From: Apricaphanius iberus
Taxonomy: Eukaryota > Chordata > Actinopteri > Cyprinodontiformes > Aphaniidae
Assembly: GCA_028564705.1 (NCBI GenBank)
Contig: JAPXFQ010001955.1
Span: forward strand, 62,001-126,000
Direction: 5' to 3'
Length of the DNA stretch: 64,000 nucleotides
Below the pieces are notes generated by a model. That model worked only from the letters and a program-made list of their open reading frames with translations, did not search any database and had not been told where the DNA came from. Each line of letters begins with the position of its first letter. Position 1 is the first letter of the stretch. This document shows positions 1 through 64,000 of this stretch, piece after piece. The position numbers and the translations under genes were made by a program.

Positions 1-1380
1 TGAGCCCTTGGTATTTCTCAAGTTTCTCATGTTCCTTCTTCTTGATGTTACCATCACTTGGTATTGCCACATCCACCACAACGGCTTTCCTCTGCTCTTT
101 ATCAACCACCACAATGCCCGGTTGGTTTTCCATCACCATCCTGTCTGTCTTGATCTGGAAGTCCCACAGGATCTTTGCTCTGTCATTCTCCACTACTTTT
201 TGAGGTGTTTCCCACTTTGACCTTGGGATTTCCATCCCATACTCCACACAGATGTTTCTGTATACTATGCCAGCCACTTGATTATGACGTTCCATGTATG
301 CTTTCCTTGCCAGCATTTTACATCCTGCTGTTATGTACTGGACTGTCTCAGATGACTCTTTGCACAGCCTACACCTTGGGTTTTGCCTGGTGTTGTAGAT
401 CTGGGCCTCTATCAGTCTGGTGCTCAGAGCCTGCTCCTGTGCTGCCAGGATGAGTGGTAGGATTTCTTGAGATCAGCCACTTCAGTTATGTTCCAATGGT
501 ACATCCCATGTGGGGGCTTGTCCTCCCATGATGGTTCCTCCTCCAGCACCGCCTCATCTTGCCATTGTCTCAGGCATTCAATAACTACGTCATCCGTTGA
601 AGCCTTGTCCTTGATGTACTTATGGTGCTTCGATGTTTTATCTTGGATAGTGGCTCTTACGCTCATCAGTCCTCTGCCTCCTTCCTTACTGCGTGCGTAC
701 AGTCTCAAGGTGCTTGACTTGGGATGGAACCGGCCATGCATGGTGAGGAGCTTTTGCGTCTTAATATCTGTGGTCTATAGCTCATCCTTTGGCCATCTTA
801 TTATTCCCGCAGGGTATCTGATCACTGGCAGGGCGTAACTGCTTATTACCTTGGACTTGTTCTTTCCTTTGAGCTGGCTTCTTAGGACTTGCCTCATTCG
901 TTTGATGTATTTGGCTGTTTCTGCTTCTCTTGTTGCCTGTTGAAGGTTGCCATTTGCCTGTGGTATTCCAAGGTACTTGTAACTGTCCTCAATGTCTGTT
1001 GTTTTTCCCTCTGGGAGTGAGACCCATTCAGTGTGGACTACCTTGCCTCGCTTTGTGACCATCCTATTACATTTGTCAAGCCCAAATGACACCCCGATGT
1101 CATTGCTGTAGATCCTGGTGGTGTGGATCAGGGAATCAATTCGCTCTTAGCATACAGCTTGATGTCATCCATTTAGAGGAGGTGGCTAATCGTAGCTCCA
1201 TTCTTGAGGCGGTATCCATAGCCAGTCTTGTTGATTATTTGGCTAAGGGGATTCAGACCTATGCAGAACAGCAGTGGGGACAGAGCATCACCTTGGTACA
1301 TGCCACATTTGATGGACACTTGTGTAAGTGGCTTGCCATTGGCCTCAAGGGTGGTTCTCCATAACCTCACTGAGTTTGGT
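1..1380 (-). mobile_element. Rex6 LINE (R4/Dong clade), 5'-truncated, decayed
   Basis: Read on the minus strand this is the 3' half of a site-specific-type LINE polyprotein. From right to left it holds the RT block around GMYQGDALSPLLF (about 1300-1250), the catalytic box region (about 1170), the motif KYLGIPQANGN (about 980), and a C-terminal restriction-like endonuclease with a zinc finger and an NQPGIVVVDK block (about 100-110). The segment near 287-305 agrees with what I recall of a published Rex6 PCR primer site, which supports the name. The copy is dead. The YMDD box has TAA in place of the Tyr codon (about 1172-1174), the frame shifts near 1140, the CCHC His reads as Tyr, and the PD of the endonuclease reads PG. 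The element starts abruptly at a TA microsatellite on its 5' side and continues past the left window edge. Family knowledge: R4-clade elements nick DNA with this endonuclease and prime reverse transcription at the nick. Confidence 0.85.
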
Positions 1381-1402
1381 TTATATATATATATATATAC
1401 AC
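1381..1402. repeat. TA microsatellite
   Basis: Short run of TA dinucleotides followed by CACACA. It lies exactly at the 5' truncation point of the Rex6 fragment. Confidence 0.9.
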
Positions 1403-1489
1403 ACATATCAGTCTCTAATAGTTTAGCACCTGCCTAGATAAGGCTGCGGTGAATGACTAGATGAAGTAATGAAAAATGAGGATGATTCT

Positions 1490-1915
1490 AGACGTACATT
1501 GAAACATGGAACCTTGCCACATATATGTGTGTAGAATAAAATGACACAGTGATATTCCAAATACAAAAGATTATTTACAAAAGGGGAGAAAGAAACATTT
1601 AATCACTAAAACTAGTAACTAACACACTACTGATCAAAATAAATAAATAACCAAAACAAAAGAACAATGAATGGATTAATATGCAATAAAAATGAGGCTT
1701 TAAAGAACCAAAGCTTATTTTGTAAATTATCTAATGAAAGCTAAATTATCTTACTAATTGTTATTATTTTTAACTAATTAGCACCATTGATTTATGTCTA
1801 AACCAATGAACAATGTAAAGAAAATAAAAAATTATTTGGATCAAGAAATGTTTGTTTAAAAAATATCTGGATAAGAAGTCATTGACCTCTGGAAAATTAC
1901 TTTTGAGCTCCTTGG
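1490..1915. repeat. Unclassified interspersed repeat (family X), copy 1
   Basis: AT-rich segment that matches, in the same order, two pieces further right: 49420-49600 and 52980-53140. Shared landmarks are 'cacactactgat', 'aaaccaatgaacaatgtaa' (aaaccaataagcaatgtaa at the second site), 'ttatttggat' and 'tctggataag'. No coding potential was seen. The downstream block 1916-2190 has a TATA-like gttatatagac and an unrecognised 77-codon frame. The family could be an LTR or a DNA element; I cannot tell. Confidence 0.55.
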
Positions 1916-2439
1916 AGTGAGTTTCTCGTGCTTTCCTTCACAAGCAAAGGAAAATGGTTGATGAGCGTCTTCTTGTAGCGAGCCAGCCGAGCCCCGCTTT
2001 CAAGAAGGGCGAACTTCCGGTGGAGAGTTCGTTATATAGACTCTGCTCCCCCCACACTTCCTGCAGGAGTGAGGTTTCTTCTTCTCCTGTGGAGCTAGAA
2101 TGCAGATTAGCACCACCCGATGGCTGTGTGACCCAACAAACTTTGCACTATACCTTTAATATACACAATGACATAAAAAAACAATAAGTTTAGGGCAGCA
2201 TAGATATTTGTTCAGAGTGAATTACAGAAAGTTTACTTAACTCTTATTGTTTCTATTTCAGTTTTCCTCAATGAAATTCTGAATTTTGATTAGTTTTCTT
2301 TTTCCAAACGACTTTTATTGTACTTTGTATGTTTTCTTTCATTGTTTTTATTTTAAAGTTATGTGTGTTAATTTCAGCTAAGATATTCCCTTCTGCCCAC
2401 ATTTTTTCCATTACTTTGGCGGCTTTTAAAAAAACAAAA

Positions 2440-2760
2440 CAATATGACTAAAGAGCTGGGTCAGAACCTCAGCACTTTACTCGGTTCACTCCCTGTCTCA
2501 TTATTGTTTATACCTGTCTGCATTCCCAGTCACCACTAGATCCTGAATGTCCTCATGTATTTAATCCCTTTACCTTTTGTCATTCCCTGTTGGTTTGTAT
2601 AGTTTCATTCCTGCTTATCTCACGTCAGTCTGGTGCCCTGTCATAGCTCCTGGACGAGGTCGAGAACTACCTGCCTCTGTCTCCAGCGATAGCTCCGTCA
2701 TTCAAGTTCCATTGTCGCCGGCTAGTTCCTTTAGCCAGGGTCCTTTGTCACAGCTCTCAG
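2440..2760 (+). repeat. Possible old Gypsy-type LTR remnant
   Basis: Pyrimidine-rich sequence with the texture of fish Gypsy LTRs: 'acctgtctgcattccc', 'tatttaatccctttacc' and repeated 'tgtca' blocks, similar in style to the LTR starting at 63095. No paired copy, no duplication and no internal region are visible. The overlapping 98-codon frame at 2577-2873 has no recognisable product. Confidence 0.3.
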
Positions 2761-2919
2761 TCTTAAAAAAGGAAAAAACTAAATACTTTAATTTTTACAC
2801 TGACAAAATTATAGTCCACAGTAATAGCGTAATTAAACAATCCCTCCAAGATGGTGCAGCAATATTTTCATGATTGTTGCACCCTGAAATGCCTACTTAT
2901 ATTTATATACATACACTAT

Positions 2920-4141
2920 GGGTGTCACGATCCCGCTTTTTTATGTTTTTGAAAACTAAAAGAAGATCATGATCACCTTCTTCCATTTTTACATATAGTA
3001 GTGTTCCACTCAGATTCCGTAGCAAGAGATAGTAGGCAATAGTCTATTTGCTCAGATTTCCTCATCACAAACAACTACACATTTCATTTTCCCAAACAAG
3101 TTACTCTCACCAGTTCTCATACAACTCACAACACCACCTGGTAATATTATTAACCGCTACACAGCTAACAGAGCGTGTTAGCTGAAGCCAGCTACTAGCT
3201 ATTAGCTAAGCTACAGTTAAACCATGGCGAGTGCGGATAAAGAATAAGAAGCAGCCGGACCAAAGCTAAAGCTACCACTTCTGCTCTCAAATCACCAGTG
3301 AGAAAATTCTGAATTCTCCGTGAATTAATATTCTCATTTTAAAGAAAAGTACCACTGTTTACTGCATATTAGCTGTTTTCTCTGGTCCCGCAGGAGATGA
3401 ACGTTCAATTTTTTAAATTCCGGACCTTATTTTTATGTTGGTTTACTCACCCAGAGAAGAGCCAGCAGGAGTTGTGTGATTTAGAGGCAATAATACAACT
3501 ACACTATGGCACAATTACAATTAAATTGCTGCCGTGCTACATCCCAACTGTAGCCTGAGAAGCAATTTCTCTCTGTGCTCTACGGCGATGGGTTAGACAG
3601 AACTTGCTACTGCAGACATCAACATGGTTCACTTTTATATGTTTCCAAATTGCAACTGAATGACTAGTTGTACTAAATTCAGCTTCTACAAGCTCCCTTT
3701 CTTTCCCTGCATCCTACGCAGACTACAGCTGTAATGGTGGTGGGTGTGACGTCATTGAAATCCCAGGTTAATGTAAGTTGGAATCGGTTGCATTTAAAGC
3801 CTGTGGAAAAAAAAGTCACAAGATGGCAACCACCCTCTGCTACTAATAATTTCTGTTATTTATTTAAACAAGATTATTAAACTTAAAAGTTTAACAATTT
3901 ACTGTAAATACAAAAATATTGTAAATATTTTTTTTCAATTTAACCATTAATGCCTAATGTGATACATTACCCAAGACTAATGGAAATTGCATCACTTATG
4001 TCTTTCAAAATAAGATTTACTGTACAAAATTTAATGAATAAAAACACTGATCAAACACTAAACTAGTCTAAAAATGACATAGGTCTCTATAATGTAGGAA
4101 AAGAAAAAACATGAAAAAAAAATCGAATCGAGGATTTGGAG
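2920..4141. mobile_element. Possible decayed hAT-like element
   Basis: The left edge reads GGGTGTCACGATCC and the right edge carries AATCGAATCGAGGATTTGGAG-like sequence. Both resemble, from memory, the two sides of fish hAT termini of the 'GGGTGTCACGAT...' type, but the right terminus is broken after GGAG. A short ATG frame at 3224 stops quickly. The rest has no long frame. It could instead be two unrelated fragments. Confidence 0.3.
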
Positions 4142-6615
4142 CTAAATAAAATGACTTTAAAGGTAATTTTAACAGACGGAAACTTAAAAATGTGACTAGG
4201 TCAGATTGGGTCCCACTAGAAGAACATCTCTGGTTTTATTTCAGTGCTACAGTCCAAGACCCTCCCTGGCCCCTTTTAGCCCTTCTTTATTAACTTCCTG
4301 AATATGCGCCTGCTCAGCAGCAATAAACTAATGGTTGCTCATTAATCATTCCAAAAACTCACAGGATTCTCTGTGTCAGGAGAGAGTGAGAAGGTATTTT
4401 TTCTTACTTTGGTCGCAGCGCAGTCTGTTGATTTTGATGCTATAACTTGGGTTTCTGCTGGACAAAAGCAAGAGCAGCTAAACTCTTAGGTCAAAAGGTC
4501 TGGGAAAAAAAGCCTTGATCTGCTGCCGAAATTACCATTGCATAGCCAAAATAAAAGAAAACAAGACTTGAGGTCAGTCGAAACAGATTTTAATCTTTAA
4601 CCCTGCAGATTTAAAAAAGCAATTGAACCTCTTTTTCCATCAGTCACAGAAATCTTGCCGCTCTCTGCTCCTGTGTTCGTGCATTAGGCTACAGCTGATT
4701 GTTTTCCTCATCAGACAGACACGAATCACATAGGTGACCTATTTTGAATTTAAAACAGCAACCTTCGCCAATAGGTGATGGATTTATATGACTGGAATGA
4801 GGAAACTGCAAATGTAACTTGTTTAATGTAACATGTTTTCTCTATCCGTCTCACATAAGAGACAAGGGAGTGGCCTTGAAGATCTGCTCAGTCTCTGCTT
4901 TCATGAGTAAGCCCATATAACTCTACAGTCACTGCCATGACATGACAGGATGTGAATTGATTTATTTTCCTGTTTTCCCTGCACAGGAACCCTAAACCCA
5001 CAGTTTTCAGTCATCCTGGAATAACACAGCAAAACAAATTTCCACTTTGTTTTGAATCACAGTCATTTGCCCTCCTGCTGCTCTCATTGAAAACATCAGA
5101 GCCAGAACAATGTGATAATACAAATTAATAAACATAAAACTGCAACCTACATTTTCAAATCATTTACAAACGCTTAATTCATTGTGAAGTTTTATTAGTT
5201 GTTCTTTCTTGTCAGTGCACTTTGATTGGGAATTGTTTACCCTTCTCTGCAGTGTTAACCATCTAAACAAAAGCTAGCTGAATGAATGTGACTGCATCTT
5301 ATCTTATTCTTACACTGCTAGCTCTGCTGGCAGTATTACAGCTCAATATGTCAGTAAGTAACAGTGGATTTGCTGGCAAAGTTGTTTTCTAAAATCAGTA
5401 GTCTTCCAATGAGTCTGTCGAAATGAAAGAAACCTTGACTGGATCGATCACAGCAGTGGTGTGTGTTTTAACGGATAAAAGAATGAACAAGGATTAGTGC
5501 ACATAACTGAAATTACGAAAATGCCTAGAAGGAAAGAACACTCAAGCTTTTACTTTGAACAGTTATACACATTCTCTGGATACTTTTGTTGCTCAGAAAG
5601 GTCCTAGCATGGTGGGACAGCCCGCTGATTCAGCTGCAGGTTATTGGCCTCAAAGCGCTTTCTTTTTTCTTTTTTTGCAGTAAAAATATTATGATACAGC
5701 TGCAGATATTTAACTCCAAACCCTACTTACACAGACAAGCCTGCAGCCAATGACCAGTACATGACTGAAAGGTAGCATTGGTGGTCCCTGGAAACAATAA
5801 AACACAATCACACCTGCCTTCTGATCAACATAGAAACCAACCCAAAATTACATTTTCCCTTGATAAGAATAACAGAAAAAACAACTCAATAACTATATTT
5901 TAAAAAGTTAATATCAATACAGTTGCATTTACATGAACCACCATAATGTTATTCTAAAAAGTTTAAACCAGTTTAATTCAGATTATGTATTCCACTAGCA
6001 AATGTTTCAGATAGGAAGACCACTGGTAGCGTACCACCCATAAGTGGGGACGCTGGAGTCATGTTCCCAGCAATATTTTTGATTGACAGTTTTGTCCCCA
6101 TCTCTTTTAAAAACCTTACCCACGCAGATATAACATCAACTTGTTCCCAGCACAATTTAGGTATAATGAGTAAATCACTCCATTCCACTAACCAAAAGTC
6201 ATGTTGTTCACTGTGGGGATACTGCAGCATTCTTTCATTTATTAAAATGGCTTGCAGTCGCCTGCAAACACCTTTAGCCATGATTCAAGCCTAGTGCATA
6301 CATTTGTAAAAAAGCGAGTACAATATCAACAATATCAATATCAAGGTGATTTATTAACTCATATCTCTTAATACAAGGTGCTTTAAATATACAGCGTAAC
6401 CTGCTCCATGCATGCAGTCCCCAGGGCGCAAGGTGGATATACACTGTGCAATGTTTGGAACATCATTAGCCCATTTTCCAGTCAAGCAACAATTTTTGCG
6501 ATTGGGTCGCCTCAAAGATGCATACAGGTAAATATTGTTTTCTCTAGAATTTCTCCTTGCATATTCAGTTCAAGGTTTATTCATCTCATTCGTATCAGAG
6601 TTCCTTGGATTTTTT
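4142..6615. other. AT-rich sequence, nothing supported
   Basis: No coding frame, RNA gene or clear repeat was recognised. A 102-codon minus frame at 5973-6281 is open but matches no family I know and lacks features of a gene. Poly-A and poly-T runs are common. Intergenic or intronic sequence is the likely reading. Confidence 0.5.
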
Positions 6616-6788
6616 TAAAGTAGAATGGCTCATCTCCTGTTGAACCAGCTCCAAGTTTTAATCCGTGAGGTAGACACTCTTTCTATTTTTAAGACTAAGC
6701 TTAAAATCTTCCTTTTTGATATGTATATGTAGTTAGAATGGCTGAGGTTATCCTGAGCTATTTCTGTGATAATGCTGCTATAGGCTTA

Positions 6789-7446
6789 AGCCTAGTTTAT
6801 GCTTCTCCGACTGCAAATTTGCACTCAGACGCACACGTATTGACGGAGACGTTTTCCGTTTATAGTACTCTGCTCTTCGACTCCATTCTCTATTGTTTTT
6901 TTCAGCGTTGCTCGACCAGGACAGCAGGGGGTGCTAAGTTTTCATGGCATCTCTGCCTACTATCACACAGCGCCGTTTGTGTTTTTTTCTAGGCTTGTGA
7001 ACGCATTTCTTCCTCAAGGAGATATGAACGACAGAAAGTAAGTTTTGATTAAGCTGTAAAGCTTTTTACTAGAAGTGCAGCTCATAGAATCCTCTAGCAA
7101 TGCATGGAAACAAACACAGCAGGCTTTGTTGTTTTCCTACACCTCCTTGTCTTCAAAATCGCCAAAAGAACATATTAGATAAATTATCCTTTATATAAAG
7201 CATATAGTGCTGAAACACTGCATTAACTACTGATTACAGCGACTATAGAGCCCCGTTCTGGTGAAGCGATCTCCGACTGTTGCTGAAACTGACCAATCAG
7301 ATGCATACGCTCTCAGTCGACGGATAGTTAAGAAATGGGCCTCTACTCAATGCGTCCTTGCGTAGGTGACGGAGAGCCCTTGCATTGACGGATAATGGCG
7401 TTGTGTCAATACGTCTCCATCAAAATGGAGAAGCATAAACTAGGCT
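6789..7446. mobile_element. PIF/Harbinger-like MITE with TTA target duplication
   Basis: The ends are perfect inverted repeats: AGCCTAGTTTATGCTTCTCC at the left and its reverse complement at the right. TTA flanks both sides (6786-6788 and 7447-7449). Removing the element and one TTA restores the L2 order 'ataggcttagactgttgg'. There is no transposase frame in 658 bp, so it is non-autonomous. The 3-bp TWA duplication fits PIF/Harbinger; the superfamily is inferred from that alone. Confidence 0.8.
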
Positions 7447-7692
7447 TTAGACTGTTGGAGGACAGAGTCTTACATTTTTCTCGTCTACTACTCAGATGTT
7501 TTTTTTTTGCTGTAATTTTGATTCCTAACCTTGTTTTTTATCAGTGTTCATCTCTCCGTAGAAGCTACACCTGATCTGGTATCGTGCTCAGCTGCAGCAT
7601 CCTGCTGGATGGGAAGCATCGATTCAGATATTGCTCCCAGTGACCGAACATTCTTTATGTCTTGTTACCTTTTTAATATGTAAAGTACTCTT

Positions 7693-8387
7693 GTAGAACA
7701 CTCCATACTTCTGTCTCGATTGAACCAGTTGGTGGGTATTCGGGGAACTGCCCTCAACTGGCTCAAATTGTACCTCAGCGAGAGGAACTTCTGTGTGAAG
7801 CTCGGGGCCTGTGCATCTGAGGCATCCCCTCTGTCCTGTGGAGTTCCTCAGGGCTCTATTCTAGGACCCTTACTTTTAGCCCTGTCTTGGCTCTGCTCCA
7901 TTGGCTTCTGGTCCAATATCGCATTCATTTTAAAATTCTACTTTTCATTTTAAAATCTTTATACCTCTTTGCCCCACCATACTTGTCTCAGCTGGTTTAG
8001 CTGTATGTACCAGGCCGGTCTCTCCGCTCAGTAGACCACTGCCTTCTAGGTTCCAGGGGCTCAAACGAGGACTCGAGGTGAGCGGGCTTTTTCGATCTGT
8101 GCGCCTCGCCTGTGGAACCAACTACCTCTGGCAGTGAGCATGTCCCCTTTCTAGATGTTTTTAAATCTTGCTGAAGGCTCATTTTTATTCTTTGGCTTTT
8201 AATGCGGCTTAACCTTACCTTGTTGAAATGTTATTGCTTTAATATTCTTATTTCAGTTACTGTACCGTATTTTTAATGGGTCACCTGTGTTTATTGCATT
8301 TTTTGTTACTGTTCCTTTGTGCAGCACTTTGGTTGGCCATGGCTGTGTATAATGTGCTTTATAAATAAAGTGGTATGGTATGGTATG
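7693..8387 (+). mobile_element. Internally deleted LINE (L2/CR1/Rex1 group) nested in L2
   Basis: Two RT pieces are fused. The first (7700-7890) encodes a palm segment with CGVPQGSILGPLL. The second (from about 7890) encodes the C-terminal region with ARTRGERAFS-like and APRLWNQLPLAV-like sequence, now interrupted by stops. The catalytic DD box lies in the missing middle. The 3' end is a TGGTA tandem tail (8370-8390). An 8-bp direct repeat, GTACTCTT, flanks the insertion (7685-7692 and 8388-8395). Other L2 copies in this window have GTACTCTT once at this place, so it is a target-site duplication. Confidence 0.8.
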
Positions 8388-8784
8388 GTACTCTTACATC
8401 AGTTCTTTCTGTGTCTCTTACAAACTCCCAGATAATTGTGGCAGATGACCGCTTGTACTGAACCAGGTTCTGCTGGACGTTTCTTCCCGTTAAAGGGGAG
8501 TTTTCACTATCTATTGTTGCTACATGCTTGCTCAGTAGAGGGATTTCAGAGGGATTGCTGTGGTTGGAGTCTGCACAATCTCACGTCAGAGACTCAACGT
8601 AATCTGCTGGGATTCCTTACATAGAAAACTTTTGAATGATTTAAATGTCTGCTTAATAGTATTGAAATCACTTTTCTTGTAAAGTGCCTCGAGATAACAG
8701 CTTTTGTGAATTGGCGCTATGTAAATAAACAGAATTTCACTGTGAGCAAATGAAGGGAAGCTAAAATGGATATCTCTTTCTGAT

Positions 8785-9155
8785 ATGACTCAGAACTCCA
8801 TCCATCCATTTTCTGAACCGCTTAGTCCTCCAGGGGTCACGGGGGGGCTGGTGCCTATCTCCAGCTGTCAACGGGCGAGAGGCGGGGTACACCCTGGACG
8901 GGTCCATCACAGGGCCACATAGAGACAGACAGGACAGACCCACACCTAAGGGCAATTTAGAGTGATCAATTAACTTAACAGTCATGTTTTTGGACTGTGG
9001 GAGGAAACCGGAGTACCCGGAGGGAACGCACGCATGCAGGGGGAGAACATGCAAACTCCATGCAGAAAGGCCTTGGGCCAGGATACAAACCCACAACCTT
9101 CTTGCTGCAAGAAACAATGCTAACCACATCGCCACCGTGCAGCCCCATGACTCAG
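8785..9155 (-). mobile_element. tRNA-headed SINE with ATGG tail
   Basis: The head lies at the right: reverse complement 'ggtggcgatgtggttagc', followed by a degenerate B box and 'tctgcatggagtttgcatgttc'. The body carries the typical 'gactgtgggaggaaaccggagtaccc' block in the plus orientation, and the tail at the left has ATGGATGG. Related copies lie at 24.67, 42.45 and 57.42 kb. Frames called across it are not genes. Confidence 0.8.
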
Positions 9156-9234
9156 AACTCGTGCTGTTGCCTTTTGGATCAACTGAAGTCTTTTGCATTT
9201 TGTGAGTAAAGAATTACAGTAGCCTGTCCTTGGA

Positions 9235-9491
9235 GGAACAGCCCAGCCTTGAAGTAACAAATGCATAGACAAGTTTTTTCAGTATCTCTCTTGGAAAGGA
9301 TATTTCTAATTTTAGCATTATTCCAGAGGTGAAAGAAGGAAATCATTGAAACCCGTTTAATATGATTTGAATGTGATGTCTTGGTTGAAAATAGTGCCAA
9401 CGTTTTTTAAGGTATTACTGCAGGCATATTTAATGCCCTCTAGATGAAGTAATTGACTAAGTAATTTCTTTTTCAGAGCTTCTAGTCCAAA
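9235..9491 (-). mobile_element. L2 fragment, RT internal segment
   Basis: Matches the minus-strand L2 coding region at about 51165-51425. Landmarks are 'cagccttgaagtaacaaa.gcat' and 'gactaagta.tttctttttcagagcttct.gtccaaa'. It sits on the 3' side of the next L2 fragment although it derives from the ORF, so it belongs to a different copy or to a rearrangement. Confidence 0.75.
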
Positions 9492-9492
9492 A

Positions 9493-10450
9493 ATTAACAA
9501 CAGATGTCATCCCAAGGCATCTACAATAATTTAAATACAATTATACAAGCATTCCAATCAGTCAAAAAAGTTTTACATTTTAAAAAATCCCAGAAGATTG
9601 CGTCCAGTCGTTGACATGAGGTTGGGCCCCATTGATGCAGAGTTTTCGAACACAGCAATACTCTCAGCAATCCCAGATACTGATCAAACATTTAGCGACA
9701 GAAGAGAGAAAAAACTCCCCTTTACCAGGAAGAAACCTCCAGCTGAACGTTGCTCAGTACAAGCGGTCATCTGCCATGACCCTCTGGGGGTTTGAGAAGG
9801 CAGATCAGGGACACAAAAAGAACAAAAGGAACTGATGTAAGATGACTTTCTATATTAAAGAAGATAAAAAGTTGATAACAGGACATGGAGGATGTTTGGT
9901 CAGTGGGAGTATCATCTGAATGTATGCTCCCCATGTATCAGGGCATTGTAGCTGAGCTGGATACCAGACCATATGTAGCTTCTAAGGATAAAAAACACAC
10001 AGAAAAAACAAGCCTGAAAGCAGAAATAACAGCAAAAAATACATTTGACCAGTGGTAGAAGAGAAAAGTAGCAGAGCTGAGAAAAGTGGTCAGTCTGTCC
10101 TCCAACAGTCTAAACATGTAGCAGCATAACTACAAAGATACCTCAGGATAACCTAAAACATTCTAACTATACGCTTTAACAAAAAGGAAGCCGTGGTCTT
10201 AAAAGTAGACAGGGTGTCTGCCTCACAGACTAAAACTGGGAGCTGGTTCCACAGGAGAAGAGCCTGATAACTAAAAGATCTGTCTCACATTCTACTTTTA
10301 GAATTCCTAGGAACTACCAGTAAACCTGCATTAAGAGTGAAATGCTCTGTTAGGACCATGTGGAACGATCAGATCTTTGACGTATGATGGAGCTTGTTTA
10401 TTAAGGACTTTATATATAAGGAGGAGGATCTTAAACTCAATATTCACACT
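9493..10450 (-). mobile_element. L2 LINE 3' UTR plus ORF C-terminus
   Basis: The 3' end is at the left ('acaacagatgtcatcccaaggc'). The UTR carries 'aaactcccctttaccaggaagaaacctcc'. Near 10340-10445 the minus strand still encodes EFKILLLIYKVLNKQAPSYV, the L2 C-terminal motif. This older UTR lacks the rRNA segment found at 35.05 and 50.19 kb; the gap lies near 10140-10190. Degenerate, with no intact frame. Confidence 0.8.
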
Positions 10451-10459
10451 ATTTTTTTT

Positions 10460-11500
10460 TGTTTCCTCCAGCAATGTTTTGAAATCTCTGGAAATCATAC
10501 GTTGCCATTCTGTGACATCACTTCCCATGCTCACTGCCGGACCAATCAGTGTTAGCCACCGATTGATTCTCTTTTCACAATGAAAGGAAAGGTTTAGGAC
10601 AGCCATAATTACACAATGATCCCAGCTTTAGTCTGATTGAAGTCAGACATTTAAAATGCTGGTACACCCTAGTTTGACTGAAGTCAAACTCAGCTGGATT
10701 TCTCATAATCAGACTAACCCTCCCAGATAATGTGTTTAGAAAATCACATTTCTCTGCATGTATACACCCAAGACCAGCTTTTTTACATGAAGTGACAAGA
10801 CCAAAGAAGCAAGAAACACAACACCAGTGCACAACAACACTGCTGCAACAATGAGTGTAACACAATCAAACTGTACAATACTTTGCTCCATAAAATAAAA
10901 TCAAGTTTCCAAAAGGTTATTAATTTATTAAAGGTACTGTGGAAGATACTTTCTTTTGGGTGGATCACCGAGACTATTGGTCCCCCCGAGCTGTCAATCA
11001 TTCTGGATAGGTTTCACTTTCTGTGCATGTGTACTCTCAGTGGAGGCTCTAAGTGGAGAGGGTCGTTCTCTCCTAAATTTCAGAAAAATCCTCCACTATA
11101 CCTTTTAAAACAACTATTTAATTAGACATTACTTCCTCCAAATAATGTTTTGTCTTCATATTGTGAAGTCATTGTTTGAACACCAACCAAATGGTGCTGA
11201 TTAGTCTTAAACTGATCATAGCTCATTTGTATTAAACTAACTTAGCATCACTACCCAAGCTTTTCAATATAAGCCTTGCTCTTTAAGCATATATATTCAT
11301 ATTAGAATGTGACATCTCTATCGATTTATTTGATATTGGTTCTACTTCTTTGCATATTGGTAAATTTTTACTACTTTTACCTTTGGTTGTTAGTTTTATT
11401 GTTCATTATTCTTTTGCTTAGTTGTTTAGTTTTGTGTTTAGTAAGGTTGTGTTATATACATTTTTATAGCAGTATAAGTTTTTATTTCATTACTCACGGT
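10460..11500. other. AT-rich sequence with a dispersed repeat
   Basis: No gene was recognised. The segment 10780-10870 resembles 23540-23610 (shared 'acaacaacac.gctgcaacaa' and 'tacacaat'), so an old transposon is probably present. Small open frames here are low-complexity. Confidence 0.45.
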
Positions 11501-11510
11501 GCCTAGATAA

Positions 11511-11560
11511 AACATGCTTAGTTATTGCTTAATTATGCTTATTTATGCTTAGTTATGCTG
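11511..11560. repeat. Short tandem repeat of TGCTTAGTTA-like units
   Basis: Four to five imperfect copies of tgctta(g/a)tta(t). Confidence 0.7.
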
Positions 11561-11825
11561 TCCTGTGACACATTCTGTTTGACTGTTACAACAGAGTGTC
11601 CTTTCTCTAAGAAATTTCTTATCTGCAACCATGTATGAAATTGTTTGTTCTCTCAGAGCTGATTAATGAACCATTCAGCAACAAATCGACAGGGTGTAGT
11701 TAAATAAGTATATATACTTGTGACTTTGTGAAGAACCTGAGAGCTCTCAGAGAGCTCTCCATGCTGCATGTAAATAAACTTTTTTAAGGAGACAGCTAAC
11801 ACTTTGGTTTTCCCCCACCATCAGC
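11560..11825 (+). repeat. Candidate retroviral LTR (5' LTR of the decayed ERV)
   Basis: Contains a TATA box (tatatata at 11709-11716), then AATAAA at 11773-11778. That 60-bp spacing suits a compact U3-R-U5 layout. It lies upstream, in the right orientation, of a leader, a gag-like ATG and an integrase remnant. LTR edges were not fixed, and I saw no second copy to the right. Confidence 0.4.
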
Positions 11826-12274
11826 GGCCTCTAAGATACCCACTGTTTTTCCACAACAGTTTTCTGAATCACATACTACAGGGATCTGCGCAGCTGGGTG
11901 TATATATAACCATCTCCAGACCTCGCATAGCCTTAAGAGTACGGAGACTCCGTCCAGTGTTCCAATTGACTGTGACGGGGATCAAAGCTAAATTCGTCTC
12001 AGAGACAAAGCCCGGTGAGCAAAATGAATGTAATTCTTTAGTTTAAAGTGTTGGACTATATTGGAGTGCTGCCTATAACTTAGGACAAAAAACTAAAATT
12101 CTAACCTGTAGTTGTAATAATAGAGGAAATTATATTTGCTTTGCGGTCAGCCGTTTTCATTCTAAATAATTGGGAGAGCCACCTTTTCTGCTTTATCTGT
12201 CTGTGTCGGCTAACAATGTGATAATAGACAAGAACGGGTATACTAGTTACAGTCCCGTGAGTCAGTTAATACTA

Positions 12275-12590
12275 TTAGCTTTTTTCAAGCAAGATCAATT
12301 AGTTAAAAAAGGAAAACTGTGAGCTTTTCAGAAAGATCAGTTAGTGAATTAACTCTGAGCTTTTTTCAAGCAAGATCAGTTAGTAAAAAGAACTGAGCTT
12401 TTTCAGCGAGATCAGTTAGTAAAATAACTGTGAGCTTTTTTCAAGCAAGATCAGTTAGTGCAAGGAAGAACTGTGAATTTTTCAGAAAGATCAGTTAGTG
12501 AATTAACACTGTGAGCTTTTTTCAAGCAAGATCAGTTAGTGGAAGGAAGAACTGTGAACTTTTAGAGAGATCAGTTAGTGAATAAAGTAC
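12275..12590. repeat. Tandem repeat, about 8 units of 36-42 bp
   Basis: Each unit has gagctttt(tt), then (aag)c.agatcagttagt, then an A-rich spacer. Units begin near 12278, 12321, 12357, 12394, 12433, 12475, 12513 and 12555. Long (cttttttcaagcaagatc) and short (cttttcagaaagatc) versions alternate. The array lies between the candidate ERV LTR and a possible gag start. Confidence 0.85.
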
Positions 12591-12644
12591 AGCTTTGAGA
12601 TTTATATCGAGAGCAACCAGTCAAAGAGGAATTATAAATGAATA

Positions 12645-12763
12645 AATATGGGTAATGTTGAAGAAAAAGGTGATTTCTCCCAAGGGGCCCTGAAATTTGT
12701 TTTATGAATCATGTAAAAAAACAACACATAACATAATTTATAATGGTGAAATTTGTAGTTATC
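12645..12763 (+). pseudogene. Possible ERV gag start, broken
   Basis: An ATG near 12648 opens with Met-Gly-Asn, a pattern found at myristoylated retroviral Gag N-termini, but the frame meets a stop after fewer than 20 codons. The segment is cut at 12763 by the Gypsy insertion and resumes at 17745 without an intact frame. Assignment rests on position between the candidate LTR or leader and the integrase remnant, and is weak. Confidence 0.25.
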
Positions 12764-13133
12764 TGTCATGCGCCAGTGATCAGACGGATCACTGTTGGGA
12801 AGATGGATGTTCCAACCGCAGAGCGAGGCAGGAGCCGAAGGTCTCTCGGGAACAGGGATGGAGGACGAGGTTGGAGCAGGGAAACCAGAGAAGTTACAAC
12901 TGGCTGCCTGGAGCAGATTCCTAACTGCAGGAAGCAGATGGAGTCTAGAACAGAACGTAGATGATGCGCTAGTGCGGATCGGGAGCTAAGCCACAGAGCA
13001 AGGCTGATGACTGAGCATCGCAGAGGTGAGTGAATGGAGCTTTTGAGTGTCTGGATGAAGAGATCCAGCCAATGGTTGGAGAGGATCACATCAGGAGCAG
13101 CTGCTCTTGGTTGATTCTGATGATCTCTTGACA
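12764..13133 (-). repeat. Gypsy 3' LTR
   Basis: Starts TGTCA and ends TGACA. It matches 17370-17739 except at four substitutions: near 12768, one in the 'gaggttg(g/t)agcag' block, one in 'cagaacgt(a/g)gatg', and one near 13107. Its element-5' end contains the last codons and the stop of pol. No AATAAA was seen. Confidence 0.95.
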
Positions 13134-16100
13134 GGACCCCCCCCTCGAGGCCCGGCCCCTGAAGGGCCCGGACGATCTTGGTGAAGACGGTGGAAGTCCT
13201 TGATGAGGGTGGAGTCCAGAATATGGCGGGACGGAACCCACGAGCGTTCCTCTGGAACATATCCCTGCCAGTCCACCAGGTACTGGAATCCTCTTCCCCG
13301 AGGACGGGAATCAAGGATGCGCCGAACCGTGTAGGCTGGACCCCCATCGATGAGACGAGGAGGTGGTGGGCGAGCCTCCGGGGGGGGGAGAGGTGAGGTA
13401 AGGTGGCGTTTGAACAGGGAGCAGTGGAAGACCGGGTGAATCTTCAGGGACGCTGGGAGTCGGAGGCGAAAGGTGACCGAGTTGATGCGTCGGATGATTG
13501 GATAGGGACCCACGAAGCGGGGGGTCGATTTTTGAGGCCCCGAGGGCAATCGGAGGTGCCGTGTGGAGAGCCAGACAAGGTCTCCGGGCCGGAACGCGGG
13601 ACAGGGTCGGTGACGCTGGCGATGTTGAGCCACGTACCCGGCGTTATCGCGCTTAATTGAAGCTTTAGCCCGGATCCACGCAGCCTTGGCTCGGTGGATG
13701 AACGATTGGGCTGCTGGGACCTCCACTTCAGGTTCCTGGTGGGAGAATAGGGGAGGCTGATAGCCGTTGCAGACCTCAAATGGTGACAACCCAGTGGCGG
13801 ATGAGACATGCATGTTTAGGCACAATTCAGCCCAAGGCAGTACCCGTGGCCAGGAAGTGGGCTGCGAGGCGACAAAGCAGCGGAGGTACTTTCCCACCAT
13901 CTGATTGGCCCTCTCTGTCTGTCCATTGGTCTCTGGGTGGTAGCCAGAAGAAAGGCTTGCGGTGGCACCAATGAGCCGACAGAAGGCCTTCCAGAACCGT
14001 GCTGTGAACTGGGGGCCTCTATCGGAGACGATTTCCTGGGGGAAGCCATGGAGCCGCACTATGTTCTCGAGGACCAGCTCTGCTGTCCCCTTGGCCGTGG
14101 GCAGGCCAGGCAGGGCGACCAGATGGACTGCCTTGGAGAAGCGGTCCACAAAGGTTGCAATGGTGGTCATGCCGCCAGCAGGAGGCAGCCCAGTGACAAA
14201 GTCTACCCCGATATGTGACCATGGTCGAGATGGGACTGGTAGAGGACGGAGTACACCGGTCCCGGGCTGAGTAGGGGATTTTGCTCTGGCACAAACCGAG
14301 CAGGCGCTGACGAAGGTTTCGACATCCCTCCCCATGGTGGGCCACCACAGGGCACGGCGGATGAACCAAAGAGTCCTCTTCACCCCCGCATGACCAGCCA
14401 CCGGTGACCCGTGGCCCCATAGGAGGGCCTCCTGACGGCAGCGGGTTGGGACATAGAGGCGGTTGGCCGGCGTTTCGGGTGGTGCTGGTTCGTGGGCCAG
14501 AGCCGATCGGATGGAATCCTCTAAAGGCCATCGGAGGGCGGCCAGGACCTTATGTGGAGGGATGATAGGAACTGGTTGGGATGGTATGGGGTCCTGGGAG
14601 AAGCACCGAGAGAGAGCGTCGGCCTTCCCATTCTTTGAACCAGGTCGATAGGAGATGTGAAAGTTGTAGTGTTCAAATAGGTGCGCCCACCGGGCCTGAC
14701 GGGGGTTCAGTTGTTTAGCGTTCCGGATGTGGATGAGGTTTTGATGGTCAGTCCAGATCAGAAACGGTTCTGACGTGCCCATGAGCCAGTGGCGCCACTC
14801 CTCCAGAGCCCACTTGATGGCCAGAAGTTCACGGTCACCAACCCCATAGCGTTGTTGTGCAGGCGCGAACTTCCGAGAGAAGAAGCAGCATGGGTGGAGC
14901 TTCTGGTCCGGACCCTGTTGGGACAGTACGGCGCCAGCACCGACCTCTGAGGCATCCACCTCAACAGTAAATGACTTGGTGGGATCCGGATGGAGTAGGA
15001 TTGGCGCCGCAGTGAAGAGCCGGAGCAGTCTGTGAAATGCCCTCTTGGCCTCCGGGGGCAGGTGAAATGGGCGCGGCTGTGCAGTTGGTCTGGTCAGATC
15101 TGTGAGTGGAGCCACGATAGAGCTATAGTTGCGGATGAACAGCCGATAAAAATGAGCAAAGCCGAGGAAGGACTGCAACCGTTTTAGTGTGGTAGGAAGC
15201 GGCCAGTTGGTTACTGCGGACACCATCTGAGGGTCCATGGCCACACCGTCGGGTGAGATGACATAACCCAAAAACGTGGTGGAGCGCTCGTGAAAGGCAC
15301 ACTTCTCTAATTTACAGTAGAGGTGATTCTGGAGGAGTCGTTTGAGGACGGCGCGGACATGCCTGGTGTGGTCCACCTCTGACGTGCAATAGACCAAGAT
15401 GTCGTCTAAGTAGACATACACCCACCGTCCCAGCATGTCTCTGAGAACGTCGTTCAGAAGGTGTTGAAAGACTGCTGGACTGTTACACAGGCCAAAAGGC
15501 ATGACTTGGTACTCCCAGTGGCCGGTGGGAGTGCTGAACGCCGTCTTCCACTCATCACCCTCTCTAATACGGACTAGGTTGTATGCGTTCCGCAGGTCGA
15601 GGCGAGTAAAGACAGAGGCTTTGGACAGAGAGTCTAACACAGTATTAACCAGAGGAAGTGGATGACGATCTTTAATGGTCACTTTATTTAGGCCCCGGTA
15701 ATCAATACAGGGCCGGAGGGTCCCCTCCTTCTTTTTAACAAAGAAGAACCCCGCCGACGCCGGAGAGGTAGATGGGCGGATGAATCCCTGTTTGAGAGCT
15801 TCTGAGATGTAGGCCTCCATCTGTGTTGTCTCCTCTTGTGAGAGTGGAAATTGGCGGCCACGCGGGGGCGCCGCCCCTGGCAGGAGATCGATGGCCATGT
15901 CATAGGAGCGATGGGGTGGTAGTTGAGAGGCTCTCTTCTTGCTGAAGACTTCAGCGAGATCCCGGTATGGGGGGGGGATCCCCTCCAGGGCCGGGACTGG
16001 ATCGACCTCCGTTCCCCTGGTGGACGTTGGGCGGAGACAGCGGGGTGAGCAGGACGGACCCCAGCCGAGGATCTGCTGTGTGGACCAGGAGATCTGGGGG

Positions 16101-16528
16101 TCATGTGTTCTGAACCAGGGGTATCCCAGGATGAGTGGTGTGGAACAGGAAACGATGACCAGGAAGCTGATGAGTTCAGTATGATCACCGATCCACATCG
16201 GAACCTCAGTGGTGCGGTGTGTGATGGGGCTGGGTTGCAGCGGCCGGCCATCGATGGAGGTCACCGGTATGGGTCGCTGTAACAGCTGCAGAGGCAGTTT
16301 TAGTCTCTCCACCAGCTGAGTGGAGATGAAGTTCTCTGCTGCACCGGTATCCAGCAGCGCAGAGCATGTGTGGTCTGGATCAGGGTGGAGGAGCTGGACG
16401 GAGAGGAGGAAACTGTTAGGTATTGTGGTGCCAGATGAAATTCCTCCTACCTTCACCTGGCCTGATCTTTTACTGGTCGGAGCGAACAGTGACGCCAGGC
16501 ATGCGCTGGAGACCCACAGTAGGCGCAT
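13091..16528 (-). CDS. pol: Gypsy Pol: protease, RT, RNase H, integrase, chromodomain
   Basis: 1145 residues from the first Met; in vivo it is probably made by frameshift from gag, since a TAG lies just upstream in this frame. Protease DTGA starts at residue 60. RT spans about 200-400, with LDLRNAY near 310 and catalytic YLDD at 373-376. RNase H spans about 520-640 (D525, E567, D594). The integrase zinc domain HX4H...CX2C lies near 705-747. The integrase core has D776, D836 and E872, a D-X35-E spacing. A GPY motif is at 1007-1009, and a chromodomain follows at about 1066-1116 ([10 protein letters not shown] ... YLVDWQGY). All catalytic residues checked are present and no frameshift or stop occurs. 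The last 14 codons and the stop lie inside the 3' LTR. The order places it in the chromovirus branch, and the self-primer layout suggests Tf1/sushi. Confidence 0.95.
13134..13150 (-). promoter_or_regulatory. Polypurine tract
   Basis: The minus strand reads GAG followed by seven further G residues and TCC, directly upstream of the 3' LTR. It is the expected position for the plus-strand primer of an LTR retrotransposon. Confidence 0.6.
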
Positions 16529-17367
16529 AATCTCTCTCTACGCCTCCTCTCCTTCTCCTCAGGGGGCAGATGGCCGAGCTGCATGGGCTCCTCTTGTTCC
16601 TCCGGACGGGGGCGTGGCGTGCTAGAGCTGGCCTCAGCTGAGCGGGACTGAAAGGGGCGGTGCGTTGGAGAGCGGGCCGGTTGCTTGGGGCGGCACATTA
16701 CATGCCGGTCAATCTCGAGTGCCAGAGTCACTGCTGCATCGAGCGTCTTGGGAGCCTCCCGGCCCACCATCTCATCTTTAATGTAGCCGGCCAACCCCTC
16801 CAGGAAGATGGACTTCAGCGCGCCGTCGCCCCAGGACAGTTTGGCGGCCAGGGTGCGGAATTCGGCGGCGAACAGGTGAACCGGCTGGTTGCGCTGACGC
16901 AGGTGAAGAAGCTGACCCTCCGTGTCAACCTCGCTGCGCGGCTGGGCGAAGGTCTTCCGGATTTCCGCTACGAACAGCGAGTAGTCATTGCACAATGGTG
17001 ACTTCTGATTATAGAGCGCTGCGGCCCACTCCTGCGCTCTCCCGGACAGCAGCGAGGTAAGCAGGGCCACCCTGGAAGCCGGCACAGCGTACATGACTGG
17101 CTGGCATTCGAATAACATGTCCAGGGTTGCAATCAGACTGTCGGGTTTTCCGTCAGAGCCGTTCCATTTGTCTGGGAGACAAACCCGTGGTTCGACGGTG
17201 GGAGACGGCCGTTGCTGGAGCATCTTGACGAGCCCAGCCAGACGGATGTGGGCTTCGGAGATGGTCTCCAGCTTGGAGTTGAGACGTTCAACCAGGCTCC
17301 TCAGATGGACCACCTCGGCACGGAGGGTTTCTAGCTCCGCTGGAACATTAGTCGTGGGCTCAGTCAT
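16453..17367 (-). CDS. gag: Gypsy Gag (capsid-nucleocapsid)
   Basis: 304 residues. A probable coiled coil spans about residues 8-55 ([20 protein letters not shown]). A capsid-like helical region follows (about 60-230), then a basic and Pro-rich linker, then one CCHC zinc knuckle, [14 protein letters not shown], at 281-294. The protein would form the particle that packages the element RNA. The ATG is the first after the LTR, only 3 nt from it, and overlaps the predicted self-primer site, so there is almost no 5' leader after the LTR; the leader must lie in R-U5. The frame ends at 16453 and overlaps pol, which lies in the -1 frame, by under 90 nt. I saw no canonical X-XXY-YYZ slippery heptamer in the overlap, so how pol is expressed is open. 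Sushi-class Gag is the known ancestor of mammalian PEG10 and RTL genes. Confidence 0.9.
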
Positions 17368-17368
17368 C
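17358..17368 (-). promoter_or_regulatory. Predicted self-primer binding site
   Basis: One nucleotide after the 5' LTR, the minus strand reads GATGACTGAGC. Its exact reverse complement GCTCAGTCATC occurs in the LTR (17622 down to 17612). No sequence starting TGG that would pair with a tRNA 3' end follows the LTR. Tf1 of fission yeast uses this layout: the first 11 nt of the RNA fold back, anneal and prime reverse transcription. The gag ATG lies inside the site. Confidence 0.75.
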
Positions 17369-17369
17369 C

Positions 17370-17739
17370 TGTCCTGCGCCAGTGATCAGACGGATCACTG
17401 TTGGGAAGATGGATGTTCCAACCGCAGAGCGAGGCAGGAGCCGAAGGTCTCTCGGGAACAGGGATGGAGGACGAGGTTGTAGCAGGGAAACCAGAGAAGT
17501 TACAACTGGCTGCCTGGAGCAGATTCCTAACTGCAGGAAGCAGATGGAGTCTAGAACAGAACGTGGATGATGCGCTAGTGCGGATCGGGAGCTAAGCCAC
17601 AGAGCAAGGCTGATGACTGAGCATCGCAGAGGTGAGTGAATGGAGCTTTTGAGTGTCTGGATGAAGAGATCCAGCCAATGGTTGGAGAGGATCACATCAG
17701 GAGCAGCTGCTCCTGGTTGATTCTGATGATCTCTTGACA
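17370..17739 (-). repeat. Gypsy 5' LTR
   Basis: Pairs with 12764-13133 and is flanked on its outer side by TTATC. The 11-nt sequence at 17612-17622 (plus strand GATGACTGAGC) is the predicted 5' end of R, because it is complementary to the primer site at 17358-17368. A weak TATA-like CTCAAAAGC lies about 25-30 bp upstream of that point on the minus strand. Confidence 0.95.
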
Positions 17740-17744
17740 TTATC

Positions 17745-18250
17745 TACCATGTGAATGTGAAACACATGTTTTTCCTGAAGGTGGGTCTCTTAGTCATACT
17801 CAATTGACGAAACTTAGAAACAGTCTAGAAAAGATAAAAGCAAGTGTTATAAAAAGAAAACACTTATATTAGAAAGAATACAGCAAGTGATGTTGAAAGA
17901 AAATAATTTAAAGTGCAAAGATATTCTAAACGGATAAGATGGATGGATGTTTGTAATTCTGGGAAGCAGAACATTTGAAAAAAGACAATCTGTGAAGCTG
18001 CTATAAATTAGCAGGCAACATTCTACCTCTGACTGAAGTGCCCCTGAAATATCAGCCACTTGTCCCCAGTACTGCAGTACTTGCCCACACCTAATTATCA
18101 CAAGCGTACTTTTCTTTCACTCTTTTCTTCTTATGTAGGATTGACAGGTGGATGTGTCAAAAGAAGGGAATAGGTCACTACATTAGCATATTAAGGTCAT
18201 TAAGGGCTCAAAATTAGGGCTCAAATTTTTTTTAGTTATTTACCAAACAT
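17745..18250 (+). other. ERV-flank sequence right of the Gypsy insertion
   Basis: Continues the sequence broken at 12763. AT-rich, stops in all frames, no recognisable domain. Most of the retroviral gag and pol appears to be lost between here and the integrase remnant. Confidence 0.4.
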
Positions 18251-18790
18251 TTGTCAGACATTCATTCTCAGGTTGAACCAGCTTTTCCCCGCCAGGCAGA
18301 GGCCCAGCTTCATAAACTCCAGCCCGCAGATTATATACTGATCAAGAGCTTCAAAAGAAAGAGATGGAACCATCAATGCTGGGTGGACCCATACCAGTTC
18401 CTCCTGACGACCAAGATGGCAGTGAAGGTTGCTGAATGTGCCACCTGGATCCAAGCTTCACATTGCAGGAAGGTTCCAGCCCCCTCTGCCGTCACCAGTG
18501 CACTCAAGCACAATCAGTAAGGAAATCTGTGCCCTAACTACCACACGTAGCGTGCCAAGCTACCAACCCATCTCATCATGGCTGACCTCTCCCAGCTCCC
18601 TGAGACTGGCAGACTCTCAGCAAGGCCGGCAAAACACAAAGATAAACCGAGCAGCAACAAGCCAAAGAGAACAGAGAACAGCAAGACACATAGTGGACGC
18701 CAACCAGCTGGAACACACAAGAGATCATAACGTCCTCGCACCCTTCAGTGAATATAACTCAATTTCATATAGTTTTGTTTCCGTGTAGAT
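18251..18790 (+). pseudogene. Endogenous retrovirus pol remnant (integrase C-terminus)
   Basis: The plus-strand frame carries a gammaretrovirus-like integrase C-terminal domain: LQPADYILIK, then a WxDPYQFLLTT segment, then ATWIQASHCRKVPAP (about 18320-18480). This matches the conserved order seen in MLV-related integrases, where the tail helps bind DNA and chromatin proteins. The zinc and DDE domains are missing and the reading frames around it are short. A second frame, 18429-18788, might be what is left of an env start, but no Env motif was seen. Together with the candidate LTR at 11.6 kb it suggests an internally deleted ERV of about 2 kb, not counting the Gypsy element. Confidence 0.6.
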
Positions 18791-18794
18791 TGTA

Positions 18795-19290
18795 AAAGAA
18801 TTCAATTGTTTAAATTTTTGTGCAGTAACAAGCAAGTTTATTTTTAACTAATTATTTTATTAGTGATTTTTCTAATTAAAATTCTCTTTGATTAAATCTT
18901 TTTAAATGTTGCCAAAATATTCAGATTAAATATATTTATAGGAATAAAATGTAGATGCTGTACATTTTAATTTAGAAAAACATGTTAATATAAAAATTTG
19001 AATTAAATTAAAATCTATAATTACTTTTTTAATATTCATTTTTTGATGTTTTAACCTTTAGAGAATCTGATGCTTTAGTTTAACCTTACTATTTTGTTTG
19101 AGCTTCATATTGTCTCGGCCACAATTAATAATTACCTCTGATTGATTTTTAGGATCAGGCAAATAAACTCTGCCTCCTTTTCCAGATTAGAAGAAATCTT
19201 GATTGGAATGCTGTTATTGTGCGTAGTGGATTTTTATCAGAAAGATTAAAAATCTGCTAAAGGCCTAATAAGACTTTGGGCCGGCCCTGC
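18795..19290. other. Very AT-rich sequence, nothing supported
   Basis: Long A/T runs, no frame, no LTR matching 11.6 kb and no recognised repeat. Confidence 0.5.
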
Positions 19291-19676
19291 ACCAAGGATC
19301 TTACGTCACCAACATCCACTCATGCTGCCGCACCTGGGTAACAGTAAAAATAAAACCAGCACAACCATCCAAAAGCATCTGACATCCAAAACTACTTTTT
19401 AGAACTACAGATGCCATCTTTGCACTATTCAAGGACAGAGAGAGCTCCTCGCTCTCCAGTTGCTTAAAAATGCCAGCAGAATTCCCGATCTTCCTCAATC
19501 TAAGATCTGATACTGTATCCACCGGCAGTCCACGGCCCTGGCGCGCACACACAAAGGCCAGCACAAGGACGGCACACTCGAGATCTACAGCCCAAGTCTT
19601 CTGTTGCAGCAAGCACCAGCACAGGAAGAAGTTACTCCTCACTGGCCTGGCAGGGTTGTCTCAATTCATGCACCTG

Positions 19677-19912
19677 CAGTCCTCCCATGCTGTGCCTGCG
19701 GTCCTCCTCCCAACACTCCCTTGCTGTGCCCGCCGTCCTCCTCCTGCGGTCCTCCTCCCAACGCTCCCTTGCTGTGCCCGCCGTCCTCCTCCTGCGGTCC
19801 TCCTCCCAACGCTCCCTTGCTGTGCCAGGCGTCCTCCTCCCGCAGTCCTCCTCCCAACGCTCTCTTGCTGTGCCCGCCGTCCTTGTCCTGCGGCCCTCCT
19901 CCCAACGCTCTT
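19677..19912. repeat. Minisatellite, 48-bp unit, about 5 copies
   Basis: The landmark (g/a)g(t/c)cctcctcccaac recurs at 19701, 19749, 19797, 19845 and 19893, exactly 48 bp apart. Because 48 is a multiple of 3, frames stay open on both strands here (CPPSSSCGPPPNA-type repeats). These frames are probably not genes. GC-rich, unlike its surroundings. Confidence 0.9.
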
Positions 19913-19929
19913 AGAAAATATTGAGCTGG

Positions 19930-22620
19930 ACTTCAATGGGTCAGCAATTTGTCACTGTTTTGCCCCATGGATAACTTTCATTTTCATGGCCTGCTCTAAA
20001 GCTTTGCATCATTGTAGCTACTAAGATTTCCTAGTTTTATTCTTCTGAACTGTATTTTTAAAATTTTTAGCACCTTTTTCTTCCTCATCTGGCCTATGCT
20101 GAAGGAAAAAGCAACTGTTATGTTGCCACTTCTCATGATTTCATAAGCTTTAATCACCAGGTTGCTTGTCTGTTATGTTTTTAGTTCCTTGATTCTCCAC
20201 GTGGTTTTGCGGCAGTCTATTTATATTTTCGCTCACTTGTCACCTTGATATTTGTTGTGCCATGGTACAGTTAATGTTTCTGATAGAGATAGGAGCTGCA
20301 AGAAAAGTGCTCCTTCAAATGTTTTGTGTTTATTTTGTTATCCTTCCCTCACCGTCTTTCTCTTCATCTGTAAGAACCCAGCCAAGTTTACACACTGCAA
20401 AGAGAGCGAGAGGCTTCAGACAAACAGCTTTGCTGTCCTTAACGTAAACACCAGCACTTAAACTAGACCAAATATTTACCTTCTACCCCTGTTCATCCCT
20501 CAGTTCAGATTCACAAAGCCACACGCCAGCTGATGCAAATCGCAGCTAGTTGTATCAATAATTTTGTGAAAATTTGACAATATTTACATGTGTTTTATCA
20601 TGAGAGCTTGCACATAGCTGACAAACCTAAATCTTGAAAGTATTGTTAAATGCCTAAAAACACCAAAGACTGACAGTAAAATACAAACACTATCGTCTTA
20701 TTTTTTTATTTTCAAAATATCTCTCTTACACTTAAAACTGCTGCTCACACACTTGTTTTTAAACACACACACACAGTAGGCGCTTGGCTGTTTGTTTTCA
20801 CAATCTTTTTAAAAATAAAAAACTCTCTGTTGCACTCTCAGTCTGAAACACACATACACACAAACTGATTCTTCCCAGATGGCTCCTTATGTGAAAGGAT
20901 ATGCTTTGGTTTAAATAGCCGATGCACTGATTTACACTTCAACACTCTTGCAGATAAGATGACTTATTTACAGGAGTTACTTATATTTCTTCCACATGAC
21001 TGTATGCGTGTTGAGCTCTCAATGCTCATTGTGCTTTTGTGTTTGTATAGGGGCACAGCTTTTGTTTGCCTCTATCAGTCACTGCATCACTCTCTTCCTG
21101 TGCCTTGTGCAGGAAGGGTCCAAGTCCAGACGATTTGGGTTGCTCACTTTGTCCGTGTCCATTTAAGTAGATCTGACCTGACTGCCTGGGCTCCACCATT
21201 GAGTTTGTACCGAGGTCTGACTCGCTGATCTTCACTAGCCAGACAGTGCTACAGTGCTGAAGACTGGCTGATGATTAAAGAGTCTACAAAGTTAGAAGAT
21301 TATATAAAACCTCAAATTAAACACCACCAGCAACCACCATCGGGAATCACTCTGTTTCCTTCTGAAGTAATGCTCCCTCTTTTGTTGTATCATCAGCTTA
21401 AAATTCTGTATGGACAATTCTGTTCTGAAGTCTGCAGTCATCAGCGGGATGGATATCATTATAGCTTTGTGCTGTGAATGAGCAAATAATTCTTTTTCTA
21501 TAGGGCTGAATAGTTTTAGAACATGAACTTAAATTTTTAAAAGATAATTGGGTGCACAAGTTTGAATTTGCTGTAGATTTTTTTCCTAACCCACAAGGGG
21601 AGACAATCAGTGGGTTTAACATGCAATTAGAGAAAACCGAATTATTGCCGTTAGTCTGACTAAAGTTTGACTTTTAAACGCTTCTAGTGACTTTTAAAAC
21701 TCATCACAAGAAATCCTGAAAAAAACTTTGCAGATGGCAAGCAACGTATGATGTATACTAAATATGCCGTTTTTTTTTTAACCAAGTAGTAAAAATCAAA
21801 CAAAAACTATAATAATTTTGATTTAATATATCTCAGTTTTTTTTTTTTTTTCAGACTTAGAAATTTAGTTTGAAAGGTTTTGGAATTCCACTTGTTATTT
21901 GATATCTTAGTATTCACCAGGTAAAAAAATATAATGGTCTCTTCTTGAAGACAAGGTTTTCAGAGATTGTAAAAGACATTTTGTGCAGATACTGCAACTT
22001 TTTCTTCTTTGCTAAAGAACCATTAAACTCCGTGGCACAAATTATAAAGTTAAGAGGGACACATTGATACATGATAAAGATTATAAAGATAGAAGTTAAC
22101 ATACAGCCCTGAGTTCATTTCTGTAAAATTTGTCTGAGCGCCTGATTGTCAGATAAATCCAGGGAGATTGCTTAGTGTTGTGATAACAGCAAAGTCCTTC
22201 TGATTTCTTAATTTTATGTTTGTAGTCATGATTATTTAATTTTTTGCAAGTGTGTTTTAATTAATTTTGGTAGGAAGGCATCTGCTCTCTGTCATTAGTT
22301 GATTGTCAAAGGTTCAATTGTGATAGTATTTAGTTAATTTTTTTTGTTCAGACTTCTAGGCAATCATACATTACTTTGCATTTTTTTAGTATAATGCAAA
22401 GTTACCAATTACATGATTAAACACTGAACAATGTGCAAGTTACTGTATTTCCCTTTTAATAGTTTTGTTTTTATTAATTGCTGCATTAAGAATGTTAAGT
22501 TATTGTAGTAATTTTCCCTATGTTCATTTGAATGCAAATACTATGAAGGTAAATCTATTGGTAAATCAGCTCAACCATGAATATTTTTCTCTAGCTGTCA
22601 CTACTTGCAGCCCATATATT
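19930..22620. other. Non-coding sequence, nothing firm
   Basis: AT-rich with a short CA run at 20763-20776 and poly-T near 21835-21852. The frame at 20959-21228 (89 codons) has no recognisable product. No RNA gene was seen. Confidence 0.45.
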
Positions 22621-22639
22621 TTTTCTGATGTGATTGTGA

Positions 22640-23145
22640 TTGTTTACCCGGTTTTCTCCCAGTATTTTTCTCCCCATAGAAGCTCCAAATGGTCTGGTAC
22701 CCTGCTCAACTATAAAGTCCCCTGCTGGATGGAGAACATTGGTCCAGATGATGCTCAAAGTAACAGAGAATCCTCCATGCTGTCTATTCTCTGGGTTCTC
22801 AGACCCCGAGATGGTCGTGGCAGATGACCGCCTGTACTGAGCCAGGTTCTGCCGGAGGTTTCTTCCTGTTAAAGGGGAGTTTTTCCTCTCCACTGTTGCT
22901 ACATGTTTGCTCAGTATGAGGGATTGCTGAGGAATGCTGTGGTTGGAGTCTGCATGATCCGGGCACAACCTCACGTTGATGACTCATCGCAATCTGCTGG
23001 GATTCCTTACATAGAAAACTTTTAACTGATTAAAATGTTTGTATAATTGTACTGAAATGACTTTTGTTGTAAAGTGCCTTGAGATGATATTTGTTGTGAA
23101 TTGGTGCTATATAAATAAAAGTAAATTGGATTCAATTGAATTTGA
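22640..23145 (+). mobile_element. L2 LINE 3' UTR fragment
   Basis: Carries the shared L2 tail: 'gagccaggttctgccggaggtttcttcctgttaaaggggag', abbreviated here as its first part 'gagccaggttctgccgg' and the block 'gttaaaggggagtttttcc', then 'gtaaagtgccttgagatgat' and 'tgctatataaataaa', ending in an ATTCAATTGAATTTG tail. 5'-truncated, no coding sequence left. Confidence 0.85.
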
Positions 23146-23159
23146 AACAACATGAAAGG

Positions 23160-23235
23160 TCTACTGAATATGTCACCTTGAATTGGCTTGTTGCTGAAAG
23201 TGTGCTATACAGATAAATTTGTCTTATCTTGTCAC
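23160..23235 (+). mobile_element. LINE 3' tail fragment
   Basis: 'ccttgaattggcttgttgctgaaagtgtgctatacagataaa' type tail (first 17 bases ccttgaattggcttgtt), similar to the tail at 27800-27865. Ends in TTGTCTTATC-like repeats. Only the end of the element remains. Confidence 0.6.
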
Positions 23236-23239
23236 AAAC

Positions 23240-24660
23240 ATGGCTGCCTGGCACATACTACTATTATGTGTGGAAAATACATTTTCCAAACTGATAAATG
23301 TGTTTTTCGTTCAGACACATTAGTGCCGTCTGATGACTGGACCAGTAAAGACGTTACAAAAAGCAGTTTTTCTAACTTAGAATTGGAAAAAGTTATACAA
23401 ATCTGCAGAGGGCCCCATGTCATTGTTCGCCTTGGGCCACGAAACTGCTAAATCCGCCACTGCCTAGAGTAAGCAGTTACAGGCTAATACTGGCCTGGGG
23501 CTAAGCAGTACCCCATCTGGAAGTGTTGAGACTGCTCACACCAGAATGACAAAACCAGTATGACAACAACACAGCTGCAACAACCAGTGTTACACAATTG
23601 GAACGTATAGTACTTACTCAATGTACTGTGCAGCACCATTGTTATCATCGATTTCTTCGCTCACTGTGAATATTTCAGTTTTAATCTGTCTGCTTCATAC
23701 CCGCCAGCATTTGCTTACTATTTATGTGACTCTACATGCTAACTTGAAGAATATCAGTACAAAAGGGCACATGACGTCACCTACCCTCAAGGAGTCAAAA
23801 ACACTTCATTCAATAACTGGATTTTCTGAGTGACATATAAACTGGGATTAAGGCTCCCATTCTGGTTAAGGTAGCTTGATTATTTCCATAATTTAAATTA
23901 TATGTTAAGTCTCTCATTGGTTGTTATTAACTGTGATATGTCTGGAGGCATAAAGAATTATTTAGTTTACTGGATCCTTTGGATTTACCAAGACTCAAAA
24001 CAATGGGAAAGTCCAAGTCATCATAAGACTTTCCTGATTTCGGACACATATAGGCTATCCAGGTAGAATAAACCCAGAATGTTCTGTGTGGTCACAAAGT
24101 ACTTGTCACTTATCTAGATTAGTGTATGTAAACATCTATCAGGAACCATTATTTTATCCTGGTTTTTAGATTTGTAATATTACCACAAATATTCTGATAC
24201 ACAGCCTGATTTGAGCTGTATTTGCATATGGAACATTTTACAATTAAAATAATTCCACAAATTGCATTAAGTAGCAGACATGGATTAAAACGTTACTCTT
24301 TGCTAAAAGTGTGAGAAAAATCTACTTTGAAACAGTACTTCTGGATGCATTTGAAAAGAATCATAATTGTCTTTCCAAAATATGAAGAATGAAGGGGGTG
24401 ATTAAAGGAACAAAAGAACAACAGTAATAGTTTATTTCTTGCTAAATGAAGGCTTCTGTGCTGCTGGTCAAATTTGGGACAAGTTCAAGGAGAATGTGAG
24501 AACGTAAAACATTGTTGCTTGGTATCTTTAAAATCCCAGAGTTTTTGAATGTGAAAGGGTATTAGAGTATTATGATATGTTCTCAGCTTTCCTGCCTCAA
24601 CAGTTTTAGCACTTGTATCCCGCTAGAGGTTGAAATGGTTTTTACTTCATTTTTTAAATA
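23240..24660. other. Non-coding sequence with a dispersed repeat
   Basis: 23540-23610 is related to 10780-10870. 'ctaaatccgccactgcc' at 23450-23465 is a fish transposon-edge-like motif, also seen in altered form near 32010. No gene. Confidence 0.4.
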
Positions 24661-24669
24661 TATTTTTCT

Positions 24670-24785
24670 GTGATGGAATGGCGACCTGTCCAGGGTGTAC
24701 CCCGCCTCTCGCCCATTGACAGCTGGACACAAGCACCAGCTTCCCCCTTGAGGAATAAGCAGTTTAGAAAATGGATGGATGGAAA
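24670..24785 (+). mobile_element. SINE 3' end with ATGG tail
   Basis: 'ccagggtgtaccccgcctct', 'cccattgacagctgg' and a tail of 'aaaatggatggatgg'. Same family as 8785-9155; the tRNA head is missing. Confidence 0.8.
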
Positions 24786-24789
24786 TATA

Positions 24790-26335
24790 TTTTTGTTACT
24801 ATAACATGTATTTAAGCTTCTAAAATTTAACAGTGCTCTAATGAATATTTTGTTTTTTAATTCCTCGAGTTGGTAGAGTTACCAAAACAGTTGACAGACT
24901 CAACAAGGAAAAGTTGTGTGCTCAATGTGCTCCTCTTGCTTAAAGCTTTCAAAGTAATTATCAGCATATAGAAATTGCTGACTTGCTAACTCAAGAGTTT
25001 TAAGAAAAACATCAGTTTAGCAAAGATGAGTGAACAGCTTCCAAGTAGACTGTCTACATGGGTAGTTTCTATTTAGCAAGTTTGTACCACATTCATCAGC
25101 ATGTTTAGGAGTTGTGTGTAGTCCCTCTGTTATGGAACAAATGGGAGTACAACCCATTAGATGGAGACTGGTAGAAGCAAGCTTCTTTACTGTAATGTTT
25201 TATTGTGAGTGAAAGCAAAGCAACCAAATTATTACATCACTTTTTTTATTAGATATTATAGGCTGAATATGGAAAATAGGCACCAAAGCGACATCTAGTG
25301 TGTTGAGGCTGAAGCTGAAATACGATACTTAATTTTGAACCGTCTGGATGACAGTTTTGTTGCCGTAACCAGCCATCATCATGTCCATTGACAAATTGTA
25401 CAGGGTAAAGACTATTTTGTACTAATAAGTTTAAAAAAGTAAACGAAAAATAATTGTAACAAAATATGGGTCAAAAGCAACAAAACGTTTTTGTACCTGT
25501 CCTCTAGGCATCTTACTTTGGTAACTGAATGGTATCCTCCACTCCTCTTGGTGATGTCCTCGATAAAAGTCTTAATTTATACTTTAGAATTTAGATAAAC
25601 ATCCGATAGATTTCACAGCGTGTGTATTTGACTGAGGTGTATGGTCGGAGACCTATATCAATACAGAAAGTTACCTAGAAAAGTTTTTATAATAAAGTTT
25701 TTATAATAGCCACTCACCGCAGCGGTGTAAGCGAGCTTCCTATACTGGGGAGTACAGGAGGAAACTGCTTCCTTTTCTTTTGTTTACTCGGTGTGGAGGT
25801 TGATGCTCTCATATTGAGGAACAACGTCATATACACAAGTATTGCAAAGCTGTTTGACCGACAGCTCACTTTAGCCGTTAGCAAGCTTTCTTACCTTTCT
25901 GCGTACGTTTTGATCCCGTGAAAGTTTTTCATTGCGTCCATCTGTTGTAGGTTTCATCTAAACTAACTCTGGTTTTAGATTTTGTAAGGTCGCTCCTCTT
26001 CTGAGAAAGATAATGAAATATATGTGGCTTAGACACAGCAGCTAAACTTACAGAGTGCTCAATGTTCCACACTAAATGCCTTGTTGCTCCAGGCAACCTA
26101 CAATGCTGCGCCACTGTTGGCTGATACAAATACATATAAAGAGCGTGGTGGTTGGAAAAAGCGACTTTTTTAAGGATTTTAGGTTAAATATAACGTTTAA
26201 AGGGAAGGGTGCACTTTCATTCTACAAACCTATAAACTCCCCGTTGAAGTATTACTTTTTTAAAGAGATAGCAATGCAAAGACTCTGGAACCTTATATCT
26301 TAATTCCATAAAAAAAATGGTGAAGTGATATAAAA
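24790..26335. other. Non-coding sequence
   Basis: No recognised gene or element. The block 25730-26100 is less AT-rich and could be a regulatory or untranslated segment, but nothing in it decides this. Confidence 0.4.
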
Positions 26336-26340
26336 CTGTG

Positions 26341-26541
26341 TTTTCCAACCCTGGTCCTCGAGACACATTTCCATGAATGTTTTAGTGGTTTTCCTGCTTT
26401 AACACATCTGATTCAGATGATTGCAGTTCAGGAAAAGACTGGTATTTAGCAAACATTTGAAATCAGGTGTGATGAAGCAGGTAAAACCTATAAAAACATG
26501 TAGGGCAGTGTTCCTAAAGCACCAGGGTGGGAAAACATTGG
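26341..26541. mobile_element. Small palindromic MITE
   Basis: The two halves are imperfect inverted copies: 'ccaaccctggtcctcgag' at the left end against 'caccagggtgggaaaaca' at the right, and 'cctgctttaacacatctgat' against 'aatcaggtgtgatgaagcag'. About 200 bp, non-coding. It resembles a palindromic MITE that is widespread in teleosts. Confidence 0.75.
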
Positions 26542-26601
26542 TATGAAATTAACAAAGAAAGATACATAGTCAACTTAAACAAAAAGGGCACCTCTCAGAA
26601 G

Positions 26602-26629
26602 TAATAATAATAATAATAATAATAATAAT
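26602..26629. repeat. TAA microsatellite
   Basis: Nine uninterrupted TAA units directly beside the SINE-like fragment that follows; probably that element's tail. Confidence 0.95.
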
Positions 26630-26880
26630 GGATTGCATTTATATAGTGCTTTAGAATTCCATTATTCATTCATTCTCACATTCACACAGTGGTGGAAGCA
26701 AGCCACAATTGTAGCCACAGCTACCCTGGGGCAGGCTGACTGAAGCAAGGCTGCCATTTTGCAAGTTTGGGCCCTCTGGCCAACACCATTAGGAAAGGTA
26801 GGTGAACCATCTCACAAAATAGCATGTAGCAGGCAGAAGCAGGGATCAAGCCCACAATTTCCGAGTCACAGGCCTAGAAC
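26630..26880 (-). mobile_element. SINE-like fragment (tRNA end degenerate)
   Basis: Contains 'attgcatttatatagtgctt', 'cacacagtggtggaagcaag', 'ctaccctggggcaggctgactgaagc' (long block, positions 26725-26750) and a degenerate B-box-like 'ggatcaagccc'. This order is known to me from a common fish SINE family whose tRNA head would be at the right. The copy is old. Confidence 0.6.
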
Positions 26881-26889
26881 AAAATAGAT

Positions 26890-27600
26890 ATAAAGAAAAA
26901 AGGGATTCATATGATCAAGTGAAGAAGGACATAAAAAATATACAATAACAAGCAAGAAAACAAATCAAGATAGGTCAATATTTAAATTTAGATTGAATGA
27001 AAATATATTTTGCATGTAAATATATTTTTTCTTAAATGTTCAAAATAAAGATGACTAGAAAAGGACTTAGAGTGTAATCTAGGTCACCCCAAAAATCTAA
27101 TCATTTGTTCCAGGTCCTGAAAATGTTAGAAAAATCCATCCATAGCTTATAAAATTATGTTGCTAGCCAAAAAACCCTAAAAAACATAATCCTCCTCTGT
27201 GGAGTCACTCATTAGATTAATCAAATATAAACTATGTATTTATGTATTGTTTAGGTTACTATTCGGCTTGAGACATAGAATTTCAACAATTAGCAAATCA
27301 AAAAATATGTACAGTTTGTAGATTTTTTTAGATCTTTTGTTTTGTTTTTCATTACTGTATCTTCTGAAATTTTACATTTTTTTCCGAGTTTATTCACATA
27401 GTGATTGTACTGATAATTTATTCTTCAAACATAGACAGACTGGAACGGATTGAAGTGGTAAATGTAGAAAACCCACAAAAAGTTCCTAATGCATCAATAA
27501 GGTAGAAACTATTTTATTTTTTTGATTAAAATTTTTCTTCATTAAGTCATTTTCTTCTTTTTTTTCATTTTCTTATTTTAATACAGTGTCAGAATTTATT
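26890..27600. other. AT-rich non-coding sequence
   Basis: No frame or repeat recognised; poly-T and poly-A runs. Confidence 0.5.
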
Positions 27601-27609
27601 TTCTGAGTA

Positions 27610-27865
27610 TTCCAGATAACTGCGAAGCTGCTGAAAAGTTCCTTCAAATCAAAACTAAAAACCCATCTCTTCAGAGCTCTCTGATTAACTGCTTATAATA
27701 TCTGGAATATTAGTAGTAGGTTTTAAGGTTCCTTATATCCTTGATGTTGGGTTTTTCTGTTTTTAATGTTTCACTGTTGCGTTTATTCTTTTCCCTAATC
27801 AAACGAAGCAACTTGAATTGTCTCGTTGCTGTAAGTGTGCTACAGAAATTAATTTGCCTTGCTTA
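27610..27865 (+). mobile_element. LINE 3' end fragment
   Basis: Short coding remnant (FLQIKTKNPSLQSSLIN, like the KLKTHLFRALL-type end of fish LINEs), then a UTR, then 'gtgtgctacagaaattaatttgccttgc'-type tail (27833-27860). 5'-truncated and degenerate. Confidence 0.55.
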
Positions 27866-27869
27866 TTAT

Positions 27870-29180
27870 TTATCTATTCATGCATTTTCTTTCAAACAAA
27901 TATATCATTAAAAATAAAAGAAAAAGTCAGCAAACAGCAACATGGAAAAAGTGGGTGTTTGCCTAGAGATACTAATACAGACTTGTTAATATGTCTGTCC
28001 TGTTAGTGTAGGTTGTAAGCTTTTTTCCTGCCTCTTCCTTTCCTTCCTCGCAAATAAAAAAGAAAACACTGACTACAGTAAACTTATTAACGCAGACAGA
28101 ATAAAAATGGCATCATACAAATGCATTATGATCAGGTACTGTGTCAATGACCTGATCTGCCGTGAAAAAAATATGGGAACAGGTTTTGACAGGTTATATT
28201 TGATAACTGTCACTGCTTCTGACGGAATGCTGAACACATTGGAATCATACTGTGTTCAAATAAGCAGTTAGTCCATATCTCTGACATCAGCTCAGCTTTA
28301 CTTATTTTGAATGGATAAAAGAATGCAGTCAAAGATTACCGTTCCAGCATAATAAAGAGCAACACAAAACTGGAAAATTTGTGTGTGTTTTTTTGCAGAA
28401 GATATTGTATCTGTCCGTGTTGATGCTTTTTCACTTATGCAGGCAGATTTAAAGAAGCATTATTTGGGCATTTCCCTGACGTTTTACCCTGGCACATCCA
28501 AAAATTCCCTCATCCCATCTTGCCCTGAAGCCTCTCACGAATACCAGCATGGATGAGCTTGTCCTGCCACTGAACCCCATCCCAACTACCTGGTGACACA
28601 CATACACACAGTCGCATACACCCACCCTTATCGCCACCATCTTGTGCAGAAGACTTTGCTTCCTGCTTTGCTCAGACACAGACACACAAAGCATTGCCTT
28701 CCCACAAACTCCAGCATCACAGCACCATTCTTATCTCATTTTTTAAAGATTCAATCAAACCTTACTTTGTGTGTACTCTTGGGCACAAACTTCTGACGAG
28801 GTGTACACTCACTTGTTCTGTGGTATTTGATGATGGTGGGGGTGCTGTGTGTGGGTTCTGTCTCAGATTTGGGGGGAGATCCCTATCTGGACACTACGGG
28901 AAGAGCAAAGCATAAAACTGATGGAGAAAGGGGATGAGGGGTTGAGAGGGGTTCACAGATCAGCACAGAGGTGTTTTATCTTCTGCTTCCCAATTTGCTA
29001 GCTTATCATGTTGGTGTGGTGGCAATAGCTCACCAAAGACATAAAAAACAGCAGATAAACTGACAAGCCACCTCTTGTTTTGAAGTTGTTTACACCTGTG
29101 TTGCTGCCTCACCCTCACAAACCCAGTCATTTTTAAAACAATGTTGTATTTACTTTACATTTTGCCATTTCTCAGTATGC
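27870..29180. other. Non-coding sequence, nothing firm
   Basis: Contains a CA/ACAC-rich block (28590-28695) that keeps spurious frames open on both strands. No gene or RNA recognised. Confidence 0.45.
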
Positions 29181-29189
29181 AGTTACCGT

Positions 29190-30262
29190 GCCTTTAAAAA
29201 CTATTCACTCTCTTGGATGTTTTACTCTTTTTCTTTGGTAATTTCTTGGATGGATAGATTTTCCTTGAGAAAAAAATAAACTCAAGAAGCGCTACTCTTA
29301 CTTCAGTAAATTTTTTGGATATTCTACCCACCTCTGTTCCCTGCTACCATTACAGCATGAAGACAAAAAACACTCCAAGCAAATCAGAGAAAATGCGTTT
29401 GAGAAGTATGAGATAGAAGTCCAGCTAAATATATTATCAAAAAATGGAATTAATATGGCCCAAGTGTAAATCTACCTAAACCAGACCTTCCTCACAAACT
29501 GAGTGACCATGTAAGAAGCGGTGTGAGACAGACACCATGACACCTATGACTATGCTGAAGGAGTTACAAGCTTCAGTAGCCGAGAAGGCAGAGACTCTGC
29601 ATGCAACAGCTGTTACCAGGGTTCGTCACCAGTCAAAGCTTTATGGGAGAGCAGCAATGAGGACACTACAAATTAAGAGACTCATATCAAGGCTTGTCTA
29701 GAGATTGTAAGAAGATGTTGATTTTTTGTGAACAAAACTGAGCTTTATTGCAATCAGACAAGGCCCTATTATTAGCTGACAGCAAACTTTTCAAATCAAC
29801 ATAAACACACCATCTTGAAGTATGGTGGTGGTAGCATCATGATGTGGGGATTCTTTGAGCAGCAGGCACTTGAAGGCCTGTTAAGGTAGAAGGTAAAAAG
29901 AATGCAACGATATAGAGAAATCCTGAAGGACAATGTGTTTATACCTGCAAGAGAACATTTATTTTGTAGCTTCGGCTACACAGACCTTGTTTGAAAGCAA
30001 GAAGATTGATGCTGTGGAGAAGCCCAGTCAAAGCCCAGACCTCAATCACAGATAGTGTGGAAAGTGTGGAAGCTAGATCTGCAAATGGCTGTTCACAACC
30101 GATCCCCACACAACCTGCAACGTAACAGACCTTGAACAGTTTAACAAGAAGGTATATTTTTATTTATTTATTTTTAAAAATCTATGTTTTGTGATCATTG
30201 GTAATTTTTAAAATCAATAACAGGGTAAAATTTCCAAGTGACTGAATACTTTTTATATGTAC
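29190..30262 (+). mobile_element. Tc1-like DNA transposon, decayed
   Basis: The ends are imperfect inverted repeats: 'tttaaaaactattcac' near 29195 and 'gtgactgaatactttttat' near 30240. The interior retains Tc1 transposase-coding landmarks in order: 'agctttatgggagag', 'aaactgagctttattg', 'agtatggtggtggtagcatcatgatgtgggga' (start at 29819) and 'agcccagtcaaagcccagac'. Stops and indels break every frame; deletions have removed several parts. Tc1 elements move by cut and paste with a DDE transposase and a TA target. Confidence 0.8.
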
Positions 30263-30269
30263 GATACAA

Positions 30270-32650
30270 ATAATGTTACTTTACTTTTTTGGATTCTTGG
30301 GTCACTTTCCTATGACAACACCACCCACATAAGGCAGGCACGTTGTAATAGAAAATAGTCCAAACCGAGTAGAGATTAATAGAGCTGCACTGAGTAGGTA
30401 CAAGTGGAAAAGTTCGAATTGGTCTAATGCTTTCCAACCGTGTTGTTTTTTGAGTTTACTACTCATTTACAGACGAATTCAGCTCATTATCCTCTCACAC
30501 ATCCGTGCTCTACTCTCCTGCTCCTCTCTCACTGGAGCATCTGGTGTTGGTGTCAGTTTACTTTGTGCTGCATTGAATGTAATTGGAAAAAGGAACTTTA
30601 AGCGCTTAACATCTGTTTTTGTTTCCTATTTTGTCTTATACTTCGGGGGGAAAGGATCAATATCGACCTGAATACGGGGGGGACAGATCCCCCCTGTCCC
30701 CCACCCCATCTGCGCCCTTGTATCCAGCATTGATTGACAGGGGCTGCCTTTAATCTAGCATTGTTGCACATGAGCCACGCTTGTTAAGCATTGTTCAATT
30801 CACCTGGGCTTCGGTAAATTAAATAAACCTGGAGTAAACTGTCATGCTCCCATCGAGAATACCGAGCATCTATGGGTGTCCTACGTGGGATTGATGGCAA
30901 TTTCCATCTGACAAAACATAAATGTCAGTTGTGATAGCCAAATAGCTCCCGAATTTGCAACACTGATGTCAGACAGAACCATCGTGAAGTTGATATATAA
31001 ACATTGTGTGATTGTATAAGCCATCTTGAGAGACCTGAAAGGCGGCATTTATAAAAATATCGAAACTGAATCTTAAGATTCTAATTCTACCGACAGTTAG
31101 CATAGTATTTTTAACCCACAATGGCTGAGAAGCAATGATACACCAAAGGACGGCTAGGCACTTTCATGCTGTGCTGCTTTTAAAAATGTTTGGGAACACC
31201 CGAGTGGTTCTGCAGCTCAGCGATCAGAATCATGCAGGAAAAGGAAGTTCCACAATGAAAGTTGAAGAAAATTAGGAAGGTAGGGCTATTCAAGAGAAAG
31301 AAGACTGGATTTTATTTACAGAGAACATCCATGTTGATGACTGTAATCATTTTATTTGTATATTTAATGTTTATTGTCATTTATATCGATAGTAATCAGT
31401 CCATGGTAACAAAATAAAATGACAAAAAATGCTACAAATGAAAAAAAAAATTATCCAGTGCAATTTATAATGAAAAAAATAATGTGGCGCAAGCAGCTTT
31501 GTCAGCATGTTCAGTTGTTTTGCTGTTGCATTTTAATGATAGCAAATACTGTGTTTAGTTTATTTTCGTTAAATTGCTGGTTTCATTATCAGCTCATTGG
31601 TGCCTTTATGAAATGCCGACAACATCCATTATATTGGACAAACTTGTTTAAGCTTACATAACATGATTATAGTGAGCTTTTGAAATATTTAATGACTAAT
31701 CTCTTAATATTGTCTTTTACTTTTTACACTCTCAGTGATCTTAATTTCCTAGGTTCTTAGTGAATGTGACCTTATTGATGCTTCACAGAAATCAAGTGTT
31801 GCTTGATCAGCCTTGATAGATAATGTGTGATTCTGTTCGGATTCTGGAGCCGTGGTGTCTTTTTGATGGTATTATGAGGTGTATTCATTCAGGTAAAGGT
31901 TGGACTAAGTAGAATATCAGTAAAGGACTAGGGCTGAAATGCAAGGCCCTGACTGCTGTATTTTCTTGGACAGGGTAGGGTGTGAGCCCCCACTGACAGA
32001 AATTCAAATCGGCGCCACTGCTTGGATTTTTTAAATATTTGATCAAGCTAGAATAAGCCTCACACCTAGCCTGTCTTGAAGCAGGTTTGTCCAAGAGCAT
32101 ATGTTGCCATGGTGAATGAACAAGGCTTCAGGTTAGCCTTGATCTTGCAACAAATCTGGGGAAACTGAGCCAGGACTGTCACTTTTGGAATTAGATCGCT
32201 TTGAGGAATACCCCTCAGGTGTATTTTAAAATAGCAAATTAATTCTACAGTGAAATATATTTGAGTTGGTATGACTAATGTATGTGCTGTCATCACAGAA
32301 AAGAAGCTTCAACATTCGTTTTAGATCCAAAACTGTTTATTTAAAGAGCAAACTGGGTTTCCTGAATCCATTGCAGTTTACATGTTTAACTCCATATTAA
32401 TCTTTACAAATCTGTCCTACAATTTATTGCAGGGGTCCACAGCTTGTTGCTGCTTGCTACAAAATCTAAAAACAGAAATATTTTTTTTGTTTCATAAGCT
32501 TTCATATTTAAATAGGTAAACAAACCACTTTTATTTTGCAGCTCTAGACAATTTGTACTTCATAGCAGCCAGAGCAAAAGCTGCTATCTGACTTGAAAAG
32601 ATAACCTACATCGGATCTATCAGATGTGATTTAAGAAAATAAAATTAAGA
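30270..32650. other. Non-coding sequence, nothing firm
   Basis: A G-run/C-run inverted pair (about 30675-30705) can form a hairpin. Poly-A and AT-rich blocks fill much of 31000-31700. Frames at 31885-32296 have no recognisable product. Confidence 0.45.
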
Positions 32651-32659
32651 ACTATTGAA

Positions 32660-33075
32660 TTGTTTCAGTGATGAGCGATTGCCCCAAATTTGTTCCAGAG
32701 TTTAACTCCACATACAGACACACACATACTTTTCCTGGTGGAAGACACTGCTTGAATCTTAAAGTTATCACACCCCCTCAGGTTATATCCCCCTTCTGTT
32801 TATGTAAAAGGCATTTGTATCCTTGCAGGTAACATACTTTTGTTTGCTTTAAACAGAAGTTGGGCAGTAGAGAAATCACCTAAATCATTCATTTTTAATA
32901 GTTTAGACTGCAGAAATAATATATTAGTGTGATCACAATATCCCACTTTGTGTATAATTCTTCCAGGCCGTTTTTGGAGTATAACAAAGAGGTGTAATGA
33001 ACTTTTATAGTTATAGCCCCAAAGTTCTACACAGCAACAAATCACTGGCACCACACCAGATTGCGGCATACTGAA
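32660..33075 (-). mobile_element. LINE ORF C-terminal fragment
   Basis: On the minus strand, 33069-32800 encodes CVELWGYNYKSSLHLFVILQ, then KRPGRIIHKVGYCDHTNILF and LLKMNDLGDFSTAQLLFKAN. After a frameshift the strand continues with GGYNLRGCDNFK and SVCGVKLWNKFG (32790-32670). This is the C-terminal part of a fish LINE RT polyprotein of the L2/CR1/Rex1 broad group; I do not name the family. The RT palm and endonuclease are absent. Confidence 0.75.
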
Positions 33076-33079
33076 GTAT

Positions 33080-33695
33080 TTGAGAAGGGAAAAAAAGGCT
33101 TGCGTGATCGGAAAATTCGAAGATCTGAGAGGTGCTTTCCCTCTTAACCACTCTACCTAAGCCAATCGGTTATAGGTTAAGGGCCAGTCTTGGGTTTCCC
33201 ATCAATCAGACTGATGTAGTAGTCACTCCACGTGCAAATGTGTTTTAGGAGGGTCTTTGTTGACATCTTTGTGCACATGCGCGATTGGTTGCAGAAAAAA
33301 CAAAAAACGCCGGCTATAGAGACACAACGAACAATTCCAAGACAGTTAGAAGGCAAAATCCACGATATATAACCACCTTAATATCTGAAAACTGGGAGAG
33401 CTTTCAAGAGACGATTAAAATCTCTATTGACGGTTAAATAGAAGTTATTTAGAGCCCCTTTTAGACATGTGAAAGACGTTTTTCCCTGGTGTCCATTTAT
33501 CACTATTCCTAAAGCCGACCTTTCACTCAAGTTTACGCCTTTCAAAAGTCTGGAGACCTGAGATTATGTTGATTCAAGGAGAGTTAGGAAAATCTTTGCG
33601 AAACAGAAAGGCGTATTTGTGTTAAAAGGGGAGGTCAGACGAGCAGAAACAGCGTGAGTTGCATCATCTGTGAGGAAATTGCAAAGGAGAATAGC
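33080..33695. other. Moderately GC sequence upstream of a possible exon
   Basis: No repeat recognised. Less AT-rich than its surroundings and without the stop-dense poly-A texture. It could be a promoter or 5' UTR, on the sole ground that a good Kozak ATG and splice donor follow. Confidence 0.2.
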
Positions 33696-33723
33696 ATGAT
33701 CCTCAATGTGACTGTAAAGCTGG
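33696..33723 (+). CDS. Possible short first coding exon
   Basis: ATG with A at -3, nine codons (MILNVTVKL) and a strong splice donor GTAAGT after the tenth codon's first base. I do not recognise the peptide. No matching second exon was found in the window. A chance occurrence is quite possible; it is listed because it is the only host-exon-like signal I saw. Confidence 0.15.
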
Positions 33724-34460
33724 GTAAGTCCTGATCAGTGTCCTTATATTTATTTATTTATGTATTTATGGAAATATAGTCACTGTTGTATAAGTTAAAT
33801 TATCCTGTGATAACTTTAGTAATTCAGTGGTGTCTGGTCTCAGGTGAAAAACCAAATATCACTGCTTAAAGTGGTCTTTTTTTTTTATCCAGTCTTGGAG
33901 AAAAACATGCCATCATTTTACAGCTGAATAAATTAGAAGCAGGTGTCAGGATAGGATTTACAGCTACTGCTACAGCGCGAATAATCAGGTGCCAATTGCG
34001 GTTTGGGAAATCTGTATCAGAACGTGAAAACAATATAATGCAGAGGATTTGAAAATACGCAAACCTCATATTTTGTCAAATAAAAATTCTCTAACAAATA
34101 TGTGGTCACAATTTAAAATTAATGGTGCATATCTTTCAGAAAAATGAATGTCACCTAGTTCATGCCCTTTAGTGTTTCGTTCCTAGTTACTTTTGAGTAT
34201 TATAATTGCCACCTGCTGACCTGTCTTGGTATGGCTGTAGTATCTGTAGTCTCAGTATGGTATACCAGCAATGAAGGTAAGTGACTAGTTAAAAGCATGG
34301 ATTTATTCCTGAACAGACCTATCAGGTTCGGGGTCCCAAGAGCTCTGATAATCTACACATATATGCTTCTGTAATATAGGCTTGTTTTGGGTTTTTTCAT
34401 CTCATGTCTGAATAATTTCCATTTTTATCCACAAAAGTCATCAGAATCTTTTAATGCAAT
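33724..34460. other. AT-rich non-coding sequence
   Basis: No gene or element recognised before the L2 tail at 34465. Confidence 0.5.
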
Positions 34461-34464
34461 GGAC

Positions 34465-35705
34465 TATTCAATTCAATTCAATTCAGTTTATTTATATAGC
34501 GCCATTTCACAACAGATGTCATCTCAAGGCACTTTACAAAAAGAGTTATTACAATACAATGTTAAGTGTAGAAATTACAGAACCACAGAAGATTGCGTCG
34601 TGGAATTCTCAGCAATCCCTCATACTGAGCAAGCATGCAGCGACAGTGGGAAGGAAAAACTCCCTTTTAACAGGAAGAAACCTCCGGCAGAACCAGGCTC
34701 AGCACAAGCGGTTATCTGCCGCGACCGTCTGTGGCTTGGAGAATACATAACAGAGACACAGAAAGAGCAATAGAACTGATGCAGAAGTTTGTTGCAGGAC
34801 GTGGAGAATTTTCCGTCACTGCAATGCCATCTTAGTCAGGGTCGTCAAGCAGGGCTAATCCGGAGCACCTACTATAATAGAAAACAGGTTAGTGCTTGAA
34901 TTGACAGCACATCATGCAGTTGGGGAGAAGTAGGAGAGAAAGTAGGAACAGACCCTAATAATGTCCTCCAACAGCCTAGCCTAAAGCAGCATAGCTACTA
35001 ACATTAACCTGTCTCCTAGCTACTAGGAGACCTGGCTACCAACACTCTGTCTGAGTCCTCCTGACCCGTGGACGGTGTAGGGCCGGTAACGGCCCCCGTC
35101 ATGCCGGGGTCTTCTCGGAGTCGGGTTGTTTGAGAATGCAGCCCAAAGTGGGTGGTAAACTCCATCTAAGGCTAAATACCGGCACGAGACCGATAGTCGA
35201 CAACTATCTTAAGGAAAAATAGACAGAACTGAGAGGACAGAGTTGAAGAGGGCGAGAAACGTTTAAGAGATAAACGGGTGGGGTCCGCACAGTCTGCCCG
35301 GGGGATTCAACCCGGCAGGTAATGGGCGGCCGCACTGTGCGGGAGGATCCCCTTGAGGGACCTCTCTCCGGCGCTGGCTGGCCCCTGTGGGGCACATTTC
35401 TTCCGCGGCGGTAAGCCGCGACCGGCTCCGGATCTTTACCTGGCTTACATTAATCTATCTCTACCTAGCTACTCTACCTCTTCCTATCTCTTCCTAACTT
35501 TTGACACTCTGCCTGACTACTAACATTAACCTGTCTCTTCCTATCTACCTGTCTGACCTGACTCTAACTACCTATAAACATATCTCTAACTGTAAGCTTT
35601 GTCAAAGAGGAAAGTTTTTAGCCTAGTTTTAAAGATAGACAAATTGTCTGCTTCACGAACCAACCCTGGGAGCCGGTTCCATAGGAGGGGAGCCTGATAG
35701 CTGAA
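34465..35705 (-). mobile_element. L2 LINE 3' end with embedded 28S rRNA, copy 1
   Basis: The 3' end is at the left with an ATTCA tandem tail (34468-34485). The UTR follows, then the 28S segment (35053-35431), then the ORF C-terminal codons (about 35600-35705). It matches 49606-50846 nearly base for base over 1.2 kb, except for a replaced block near 34600-34625. The 5' truncation falls in 'gcctgatagctgaaa', after which an ACT microsatellite starts. No protein remains. Confidence 0.9.
35053..35431 (+). pseudogene. 28S rRNA fragment (D1/D2 region) inside L2 3' UTR, copy 1
   Basis: The plus strand reads as 28S rRNA in sense. Landmarks in correct rRNA order are 'cccgtggacggtgtaggg', 'ggtcttctcggagtcggg', 'aatgcagcccaaag', 'gtggtaaactccatctaagg', 'aataccggcacgagaccgat', 'aaacgggtggggtccgc', 'ggattcaacccggc' and 'gtgcgggaggatcccctt', ending at 'gcgaccggctccgg'. 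These are conserved large-subunit sequences roughly 150-600 nt from the 28S 5' end, known from memory of vertebrate 28S. A few substitutions and small deletions are present. It is not a functional rRNA gene. In the LINE's own RNA it would be antisense. Confidence 0.92.
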
Positions 35706-35715
35706 ACTACTACTA

Positions 35716-35731
35716 CTACTACTTATCAAAA
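35716..35731. repeat. ACT microsatellite
   Basis: Five ACT units where the L2 copy breaks off. Confidence 0.85.
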
Positions 35732-35734
35732 TGT

Positions 35735-38200
35735 TCTCCCAGGGAAGCACACCCCTGGATCTCGCTTAACATTACATTGATCAGGGCATATATCTTGGTT
35801 TAGGGGCCTCCCAGGGAAAAAAAAAGTTCAGGCTCAGGATTATCTTTTACTATCACCCCTGGTTTAGTGACTTGTTGTAAGGTTAGGTGATTTGTTGTTA
35901 GACCGAATTCTGGATTATTTCGAGAGGTGAATTTTTTGAAACCAACCCTATGTTCAGTGATTTGTTCATGTGGTTTGCACTTAAGTGACACCGTATGTAA
36001 CTTAGTATTTTCTTTCATAAACAAAAAAATGATTTTGTCTGGAAGGCCTCCTTTCCAGTACTATTATCTTCAACTGCCTGCAATAATTCTCTATCATGTT
36101 GAAGACTGCACTCCGGCTGGGCAGCTCCAAAAGGTTGAAAGGGTTAAATAATTTGGTGATAACTGTACTTTTGAGCATCTATACTAGACAAAATCTGCTT
36201 ATGTTATATTACCAGTCTGTTCTAACATCAGATTTCTGCAACCTAGCAGAATTGCATCATGAGCTGCCCAGCCTTCTCCAGGAGACATTCAAAAACACAA
36301 AAGATTTTTTTCAAATTCAGTTGGTAATGAATAAAATGCTCAAGGTGACAGTTGCAGTTTAATATGTGTATTAATCGCTTGGCAACAGTGATTCACTCAC
36401 TCACTCACTCACTCACTCACGTGTAAATTGTAAGTCAATATCACAACAATGATGCACAATAAACCATGCTACATCCTTAGTCTCGAAATATGGCTAAATT
36501 AAAAGGTTATAATGACACGAAGTCTACAAATAACTGCTTGAGTGAGTTGTGTGAAGATGATTTTTTTTTTTTTTTTTTTTTATTGTTCTAGGCTATATAC
36601 ATTTTAGGGTATTAATTTCCAAAGCATTCAAAATAAGACTATTGTTTTTTTAGATGAAATTGCGAGAATTTCAAGGAGGGTGAATGAAGTGAACTTTTTT
36701 CTATTTTGGCAGATGAGAAAGGACATTTATATCTAAATATTGTCTTATTTTACTTAGATGAGATCATCATAAAATAACAGGTTTAAAAGTGTTTCTGGAT
36801 ATTTTGTTGACCTCATTTATATATGGAGAATTTTCCCATACCTAACTGTGTACAACCAGTATTTCCAACCTTTCTAGAACTCTTGTCACTCCTTTCTCCT
36901 ACTGTAATTTTTTTTTTTTTTTAATTCCAGATCCATCACCGCATGATGTATATTTTATATTCTTTACACTGGCTATCATTAGATTTTAGGATTTGTTTTC
37001 AAATTCTCACACTAACAGACAGAGTACTAAGCAGCCCCAGATTATTTCTTTAATCCTTTCAAAAATGATGGTACTGCTCTTTTTGGTTTGCTTGCCATTG
37101 TATGTACCAAAGGTAATTCTAGGTTCTTGTCAGCATCTTTTGACTGCTTTTATAGCTAATGTTGCCATGGTAAATAAAAATCTTTGTATGTGTTTTCCAA
37201 CATCATCTGTGCCATCTATCCTATTCAGGGTTGCTGGACGCCTGGAGCCTATGTCTAGCAGTCATAGAGTAAAAGGTAAGGTACACTCTGGATAGGTTGC
37301 TAGTGTGCATGTGCTTTAATACAAGAACGTGCTATATACTGGCTCCTCGCCAGTGTTTCTCCCATACAGACTATCTTAAGTGCAACATCCATCTGAGTAA
37401 GGGGGAGGTCCAGTACCCCAAATCCCACCCAACCCCCCTCACCCTGGGAACCTACTGCTTTGTGAGAGCCACAGGACGATTAGAGAGTCACAGAGGAATT
37501 CTGTGTGAAACAGAACCTCTCCAACTAACAGAGACACCACACACCTGCACTGCTGCACCAATGTTGACAGGTTGCATTCACTGTCTGGTTAGACTAGTTT
37601 TGTGCACATCCATTTTTGCTGTCAGTCCTGTGTACTTCCTCAAACTCATTGTACTTGCTCGGTCAAGTGGTGAAACAGGACAACAAAAAAGGTAATGCGG
37701 TGGCTAAACAAGCAGTATTTCAGAATAGTTAATCAATTGGACATACCTAAAAGTGACATAATCTGCAGATTTTCTGCTTGTTAGCAGCAAAAGTCATATT
37801 CAAGGTTCTGTATTTTCTGGATATGATTCAATTTGCAGCCTCTTTGGTGCACACTATTTACTCCAAGTAACAACATCTGGGGATTTTGAATGGTGTGTCT
37901 TGAGATATACACACGCACACACATACACAAACACAATGTTTGCCTTGGCCTCAGAGACAGTCTGGGAGAGAAGAAAATGGGAGTGCAGAACCATGGCCCT
38001 CTGTGTTTAGATAATGAACAGTGTGTGTGCATCAGGATCGAAGGAGCTTGCGAATTTTCTTCTCAGTAGGTGAATGATTTTCATTCTTTCAGCGTGTGAA
38101 CTGAGACAGTACATTATCGCACATGCCAGTCCAAACTGCAACAAGGCAAAATGCCTTAGAAGAGAGACTGCCAGCTTGTAGTTTAATGTCAAAGGCTGCA
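35735..38200. other. Non-coding sequence with microsatellites and a possible LINE relic
   Basis: Holds an ACTC microsatellite (36393-36420) and a T tract (36561-36581). At 36950-37050 the plus strand encodes SLHWLSLDFRICFQILTLTD, which resembles the LHWLP...RI.FKILLL motif of LINE C-termini, so an old LINE piece is likely. The frames at 36993-37695 carry no recognisable domain. Confidence 0.4.
36393..36420. repeat. ACTC microsatellite
   Basis: Seven uninterrupted units. Confidence 0.95.
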
Positions 38201-38329
38201 AGTGCAGTATACAGTTCACAGTACCTTGCAAAGATTCAGTCCATTTAATTTTATATGAAAGCCTAACACATTGCATAATTTTGAGTTGTAAAATATTTTG
38301 TTTTTCCTTTCTCAACATATATTGAACCT

Positions 38330-38652
38330 CCACCATGCCTCACTACAGACACTCATTATTGCATTGCACTCCATCCCTTCGACAAACAAACCGCCTTCTG
38401 CTACGGCCAAATATCTCAGATTTTGACCTATTAGTCTAGCGCGCCTGCTGCCATTTTTTACTCCACTTTCTACGTTTTCATGCTTTCTTGAGTCACTTTG
38501 GCCTTGTTTTCACATTGGAGGTATGGCTTTTTCTGCTGAAAATCCCTTCTGGCCAGACTTCTTTGGACAGTAGATAGGTGTACCTGTGTCTCATTGGTTT
38601 CTGACAGTTCTGAGCTGATGGCAATACTGGACATCTTCCGATTTTGGAATGG
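38330..38652 (-). mobile_element. Tc1-like transposon, right-hand coding part (interrupted)
   Basis: Plus-strand landmarks of a minus-strand Tc1-family transposase: 'caaaccgccttctgctac', 'gcgcctgctgccattttt', 'ggccttgttttcacattggaggt', 'ctggccagacttctttggac', 'gttctgagctgatggcaat' and 'ctggacatcttccgattt'. The frame is destroyed. The element stops at about 38652 where an L2 copy begins and resumes at about 40160. A possible related terminal segment lies at 38218-38330. Confidence 0.75.
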
Positions 38653-38654
38653 TA

Positions 38655-39300
38655 ATACACTTGATTCAATTCAGTTCAGTTTATTTATATAGCGTGAATT
38701 CACAACAGATGCCACCTCAAGGCACTTTACAAGAAAAGTTGTTTCCATACAATTGAACAAACATTCCAATCAGTTAAAATTTTTCTATTTAAGTAATTCC
38801 AGCAGATTGTGCTGTATCATTGACATGCGCTCGTGCCCTGTTCATGCAGACTTCAACCACAACAATCCCTCAGTAATCCCTCATATTTAGCAAGCATATA
38901 GCGATAATAAAGAGGAAAAACTCCCCTTTAACAAGAAGAAACCTCCAGCAGAACCTGGCTTAGTACAAGTGATCATCAGCAACAACCGTCTGGGGATTTG
39001 AGAAGACACAGAAGGAACCAAAGGAACTTATGTAAGAGTACTTTCTATATAAAAGAAAGTAAAAAGTTGATAACAGGACAGGGAAACTGTTCAGCCACTG
39101 GGAGCACCATCTGAATTGATGCTCTCCATCCAACATAGCCCTAAGCAGGATACCAGACCAGGTGTAGCCTCTATGGAGAGAAAAACACAAAGAAAAAACA
39201 AGGGTAGCAGTTGAAATAAGAGCAAAACAATACATCTAAAGAGTAGTAGAAGAGAAAAGTAGAAGAGTGAAGAAAATTGTTCAGTCTGTCCTCCAAAAGT
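38655..39300 (-). mobile_element. L2 LINE 3' UTR fragment
   Basis: The tail is at the left ('ttcaattcagttcagtttat'), then 'aactcccctttaacaagaag' and the older UTR form that it shares with 9493-10130. Ends at 'gtctgtcctccaaaagtcta'. It lies inside the Tc1-like element. No rRNA segment and no ORF. Confidence 0.85.
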
Positions 39301-40155
39301 CTAATGTCACGCTCAGACCGCCCTTTGCTGCATGGCAGCAAGGCAGCTAGCTTACATGCAAGTCTATGGTACCTTTGCAGCATGTGGGCGTCAAGCTGTG
39401 GCAACATGCCATGCAGCCATTTGCATGCATCCGGCGCAGCCGGCATGAGCATTTCCATGCAGCTGCTGCTCGGCGGTCCTTCAAGGCGACCATGCAGTCA
39501 CTGCATGAAGTTGGGAAAATTGAACTCTGGGGCAGCAGACGCGGGCGGGGCAGCTACCAATCAGCGATGGGCATTAAGGGCAGGAAAGACGGAGGACAAG
39601 CTGAGCCACCGGCTGGAGCTACGAGGGGAGGATGGAGGATGAGCCGTGGGCTGGAGCTACTTGAGAAGCGGGGAAGACAAGCCGAGTCGCCGGCTGGAGC
39701 CACGCGGGGAAAGGGGAGGATGGAGGACGAGCCGTCCAGTCGAGCCACTCAATGAGCAGGGTCTCCACGGTGATTATAGAGGAGTCAGCTAGATCGAGCT
39801 GGAAGGCTGGGGAGTCGGACACTCAGGAAAAGATCGGACCTTATTTGGTGGAAGATATCGGAGTGCCTGGTAAGCAGTTAAATATATTATTTTATCTTTC
39901 TTGTTATGTTAGCTAACACTAGAAAAAACCCGGTTAGGGCAACTATGGTTACTAAATATACGTACTATAGTTTCCGTGACGCGCTGACGCAGAGTACAAA
40001 AGTGCAAGCAGCTGGCTTTGAATTTTAAAAGCAGCAACTTTCGTTCATTTGAGCTGTTTGACCCCTGGACGCTTTGCCCGTCCTCAACGTGCCATAATGC
40101 CGCGATCACAACGCACACTTTGTCGCCGTTAAAAACGCTAAAAAGGGACTAGTTT
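39301..40155. other. GC-rich block of unknown origin, inserted in Tc1-like element
   Basis: 39301-39540 is unusually rich in ATGCA motifs; 39596-39745 is a minisatellite. 39840-39875 ends in a splice-donor-like GTGCCTGGTAAGC. The remainder (39900-40150) is a CpG-bearing non-coding stretch with a near-palindrome around 39960. It could be the 5' part of an unrecognised transposon. No terminal repeats were seen. Confidence 0.35.
39596..39745. repeat. Minisatellite, 2.5 copies of a 55-70-bp unit
   Basis: Repeats of 'gccggctggagc(t/c)acg(a/c)gggga', then 'ggatggaggatgagccg'. Frames on both strands stay open because of this and are not taken as genes. Confidence 0.75.
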
Positions 40156-40159
40156 CCAA

Positions 40160-40495
40160 GTTATGTTCTGCACCCAGTTTGAGCCCGCTACACAGCTGTT
40201 TCAGTTTTGGTTAATGACCTGTGACATTTATGATCATTTACACCTGTTTTGCATAATTGGTTGACCTGACTACAGTCTTGCAAAATCCATGACTTTGTGC
40301 AATTGTACCATTAGAATTGTGCTGGTTTAAAGGCAAAAGGTAGTAATGCCAAATATTGATTTGAGTTAGAGTTTTACTTTTTGCTCACTTTGCATTTTGT
40401 AAGTCATAATAAAACATTATAGGCCTATATATTTCTAAAAACATTCTTTATTTACAGCATATTTCCCACTTGCCTGAAACTTTGAACTTTACACA
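40160..40495 (-). mobile_element. Tc1-like transposon, terminal part (continuation)
   Basis: Carries 'ctacacagctgtttcag', 'catttacacctgttttgcat', 'ccatgactttgtgcaattgtac', 'ccaaatattgatttgag' and 'ctcactttgcattttgtaa', in the order found beyond the transposase start of the same fish Tc1-type family whose other end is at 38330-38652. This is the 5' non-coding end of the transposon (minus-strand reading). The transposase N-terminus between the two parts is lost. Confidence 0.7.
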
Positions 40496-40499
40496 CATA

Positions 40500-42430
40500 T
40501 GAACACTATTTACCAGTTGACTTCTGAATGTACCAGCTTTATTTAGGGGTATCAGAGATGGGGCCAGATTACAAATTGACCTCACAATTTGAAGATCTTT
40601 CGAATCATGTACCTTGTGTTGATCTATCGCCAGAAACTCACATTCTACATGGCTTGCATTTTGTTTTGTTTTGAAAAATGTGGAAAACCTTGAGTGGGAG
40701 TAATAGTCACCGATTTACACTCATTATTTGCATATCTTATGATGAAGCAACAAGTTTAGAGCTTTTTTTTCTACTGACAAAAAAAATTCTCTGCACTCCC
40801 ATGAGCAATAGCACACAAGCCACAGGTGTGGTTTTTGTGGCGTGGCAGGTTGATTGGCAGATGGTAGAAAGGAGAGGAAGTAAGCCTGACAGAACACTCA
40901 GGTGGTGTTAACTCCTGACTGACAGACATACAGAGAGAGAGTTAACTCTTTCCAGGACAGGCTCTTTGAAATCTACAAGAGTTGCTTTTAAATTTCAGCT
41001 TTTAACAGTTGCCTTACTAATATGGACAAATGACGGTGATTTGTCGATTTTAGTATACTTTGTTTATGTTTATGTGGCAATTTTACAATGCTTTTCACAA
41101 TTTGACATTTTTCAGTCTTCACCTCATGTCTTTGTTTTAGTCTCACTTTGTTTCACCCCCCCCCCCCCCCCCTTTAACCTCCACGTCTTTCTTTTGTTGA
41201 CTACCATTCTGCATCTGGTCCTTTCTGTCTTCTCCTGTTTCTCCAGAGTGTTTCTGCTGATCCCTGACTTTCCCCGAGCATCCCCAGGGTGTGTGCATGT
41301 GTATGTGTGCAAAGCCAGGTGTCTGCTCTTTGGGCTGTGTCTGTCAGTGGTGTCGGGGTTTAGGGCGGGAGGGGAGAGTTTGGGAGAGCCAGAGGAACAG
41401 TGTGTGTGCACGTATGTGTGTAAGTATTTATGTGTGAGTAGGAGCTGCTGGGGCACTGTGACCAGGAGTGTCTGGGAGACATTCTCTGCATTCCAATGGA
41501 TCGGCTTGGGATAAAAGCTCTGTAGAGCTGCCATGCACCTGGCTGACAGAGAGGGAAGCAGAGATATGACCCAAAACCACCACACATACACCCTTGCACG
41601 GAAGCACACTAGCACAGACATCATCATCATCTCTTGCACCAATTAACCTGAAATGTAAAACTACACCATTAGGTACATAGGTCAAATAAAATGAACCACA
41701 CGAACCCTCTAATCTCCCTCCCCATCTTCTGAACACACTAAAACTGATACGTCTCTCTGTCATTGTGTGTTTTCACCTCTAAATGTCTTACAAAAACATC
41801 ATCCTTGGACACAAAAACACAACAAGCATGTGAATAGATTTCGAGAAAAAAAAACAAAAAAACTATACTGCCTATTTTGGGATTTTTTCTTTTTATCTGG
41901 TTTATATAAGTGCCAATGAAGCTGTGTGTTGAGAGGTAGAGAGAGAAGTAGTTAGTGAAAGTGTCTTAAGAACGTGTTTGTGTGCTCAGAGGCTCGTGAC
42001 AGTCTATCATCTGTCAGCACCTGTAGTCAAAGGGTGCTGAGCAAACAAGCAAAGGCTTGATGTAGAGGAAGACTGGCTGTTGGAAAGGACAAAACTCTTG
42101 TAAAACGTTGTTTGCTTGACAAGATAATGCAGTAATGGTACACAGTGTGCTCAAGCCAACAGACCACATTTCATAGGCTTGGGGGCTAACCTGCAGCTAA
42201 AATGTCCAGTTAGTAAAATGTTTTAAAAAGAAAACCCCTGACAACATGATAACAAATGGTTATTGTATGTTCAACAACATTTAAAAAAGTGGTTGATGTG
42301 AATGAATGCACCACTTGGATTCTGTGGAAAAAAATATTTTACACTTAGATCAACAGAGTCACTGATAATATCATATGAGGGTTATTTAAATTGAATACAG
42401 AATTATATTTCTAAAATCATAGAATCAGTG
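40500..42430. other. Non-coding sequence, no gene supported
   Basis: Contains an 18-base C run (41155-41172) and TG/CA-rich stretches that keep long frames open (40966-41763). None shows a domain. 41440-41560 is less repetitive and could be an exon or regulatory element, without further evidence. Confidence 0.4.
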
Positions 42431-42454
42431 AACATGGTGAAGATGATTTATAAT

Positions 42455-42660
42455 AAGGTTCACAGTGGTGCAGTTGGTAGTATTGTTGCCTTGCATCAAG
42501 AAGGTCCTGGGTTTGAAACCCAGTATAGGGTCTTTCTGCATGGAGTTTGCATGTTCTACCTGTGCATGCGTGGGTTTCTCTGGGTACTCCGGTTTCCTCC
42601 CACATGTCTGAAAAGATGACTGTTAGCATCTCTATCTAGGTCAATTTAAATAAATAAAAT
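42455..42660 (+). mobile_element. tRNA-headed SINE, truncated
   Basis: The head has 'gtggtgcagttggtagtatt' (A-box region) and 'gggtttgaaacccag' (B-box region), then 'tctttctgcatggagtttgc' and 'gggtactccggtttcctccc'. It stops before the ATGG tail. Same family as 57415-57695. Confidence 0.85.
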
Positions 42661-43185
42661 GATCTGGCTGTGTCAGTCACATGATGACTGTATGACATGA
42701 ATGATCGATGCTCCTCCTTGATGTGCCTCTGGTATCCAATGGCGCTATCGTGGGTGGCCTGGATTGGCCGTGGCCACCCCACTGGACATTCTAAATTTTA
42801 GTTACATCGGTTATGCATTTCATCCCTACGGAGCCCGGCAGGGGTCAGGTACAGAAATAATTTTTGAGACACAAGAATCCGTACCCTCGGTTTACTCAAC
42901 TGTGCGCACGGATTACGAATCCATACCCTCGGTTTACTAAACTGTGCACAGATTCATGAATCATGTGTGACAGTATCGGGGATAAGCCGGACGTAGGCAC
43001 ACTCAATTCTAATCAGAATGTGAATCTGATACTGCCCCACTGGGCTGTGATTATGGGGCATGTTTTAACCGAACAAGGAAAAAACTGCCTCTGCACTCAA
43101 TTGGATAGACCTATAACAAATCATTGCAATAAAAGTGTGTGACATTGCTCTACAAAGTAATGGACGTTATCTGTTCCTCCTTTAA
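42661..43185. other. Intervening sequence with a two-copy tandem repeat
   Basis: 42885-42970 has two copies of an approximately 44-bp unit containing 'taccctcggtttact.aactgtg'. The rest has no recognised gene or element. Confidence 0.5.
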
Positions 43186-43189
43186 AATT

Positions 43190-45030
43190 TATCCATCCAT
43201 CCATCATCTTCCGCTTATCCGGGGTCGGGTCGCGGGGGCAGTAGCCTAAGCAGAGAGGCCCAGACTTCCCTCACCCCAGCTACTTGGTCCAGCTCCTCGG
43301 GAGGAATCCCGAGGCGTTCCCAGGCCAGCTGGGAGACATAATCCCTCCAGCGGGTCCTGGGTCTTCCCCTGGGTCTCCTACCGGTGGGACGTTCCCAGAA
43401 CACCTCACCAGGGAGGCGTCCAGGAGGCATCCTGACCAGATCCCCGAGCCACCTCAACTGGCTCCTCTCGATGTGGAGGAGCAGCGGCTCTACTCTGAGC
43501 CCCCTCCGGATGACCGAGCTCCTCACCCTATCTCTAAGGGAGAACCCAGCCACCCTACGGAGGAAACTCATTTCAGCCGTCTGTATCCGCGATCTTGTTC
43601 TTTCGGTCCCCACCCAGCGTTCGTGACCATAGATGAGGGTAGGAACGTAGATCGACCGGTAAATTGAGAGCTTTGCCTTTCGGCTCAGCTCTCTCTTTTT
43701 TACCACGACAGACCGGTACAGCGCCCGCATAACTGCAGACGCCTTACCAATCCGTCCATCGATCTCCCACTCCATTTTTCCCTCATTCATGAACAAGACC
43801 CCCAGATACCTAAACTCCCCCACTTGAGGAAGGACCTCATCCCCGACCCGGAGAAGGCACACTACCCTTTTCCGGCTCAAGATCATGGTCTCGGATTTGG
43901 AGGTGCTGATCCTCATCCCTGCCGCTTCACACTCGGCTGCGAACCGCTCCAACGAGAGCTGTAGATCACGTTCAGATGAAGCCAACAAGACCACATCATC
44001 TGCGAAAAGCAGAGACCCGATCCTGAGGTCACCAAAACGGATCGCCTCAACACCTTGGCTGCGCCTAGAAATCCTGTCCATAAACGTTATGAACAGGACC
44101 GATGACAAAGGGCAACCTTGGCGGAGTCCAGCTCTCACCGGAAATGAGTCCGACTTACTGCCGGCAATGCGAACCAGACTCTGACACCATTCATATAGGG
44201 ACCTAACAGCCCGTATCAAAGGGCCTGGTACCCCATACTCCCGGAGTACCCCCCACAGGACACCCCGAGGGACACGGTCGAACGCCTTCTCCAAGTCCAC
44301 AAAGCACATGTTGACCGGTTGGGCAAACTCCCACGCACCCTCCAGGACCCTGCCGAGGGTGTAGAGCTGGTCCAGTGTTCCACGGCCAGGACGAAAACCG
44401 CATTGTTCCTCCTGAATCTGAGGTTCGACTATCCGTCTTACCCTCCTCTCCAGAACCCCCGAATAGACCTTGCCAGGGAGGCTCAGAAGTGTGATCCCCC
44501 TATAGTTGGAACACACTCTGTGGTCCCCCTTTTTAAAGAGGGGGACCACCATCCCGGTCTGCCAATCCAAGGGAACTGCCCCCGATGTCCACGCAATGTT
44601 GCAGAGCCGCGTCAACCAACACAGCCCTACAACATCCAGAGCCTTGAGGAGCTCCGGCCGAATCTCATCCACCCCTGGTGTCTTGCCACCAAGGAGCTTT
44701 TTAACAACCTCTGTGACTTCAGCACCAGAGATTGCAGAGCCCGTCCCAGAGTCCTCAGACTCTGCTTCCAAACAGGAAGGCGTGTCGGTGGGATTGACGA
44801 GGTCTTCGAAGTATTCCATCCACCGGCCCAAATCATCCCGCGTTTAGGGCAGCAGCACACCGCCCCCACTGTAAACAGTGTTGGTGGCACCCAAAAACCC
44901 CTATGATGAATGACAGCGTTGGACCAAGTGTTCCCTCGCCCGGACGCGGGTCACCGGGGCCCCACTCTGGAGCCAGGCGTGGAGGTGGGGCACGTTGGCG
45001 AGCGCCTGGTGGCCGGGCCCCATAGGCTTC
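43190..45030 (-). mobile_element. Rex3 LINE (RTE clade), internally deleted
   Basis: The 3' end is at the left with a GATGG tail. The RT ORF covers 43215-44831, and RTE-type sequence continues to about 44885. At about 44885 it jumps to a 5' UTR-like segment (44890-45030, with 'gcgggtcaccggggcccc'), which skips the endonuclease region. The sequences near 44100-44120 and 44550-44570 agree with my memory of the two published Rex3 PCR primer sites, which supports the name. Confidence 0.88.
43215..44831 (-). CDS. Rex3 reverse transcriptase ORF, N-terminally truncated
   Basis: 538 uninterrupted codons. RT motifs in order: FKKGDHRVCSNYRGITLL (about 99-116), CGFRPGRGTLDQL (144-156), FVDLEKAFDRVP (177-188, with D179), GLRQGCPLSSVLF (235-247) and catalytic LLFADDVVLL (274-283, D278 and D279). 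A C-terminal region follows with RPRGRPRTRWRDYV and the end LLRLLPPRPDPG. The enzyme would copy its own RNA at a nicked target. The apurinic endonuclease that should precede the RT is absent, and a 1-nt shift just upstream of the first Met (about 44845) breaks the link to the remaining N-terminal codons. So the copy cannot be autonomous despite an intact RT. Opposite-strand frames here are shadows. Confidence 0.88.
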   Translation of the reverse strand: MGRWMEYFEDLVNPTDTPSCLEAESEDSGTGSAISGAEVTEVVKKLLGGKTPGVDEIRPELLKALDVVGLCWLTRLCNIAWTSGAVPLDWQTGMVVPLFKKGDHRVCSNYRGITLLSLPGKVYSGVLERRVRRIVEPQIQEEQCGFRPGRGTLDQLYTLGRVLEGAWEFAQPVNMCFVDLEKAFDRVPRGVLWGVLREYGVPGPLIRAVRSLYEWCQSLVRIAGSKSDSFPVRAGLRQGCPLSSVLFITFMDRISRRSQGVEAIRFGDLRIGSLLFADDVVLLASSERDLQLSLERFAAECEAAGMRISTSKSETMILSRKRVVCLLRVGDEVLPQVGEFRYLGVLFMNEGKMEWEIDGRIGKASAVMRALYRSVVVKKRELSRKAKLSIYRSIYVPTLIYGHERWVGTERTRSRIQTAEMSFLRRVAGFSLRDRVRSSVIRRGLRVEPLLLHIERSQLRWLGDLVRMPPGRLPGEVFWERPTGRRPRGRPRTRWRDYVSQLAWERLGIPPEELDQVAGVREVWASLLRLLPPRPDPG

Positions 45031-45034
45031 TCCT

Positions 45035-45444
45035 CCAACCTTACTAATACTTTGCTATGAAAAACACATTGTTACCTCCATCTGCGTCTCCCCATTGATT
45101 TGTGCTTCACTACAGCTTTGCATCGCCCTGGAGACGAGAAATGTGTGTTCATAACAAGCGGTTATGATTATAGAGATATTTATTAATGTACACGAGACCA
45201 GCTGTGGTAAACCCTTAAGTAAGTTTAATTCATTGTTTCATATTTACAGTTATTATAGATATTAATGCTTAAATAATCATTTTTATTTTAGTTTCAAATA
45301 TTTCATCTGGACTGCTGAGCAGGGGCGTATCCAGAAAGATTTTAAAGGGGGCTAAATGGTGGCCAGTGATGATCTTAGGATGTTACATCAAAATAAAAGG
45401 AGGGCTGTAATTGTACACATAACACATAAATAATTCTAACTAAC

Positions 45445-45501
<57 letters not shown>

Positions 45502-46435
45502 CAGAATAACTGATTTAACTCTCTGCCTCCTAAAATTCAGTATATAATAATTTAGTGAATGAAAATAGAGAGCACATTAAAGTTGTTGGCATCTGCTTTT
45601 CCACAGTAACTGGTTTTTTTTAAATAAATGCCAAATATATTTACAAAATAAAACAAAATTGTTGCGCAGCTCAAAATTTTAACTGCACATTATATCATTG
45701 GTAATATTAAATATAACACAATAAACCAAATCATGTCAGTAGAATTTTCCCTAAGTCGTTATGATATCTAGGATGATCTAGGAATTGGTCCCTCCAATGA
45801 TATAGTAATAGCCAAAAATAATTTCTTTAAAAAAAAAAATAAACACGTTTAAAAAATGGGCCTGATTTTTCAGTTACAAAGAACCGATTGTAGTTATTTT
45901 TTCTTCCTCATCATCCGTGCAATATTGGCTTTAGACCCCCTCCCTAATCACAAAAATGGTTTGGCTTCAGAGATAGCTAATTTATTATGCTGCTTACAGG
46001 GCTGCAATAATTGCTCGGTCAGAACACAGGATTTGGGCTGGAGGTTAGTGGCCGGAATAAAACAAAGTTGCTCCTGTAGATGCAAAACTTCTAAAGGTAG
46101 GTTGGGCCCGTAGCATTTGGAGAACACATCTAAAACTGTCATAAACAGTAGCCTAAACATACAGTATCAAAAATGTGGACCGCTGCAGGCATGGAAAGCC
46201 AGACATGCCACAATTCAATATATCAAAATGTCCCAAAATTTATGTTAATAAATGTGACATTTTTAATGAAACTTGAAATGCATTCAGCAAATAAATCGAT
46301 CTATTCTTAACTTCATAAATTAATAATGAGGTTTTTTATTTAAATGACTTATATTTTATCTATATTTTTACCTCATTGCTGTTTGATGAATATATGATTT
46401 TAACACCTGTCAATAATCTATAAATTTAAAAAAGA
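45035..46435. other. Non-coding sequence with an ATT microsatellite
   Basis: 45315-45360 ('aggggcgtatccagaaagat') looks like the edge of a common fish MITE, next to the microsatellite. No gene. Confidence 0.45.
45445..45501. repeat. ATT microsatellite
   Basis: About 18 uninterrupted units. Confidence 0.95.
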
Positions 46436-46449
46436 TGATGTCCTCCTCT

Positions 46450-48035
46450 CCTGTTGGAACTAGCTCCCAGTTTTAGTCCATGAGGCAGACACTTTAGGTG
46501 TATTCAGACCAGACCTTTTGTCCGGTTGTTGGGTCCGGACCAAAGGCAAACTATTTTTTTTTCCTTTGGTGCTGTTTGTATTCAGACTGTTAATTTTTGA
46601 AAATTGACTATATTGTATAAACACTTTAACATGTGTGACAATCAGTTCTGCTATTGGACAGCAATGACGTGGGTGTAACTAAGCGCAAAGACACAGAAAT
46701 GGAGGAAAACAGCTGCAGAATCATATGGATATAAGAGCTGCAGGATGGATGCGAGGGAGAGCAAATGCGTAGGAGAGCCGGAGCAAGATGACAAGGCGTT
46801 GACGAGGCTGGGAGGTGAGCGAGCACTGGGCCTATTGGGCCGAGCTGCATATGAGACCTAAGAGGAATTGGAGCAGCTGGCTGTTAGCACCGGGGCTAAC
46901 AGCGAGCTGCAAGAGCTGCGGCAGAATGAAGCTGGAGAGTGACGGAGCAGGCGGACTGGTTCGGAGTTTTTGAGATGTGTGGTGACGTGGTTGTTGAACT
47001 GATGCATGGTTACGATCAGAGGTAAGGTTGGAACAATGGCTGAGCAAGGAGTGGTAAGTGCAGGAGTCTTCAAACTGAAGCTAACCTTCTTTCCTGTTCA
47101 CCTATTGCTAATCTGTTTATTCTGAGAATACTGCCCTGATTGTGTCATGATCTCCAGATAAATACGTGTCTGAGCAGCTCATTCAATGCGAGTTTCGGAA
47201 CGTCCTGTTTGAAAATTTGGAACAGTGAATGCATGCATTAACCCGAAGGAGACGATGTGACAGTACGATTAAACAGAAGACAAAGATCAGTAATTAACAA
47301 CATTCACTACAGCATACGGTATATTGATTTTCGGTGCTGAGTCAAACGCGTGTGTTAAATTATATGAATAATTTGGCAAAAAGGCGAAGGTATTGTGGAG
47401 TTGGTTCAGATCGAGACTGTTTGAATTCAGACCTGAAGTGAAGCGAACCTCTGTCTGTTTGGAACCGGACCAAGGCCACCTTTTTTAGGTGGTCTCGGTC
47501 CGTTTCTCTGATCCGCAACAGGATTCGTCTTTGTGTATTCACACCTGCATAAAAGGTCCGGACCAGCGTTCCAAACGAGCGCTGGTCCGTTTAAAGTGGA
47601 CTAAACAGTGCAGGTCTGAATACACCCTTTGTCTACTTTTAAGACCAGACTTAAAACCTTCCTTTTTGAAAAAGCTTATAGTTTGAATATCTTCGGTCAT
47701 CGCAAGTTTCTAGTTTCTAGTTATGCTACTATAGGCTTAGGCCTTTGGAGGAGAGACTGACCACTTTTCGTCACACTGCTACTGCACTCCGGTACAGCAC
47801 TCTGCTGCTGCCCTCTGCTACTTTTCTCTTCTACTACTCTCCACTTTATTATTTGCTGTAATATGGAATGTTAACTGTTTTTCTTCAATGGTTTTCTCTT
47901 CATAGAAGTTACACTTGGTTTTGCATTCTGATTGGCTGTGGTGCCTTGGTGGTGGGACTGGACTGGGATTGAGTTCCCAGTGACTGTTCATCCTCCATTC
48001 AATGTTACCAACTTTTTACTTTTTTCATTAGCATT
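46450..48035 (+). mobile_element. L2 LINE 3' portion with a nested TIR element
   Basis: ORF C-terminal codons at 46450-46495 ('ctagctcccagttttagtcc') continue after the nested element at 47628 ('tttgtctacttttaagaccag'), then 3' UTR 'ctactataggcttaggc' and 'tctctccactttattatttg'. The copy lacks the common 'gtaaagtgcc' end; it appears cut near 48035. Confidence 0.75.
46496..47627. mobile_element. TIR DNA transposon (1.1 kb, non-autonomous), Harbinger-like
   Basis: Inverted ends GGTGTATTCAGACC (left, from 46497) and its complement (to 47626); the outermost base differs. TTT flanks both sides (46493-46495 and 47628-47630), and joining the flanks restores the L2 sequence 'cactttgtctac'. Sub-terminal 'ggtccggacca'-type motifs recur at both ends. 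No transposase frame. A 3-bp duplication suggests PIF/Harbinger, but TTT is not the usual TWA. Confidence 0.75.
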
Positions 48036-48044
48036 GGCCACGAT

Positions 48045-48205
48045 TACAGAGATTTGAAATGCGATGTTAATTGATAGAAGAGGTTGAAGAGATGAAGAGT
48101 CTGGGAAGATTCCCTGATGGAGGCTTAAGATGAAGTTTCAGCTTGGGGGTGCAGTCTTCCAAAATTAATTAATTAATTTTTCTGAGCCTGCTCAGGACCC
48201 ACCAG
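48045..48205. repeat. Duplicated segment, left copy
   Basis: Matches 48875-49040: 'acagagatttgaaatgcgatgtt', 'gatgaagagtctgggaagat', 'tcagtcttcc' and 'gagcctgctcagga'. The two copies flank the GGATGAAG array in the same orientation. Confidence 0.75.
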
Positions 48206-48244
48206 ACAAACTTGAAAGAAAGAGATGTTAGATGAGGCTAGGAG

Positions 48245-48640
48245 TATGAGTCAATTAGAATGAGGAGAGGATGAAGGAGGGGATGAGGGAAAGGATTAGG
48301 GAGTAGATGAGGGAAGGGATGAAGGAATGAGGGAGGGGATGAAGCGATGAATGGATGCAGGAAGCGATGAACAGATGAGGGAAGGGTTGAATGGATGTAG
48401 GGATGAGGGAGGGATGAAGAGAGGGTATAAATAAATGAGGTAGGGGATAAAGGGATGAATGGATGCAGGAATGGATGAAGGAATTAACGGGTGAATGGAT
48501 GAAGGTAGGGATGAAGGAATTAACGGTTGAATGGATGAAGGAAGGGCATGAAGGAATGAAGGAGGAGATGAAAGGATAAAGGGATGAAAAGGAGGATGAA
48601 GGGATGAAGGAAGGGATGAAAGGATGAAAAAATGTGTGTA
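48245..48640. repeat. GGATGAAG-type satellite
   Basis: Imperfect tandem units of ggatgaagg(aat)gaatggatg..., about 400 bp, purine-only over long distances. The long minus-strand frame 48296-48649 (Ser/Pro/His/Leu-rich) is a by-product. Confidence 0.9.
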
Positions 48641-48874
48641 TGAGGCCAAATAGAGGGTCAGAAAGGGAGGGGTGACTAAATGATCATGTCAGAAGCAGAG
48701 TGTTAGGCAGGCAGAGTATATATTGTATGGATAGCGGAGTAATTAGAGATGAGATCCAGGTGTGATATGCCAGGTAACTCGAGCTTGGGTAGATTGCTGT
48801 GTGGGAAGTGGATTTGGGCTATGGTCCTGCTCCTGAAATCAAATTAACATATTAACTAATTTTCATTACTAGGA

Positions 48875-49040
48875 ACCAAACTTACAGAGATTTGAATTAC
48901 GATGTTTATTAAAAAAAAGAATTGCAGGATGAAGAGTCTGGGAAGATGACCTTATGGAGGCTTTGGATGAAGATTCAGCATGTGAGTTTCAGTCTTCTGG
49001 AATTCATCTTTTTCCGAGCCTGCTCAGCACCCCAAAGTTG
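48875..49040. repeat. Duplicated segment, right copy
   Basis: See 48045-48205. Differences are scattered, so the duplication is old. Confidence 0.75.
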
Positions 49041-49419
49041 ATCATTGACATATGAGCTTTCTGAGGTTGAGCAGATTATTGTGAATGTACGAGTAATAGG
49101 ATAATGATGACTTATTGACATAGGATTGACCGTAGGGAAACGTACATTGTAAATTAAGTGAAAGGTTTGACATTTTTCTGTCGGGGAAATTACCAAGAAT
49201 GTAGTCATTTGGGTATTCATAGTCAAATGACTGCTTATGGCAGTCAATAAGATTAATAATTTATGGAAAAGGATTATTATCCAGGGCACCACCTTTATCT
49301 TTTGTAATAGCCAAATGTTTATATCAGTCTCATAATTTGAAGGAATTAATTCTTTACCATTTATTGACCATAAACTTTGCAATATGTGTGCGTTGAACAG
49401 GAAAGACAACAGTTACTTT

Positions 49420-49600
49420 CTAAAATACAAAATGTATTTTAAAAAAAGAAAAATAAGAAAAACATTTTAATCAGCAAGCTAGAAAACAAACCACACTACT
49501 GATTTAAAATAAATGAATAGTTAAAATAATGCACACAAAAAGATGAATATGTAATAAGATGAGAAACCATGGATTCTGGTGTCACAATTCTAGATAAATT
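49420..49600. repeat. Family X repeat, copy 2, left part
   Basis: Related to 1560-1715. It is cut by the L2 insertion and continues at 52980. Confidence 0.5.
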
Positions 49601-50192
49601 TGGATGTTTTAATTCAATTCAATTCAATTCAGTTTATTTATATAGCGCCATTTCACAACAGATGTCATCTCAAGGCACTTTACAAAAAGAGTTATTACAA
49701 TACAATGTTTAGTGTAGAAATTACAGAACCACAGAAGATTGCGTCGTTGATCTCAGGGAAAATACTGAGCAAGCATGCAGCGACAGTGGGAAGGAAAAAC
49801 TCCCTTTTAACAGGAAGAAACCTCCGGCAGAACCAGGCTCAGCACAAGCGGTTATCTGCCGCGACCGTCTGTGGCTTGGAGAATACACAACAGAGACACA
49901 GAAAGAGCAACAGAACCGATGCACAAGTTTGTTGCAGGACGTGGAGAATTTTCCGTCACTGCAATGCCATCTTAGTCAGGGTCGTCAAGCAGGGCTAATC
50001 CGGAGCACCTACTATAATAGAAAACAGGTTAGTGCTTGAATTGACAGCACATCATGCAGTTGGGGAGAAGTAGGAAAGAAAGTAGGAACAGACCCTAATA
50101 ATGTCCTCCAACAGCCTAGCCTAAAGCAGCATAGCTACTAACATTAACCTGTCTCCTAGCTACTAGGAGACCTGGCTACCAACACTCTGTCT

Positions 50193-50570
50193 GAGTCCTC
50201 CTGACCCGTGGACGGTGTAGGGCCGGTAACGGCCCCCGTCATGCCGGGGTCTTCTCGGAGTCGGGTTGTTTGAGAATGCAGCCCAAAGTGGGTGGTAAAC
50301 TCCATCTAAGGCTAAATACCGGCACGAGACCGATAGTCGACAACTATCTTAAGGAAAAATAGACAGAACTGAGAGGACAGAGTTGAAGAGGGCGAGAAAC
50401 GTTTAAGAGATAAACGGGTGGGGTCCGCACAGTCTGCCGGGGGATTCAACCCGGCAGGTAATGGGCGGCCGCACTGTGCGGGAGGATCCCCTTGAGGGAC
50501 CTCTCTCCGGCGCTGGCTGGCCCCTGTGGGGCACATTTCTTCCGCGGCGGTAAGCCGCGACCGGCTCCGG
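50193..50570 (+). pseudogene. 28S rRNA fragment (D1/D2 region) inside L2 3' UTR, copy 2
   Basis: Same content and boundaries as 35053-35431, one C shorter in the 'gtctgcc(c)gggggattc' run. The same substitutions relative to conserved 28S occur in both (for example 'cccaaagtgggtgg', where 28S has agcggg). Both copies therefore descend from one captured fragment and not from two independent insertions. Confidence 0.92.
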
Positions 50571-50724
50571 ATCTTTACCTGGCTTACATTAATCTATCTC
50601 TACCTAGCTACTCTACCTCTTCCTATCTCTTCCTAACTTTTGACACTCTGCCTGACTACTAACATTAACCTGTCTCTTCCTATCTACCTGTCTGACCTGA
50701 CTCTAACTACCTATAAACATATCT

Positions 50725-51297
50725 CTAACTGTAAGCTTTGTCAAAGAGGAAAGTTTTTAGCCTAGTTTTAAAGATAGACAAATTGTCTGCTTCACGAACC
50801 AACCCTGGGAGCCGGTTCCATAGGAGGGGAGCCTGATAGCTGAAAGATCTGCCACCCATTCTACTTTTAGAAATCCTAGGAACTACCAGTAAACCTGCAG
50901 TCTGAGAGCGAAGGTCTCTGTTAGGAACATATGGAACAATCAGGTCTCTTATGTATGATGGAGCTAGATTATTAAGGGCTTTATATGTCAGAAGGAGGAT
51001 CTTGAATTCTATTCTAGATTTTACTGGGAGCCAGTGAAGAGAAGCTAAAACAGGGGAAATGTGATCTCTTCTTTTAATATTCATCAGAATCCTAGCAGCA
51101 GCATTTTGAACTAACTGAAGACTTTTAATTGTATTCTGTGGACTACCTGATAATAGATAGTTACAGTTAATCCAGCCTTGAAGTAACAAAGGCATGGACT
51201 AGTTTTTCAGCATCATTCCTGGACAGGATGGTTCTAATTTTTGCAATATTCCTAAGGTGAAAAAAGGAAATCCTACAGACTTCTTTAATGTAAGTTC
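50725..51297 (-). pseudogene. L2 ORF, C-terminal part, broken by two small indels
   Basis: Encodes NTIKSLQLVQNAAARILMNI, then ISPVLASLHWLPVKSRIEFK, ILLLTYKALNNLAPSYIRDL and WNRLPGLVREADNLSIFKTR, ending FLFDKAYS: the L2 C-terminal domain. A one-base shift near 51297 and an extra A near 51140 ('ctggattaactgt' on the minus strand) separate it from the RT part. Everything else is in frame, so decay is minor. The stop precedes the UTR that holds the rRNA segment. Confidence 0.85.
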
Positions 51298-52961
51298 TAA
51301 ATAGACATATCTTGGTCAAAAATGACACCGAGGTTTTTTGCTTTATTACTGGAGGCTAATTTAATGCCGTCCAGGTGAAGGGGCTGACTAAGTAGTTTCT
51401 TTTTCAGAGCTTCTGGTCCAAAGACGACAACTTCTGTTTTATCAGAATTTAGAAGCAAGAAGTTTAGAGTCATCCAAGTTTTTATGTCTTCCAGACATGC
51501 CTGTAGTCTACCTAACTGATTGGATTCATCAGGATTTATGGATAGATATAGCTGTGTATCATCTGCGTAACTATGGAATTTTATCCCATGCTGCCTAATT
51601 ATTTTACCAATAGGAAGCATATATATAGTAAAGAGAATCGGCCCAAGCACTGAACCCTGTGGTACTCCGCAAGTAACTATTGAGGTTGAGGAAGATCTAT
51701 TGTTTACCTGAACAAACTGAAATCTGTTAGACAAATAAGATTTAAACCAACCTAGTGCTGTTCCTATTATACCGACACTTTGAAGCCTTTCTATGAGAAT
51801 ATTGTGGTCAACAGTGTCAAAGGCAGCACTGAGATCTAACAGGACCAGAATGGTCACCAGTCCATTGTCTGAGGCTATGAGAATATCATTAGTAACCTTC
51901 ACCAGAGCTGTTTCAGTGCTGTGATGAGCTCTAAAGCCTGACTGAAACTTCTCAAACAGCTCATTATTGTTTAAATGCTCACATATCTGGTGTGCAACTA
52001 TTTTCTCAAGAATTTTAGATAAGAAGGGAAGATTAGATATCGGTCTATAGTTAATTAAGTCGTTTTGATCAAGAGAGGGTTTCTTAAGTAGAGGTTTAAT
52101 TACAGCAATCTTAAACTCCTGTGGTACATATCCATTGACTAAGGATAGATTCATTATATTTAAAATTGGAGCAGCGATCAGAGGGAAAACTTCTTTTAAG
52201 AGTTTAGTTGGGATTGGGTCTAAAACGCAAGTTGAAGGTTTAGATGAAGCTAATAATTTTAGTACATCACAAAGTTCGGCTGCATTAAAGCAGTTTAAGC
52301 ATATATTAGGTTCCACCATTTTTGAGGCTGCCTCATTAACTAAGGAGGAAGCAAGCATATTGGGAAGGTTCCCAATTATCTTATTCTTTATGGAGTCTAT
52401 TTTATTTATAAAGAATTGCATGAAGTCGTCACTGCTTAGAGCTTGGGGAATGGTTGGCTCGATAGAGCTATGATCCTGTGTGAGTTTGGCAACTGTATTA
52501 AAAAGAAACCTAGGATTATTTTTATTCTCCTCGATTAAAGATGAATAATATGCTGTTCTAGCTGTGTGAAGGCTCTTTTTATATAGCAATAAACTATTTT
52601 TCCATATTAAAAAGGAATCATGTAAATGCGTGGAGCGCCATTTTCTCTCTAGTTTTCTAACATTCTGCTTTAGGGTACGTAGCTCTAAATTAAACCAGGG
52701 AGTTAATCTTCTATGGCTAGCCACCTTCCTTTTCAAGGGGGCAACTTTGTCTATTGCCCGACGCAGGGAGGAATTAACGCTATGAACTAAAATGTCAAGT
52801 TGTGAGGGGTCACGAGTTAAATCACTGTTTTCTGTTCTGCATTTATAAACTGAGGAAATTAAAGTTGGAAGAGCTTCTTTAAAATTTGCTACAGCGTTGT
52901 CTGATAACGTTCTGGTATAATGAAGTATAAGAACCAAAGACTTGATCTGCAGATGCTGCAA
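51297..52961 (-). CDS. L2 reverse transcriptase (5'-truncated ORF)
   Basis: 554 open codons. An endonuclease-RT linker occupies about 1-230. RT follows: INYRPISNLPFLSKILEKIV (303-322), FQSGFRAHHSTETALV (339-354), LLDLSAAFDTVDH (374-386), GVPQGSVLGPILF (432-444) and catalytic YADD at 465-468, then LNSDKTEVVVF. It copies the LINE RNA at a nicked target. The apurinic endonuclease domain is missing through 5' truncation. The first Met is arbitrary. The frame ends at a single-base shift and resumes in 50725-51297. Retention of every RT motif suggests a young copy. Confidence 0.88.
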   Translation of the reverse strand: MQHLQIKSLVLILHYTRTLSDNAVANFKEALPTLISSVYKCRTENSDLTRDPSQLDILVHSVNSSLRRAIDKVAPLKRKVASHRRLTPWFNLELRTLKQNVRKLERKWRSTHLHDSFLIWKNSLLLYKKSLHTARTAYYSSLIEENKNNPRFLFNTVAKLTQDHSSIEPTIPQALSSDDFMQFFINKIDSIKNKIIGNLPNMLASSLVNEAASKMVEPNICLNCFNAAELCDVLKLLASSKPSTCVLDPIPTKLLKEVFPLIAAPILNIMNLSLVNGYVPQEFKIAVIKPLLKKPSLDQNDLINYRPISNLPFLSKILEKIVAHQICEHLNNNELFEKFQSGFRAHHSTETALVKVTNDILIASDNGLVTILVLLDLSAAFDTVDHNILIERLQSVGIIGTALGWFKSYLSNRFQFVQVNNRSSSTSIVTCGVPQGSVLGPILFTIYMLPIGKIIRQHGIKFHSYADDTQLYLSINPDESNQLGRLQACLEDIKTWMTLNFLLLNSDKTEVVVFGPEALKKKLLSQPLHLDGIKLASSNKAKNLGVIFDQDMSI

Positions 52962-52979
52962 TGAAACTGAAATAGTTTC

Positions 52980-53140
52980 ACTAGTTTTAATTAGTTTAAC
53001 TTATTTTGCACAGATGGTTTACCTCTAAACCAATAAGCAATGTAAGAAAACACAAAACATTATTTGGATTAAGAAGTGTTATGTTTAAGAATTATCTGGA
53101 TAAGAGTAATAAACCTTTGGAAAATTACTTAATCTTAATT
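52980..53140. repeat. Family X repeat, copy 2, right part
   Basis: Related to 1757-1910: 'aaaccaataagcaatgtaa', 'attatttggatta', 'tctggataag' and 'ctttggaaaattactt'. Confidence 0.6.
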
Positions 53141-53144
53141 CCCA

Positions 53145-56100
53145 TATTTTGATCAAATAAGGAGATCTTAAACACGGCTAATGAGATTAGTTTCTGTTCT
53201 TAAACAATCTATCTTTAAACTGAGTTCTGTTTGAGCCATTAATAGCGATCTTAGTTTATGAAGTGCTGGCGTAAACCAACTCTAGGTTTCTCTAGCTGTA
53301 GCTCTCTGCGACACACGTGGGGCATTTAGAGTGGCACAAATACATTTATTAAACATTAAACAAAATAATCCATCCATCCACTAAATACTCTAGTCTGATT
53401 GAGTAGCTCAAATTACAGGATTTAAAACGACTATTTCTCAGGAAAATATTTTAAAAACACTGACTAAAACTTCAGCCCGAGACCTGGTTTACCCAAAGAT
53501 AGCACATGAAACTTAAAAAGTTAACAAAAAAAGAAGGAAACACCTTTAAAATGTGTTATCCTAACTTATTTGCCTCTGCCCCAACAGACCTTATGAACGT
53601 TTAAAGTCCTCCGAGTTGCTACGTCGATCAGGAAAGAGGGAAATCCAAGGAGTGTTAGCCAGCAGACTAACAAAGGATTGCTAATCTGGCTAGCAGCGGT
53701 GGGAAGATCCTGGCTCTGGCTTCTCCTGGCTGGCTGCGTGGCGATCAGCATTCACCTTTTAACAGTACCTTTTTGGAGCTCTCCAGTTCGGCATTCACCT
53801 GTTATCGACTCGTTGGCGGTGGCTAAATGCGGATTCTGGTTGGTTTGGTTCTAGGCAAACGTGCATGCATCATGATAAAGGTTTGAAGTTCTTCCGACCT
53901 GTTTCATGCAGAGAGGGTGCAAGGCAAGAGGTGGGTTCTCTGGGAAGAGACAGAAAGTATGTTGCTGTTGCTGGGGAATTGTTCGTTGTTGCTGAAAACG
54001 GATACCAGAGTTGAGTGAAGATCTGCAAGATCTGGTGCCAAGGATCCAAATTTTTGAAAAAAGAAATAAGTAACAGTCAGCGATACGGTTGGAGTCCTGG
54101 GACCAGAGCTGCTCAGAGCAGCAATTGAGCTTGAGCTGACACTAGGGTGGGACTGCTAAAGAAGGATTTAAAGAGACTGTGACATATCTTTATTTAAAAT
54201 GTGAATGGCGGCAGAAATATCTGAATGCCTGAGAATGTAGTGCTGATACCATTAACATTGCCAAAGAAGGGCAGTGACCACTATGGAATAGGGTTAAAGA
54301 AAAACAGTGGAGAGGGAAGCCGACCAGAGTTGCAGGGAGACAAACTCTGGGCTATGACTGGAGGGGGAGAGGCTGAAAACCGGATGCTGAGGTGCATGCA
54401 GTGGCCATTTAGGAGGGACCACAACAGAGGCTGCAGGACAAAGATGACCAGGCTGCGAAGATGCTGCAATACAGCTTTGAATGCAGTTTACCCCAGTACA
54501 TCCCCTGATTGAACTGAGAGAGATAACCTGGGATGAAAAGAGGGTGTGGTATTGGTAGAACCTCACGCCCCCGAACCACAGAGCCATTCGAGCATTATAG
54601 ACAAATCACCATCTAACTCAGGTTGGGGAACACAGAGCAGACCATATCCCTGTAAAAAGAGAAAGCAAGGCGATCTCCATGGGGGTCAGGTCCTTGGAAC
54701 AAGGACTTAGAACAGGACACCAGCTGCATCGACCCTAGTCCAGTCTGCAGCTCCCAGGGCTGACCCGAGAGGTCTAAGGAGGGTTAAATGAGAGCTAGAC
54801 TGACATGATTACAAATTGGAATCTGTTGACGGAGAGCACAGGAAATTGGGGAGGGCTAGAGGAAGAAGGAGGCTGAAAGGGGAGTAAAGCTGTAGAAAGA
54901 GAATAACTGTTAGAGGAAGGAATAAGAATTGAAGAAATTGAGAATTGGACGAGAGGGAGCAAGCCAGTGGAGAATTGTGGCAATTCTCACTGATCTTCAG
55001 TTGGAAAAAACGTGGAAACCTGTCAGGTGCGGGGAGGAGATAAACCCTAGGCCAGACGGACCGAAACGCCAGCAAGAAATGGCTGAGCTTGTGGCAAGGA
55101 GCAAGCCCGGCGAGTTCGAGGAGCAGAACAAGCCTGAGCCAAGTGGCTCACGACAGCTATGGGGGAATGTTTAACTTCAGGCAAGAAGGCCTTGCAGTTA
55201 TTGGAGTCAAAGGCGATTAGTCCAAAGCAGCCGCAGGAGAACGCAGAGGTTAAGCCTGGAGGCATAACTAAAGAGACCTGGATAAGTGGAAGGAGATGGA
55301 GAGGGATGGTCTTGGTGGCCGAGAGGACCGTCATGAGACACGGAAGCAAAAGGACAGAGATCCGTCCAAGGAAGCTAGGATGAAGGAGCTCTGAATGATG
55401 TCTGCCATGCTCCTATTAACCAATAGTCACTGTTGATGGGGGTGTTTTTCAATCTGATGGAGAATAATGATTGACTGAGTGCAGGTGGAATACTTGGTCA
55501 ATAAAAACTAGATCTGTACTAGAATTGCCCACCTGTTCATTTTACTCATAGCCACTCATACTCATAGCCATAGCCAATAAATTAGAAGGTTTTCTGATGA
55601 GGCTTGTTTGTTAGATCCACAGTACTTTTTTTAAGATAGCAACCTTTAAGCAGGTATTAAACATACTTTTAATTAAGTCCATGTTTCAGTATTACATTTC
55701 TGTTATTGACCTGATGTACTATTCTGTATCTGGTGTAATGTTATTTATCTGATGTAATATTCTAAGCTTAAATGTCAAGCTGTATGAGAAAAGTCATCAA
55801 AATTAACAGAAATAAAGATTTGAAACATCAATTTTGTGTGTAATGAATCTACATTATACGTTTACATGCGCGATTTCAGTTACTGAATAATATTCATAAT
55901 TACTGAATGTGAATGTTCAGTGAGCAAGAGTTCCTTTTTCATCTACTGTAGTACTCTGGACATTCGTAACATGACAAAGTAAAAATTTCACAAATGAAAC
56001 TGGGTACCACATTCATCTGAACAGACCAACAAAGCATGCCAACTTTAACACCATCAGCTAATTCTTGTCTCTATTAGACCTGCAGAAAATACTCAAACCC

Positions 56101-57410
56101 AATCAATCCCCAGATGTCTAAACAGTTACTCGAACGATGAAAATGATGTAAGTCAGTTCGAGAAATTTAATACAACCCGTTAATGCTTGCATTTATCTGC
56201 TCTTTGGCACCTAACAGGTTACCATCCTTTAACTTAAATTCAAGTAGATCCCTTTGATGCAGACCAAGTGTTTACATGTACTTCACTCCCGTCTTGTTCT
56301 TTGTTATTCCTCCCTTCCCCTCTCCCTTTTACTCCTCATCCTTTCCTCTGTGTGTTTGTGTGTTTTTGTCTGTGTGCCTATGCACAGGTGTGTTTTCATA
56401 TGTGCATATGTAAAGAGTGTGGCTGGAATGTTGACCTGCACACAAAAAGGGCGAAAGACTTTGCAGACATCAAAGAGCAGGTAGCTGACAGGGAGAAGAG
56501 AGGCCAATAATCCAGTTGCATGACAATAGACCCAGATGAACACCTGGACTGCATGGAGTCGTAGCGACGTGAAGAAAACACACATGTGACATGAAGCTCA
56601 ACACATGCTTCCTCAACTTCCTCTATATCTGTCCACCAAACACACACATATACACACACACACACACAATCTCAAGGGCCTTCAAGCACTTACCTTGGTT
56701 GTCATGCATGTCTCCGTAACCTTCATATGCTTCTCTCAGTCTCCCTGATCTCCACATATAGAGCACCTCCTTATCCCTCCACTGACCTCACTTCCGACCA
56801 GCACCCACAGGTGTTAGGGTCTTTGTCCTTGGACATGTGTGAGCAGCCCAGTGTTGTGATGAGCCCTCAGACCCTCACACACCTCTTCTCAGGTAATCTT
56901 GAGGGGGGTTGCGGTGTAAGATAAAGAGGACTTAACACCTCAGAAGTCAAACTATTCAGGATTTCCTTGTAGTCATATGAGGAAAATCTCGTATTAATTT
57001 TTTTAACACAATGCCCTCCATGTTTATTTGCACAACTGGTAGGAAGAGGGAAAACCCTTTAAATAAATTCCTCTTTGCTTGTCCCATGACTGAAAATATT
57101 TCCTGCAGTTCTCTGCAATTTTTTACCTCTCTCATTAAAATCCTCCAATAGCATCAAAATACCAGTTTACTGGAAATAAATTTGAACATACTTGTCGTCT
57201 CATTTCATACACTTTTGTCGTTTTCTGAGCTGTTTTTGTCTTATAAGGCACAAATATGGTCAAACTATGTGCCTGGGGCGCATAAAAAAGTTATACATGG
57301 TATCCTAAGAGGATAAGCAATGGAGTTTATTTTATTACAACATGAAAAAAACATGGATAAATGTCTCAGTTGAATAAATCTGTGTAGCAACCTACCAGTC
57401 AACTCAATTT
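53145..57410. other. Long region without recognised genes or repeats
   Basis: 53560-55400 is GC-richer, purine-rich on the plus strand and clearly different from its AT-rich flanks, with many short frames but no domain. It ends in 'ggtcaataaaaactag' (AATAAA at about 55500). It may be an unclassified retroelement or the internal part of family X. 56330-56680 is TG/CA-rich. A frame at 56268-56510 has a CxxC-like pair but no further support. Confidence 0.35.
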
Positions 57411-57414
57411 GTAG

Positions 57415-57695
57415 GGCTGCATGGTGGCGCAGTGGTTAGCACTGTTGCCTTGCAGAAAGAAGGTTGTGGGTTCATATCCCAGCCCAGGGTCTTTCTGCAT
57501 GGAGTTTGCATGTTCTCCCTGTGCATGCGTGGGTTCCCTCTGGGTACTCCAGCTTCCTCCCACAAATCCAAAAAGGTTAATTGATCACTGTCCAGGGTGT
57601 ACCCAACCTCTTGCCCGTTGACAGCTGGAGATAGGCACCAGCCCCCCCACGACCCATTAAGGATTAAGCGGTTAAGAAGATGGATGGATGGATGT
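57415..57695 (+). mobile_element. tRNA-headed SINE with ATGG tail, nearly full length
   Basis: Head 'tggcgcagtggttagcactg' (A box) and 'gggttcatatcccagc' (B box), a body with 'tctttctgcatggagtttgc' and 'tgggtactccagcttcctcc', a 3' region with 'gttgacagctggagatagg', and a tail of GATGGATGGATGG. The most complete of the four copies; an internal deletion has removed the 'gactgtgggagg' block. RNA polymerase III promoter boxes are visible but altered. Confidence 0.88.
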
Positions 57696-57736
57696 TGTTT
57701 GTAGACATTATTGGTAAGACAATGGTCTTGTATAAT

Positions 57737-58348
57737 CCGTATTCACAAAGACTCTTATCTTAACACTAGGTGTTACTCCTAACTTGCGCTAAAAGGTCTT
57801 AGCTAAGAGCTACTTTCACGTAGGACAAATCCCTAAATGTAAGCTAAAAGTGACATCTCATTGCTATGGCATACATAATTTCCTATGCACGAGTAAATAG
57901 ACGGACAGCAGTGTGATTGGTTTGTCACGTCTATGAATGTGCTGAAAAACGCATTTATCCGGTAACGTGTGGATGGACTTTTTTTTTTTTCAACGAGCGG
58001 ACGAAAATCTTTGTTTTAAAAAAAAACAGGCTACATGTGGACATGGCCTTAGTCGCTATTGTTTTTTCAATTCAGAATCATCCAGAGTTTCCAACACATT
58101 GCGTCTGGCTTGAGCCATTTTGGGAGTCTTTGTGAATAGGTCTTAGGGAGTTAGGAGTCCTCTTGACTTCTTTTAAGGACTCACAGACTTAGGAGCTACT
58201 TTCAGGCTTAAAAGTGGTTGTGAATTACTTTTATCTTAAGAAACTAGGACTTCTCAATTTAGGAGTGACACGCTCACATTTTTTAGTAGTACTCCTAAAT
58301 TCGCCAGTTAGGACTTACTTTTAGCCCTAAGATTCTTTGTGAATACGG
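57737..58348. mobile_element. TIR MITE (about 610 bp)
   Basis: Ends CCGTATTCACAAAGA and its complement TCTTTGTGAATACGG. The interior is rich in 'taggact' and 'ttaggagt' motifs repeated as sub-terminal arrays, more on the right than the left. No frame. No clear target duplication was seen, so the superfamily is open (Harbinger or hAT). Confidence 0.75.
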
Positions 58349-58399
58349 CCCCAGATCATGTCACTTAATATCAATCACAATAAGCCTAGCAGTGTTTAG

Positions 58400-58545
58400 C
58401 TGTCTAAGCCTAGCCACTTAGCAGGCTATCCTTATGCTGACTGTCGGTAAATGGGGGTTAGCACATTGGATGCCCTCCCCCTACACAACCTTCACCCGCA
58501 GCCCTGCATAGGATAGCCAGTAAAGATAATGGATGGATAGCTTGG
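58400..58545. other. Possible degenerate SINE tail
   Basis: Ends in 'gataatggatggat' after a 'gggggttagcacattgg' head-like segment. Too diverged for a firm call. Confidence 0.3.
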
Positions 58546-58899
58546 TATTTATGTTGGTTGCAAATAAATCTAAAGAAAGCTGTGCAATAAAGATGGTGTT
58601 GGTATTATTGGTGTTTTCTTTGTGGATCATTCACTCTTATTTTGCTTTTGTATGAATTCAAATAAGAACGGAAAAGCGATGCATAAAATTATATATGAGA
58701 TTGATTGATTAATTGATTAGAAAATTATATTTTTCTCTTTGTGTTTACACAATGAATTCAGAACAAAAGTAAAAAAAATGTATATGTGGTACTTGGTTAG
58801 AATTAGGAATCTTTCGGCTTTAAACATTGTAGAGGAATACATTTTAACATGCATGCAGACTAATTTGGAAAATGTTTTGAAGTTTTACTTTTTTATTTT

Positions 58900-59825
58900 T
58901 TGAAGGTTTTAGTGGTTAAATTAGCTTCCATCTTTAACAAACTGAAGAGGTCTAGGGCCAACAAAACCTTTCCTGGAGATGGAAGCACAGGTTATCTGAA
59001 CAATAGCATAAAATTACCTAGGTCAGGAAGGAGACAAATAACCTAATGGTCACTGTGACAAGGCTCCTGCAATGTGGAGAAAGGATAACCTCACAAAAGG
59101 AAATTTTTTTCTGCAGTACTTCACCAGAACTTGTAATGTAGTTGACAGGATATAAAAAGGATGGAAATGGATATGAAAGCTCCCCAAAAATCACCACAAG
59201 GACTCTTAGACTGTGAGAAAGAACATGGTCTGTTCTGATAAAGCAAATATTGAGGACTTCTTGGTCTGAATGCTAAATTTTATACACGCCTTACACACAA
59301 CTTACCATCTGGTTAATATCACTTCTGCGGTGAAGCATGGTGGTTGCAACATCATGCTGTGGAGACATAGCAGGAAATTGGAGACCAGTCAATATAGATG
59401 GAAGGAACATTGTACAGAGACATAGTTGATTATATCTTTCTCTAGAAATACATTACTCTTCCAACAGCACAACAAAACTAACAAAGATAACAATGAAAAT
59501 GACTGCCTTGAGAACAACTCCGAGAATGAGTTTTGAGTAAACCAGACTGGAGGATTATCAGGATCCCCTATTGTAGATGCTTTCTCATCTGTGCAGGGTC
59601 CAAGGGATGGTTCCTATCTTCATTGGTCACTGAACGAAAGGTGGAGTATATCCTGGACGGGACACTGTTTCAACACAGACACATTCAAGACCAACAACCA
59701 TGCACACATCATGCTTTTAAACAAAGGACGTTCCTGCAGGGCAACTACTGCCAGGACGCAATCCCTGATTGAACACCTTTTGAAAAATCTATAAGGCAAA
59801 TAAAAAGTAATTTCAAGGTTTTGAT
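58900..59825 (+). mobile_element. Tc1-like transposon, decayed and interrupted
   Basis: Tc1 transposase-coding landmarks in order: 'ggtcaggaaggagacaaata', 'aatggtcactgtgacaaggctcc', 'gtggagaaaggataacctc', 'tgaagcatggtggttgcaac' and 'tcatgctgtggagacat'; the segment 'aatccctgattgaacacctttt' at 59759-59780 is the catalytic NPIEH-like region. A block of about 220 bp (59545-59758) splits the last two; part of it ('gtggagtatatcctggacggg') resembles the SINE body. No frame survives. Confidence 0.75.
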
Positions 59826-59904
59826 ATTACACTAAAAAAAATTTGAGGCCGTAACTCATGCCAAAAGTTCATTCAACAGAGTTTTGAGAAAAGGAAGTTT
59901 GTTT

Positions 59905-60730
59905 TTTTCTTAACCTTATTTATAGCCTCCTACTCACCCAGTCAAGTTTGGCGCTCCTTGGAGTCCTCTGGAAGGTATTTATATCCAGTCACGATCAGCA
60001 CATACCCATATAAAGGGAGTTAATGGGGCGTGTCAAATGCTGCCTCTAAATAAGGCATTATCTGCCACAAAACTCCTTCATTTAACCTATGTTTTGTTAT
60101 TAATATGTTCCTCTATTCCCCTCTGAGTTAGGGGTTTCTCAAAAGTGCTTGTCTACAGGGGTGTTTTGCAGCTTTGAATCCAAATACAATAACACGCAAT
60201 CTCAATTATGTTGCTGCCGTCCACCATGACAGTTGTAGTCTGAGCAGGGCTTTCCCTCTGTACTTTATGTTGGCAGATGGTTCGTGCTTGTCTGTTTCCA
60301 ATTTGTACAAACAAAGTGAATTGGACTAAGACCATCGAATAGCAAAGAGTAAAAGTCCTTCTCAGACTACAACTGCCATGGGGCACTGCAATGATATCAC
60401 TAAAATGGGAAGTTGTTGTAAGTTGGAACAAAAAGGCTGCAAAAACACCCTGCAGACAAGGAAGCGCTTCCGAGATGCCCTGGGCTCCGTGGGGAATAGT
60501 GGTACCAATTAATAACAAAACATTAGTTAAATTAAGGAGTTTTGTGGAAGATAATGCCTTATTTAGAGGCAGCATTTGACGTGCCCCATTAACTCCCTTT
60601 GTATGGATATACGCTTATCGTGACTGGAAATAAATATCTCCCGGAGGACTCAAAGTGACTCCAAACTTGTCTGAGTGAGTACGCCAACCTAATGCATGCT
60701 ATATATAAGGTTGAGGTAGAAAAAAAAATC
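59905..60730. mobile_element. Large foldback (long inverted repeat) element
   Basis: The left arm (about 59915-60245) and right arm (about 60365-60722) are inverted copies of each other. Pairs include 'caaagggagttaatggggc' (right arm, reverse complement) with 'aaagggagttaatggggc' (left), 'aaatgctgcctctaaataagg' in both, and 'agttgtagtctgag' against 'ctcagactacaact'. The loop is about 120 bp. No transposase. The frame 60153-60575 is an effect of the palindrome. It would fold into a hairpin about 350 bp long if transcribed. Confidence 0.85.
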
Positions 60731-60734
60731 CCCT

Positions 60735-62105
60735 TTGATTTTCTGGAGTAAGACTGTAATATCAAATTAGTAACAAGTTAGGTGCTGCGAATTCTCCCGC
60801 CTGATACACTGTAAGCTAAAAAATTTAAATCAGGTGGTGTGCTGTAAACATTTCCAGGGTTGGTTACATTATATAAATTAACCAATCTGCATGCGTCATA
60901 TTTAAATGTTTGGATTCCATAAACCTGGTAAAGCTGTCCTCTAAGCAAACTTGCAGGTGTTTTGACTGATACCCTCTCAAGGACTTGATAGGAAGCAATA
61001 GATCATGATATAGTGAAGAACGGAGGAGGAGGCTTGGCCTTGCATACTATCATTTAATGATTCAGTGGTGTGGTTTGAGATAGTGTTAAGTTGCTTCATA
61101 ATGCTGAAAAATACCTAAGAAGTATGTTGTGTTGTAAGCATTTCTACATTTTAAGTCGATTGAGATTTTGTGTGATCAAGGACCGGTATACCAATTTGAA
61201 TGAAGATCTTTTTTATTGGGTTTTCATACAGTTACCATGTTCATTACAAGAGATGATCCTATTTATTTTTAATACCATTGAAGAAAGGGGGGAAAAGGCT
61301 GGTCACAACCATCTTATCTCATTGCACGCAAACGAGGAGAGGTCCAATCAGGCTCACCCCTCACACTCACTTCCTGTCTTTCCTGACCGGATGACCCATC
61401 ACCTTAGCAACCCAGTGCCAAACACAACCACTTACTATTCCTGTTCTTCAAAGAAGTATGAAGGCCTCAGGAAACTGGTTTAAGGTTTCCCAGAAGGAAT
61501 CAGTTCATTTACTAATGAGTGCTCATTAGAATCTGCCAAGTCCACCCAGGCTTAAGTGTGATGTGTTTTCTTTAAAATTGATATTTGTCATTCTTAGCAT
61601 CTTTGAAAATGTGTCTGCATTTTTTAAAACATCCAAAACTGTGGATCAGGTTTTCATAGCATTGCCGCAAATTTTATTCCAAAACAGTGAAGTTATAGAA
61701 TTCATGAATGCAACTTAGTGAACAAAGTTGGAAAATATAATATATGACTTAAAAATACTCATGCTGAACTTTGAATAATCATTGAAATACTGTGAATATT
61801 TTTGGTGAATTTAAACTTAACTATTTTCTTTATTTAAAAATAATTCTGATGTAAACTAGAAGACATTTTAGGACAAACCTTGGCTGTCTGTCATCAAGTT
61901 GCTGAACGCAACTCTGAGGCCGAAGCAGATTTTAAAATGTTTACTCAAAGAGGTAGTCTGGTGGATGATGACAGGAACCAGGAACTTTATTAGTTCTGGT
62001 TGGGAAGGCAAAATGTAAGTAGGGCTAAATAAACCATTTTTTGTGACAGAAAAATTGTAAAGTAATATTTTAGACATGAGGTGGGATGCAAATGTTAGTA
62101 AGTGT

Positions 62106-62158
<53 letters not shown>

Positions 62159-63090
62159 CTCACTATGAAATGTATGCAAGCTATACAGTGACCCCCTCAA
62201 AATAACAAGTACATATTTTATGTTTTATCGTATTAACAACAGTAATGACCTGTGAAAAAAGCTTTAACATCATGATGCATGTCTTTTATTCTCGGTGACT
62301 TTTTTTTTTCTTTTCTCCAGGACTTCACTCCCTTAGCTCCTTCAGTCTTTTAGTCACTTGACTTGTTCAAGTCCCTTTTGAACAAACACAGTTCTGGTCT
62401 GTCTGGTTATTCGGAATATTAAATTAATAATTCTTAACTTATTAATTTATTATCCCTTTATATTACTTATTTATGGGGCAACAACTGATTTAAACCGGTA
62501 AATATATATTTTTAGAGTAACTCTATCAAACAGCAGTTTTATAGCTAATTGTTAAAATTTACCAGATACTATTTTTCTGAAGGGTAAGCCCTTTGCAATG
62601 ATTCAAACACACACACTCAAATAAAAGAAACAAAGATTTGATCCAGTCTAACCAATTTAATAACTAACTATCCCACAACAAACAGCAACTTGAAAATTCA
62701 CTCAGTTCTGCTAACTGCTAAACTAAACTAAACAAAGATGGCGCACAAACGGACGTCATAAAGGCCACGTGATGGGGAGCTTCCTAAAAGTACGTACGTC
62801 GAAGCACGCACACATGCATGGAGACAACGTACGTACGCGAACGGGCAAAATGCAGAGCGATGGAGGTTTTATTTATTGGGGAAATTTACCTTGTGGTCTC
62901 TTTGAGACAAAGAGGTTGCGTGGCTCTTATCACTGACCTTGCTTTTGGCTAACTCTGAGCTTTGAAATGAAATGGTTATAGATTGAACAAAGGGACAACA
63001 TTTGGATCGTCTCTCAGAAACTTTTCAATAAGTAGCTCAACAGGATAAAAAGCAACGAGATCAAAGCAAAAAGCACACACAATCAGTCAA
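60735..63090. other. Non-coding sequence
   Basis: AT-rich with a TA microsatellite (62107-62157) and a cluster of ACGT/CGTACG palindromes (62755-62840). No gene. The frame 61091-61483 (130 codons) has no domain I recognise. Confidence 0.45.
62107..62157. repeat. TA microsatellite
   Basis: About 25 uninterrupted TA units. Confidence 0.97.
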
Positions 63091-63094
63091 ACAC

Positions 63095-63424
63095 TGTCAT
63101 GATCCGTCCCTGTCTGTGTTGTTTATTCCTCCTTGTTTCCTCCCAGTCTGTTTTAGTTACTTAGTCCTAGTTTGTGTCACCTGTTGTCTTATTAGTCCTC
63201 CCTGTGTTTTCTGCCTCTGCTCCCAGGTGTTCCACGTTTCCTGATTACCCTCCCCACAGTATATATACCCTTCTGTGTCTGTCTGTCCTCGTCGGGTCGT
63301 TGTCGTCGTTACCTCCCCTAGTTCTCTGTGCTTCTCGTCTGTTTTTGGACAATTAATAAACATGGGCCGTAAGAGCCACAAACGCCGCTCCGCATCTGGG
63401 TCCTCCTTGAGCCGAAACATGACA
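63095..63424 (+). repeat. 5' LTR of second Gypsy-type element
   Basis: Begins TGTCATG and ends CATGACA, a 7-bp perfect inverted terminus. TATA box at 63260-63267 (tatatata), predicted RNA start at 63291, AATAAA at 63355-63360. U3 is pyrimidine-rich. Length 330 bp. Confidence 0.8.
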
Positions 63425-64000
63425 GTACGACCCGACCTGCCACTGGACCCAGCGGAGTATCGCCACACTGACAATGAATGGAGGAGACTGATAGATTGGA
63501 GCGTAAGTCAAGGACTCTATTCAGACTCACCTTTTTGTGGATCGCGGCTGGCTCGCTGTCCGCCCGGTGTTGGGCCCCGCCGTCGTGAGGAGGGCGGCCT
63601 CTCCGCTCCTCGGGCCTCGAGTCATCGCCGCGCTTCTGAGCGTCCTCCTGGGAACGTAGTTGATGTTTCCCCGTCGTTCCTCCTTGCGTCCATTTATGAC
63701 GATTCGGAGGAGGACGATGACGGCTTCCCGGAGTTGTTCTCTGGCTCCCTGGACGACGAGCTGGACTTTTGCAGCGGTGCCCGGGGTGCGCCGCCTTCGC
63801 CGCGGCTTTCTGCTTCCTGGGTTGACCGGTTGATCTCCCTGGCTCCTTCCGCCGATCTACCACCCATCTGTGATCCCTCTGGGACTGGCCCTCTTCCTGC
63901 TTCCCGGCGACGAGGAGGGAGGCGTCGCCGAACTGCTCCATCGGCTCCAGGAGGTTTCTCGCTTCCTTCTCGGAGTTGCAGCGCCTCGGCTCCTCCTGTC
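63362..64000 (+). CDS. Gag-position ORF of second Gypsy-type element, partial
   Basis: 213 codons without a stop, running off the right edge. Two in-frame ATGs are possible: 63362 inside the LTR just after AATAAA, and 63419 at the LTR/primer-site junction (MTVRPDLPLD). The second corresponds to the gag start of the other Gypsy element and is preferred. The product is Arg-, Ser- and Pro-rich with an acidic cluster (YDDSEEDDDG, about residues 119-128 from the first ATG). I recognise no capsid or zinc-knuckle motif in this part; the call rests on position. It is GC-rich, unlike the flanking sequence. Opposite-strand frames at 63157-63941 are shadows. Confidence 0.6.
   Translation, partial: MGRKSHKRRSASGSSLSRNMTVRPDLPLDPAEYRHTDNEWRRLIDWSVSQGLYSDSPFCGSRLARCPPGVGPRRREEGGLSAPRASSHRRASERPPGNVVDVSPSFLLASIYDDSEEDDDGFPELFSGSLDDELDFCSGARGAPPSPRLSASWVDRLISLAPSADLPPICDPSGTGPLPASRRRGGRRRRTAPSAPGGFSLPSRSCSASAPPV
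63427..63436 (+). promoter_or_regulatory. Predicted self-primer binding site
   Basis: ACGACCCGAC, 2 nt after the LTR, is the exact reverse complement of GTCGGGTCGT at 63291-63300 in the LTR. That LTR site lies about 25-30 bp after the TATA box, where transcription should start. This fits Tf1-type self-priming. No tRNA-complementary TGG sequence follows the LTR. Confidence 0.7.

Follow-up and report, generated by a model that had tools for sequence, protein, structure and literature searches.

The L2-type element and its neighbours in the window

The window analysed here is a 64-kb stretch of a contig of the fish Apricaphanius iberus, and it carries two closely related copies, A and B, of a LINE that we take to belong to the L2 clade on known features of such elements rather than on a reverse transcriptase tree. 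Copy A occupies positions 34466..35706 of the minus strand; its limits are the points at which similarity to copy B stops on both sides, and its strand is given by ORF2. It is 5'-truncated within ORF2 and comprises, in order, the 3' end of ORF2 (35586..35706, minus strand, located by alignment to the ORF2 of copy B), a 3' UTR containing a block of 28S rRNA and, according to folding, a 3' tail formed by a stem-loop and terminal TTGAAT repeats (34466..34560, minus strand). Copy B (49612..52926, minus strand) has the same structure and is 5'-truncated elsewhere, at position 52926, where its similarity to a longer copy of the element called C100 (L006) stops. Its ORF2 includes a reverse transcriptase region (51297..52926, minus strand; Pfam RVT_1) whose open frame continues to 53000, past the element end, and a C-terminal piece beyond a frame break (50725..51198, minus strand). 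A third, related L2 copy without the block, copy C, was located by alignment at 9400..10440 on the minus strand and provides a comparison for the insertion region.

In one alignment of copies A and B, 1232 bases contain 8 substitutions, all outside the block; in another the count is 13 of 1234, the figure varying with gap placement. The eight substitutions all fall in the tail-side part of the element (34564-34936); positions 34937 to 35706 (770 bases) have none and contain one 1-nt gap. Outside the element, the flanks of the two copies do not align to each other.

Several features support the assignment to L2-type LINEs. The 3' tail consists of a stem-loop followed by short tandem repeats. 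In copy A it folds at -15.7 kcal/mol (z -2.11, with 6 of 200 shuffles equally good), and the tails of copies A, B, D, E and F share 16 pairs, none with changes on both sides and three broken in one sequence each. ORF2 encodes an endonuclease and a reverse transcriptase (Exo_endo_phos and RVT_1 in C100, RVT_1 in copy B). The 5' truncations of A, B and a further copy, L034, lie at different points, and a target-site duplication was seen in L034; one was sought for copy A and none was found. Among the best 120 of 7,788 protein matches to the copy B reverse transcriptase, those bearing names are mostly teleost, with a few bacterial names, and the highest identities (74-76%, covering some two thirds of the query) belong to Nothobranchius furzeri. 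A search of viral and prokaryote sequence collections yielded no carrier of the block; two contigs from prokaryote bins, L001 and L002, encode distant reverse transcriptase relatives (39-42%).

Three other features of the window may be mentioned. A Gypsy-type LTR element with a chromodomain, a 1148-aa pol frame and LTRs that are 98.4% identical extends from 12757 to 17739. A 542-aa open frame with an RVT_1 domain at 43215-44843 on the minus strand probably belongs to another non-LTR element, and at 59931-60681 a sequence of 750 bases matches its own reverse complement at 76% and forms a palindromic or fold-back element.

The 28S rRNA block

The block of copy A spans positions 35051..35434 of the plus strand and corresponds to the stretch of 28S rRNA that begins in the 3' part of D1 and extends through D2. 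It was compared with the Rfam consensus, with a human-type 28S and with 28S fragments of the same genome, and our conclusions are based on the last of these. In the alignment with host fragment L044, which contains 37 gap columns, 326 of the 360 ungapped positions are identical. In a scan of the whole window, the Rfam model LSU_rRNA_eukarya (RF02543) matched the copy A block with 92.5 bits (E 1.5e-20) and did not report copy B; when the copies were scanned singly, it scored 99.2 bits for A and 101.5 bits for B. Among 200 letter-shuffled blocks, the best score was 42 against the Rfam consensus, compared with 201 for the real block, and 55 against the human-type 28S, compared with 384. The block of copy B (50191..50573, plus strand) differs from that of copy A by one 1-nt gap and no substitution, and the block has no further match in the window.

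The preliminary description, made from the letters of the window, had recognized 28S rRNA at 35053..35431, which is correct to within 3 bases by host 28S alignment, and the three rRNA motifs it quoted are all present in the block, in rRNA order; the alignment to 28S, whose failure would have spoken against this reading, was obtained. It had further placed the block between the ORF end of an L2 LINE and its 3' tail, as is borne out by ORF2 on one side and the tail on the other, and had left the orientation unstated: the LINE lies on the minus strand and the 28S-sense block on the plus strand, so that the block is antisense in the LINE RNA.

At its left edge the block carries the host-type letters CTGAGTCCTCCTGA and at its right edge GGCTCCGGATC; the donor was therefore the host lineage or a near relative. 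The 28S fragments of this genome, each a candidate for the functional host 28S, differ from each other. A D1 stretch of about 28 nt is found in L045 and in the block and is missing from the 28S fragments L044, L047, L048, L049 and L050. In L049 (C1949) and L050 (C356), the same AT-rich non-rRNA sequence is fused upstream of D1, perhaps constituting another repeated 28S junction.

Dispersal of the composite element

The abundance of the block was estimated in the host assembly (1,195,412,853 bases in 1,979 contigs) with a 36-mer selected to tell it from ordinary 28S. Allowing at most 3 mismatches, this 36-mer occurs at 1,312 + 1,257 = 2,569 places, and its reversed control at none. A 65-base stretch of unmodified 28S occurs, with the same tolerance, at 8 places, L046, an L2 copy, being one of them. 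The places of the 36-mer are far more numerous, but because assemblies usually collapse rDNA arrays, 2,569 against 8 does not measure the real proportion of copies.

The 100 places listed out of the 2,569 are distributed over both strands and over more than 40 contigs, all low-numbered, and each matches the 36-mer exactly. Every fifth was cut out, giving a sample of 20 that leans to young copies and, being selected by the block, is silent on the fraction of L2 copies without it. All 20 have the L2 tail side next to the block, and 19 have the ORF2 side, in the same order. The exception, L034, is an element truncated within the block; the motif AGATTAA abuts both its ends, forming a 6-7 bp target-site duplication, and on one side occurs again 10 bases farther away. 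In L035 part of the block is missing. The block copy of L025 shows many scattered short insertions and few substitutions, and may reflect an assembly or sequencing artefact. Comparison of 19 three-prime flanks (16 of the 20 together with A, B and C100; L031, L037, L038 and L039, in which the tail anchor was not found, were left out) revealed no cross-match, and the insertion sites are therefore separate.

The assertion that the block has been copied on with the LINE is thus supported: its 36-mer is dispersed over thousands of places and every place cut out has an L2 context, as opposed to two loci related by segmental duplication without the LINE. A recent insertion into one copy alone is ruled out by the same count. 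Young copies of the block sit in L2; the converse, that L2 copies have the block, does not follow from a sample chosen by the block. On this second point, the suggestion that most young copies of the L2 subfamily might carry the block finds support in one copy out of one in a tiny unselected sample (20 x 10 kb). C100, the single block copy of that sample, is a longer element containing a GDSL-like ORF1 and an ORF2 with endonuclease and reverse transcriptase, with a frame break in ORF2. It is the only copy there exceeding 95% tail identity; the other tail matches are below 90% and none has the block.

Block versions and history

The block exists in two versions distinguished by the 11 nt TCGAGGCTCAG, which are kept in 5 of the 20 copies cut out (with one change in L027) and absent from the other 15 as well as from A, B and C100. 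The same 11 nt are present in host fragments L045 and L048, and L044 differs there by one base.

An older L2 copy, L046, is 87.8% identical to copy A on the tail side and 94.8% on the ORF side. Between its core and host fragment L048, there are no changes in 86 positions and one in the following 73, that is 1 in 159 positions. In copy A, the corresponding comparison gives 1 change in 86 positions (35118-35203) and 16 in 73 (35204..35276, plus strand), a tight cluster next to an almost unaltered stretch (Fisher p 2.8e-5). An L2 element with a nearly unchanged rRNA core thus existed, as L046 demonstrates, and the amplified line carries a tight cluster of changes. In the D2 part, L046 and copy A are about equally diverged from L048 (16 and 18 of 158 positions, respectively), a similarity that may point to another donor variant. 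Taken together, the two block versions and the older copy with its nearly unchanged core show that the block has been carried for a long time.

Probable mode of capture, carriage and amplification

The reading that we consider very probably correct is that one fragment of host 28S was inserted into the 3' UTR of an L2 element, was carried passively and was multiplied by retrotransposition. A source copy of the L2-type LINE would have gained, inside its 3' UTR, an antisense 28S fragment of the host or of a near relative. The composite would have remained mobile because the 3' terminal stem-loop, the feature recognized by L2 reverse transcriptase, is intact downstream of the block and because cargo is tolerated in the UTR between ORF2 and the tail; LINE RNA containing antisense 28S would then have been reverse transcribed many times at nicked targets, with the usual 5' truncations. 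The copies establish what the block is, where and in which orientation it lies, its dispersal to distinct sites, a truncation within it and a carrier with ORF1 and ORF2; a single capture by insertion, its passive carriage and, in this LINE family, recognition of the tail alone are inferred. The tail stem-loop is required in zebrafish L2s (PMC4176376), and with the tail intact here, passive carriage appears the likeliest reason for the success of the composite.

The edges of the block bear on its mode of entry. An imperfect 23-nt repeat (17/23) flanks it at 35030..35052 and 35438..35460, and further out an exact 21-nt direct repeat was found by sequence comparison at 34995..35015 and 35517..35537. 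The edge repeat is reached at k=23 in 1 of 300 shuffles and in none of 112 background windows, a length picked after the fact in a LINE UTR rich in similar motifs; at k=12, 16 and 20 it is matched by 29, 95 and 10 of 300 shuffles. It is compatible with a decayed target-site duplication, a possible trace of an rRNA copy inserted into the L2 UTR.

Capture could also have occurred by a template switch from L2 RNA to 28S rRNA during first-strand synthesis. There is precedent in the 18 28S/LINE-1 chimeras known from separate loci of the human lineage, 83% of which are in the sense orientation with the cargo at the 5' end and which are ascribed to RNA ligation or template switching (PMC13174262). 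A simple switch of this kind would place 28S in the sense orientation at the 5' end, not an antisense block enclosed by L2 sequence on both sides as is seen here. The simple first-strand switch, which would give the wrong orientation, is disfavoured, and we regard this route as unlikely; the observed arrangement agrees better with an insertion, twin priming or a second-strand event. Of the two routes put forward in the preliminary description, insertion of an rRNA copy is accordingly favoured over template switching.

Another proposal makes the block useful: antisense pairing with host 28S rRNA or pre-rRNA would serve the LINE and be kept by selection, by way of nucleolar targeting, ribosome association or the confusing of small-RNA silencing. 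The near identity of 35118-35203 to host 28S in copy A, the even closer core of L046, and the existence of two block versions, together with the presence of the block in the older L046 lineage, could be taken as signs of such maintenance. However, the amplified lineage bears 16 changes in the adjacent 73 nt, 15 of the 20 copies cut out have the 11-nt deletion, parts of the block are missing from L034 and L035, and the young copies are alike by descent and were chosen by the block, so that their sharing it is no evidence of selection. Selection for a function seems to us quite improbable. Slighter still is the chance that the block works for the LINE by pairing with host 28S or pre-rRNA, which would bring the LINE RNA to the nucleolus or to ribosomes or attract small RNAs that match rRNA, and that the cluster of 16 changes is an adaptive retuning in the amplified lineage.

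The mobile unit might alternatively be a 28S-derived SINE inserted into L2 copies rather than an L2 with cargo. PMC13174262 cites a reference for the existence of such SINEs, and imperfect repeats do flank the block. The junctions are nevertheless those of an L2: the tail junction is present in 20 of 20 copies cut out, the ORF2 side in 19, and in no case is the block free-standing. For the tested copies these junctions rule out an origin as a free 28S SINE, and we hold this reading to be very unlikely overall. Finally, the proximity of A and B in one window could suggest that a single locus was duplicated, segmentally or in tandem, or that the assembly is at fault. This is extremely unlikely: similarity stops at the LINE 3' end and at differing 5' truncations, the 100 listed places are spread over many contigs and both strands, and the 19 flanks without cross-match rule duplication out for the tested copies.

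The composite element has some wider consequences. At the sequence level, it is evidence that host 28S can be acquired by a general LINE and multiplied throughout the genome. Composite elements of this type may account for unexpected 28S FISH signals in fish, and they could mislead ribosomal-gene mapping, D1/D2 PCR, rRNA depletion, the filtering of reads and the annotation of small RNAs. L046 and the two block versions also form a series in which the decay of cargo inside a LINE can be followed.

Comparison with known systems

SINEs derived from rRNA, of the 5S and 28S types, are known. They are short non-autonomous elements with an rRNA head; in the present element the rRNA lies inside a LINE, between ORF2 and the tail in 19 of 20 copies, and is found as well in a copy with ORF1 and ORF2. 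The likeness to the rRNA-derived SINEs named in PMC13174262 is that rRNA sequence is spread by LINE machinery. With the zebrafish elements ZfL2-1 and ZfL2-2, which are of the stringent type, the element shares a 3' stem-loop and terminal short repeats; the portion of that report at hand makes no mention of rRNA cargo (PMC4176376).

A cytogenetic parallel exists in Coregonus fontanae, in which supernumerary 28S signals co-localize with Rex1 (PMC3585787). There too the 5' part of 28S has spread in a fish genome and is ascribed to retrotransposons, but the evidence is cytogenetic and indirect in the words of its authors, and the excerpted text mentions no sequenced carrier element (PMC3585787).

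The 28S/LINE-1 chimeras resemble the present case in that they, too, combine a LINE with a piece of 28S, 50-482 nt long with a median of 269 nt (PMC13174262). Each such RNA/LINE chimera stems from a single event and is confined to one locus; the block described here is antisense, lies within the 3' UTR and, as judged by the 36-mer, has been copied to 2,569 places.

A further parallel comes from R2. The view expressed beforehand, that an rRNA block as a stable part of a LINE UTR had not been described, has to be narrowed in the light of these single chimeras (PMC13174262) and of a ray-finned-fish R2 lineage that has 28S rRNA-derived sequence in its 3' UTR (PMC5035012). It stands for the L2 case, inasmuch as our literature search found no L2 with an amplified 28S block; the repeat libraries Repbase and Dfam lay outside that search and may already hold such an entry. 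The R2 lineage and the element described here are both fish LINEs in which a 28S-derived piece of the 3' UTR is a family trait. R2 targets the 28S genes, and the authors link its piece to a shifted insertion boundary (PMC5035012). Unlike R2, the carrier here is of the dispersed L2 type, with 19 mutually unrelated flanks in place of insertion into 28S genes, and its piece is antisense and derives from D1/D2.
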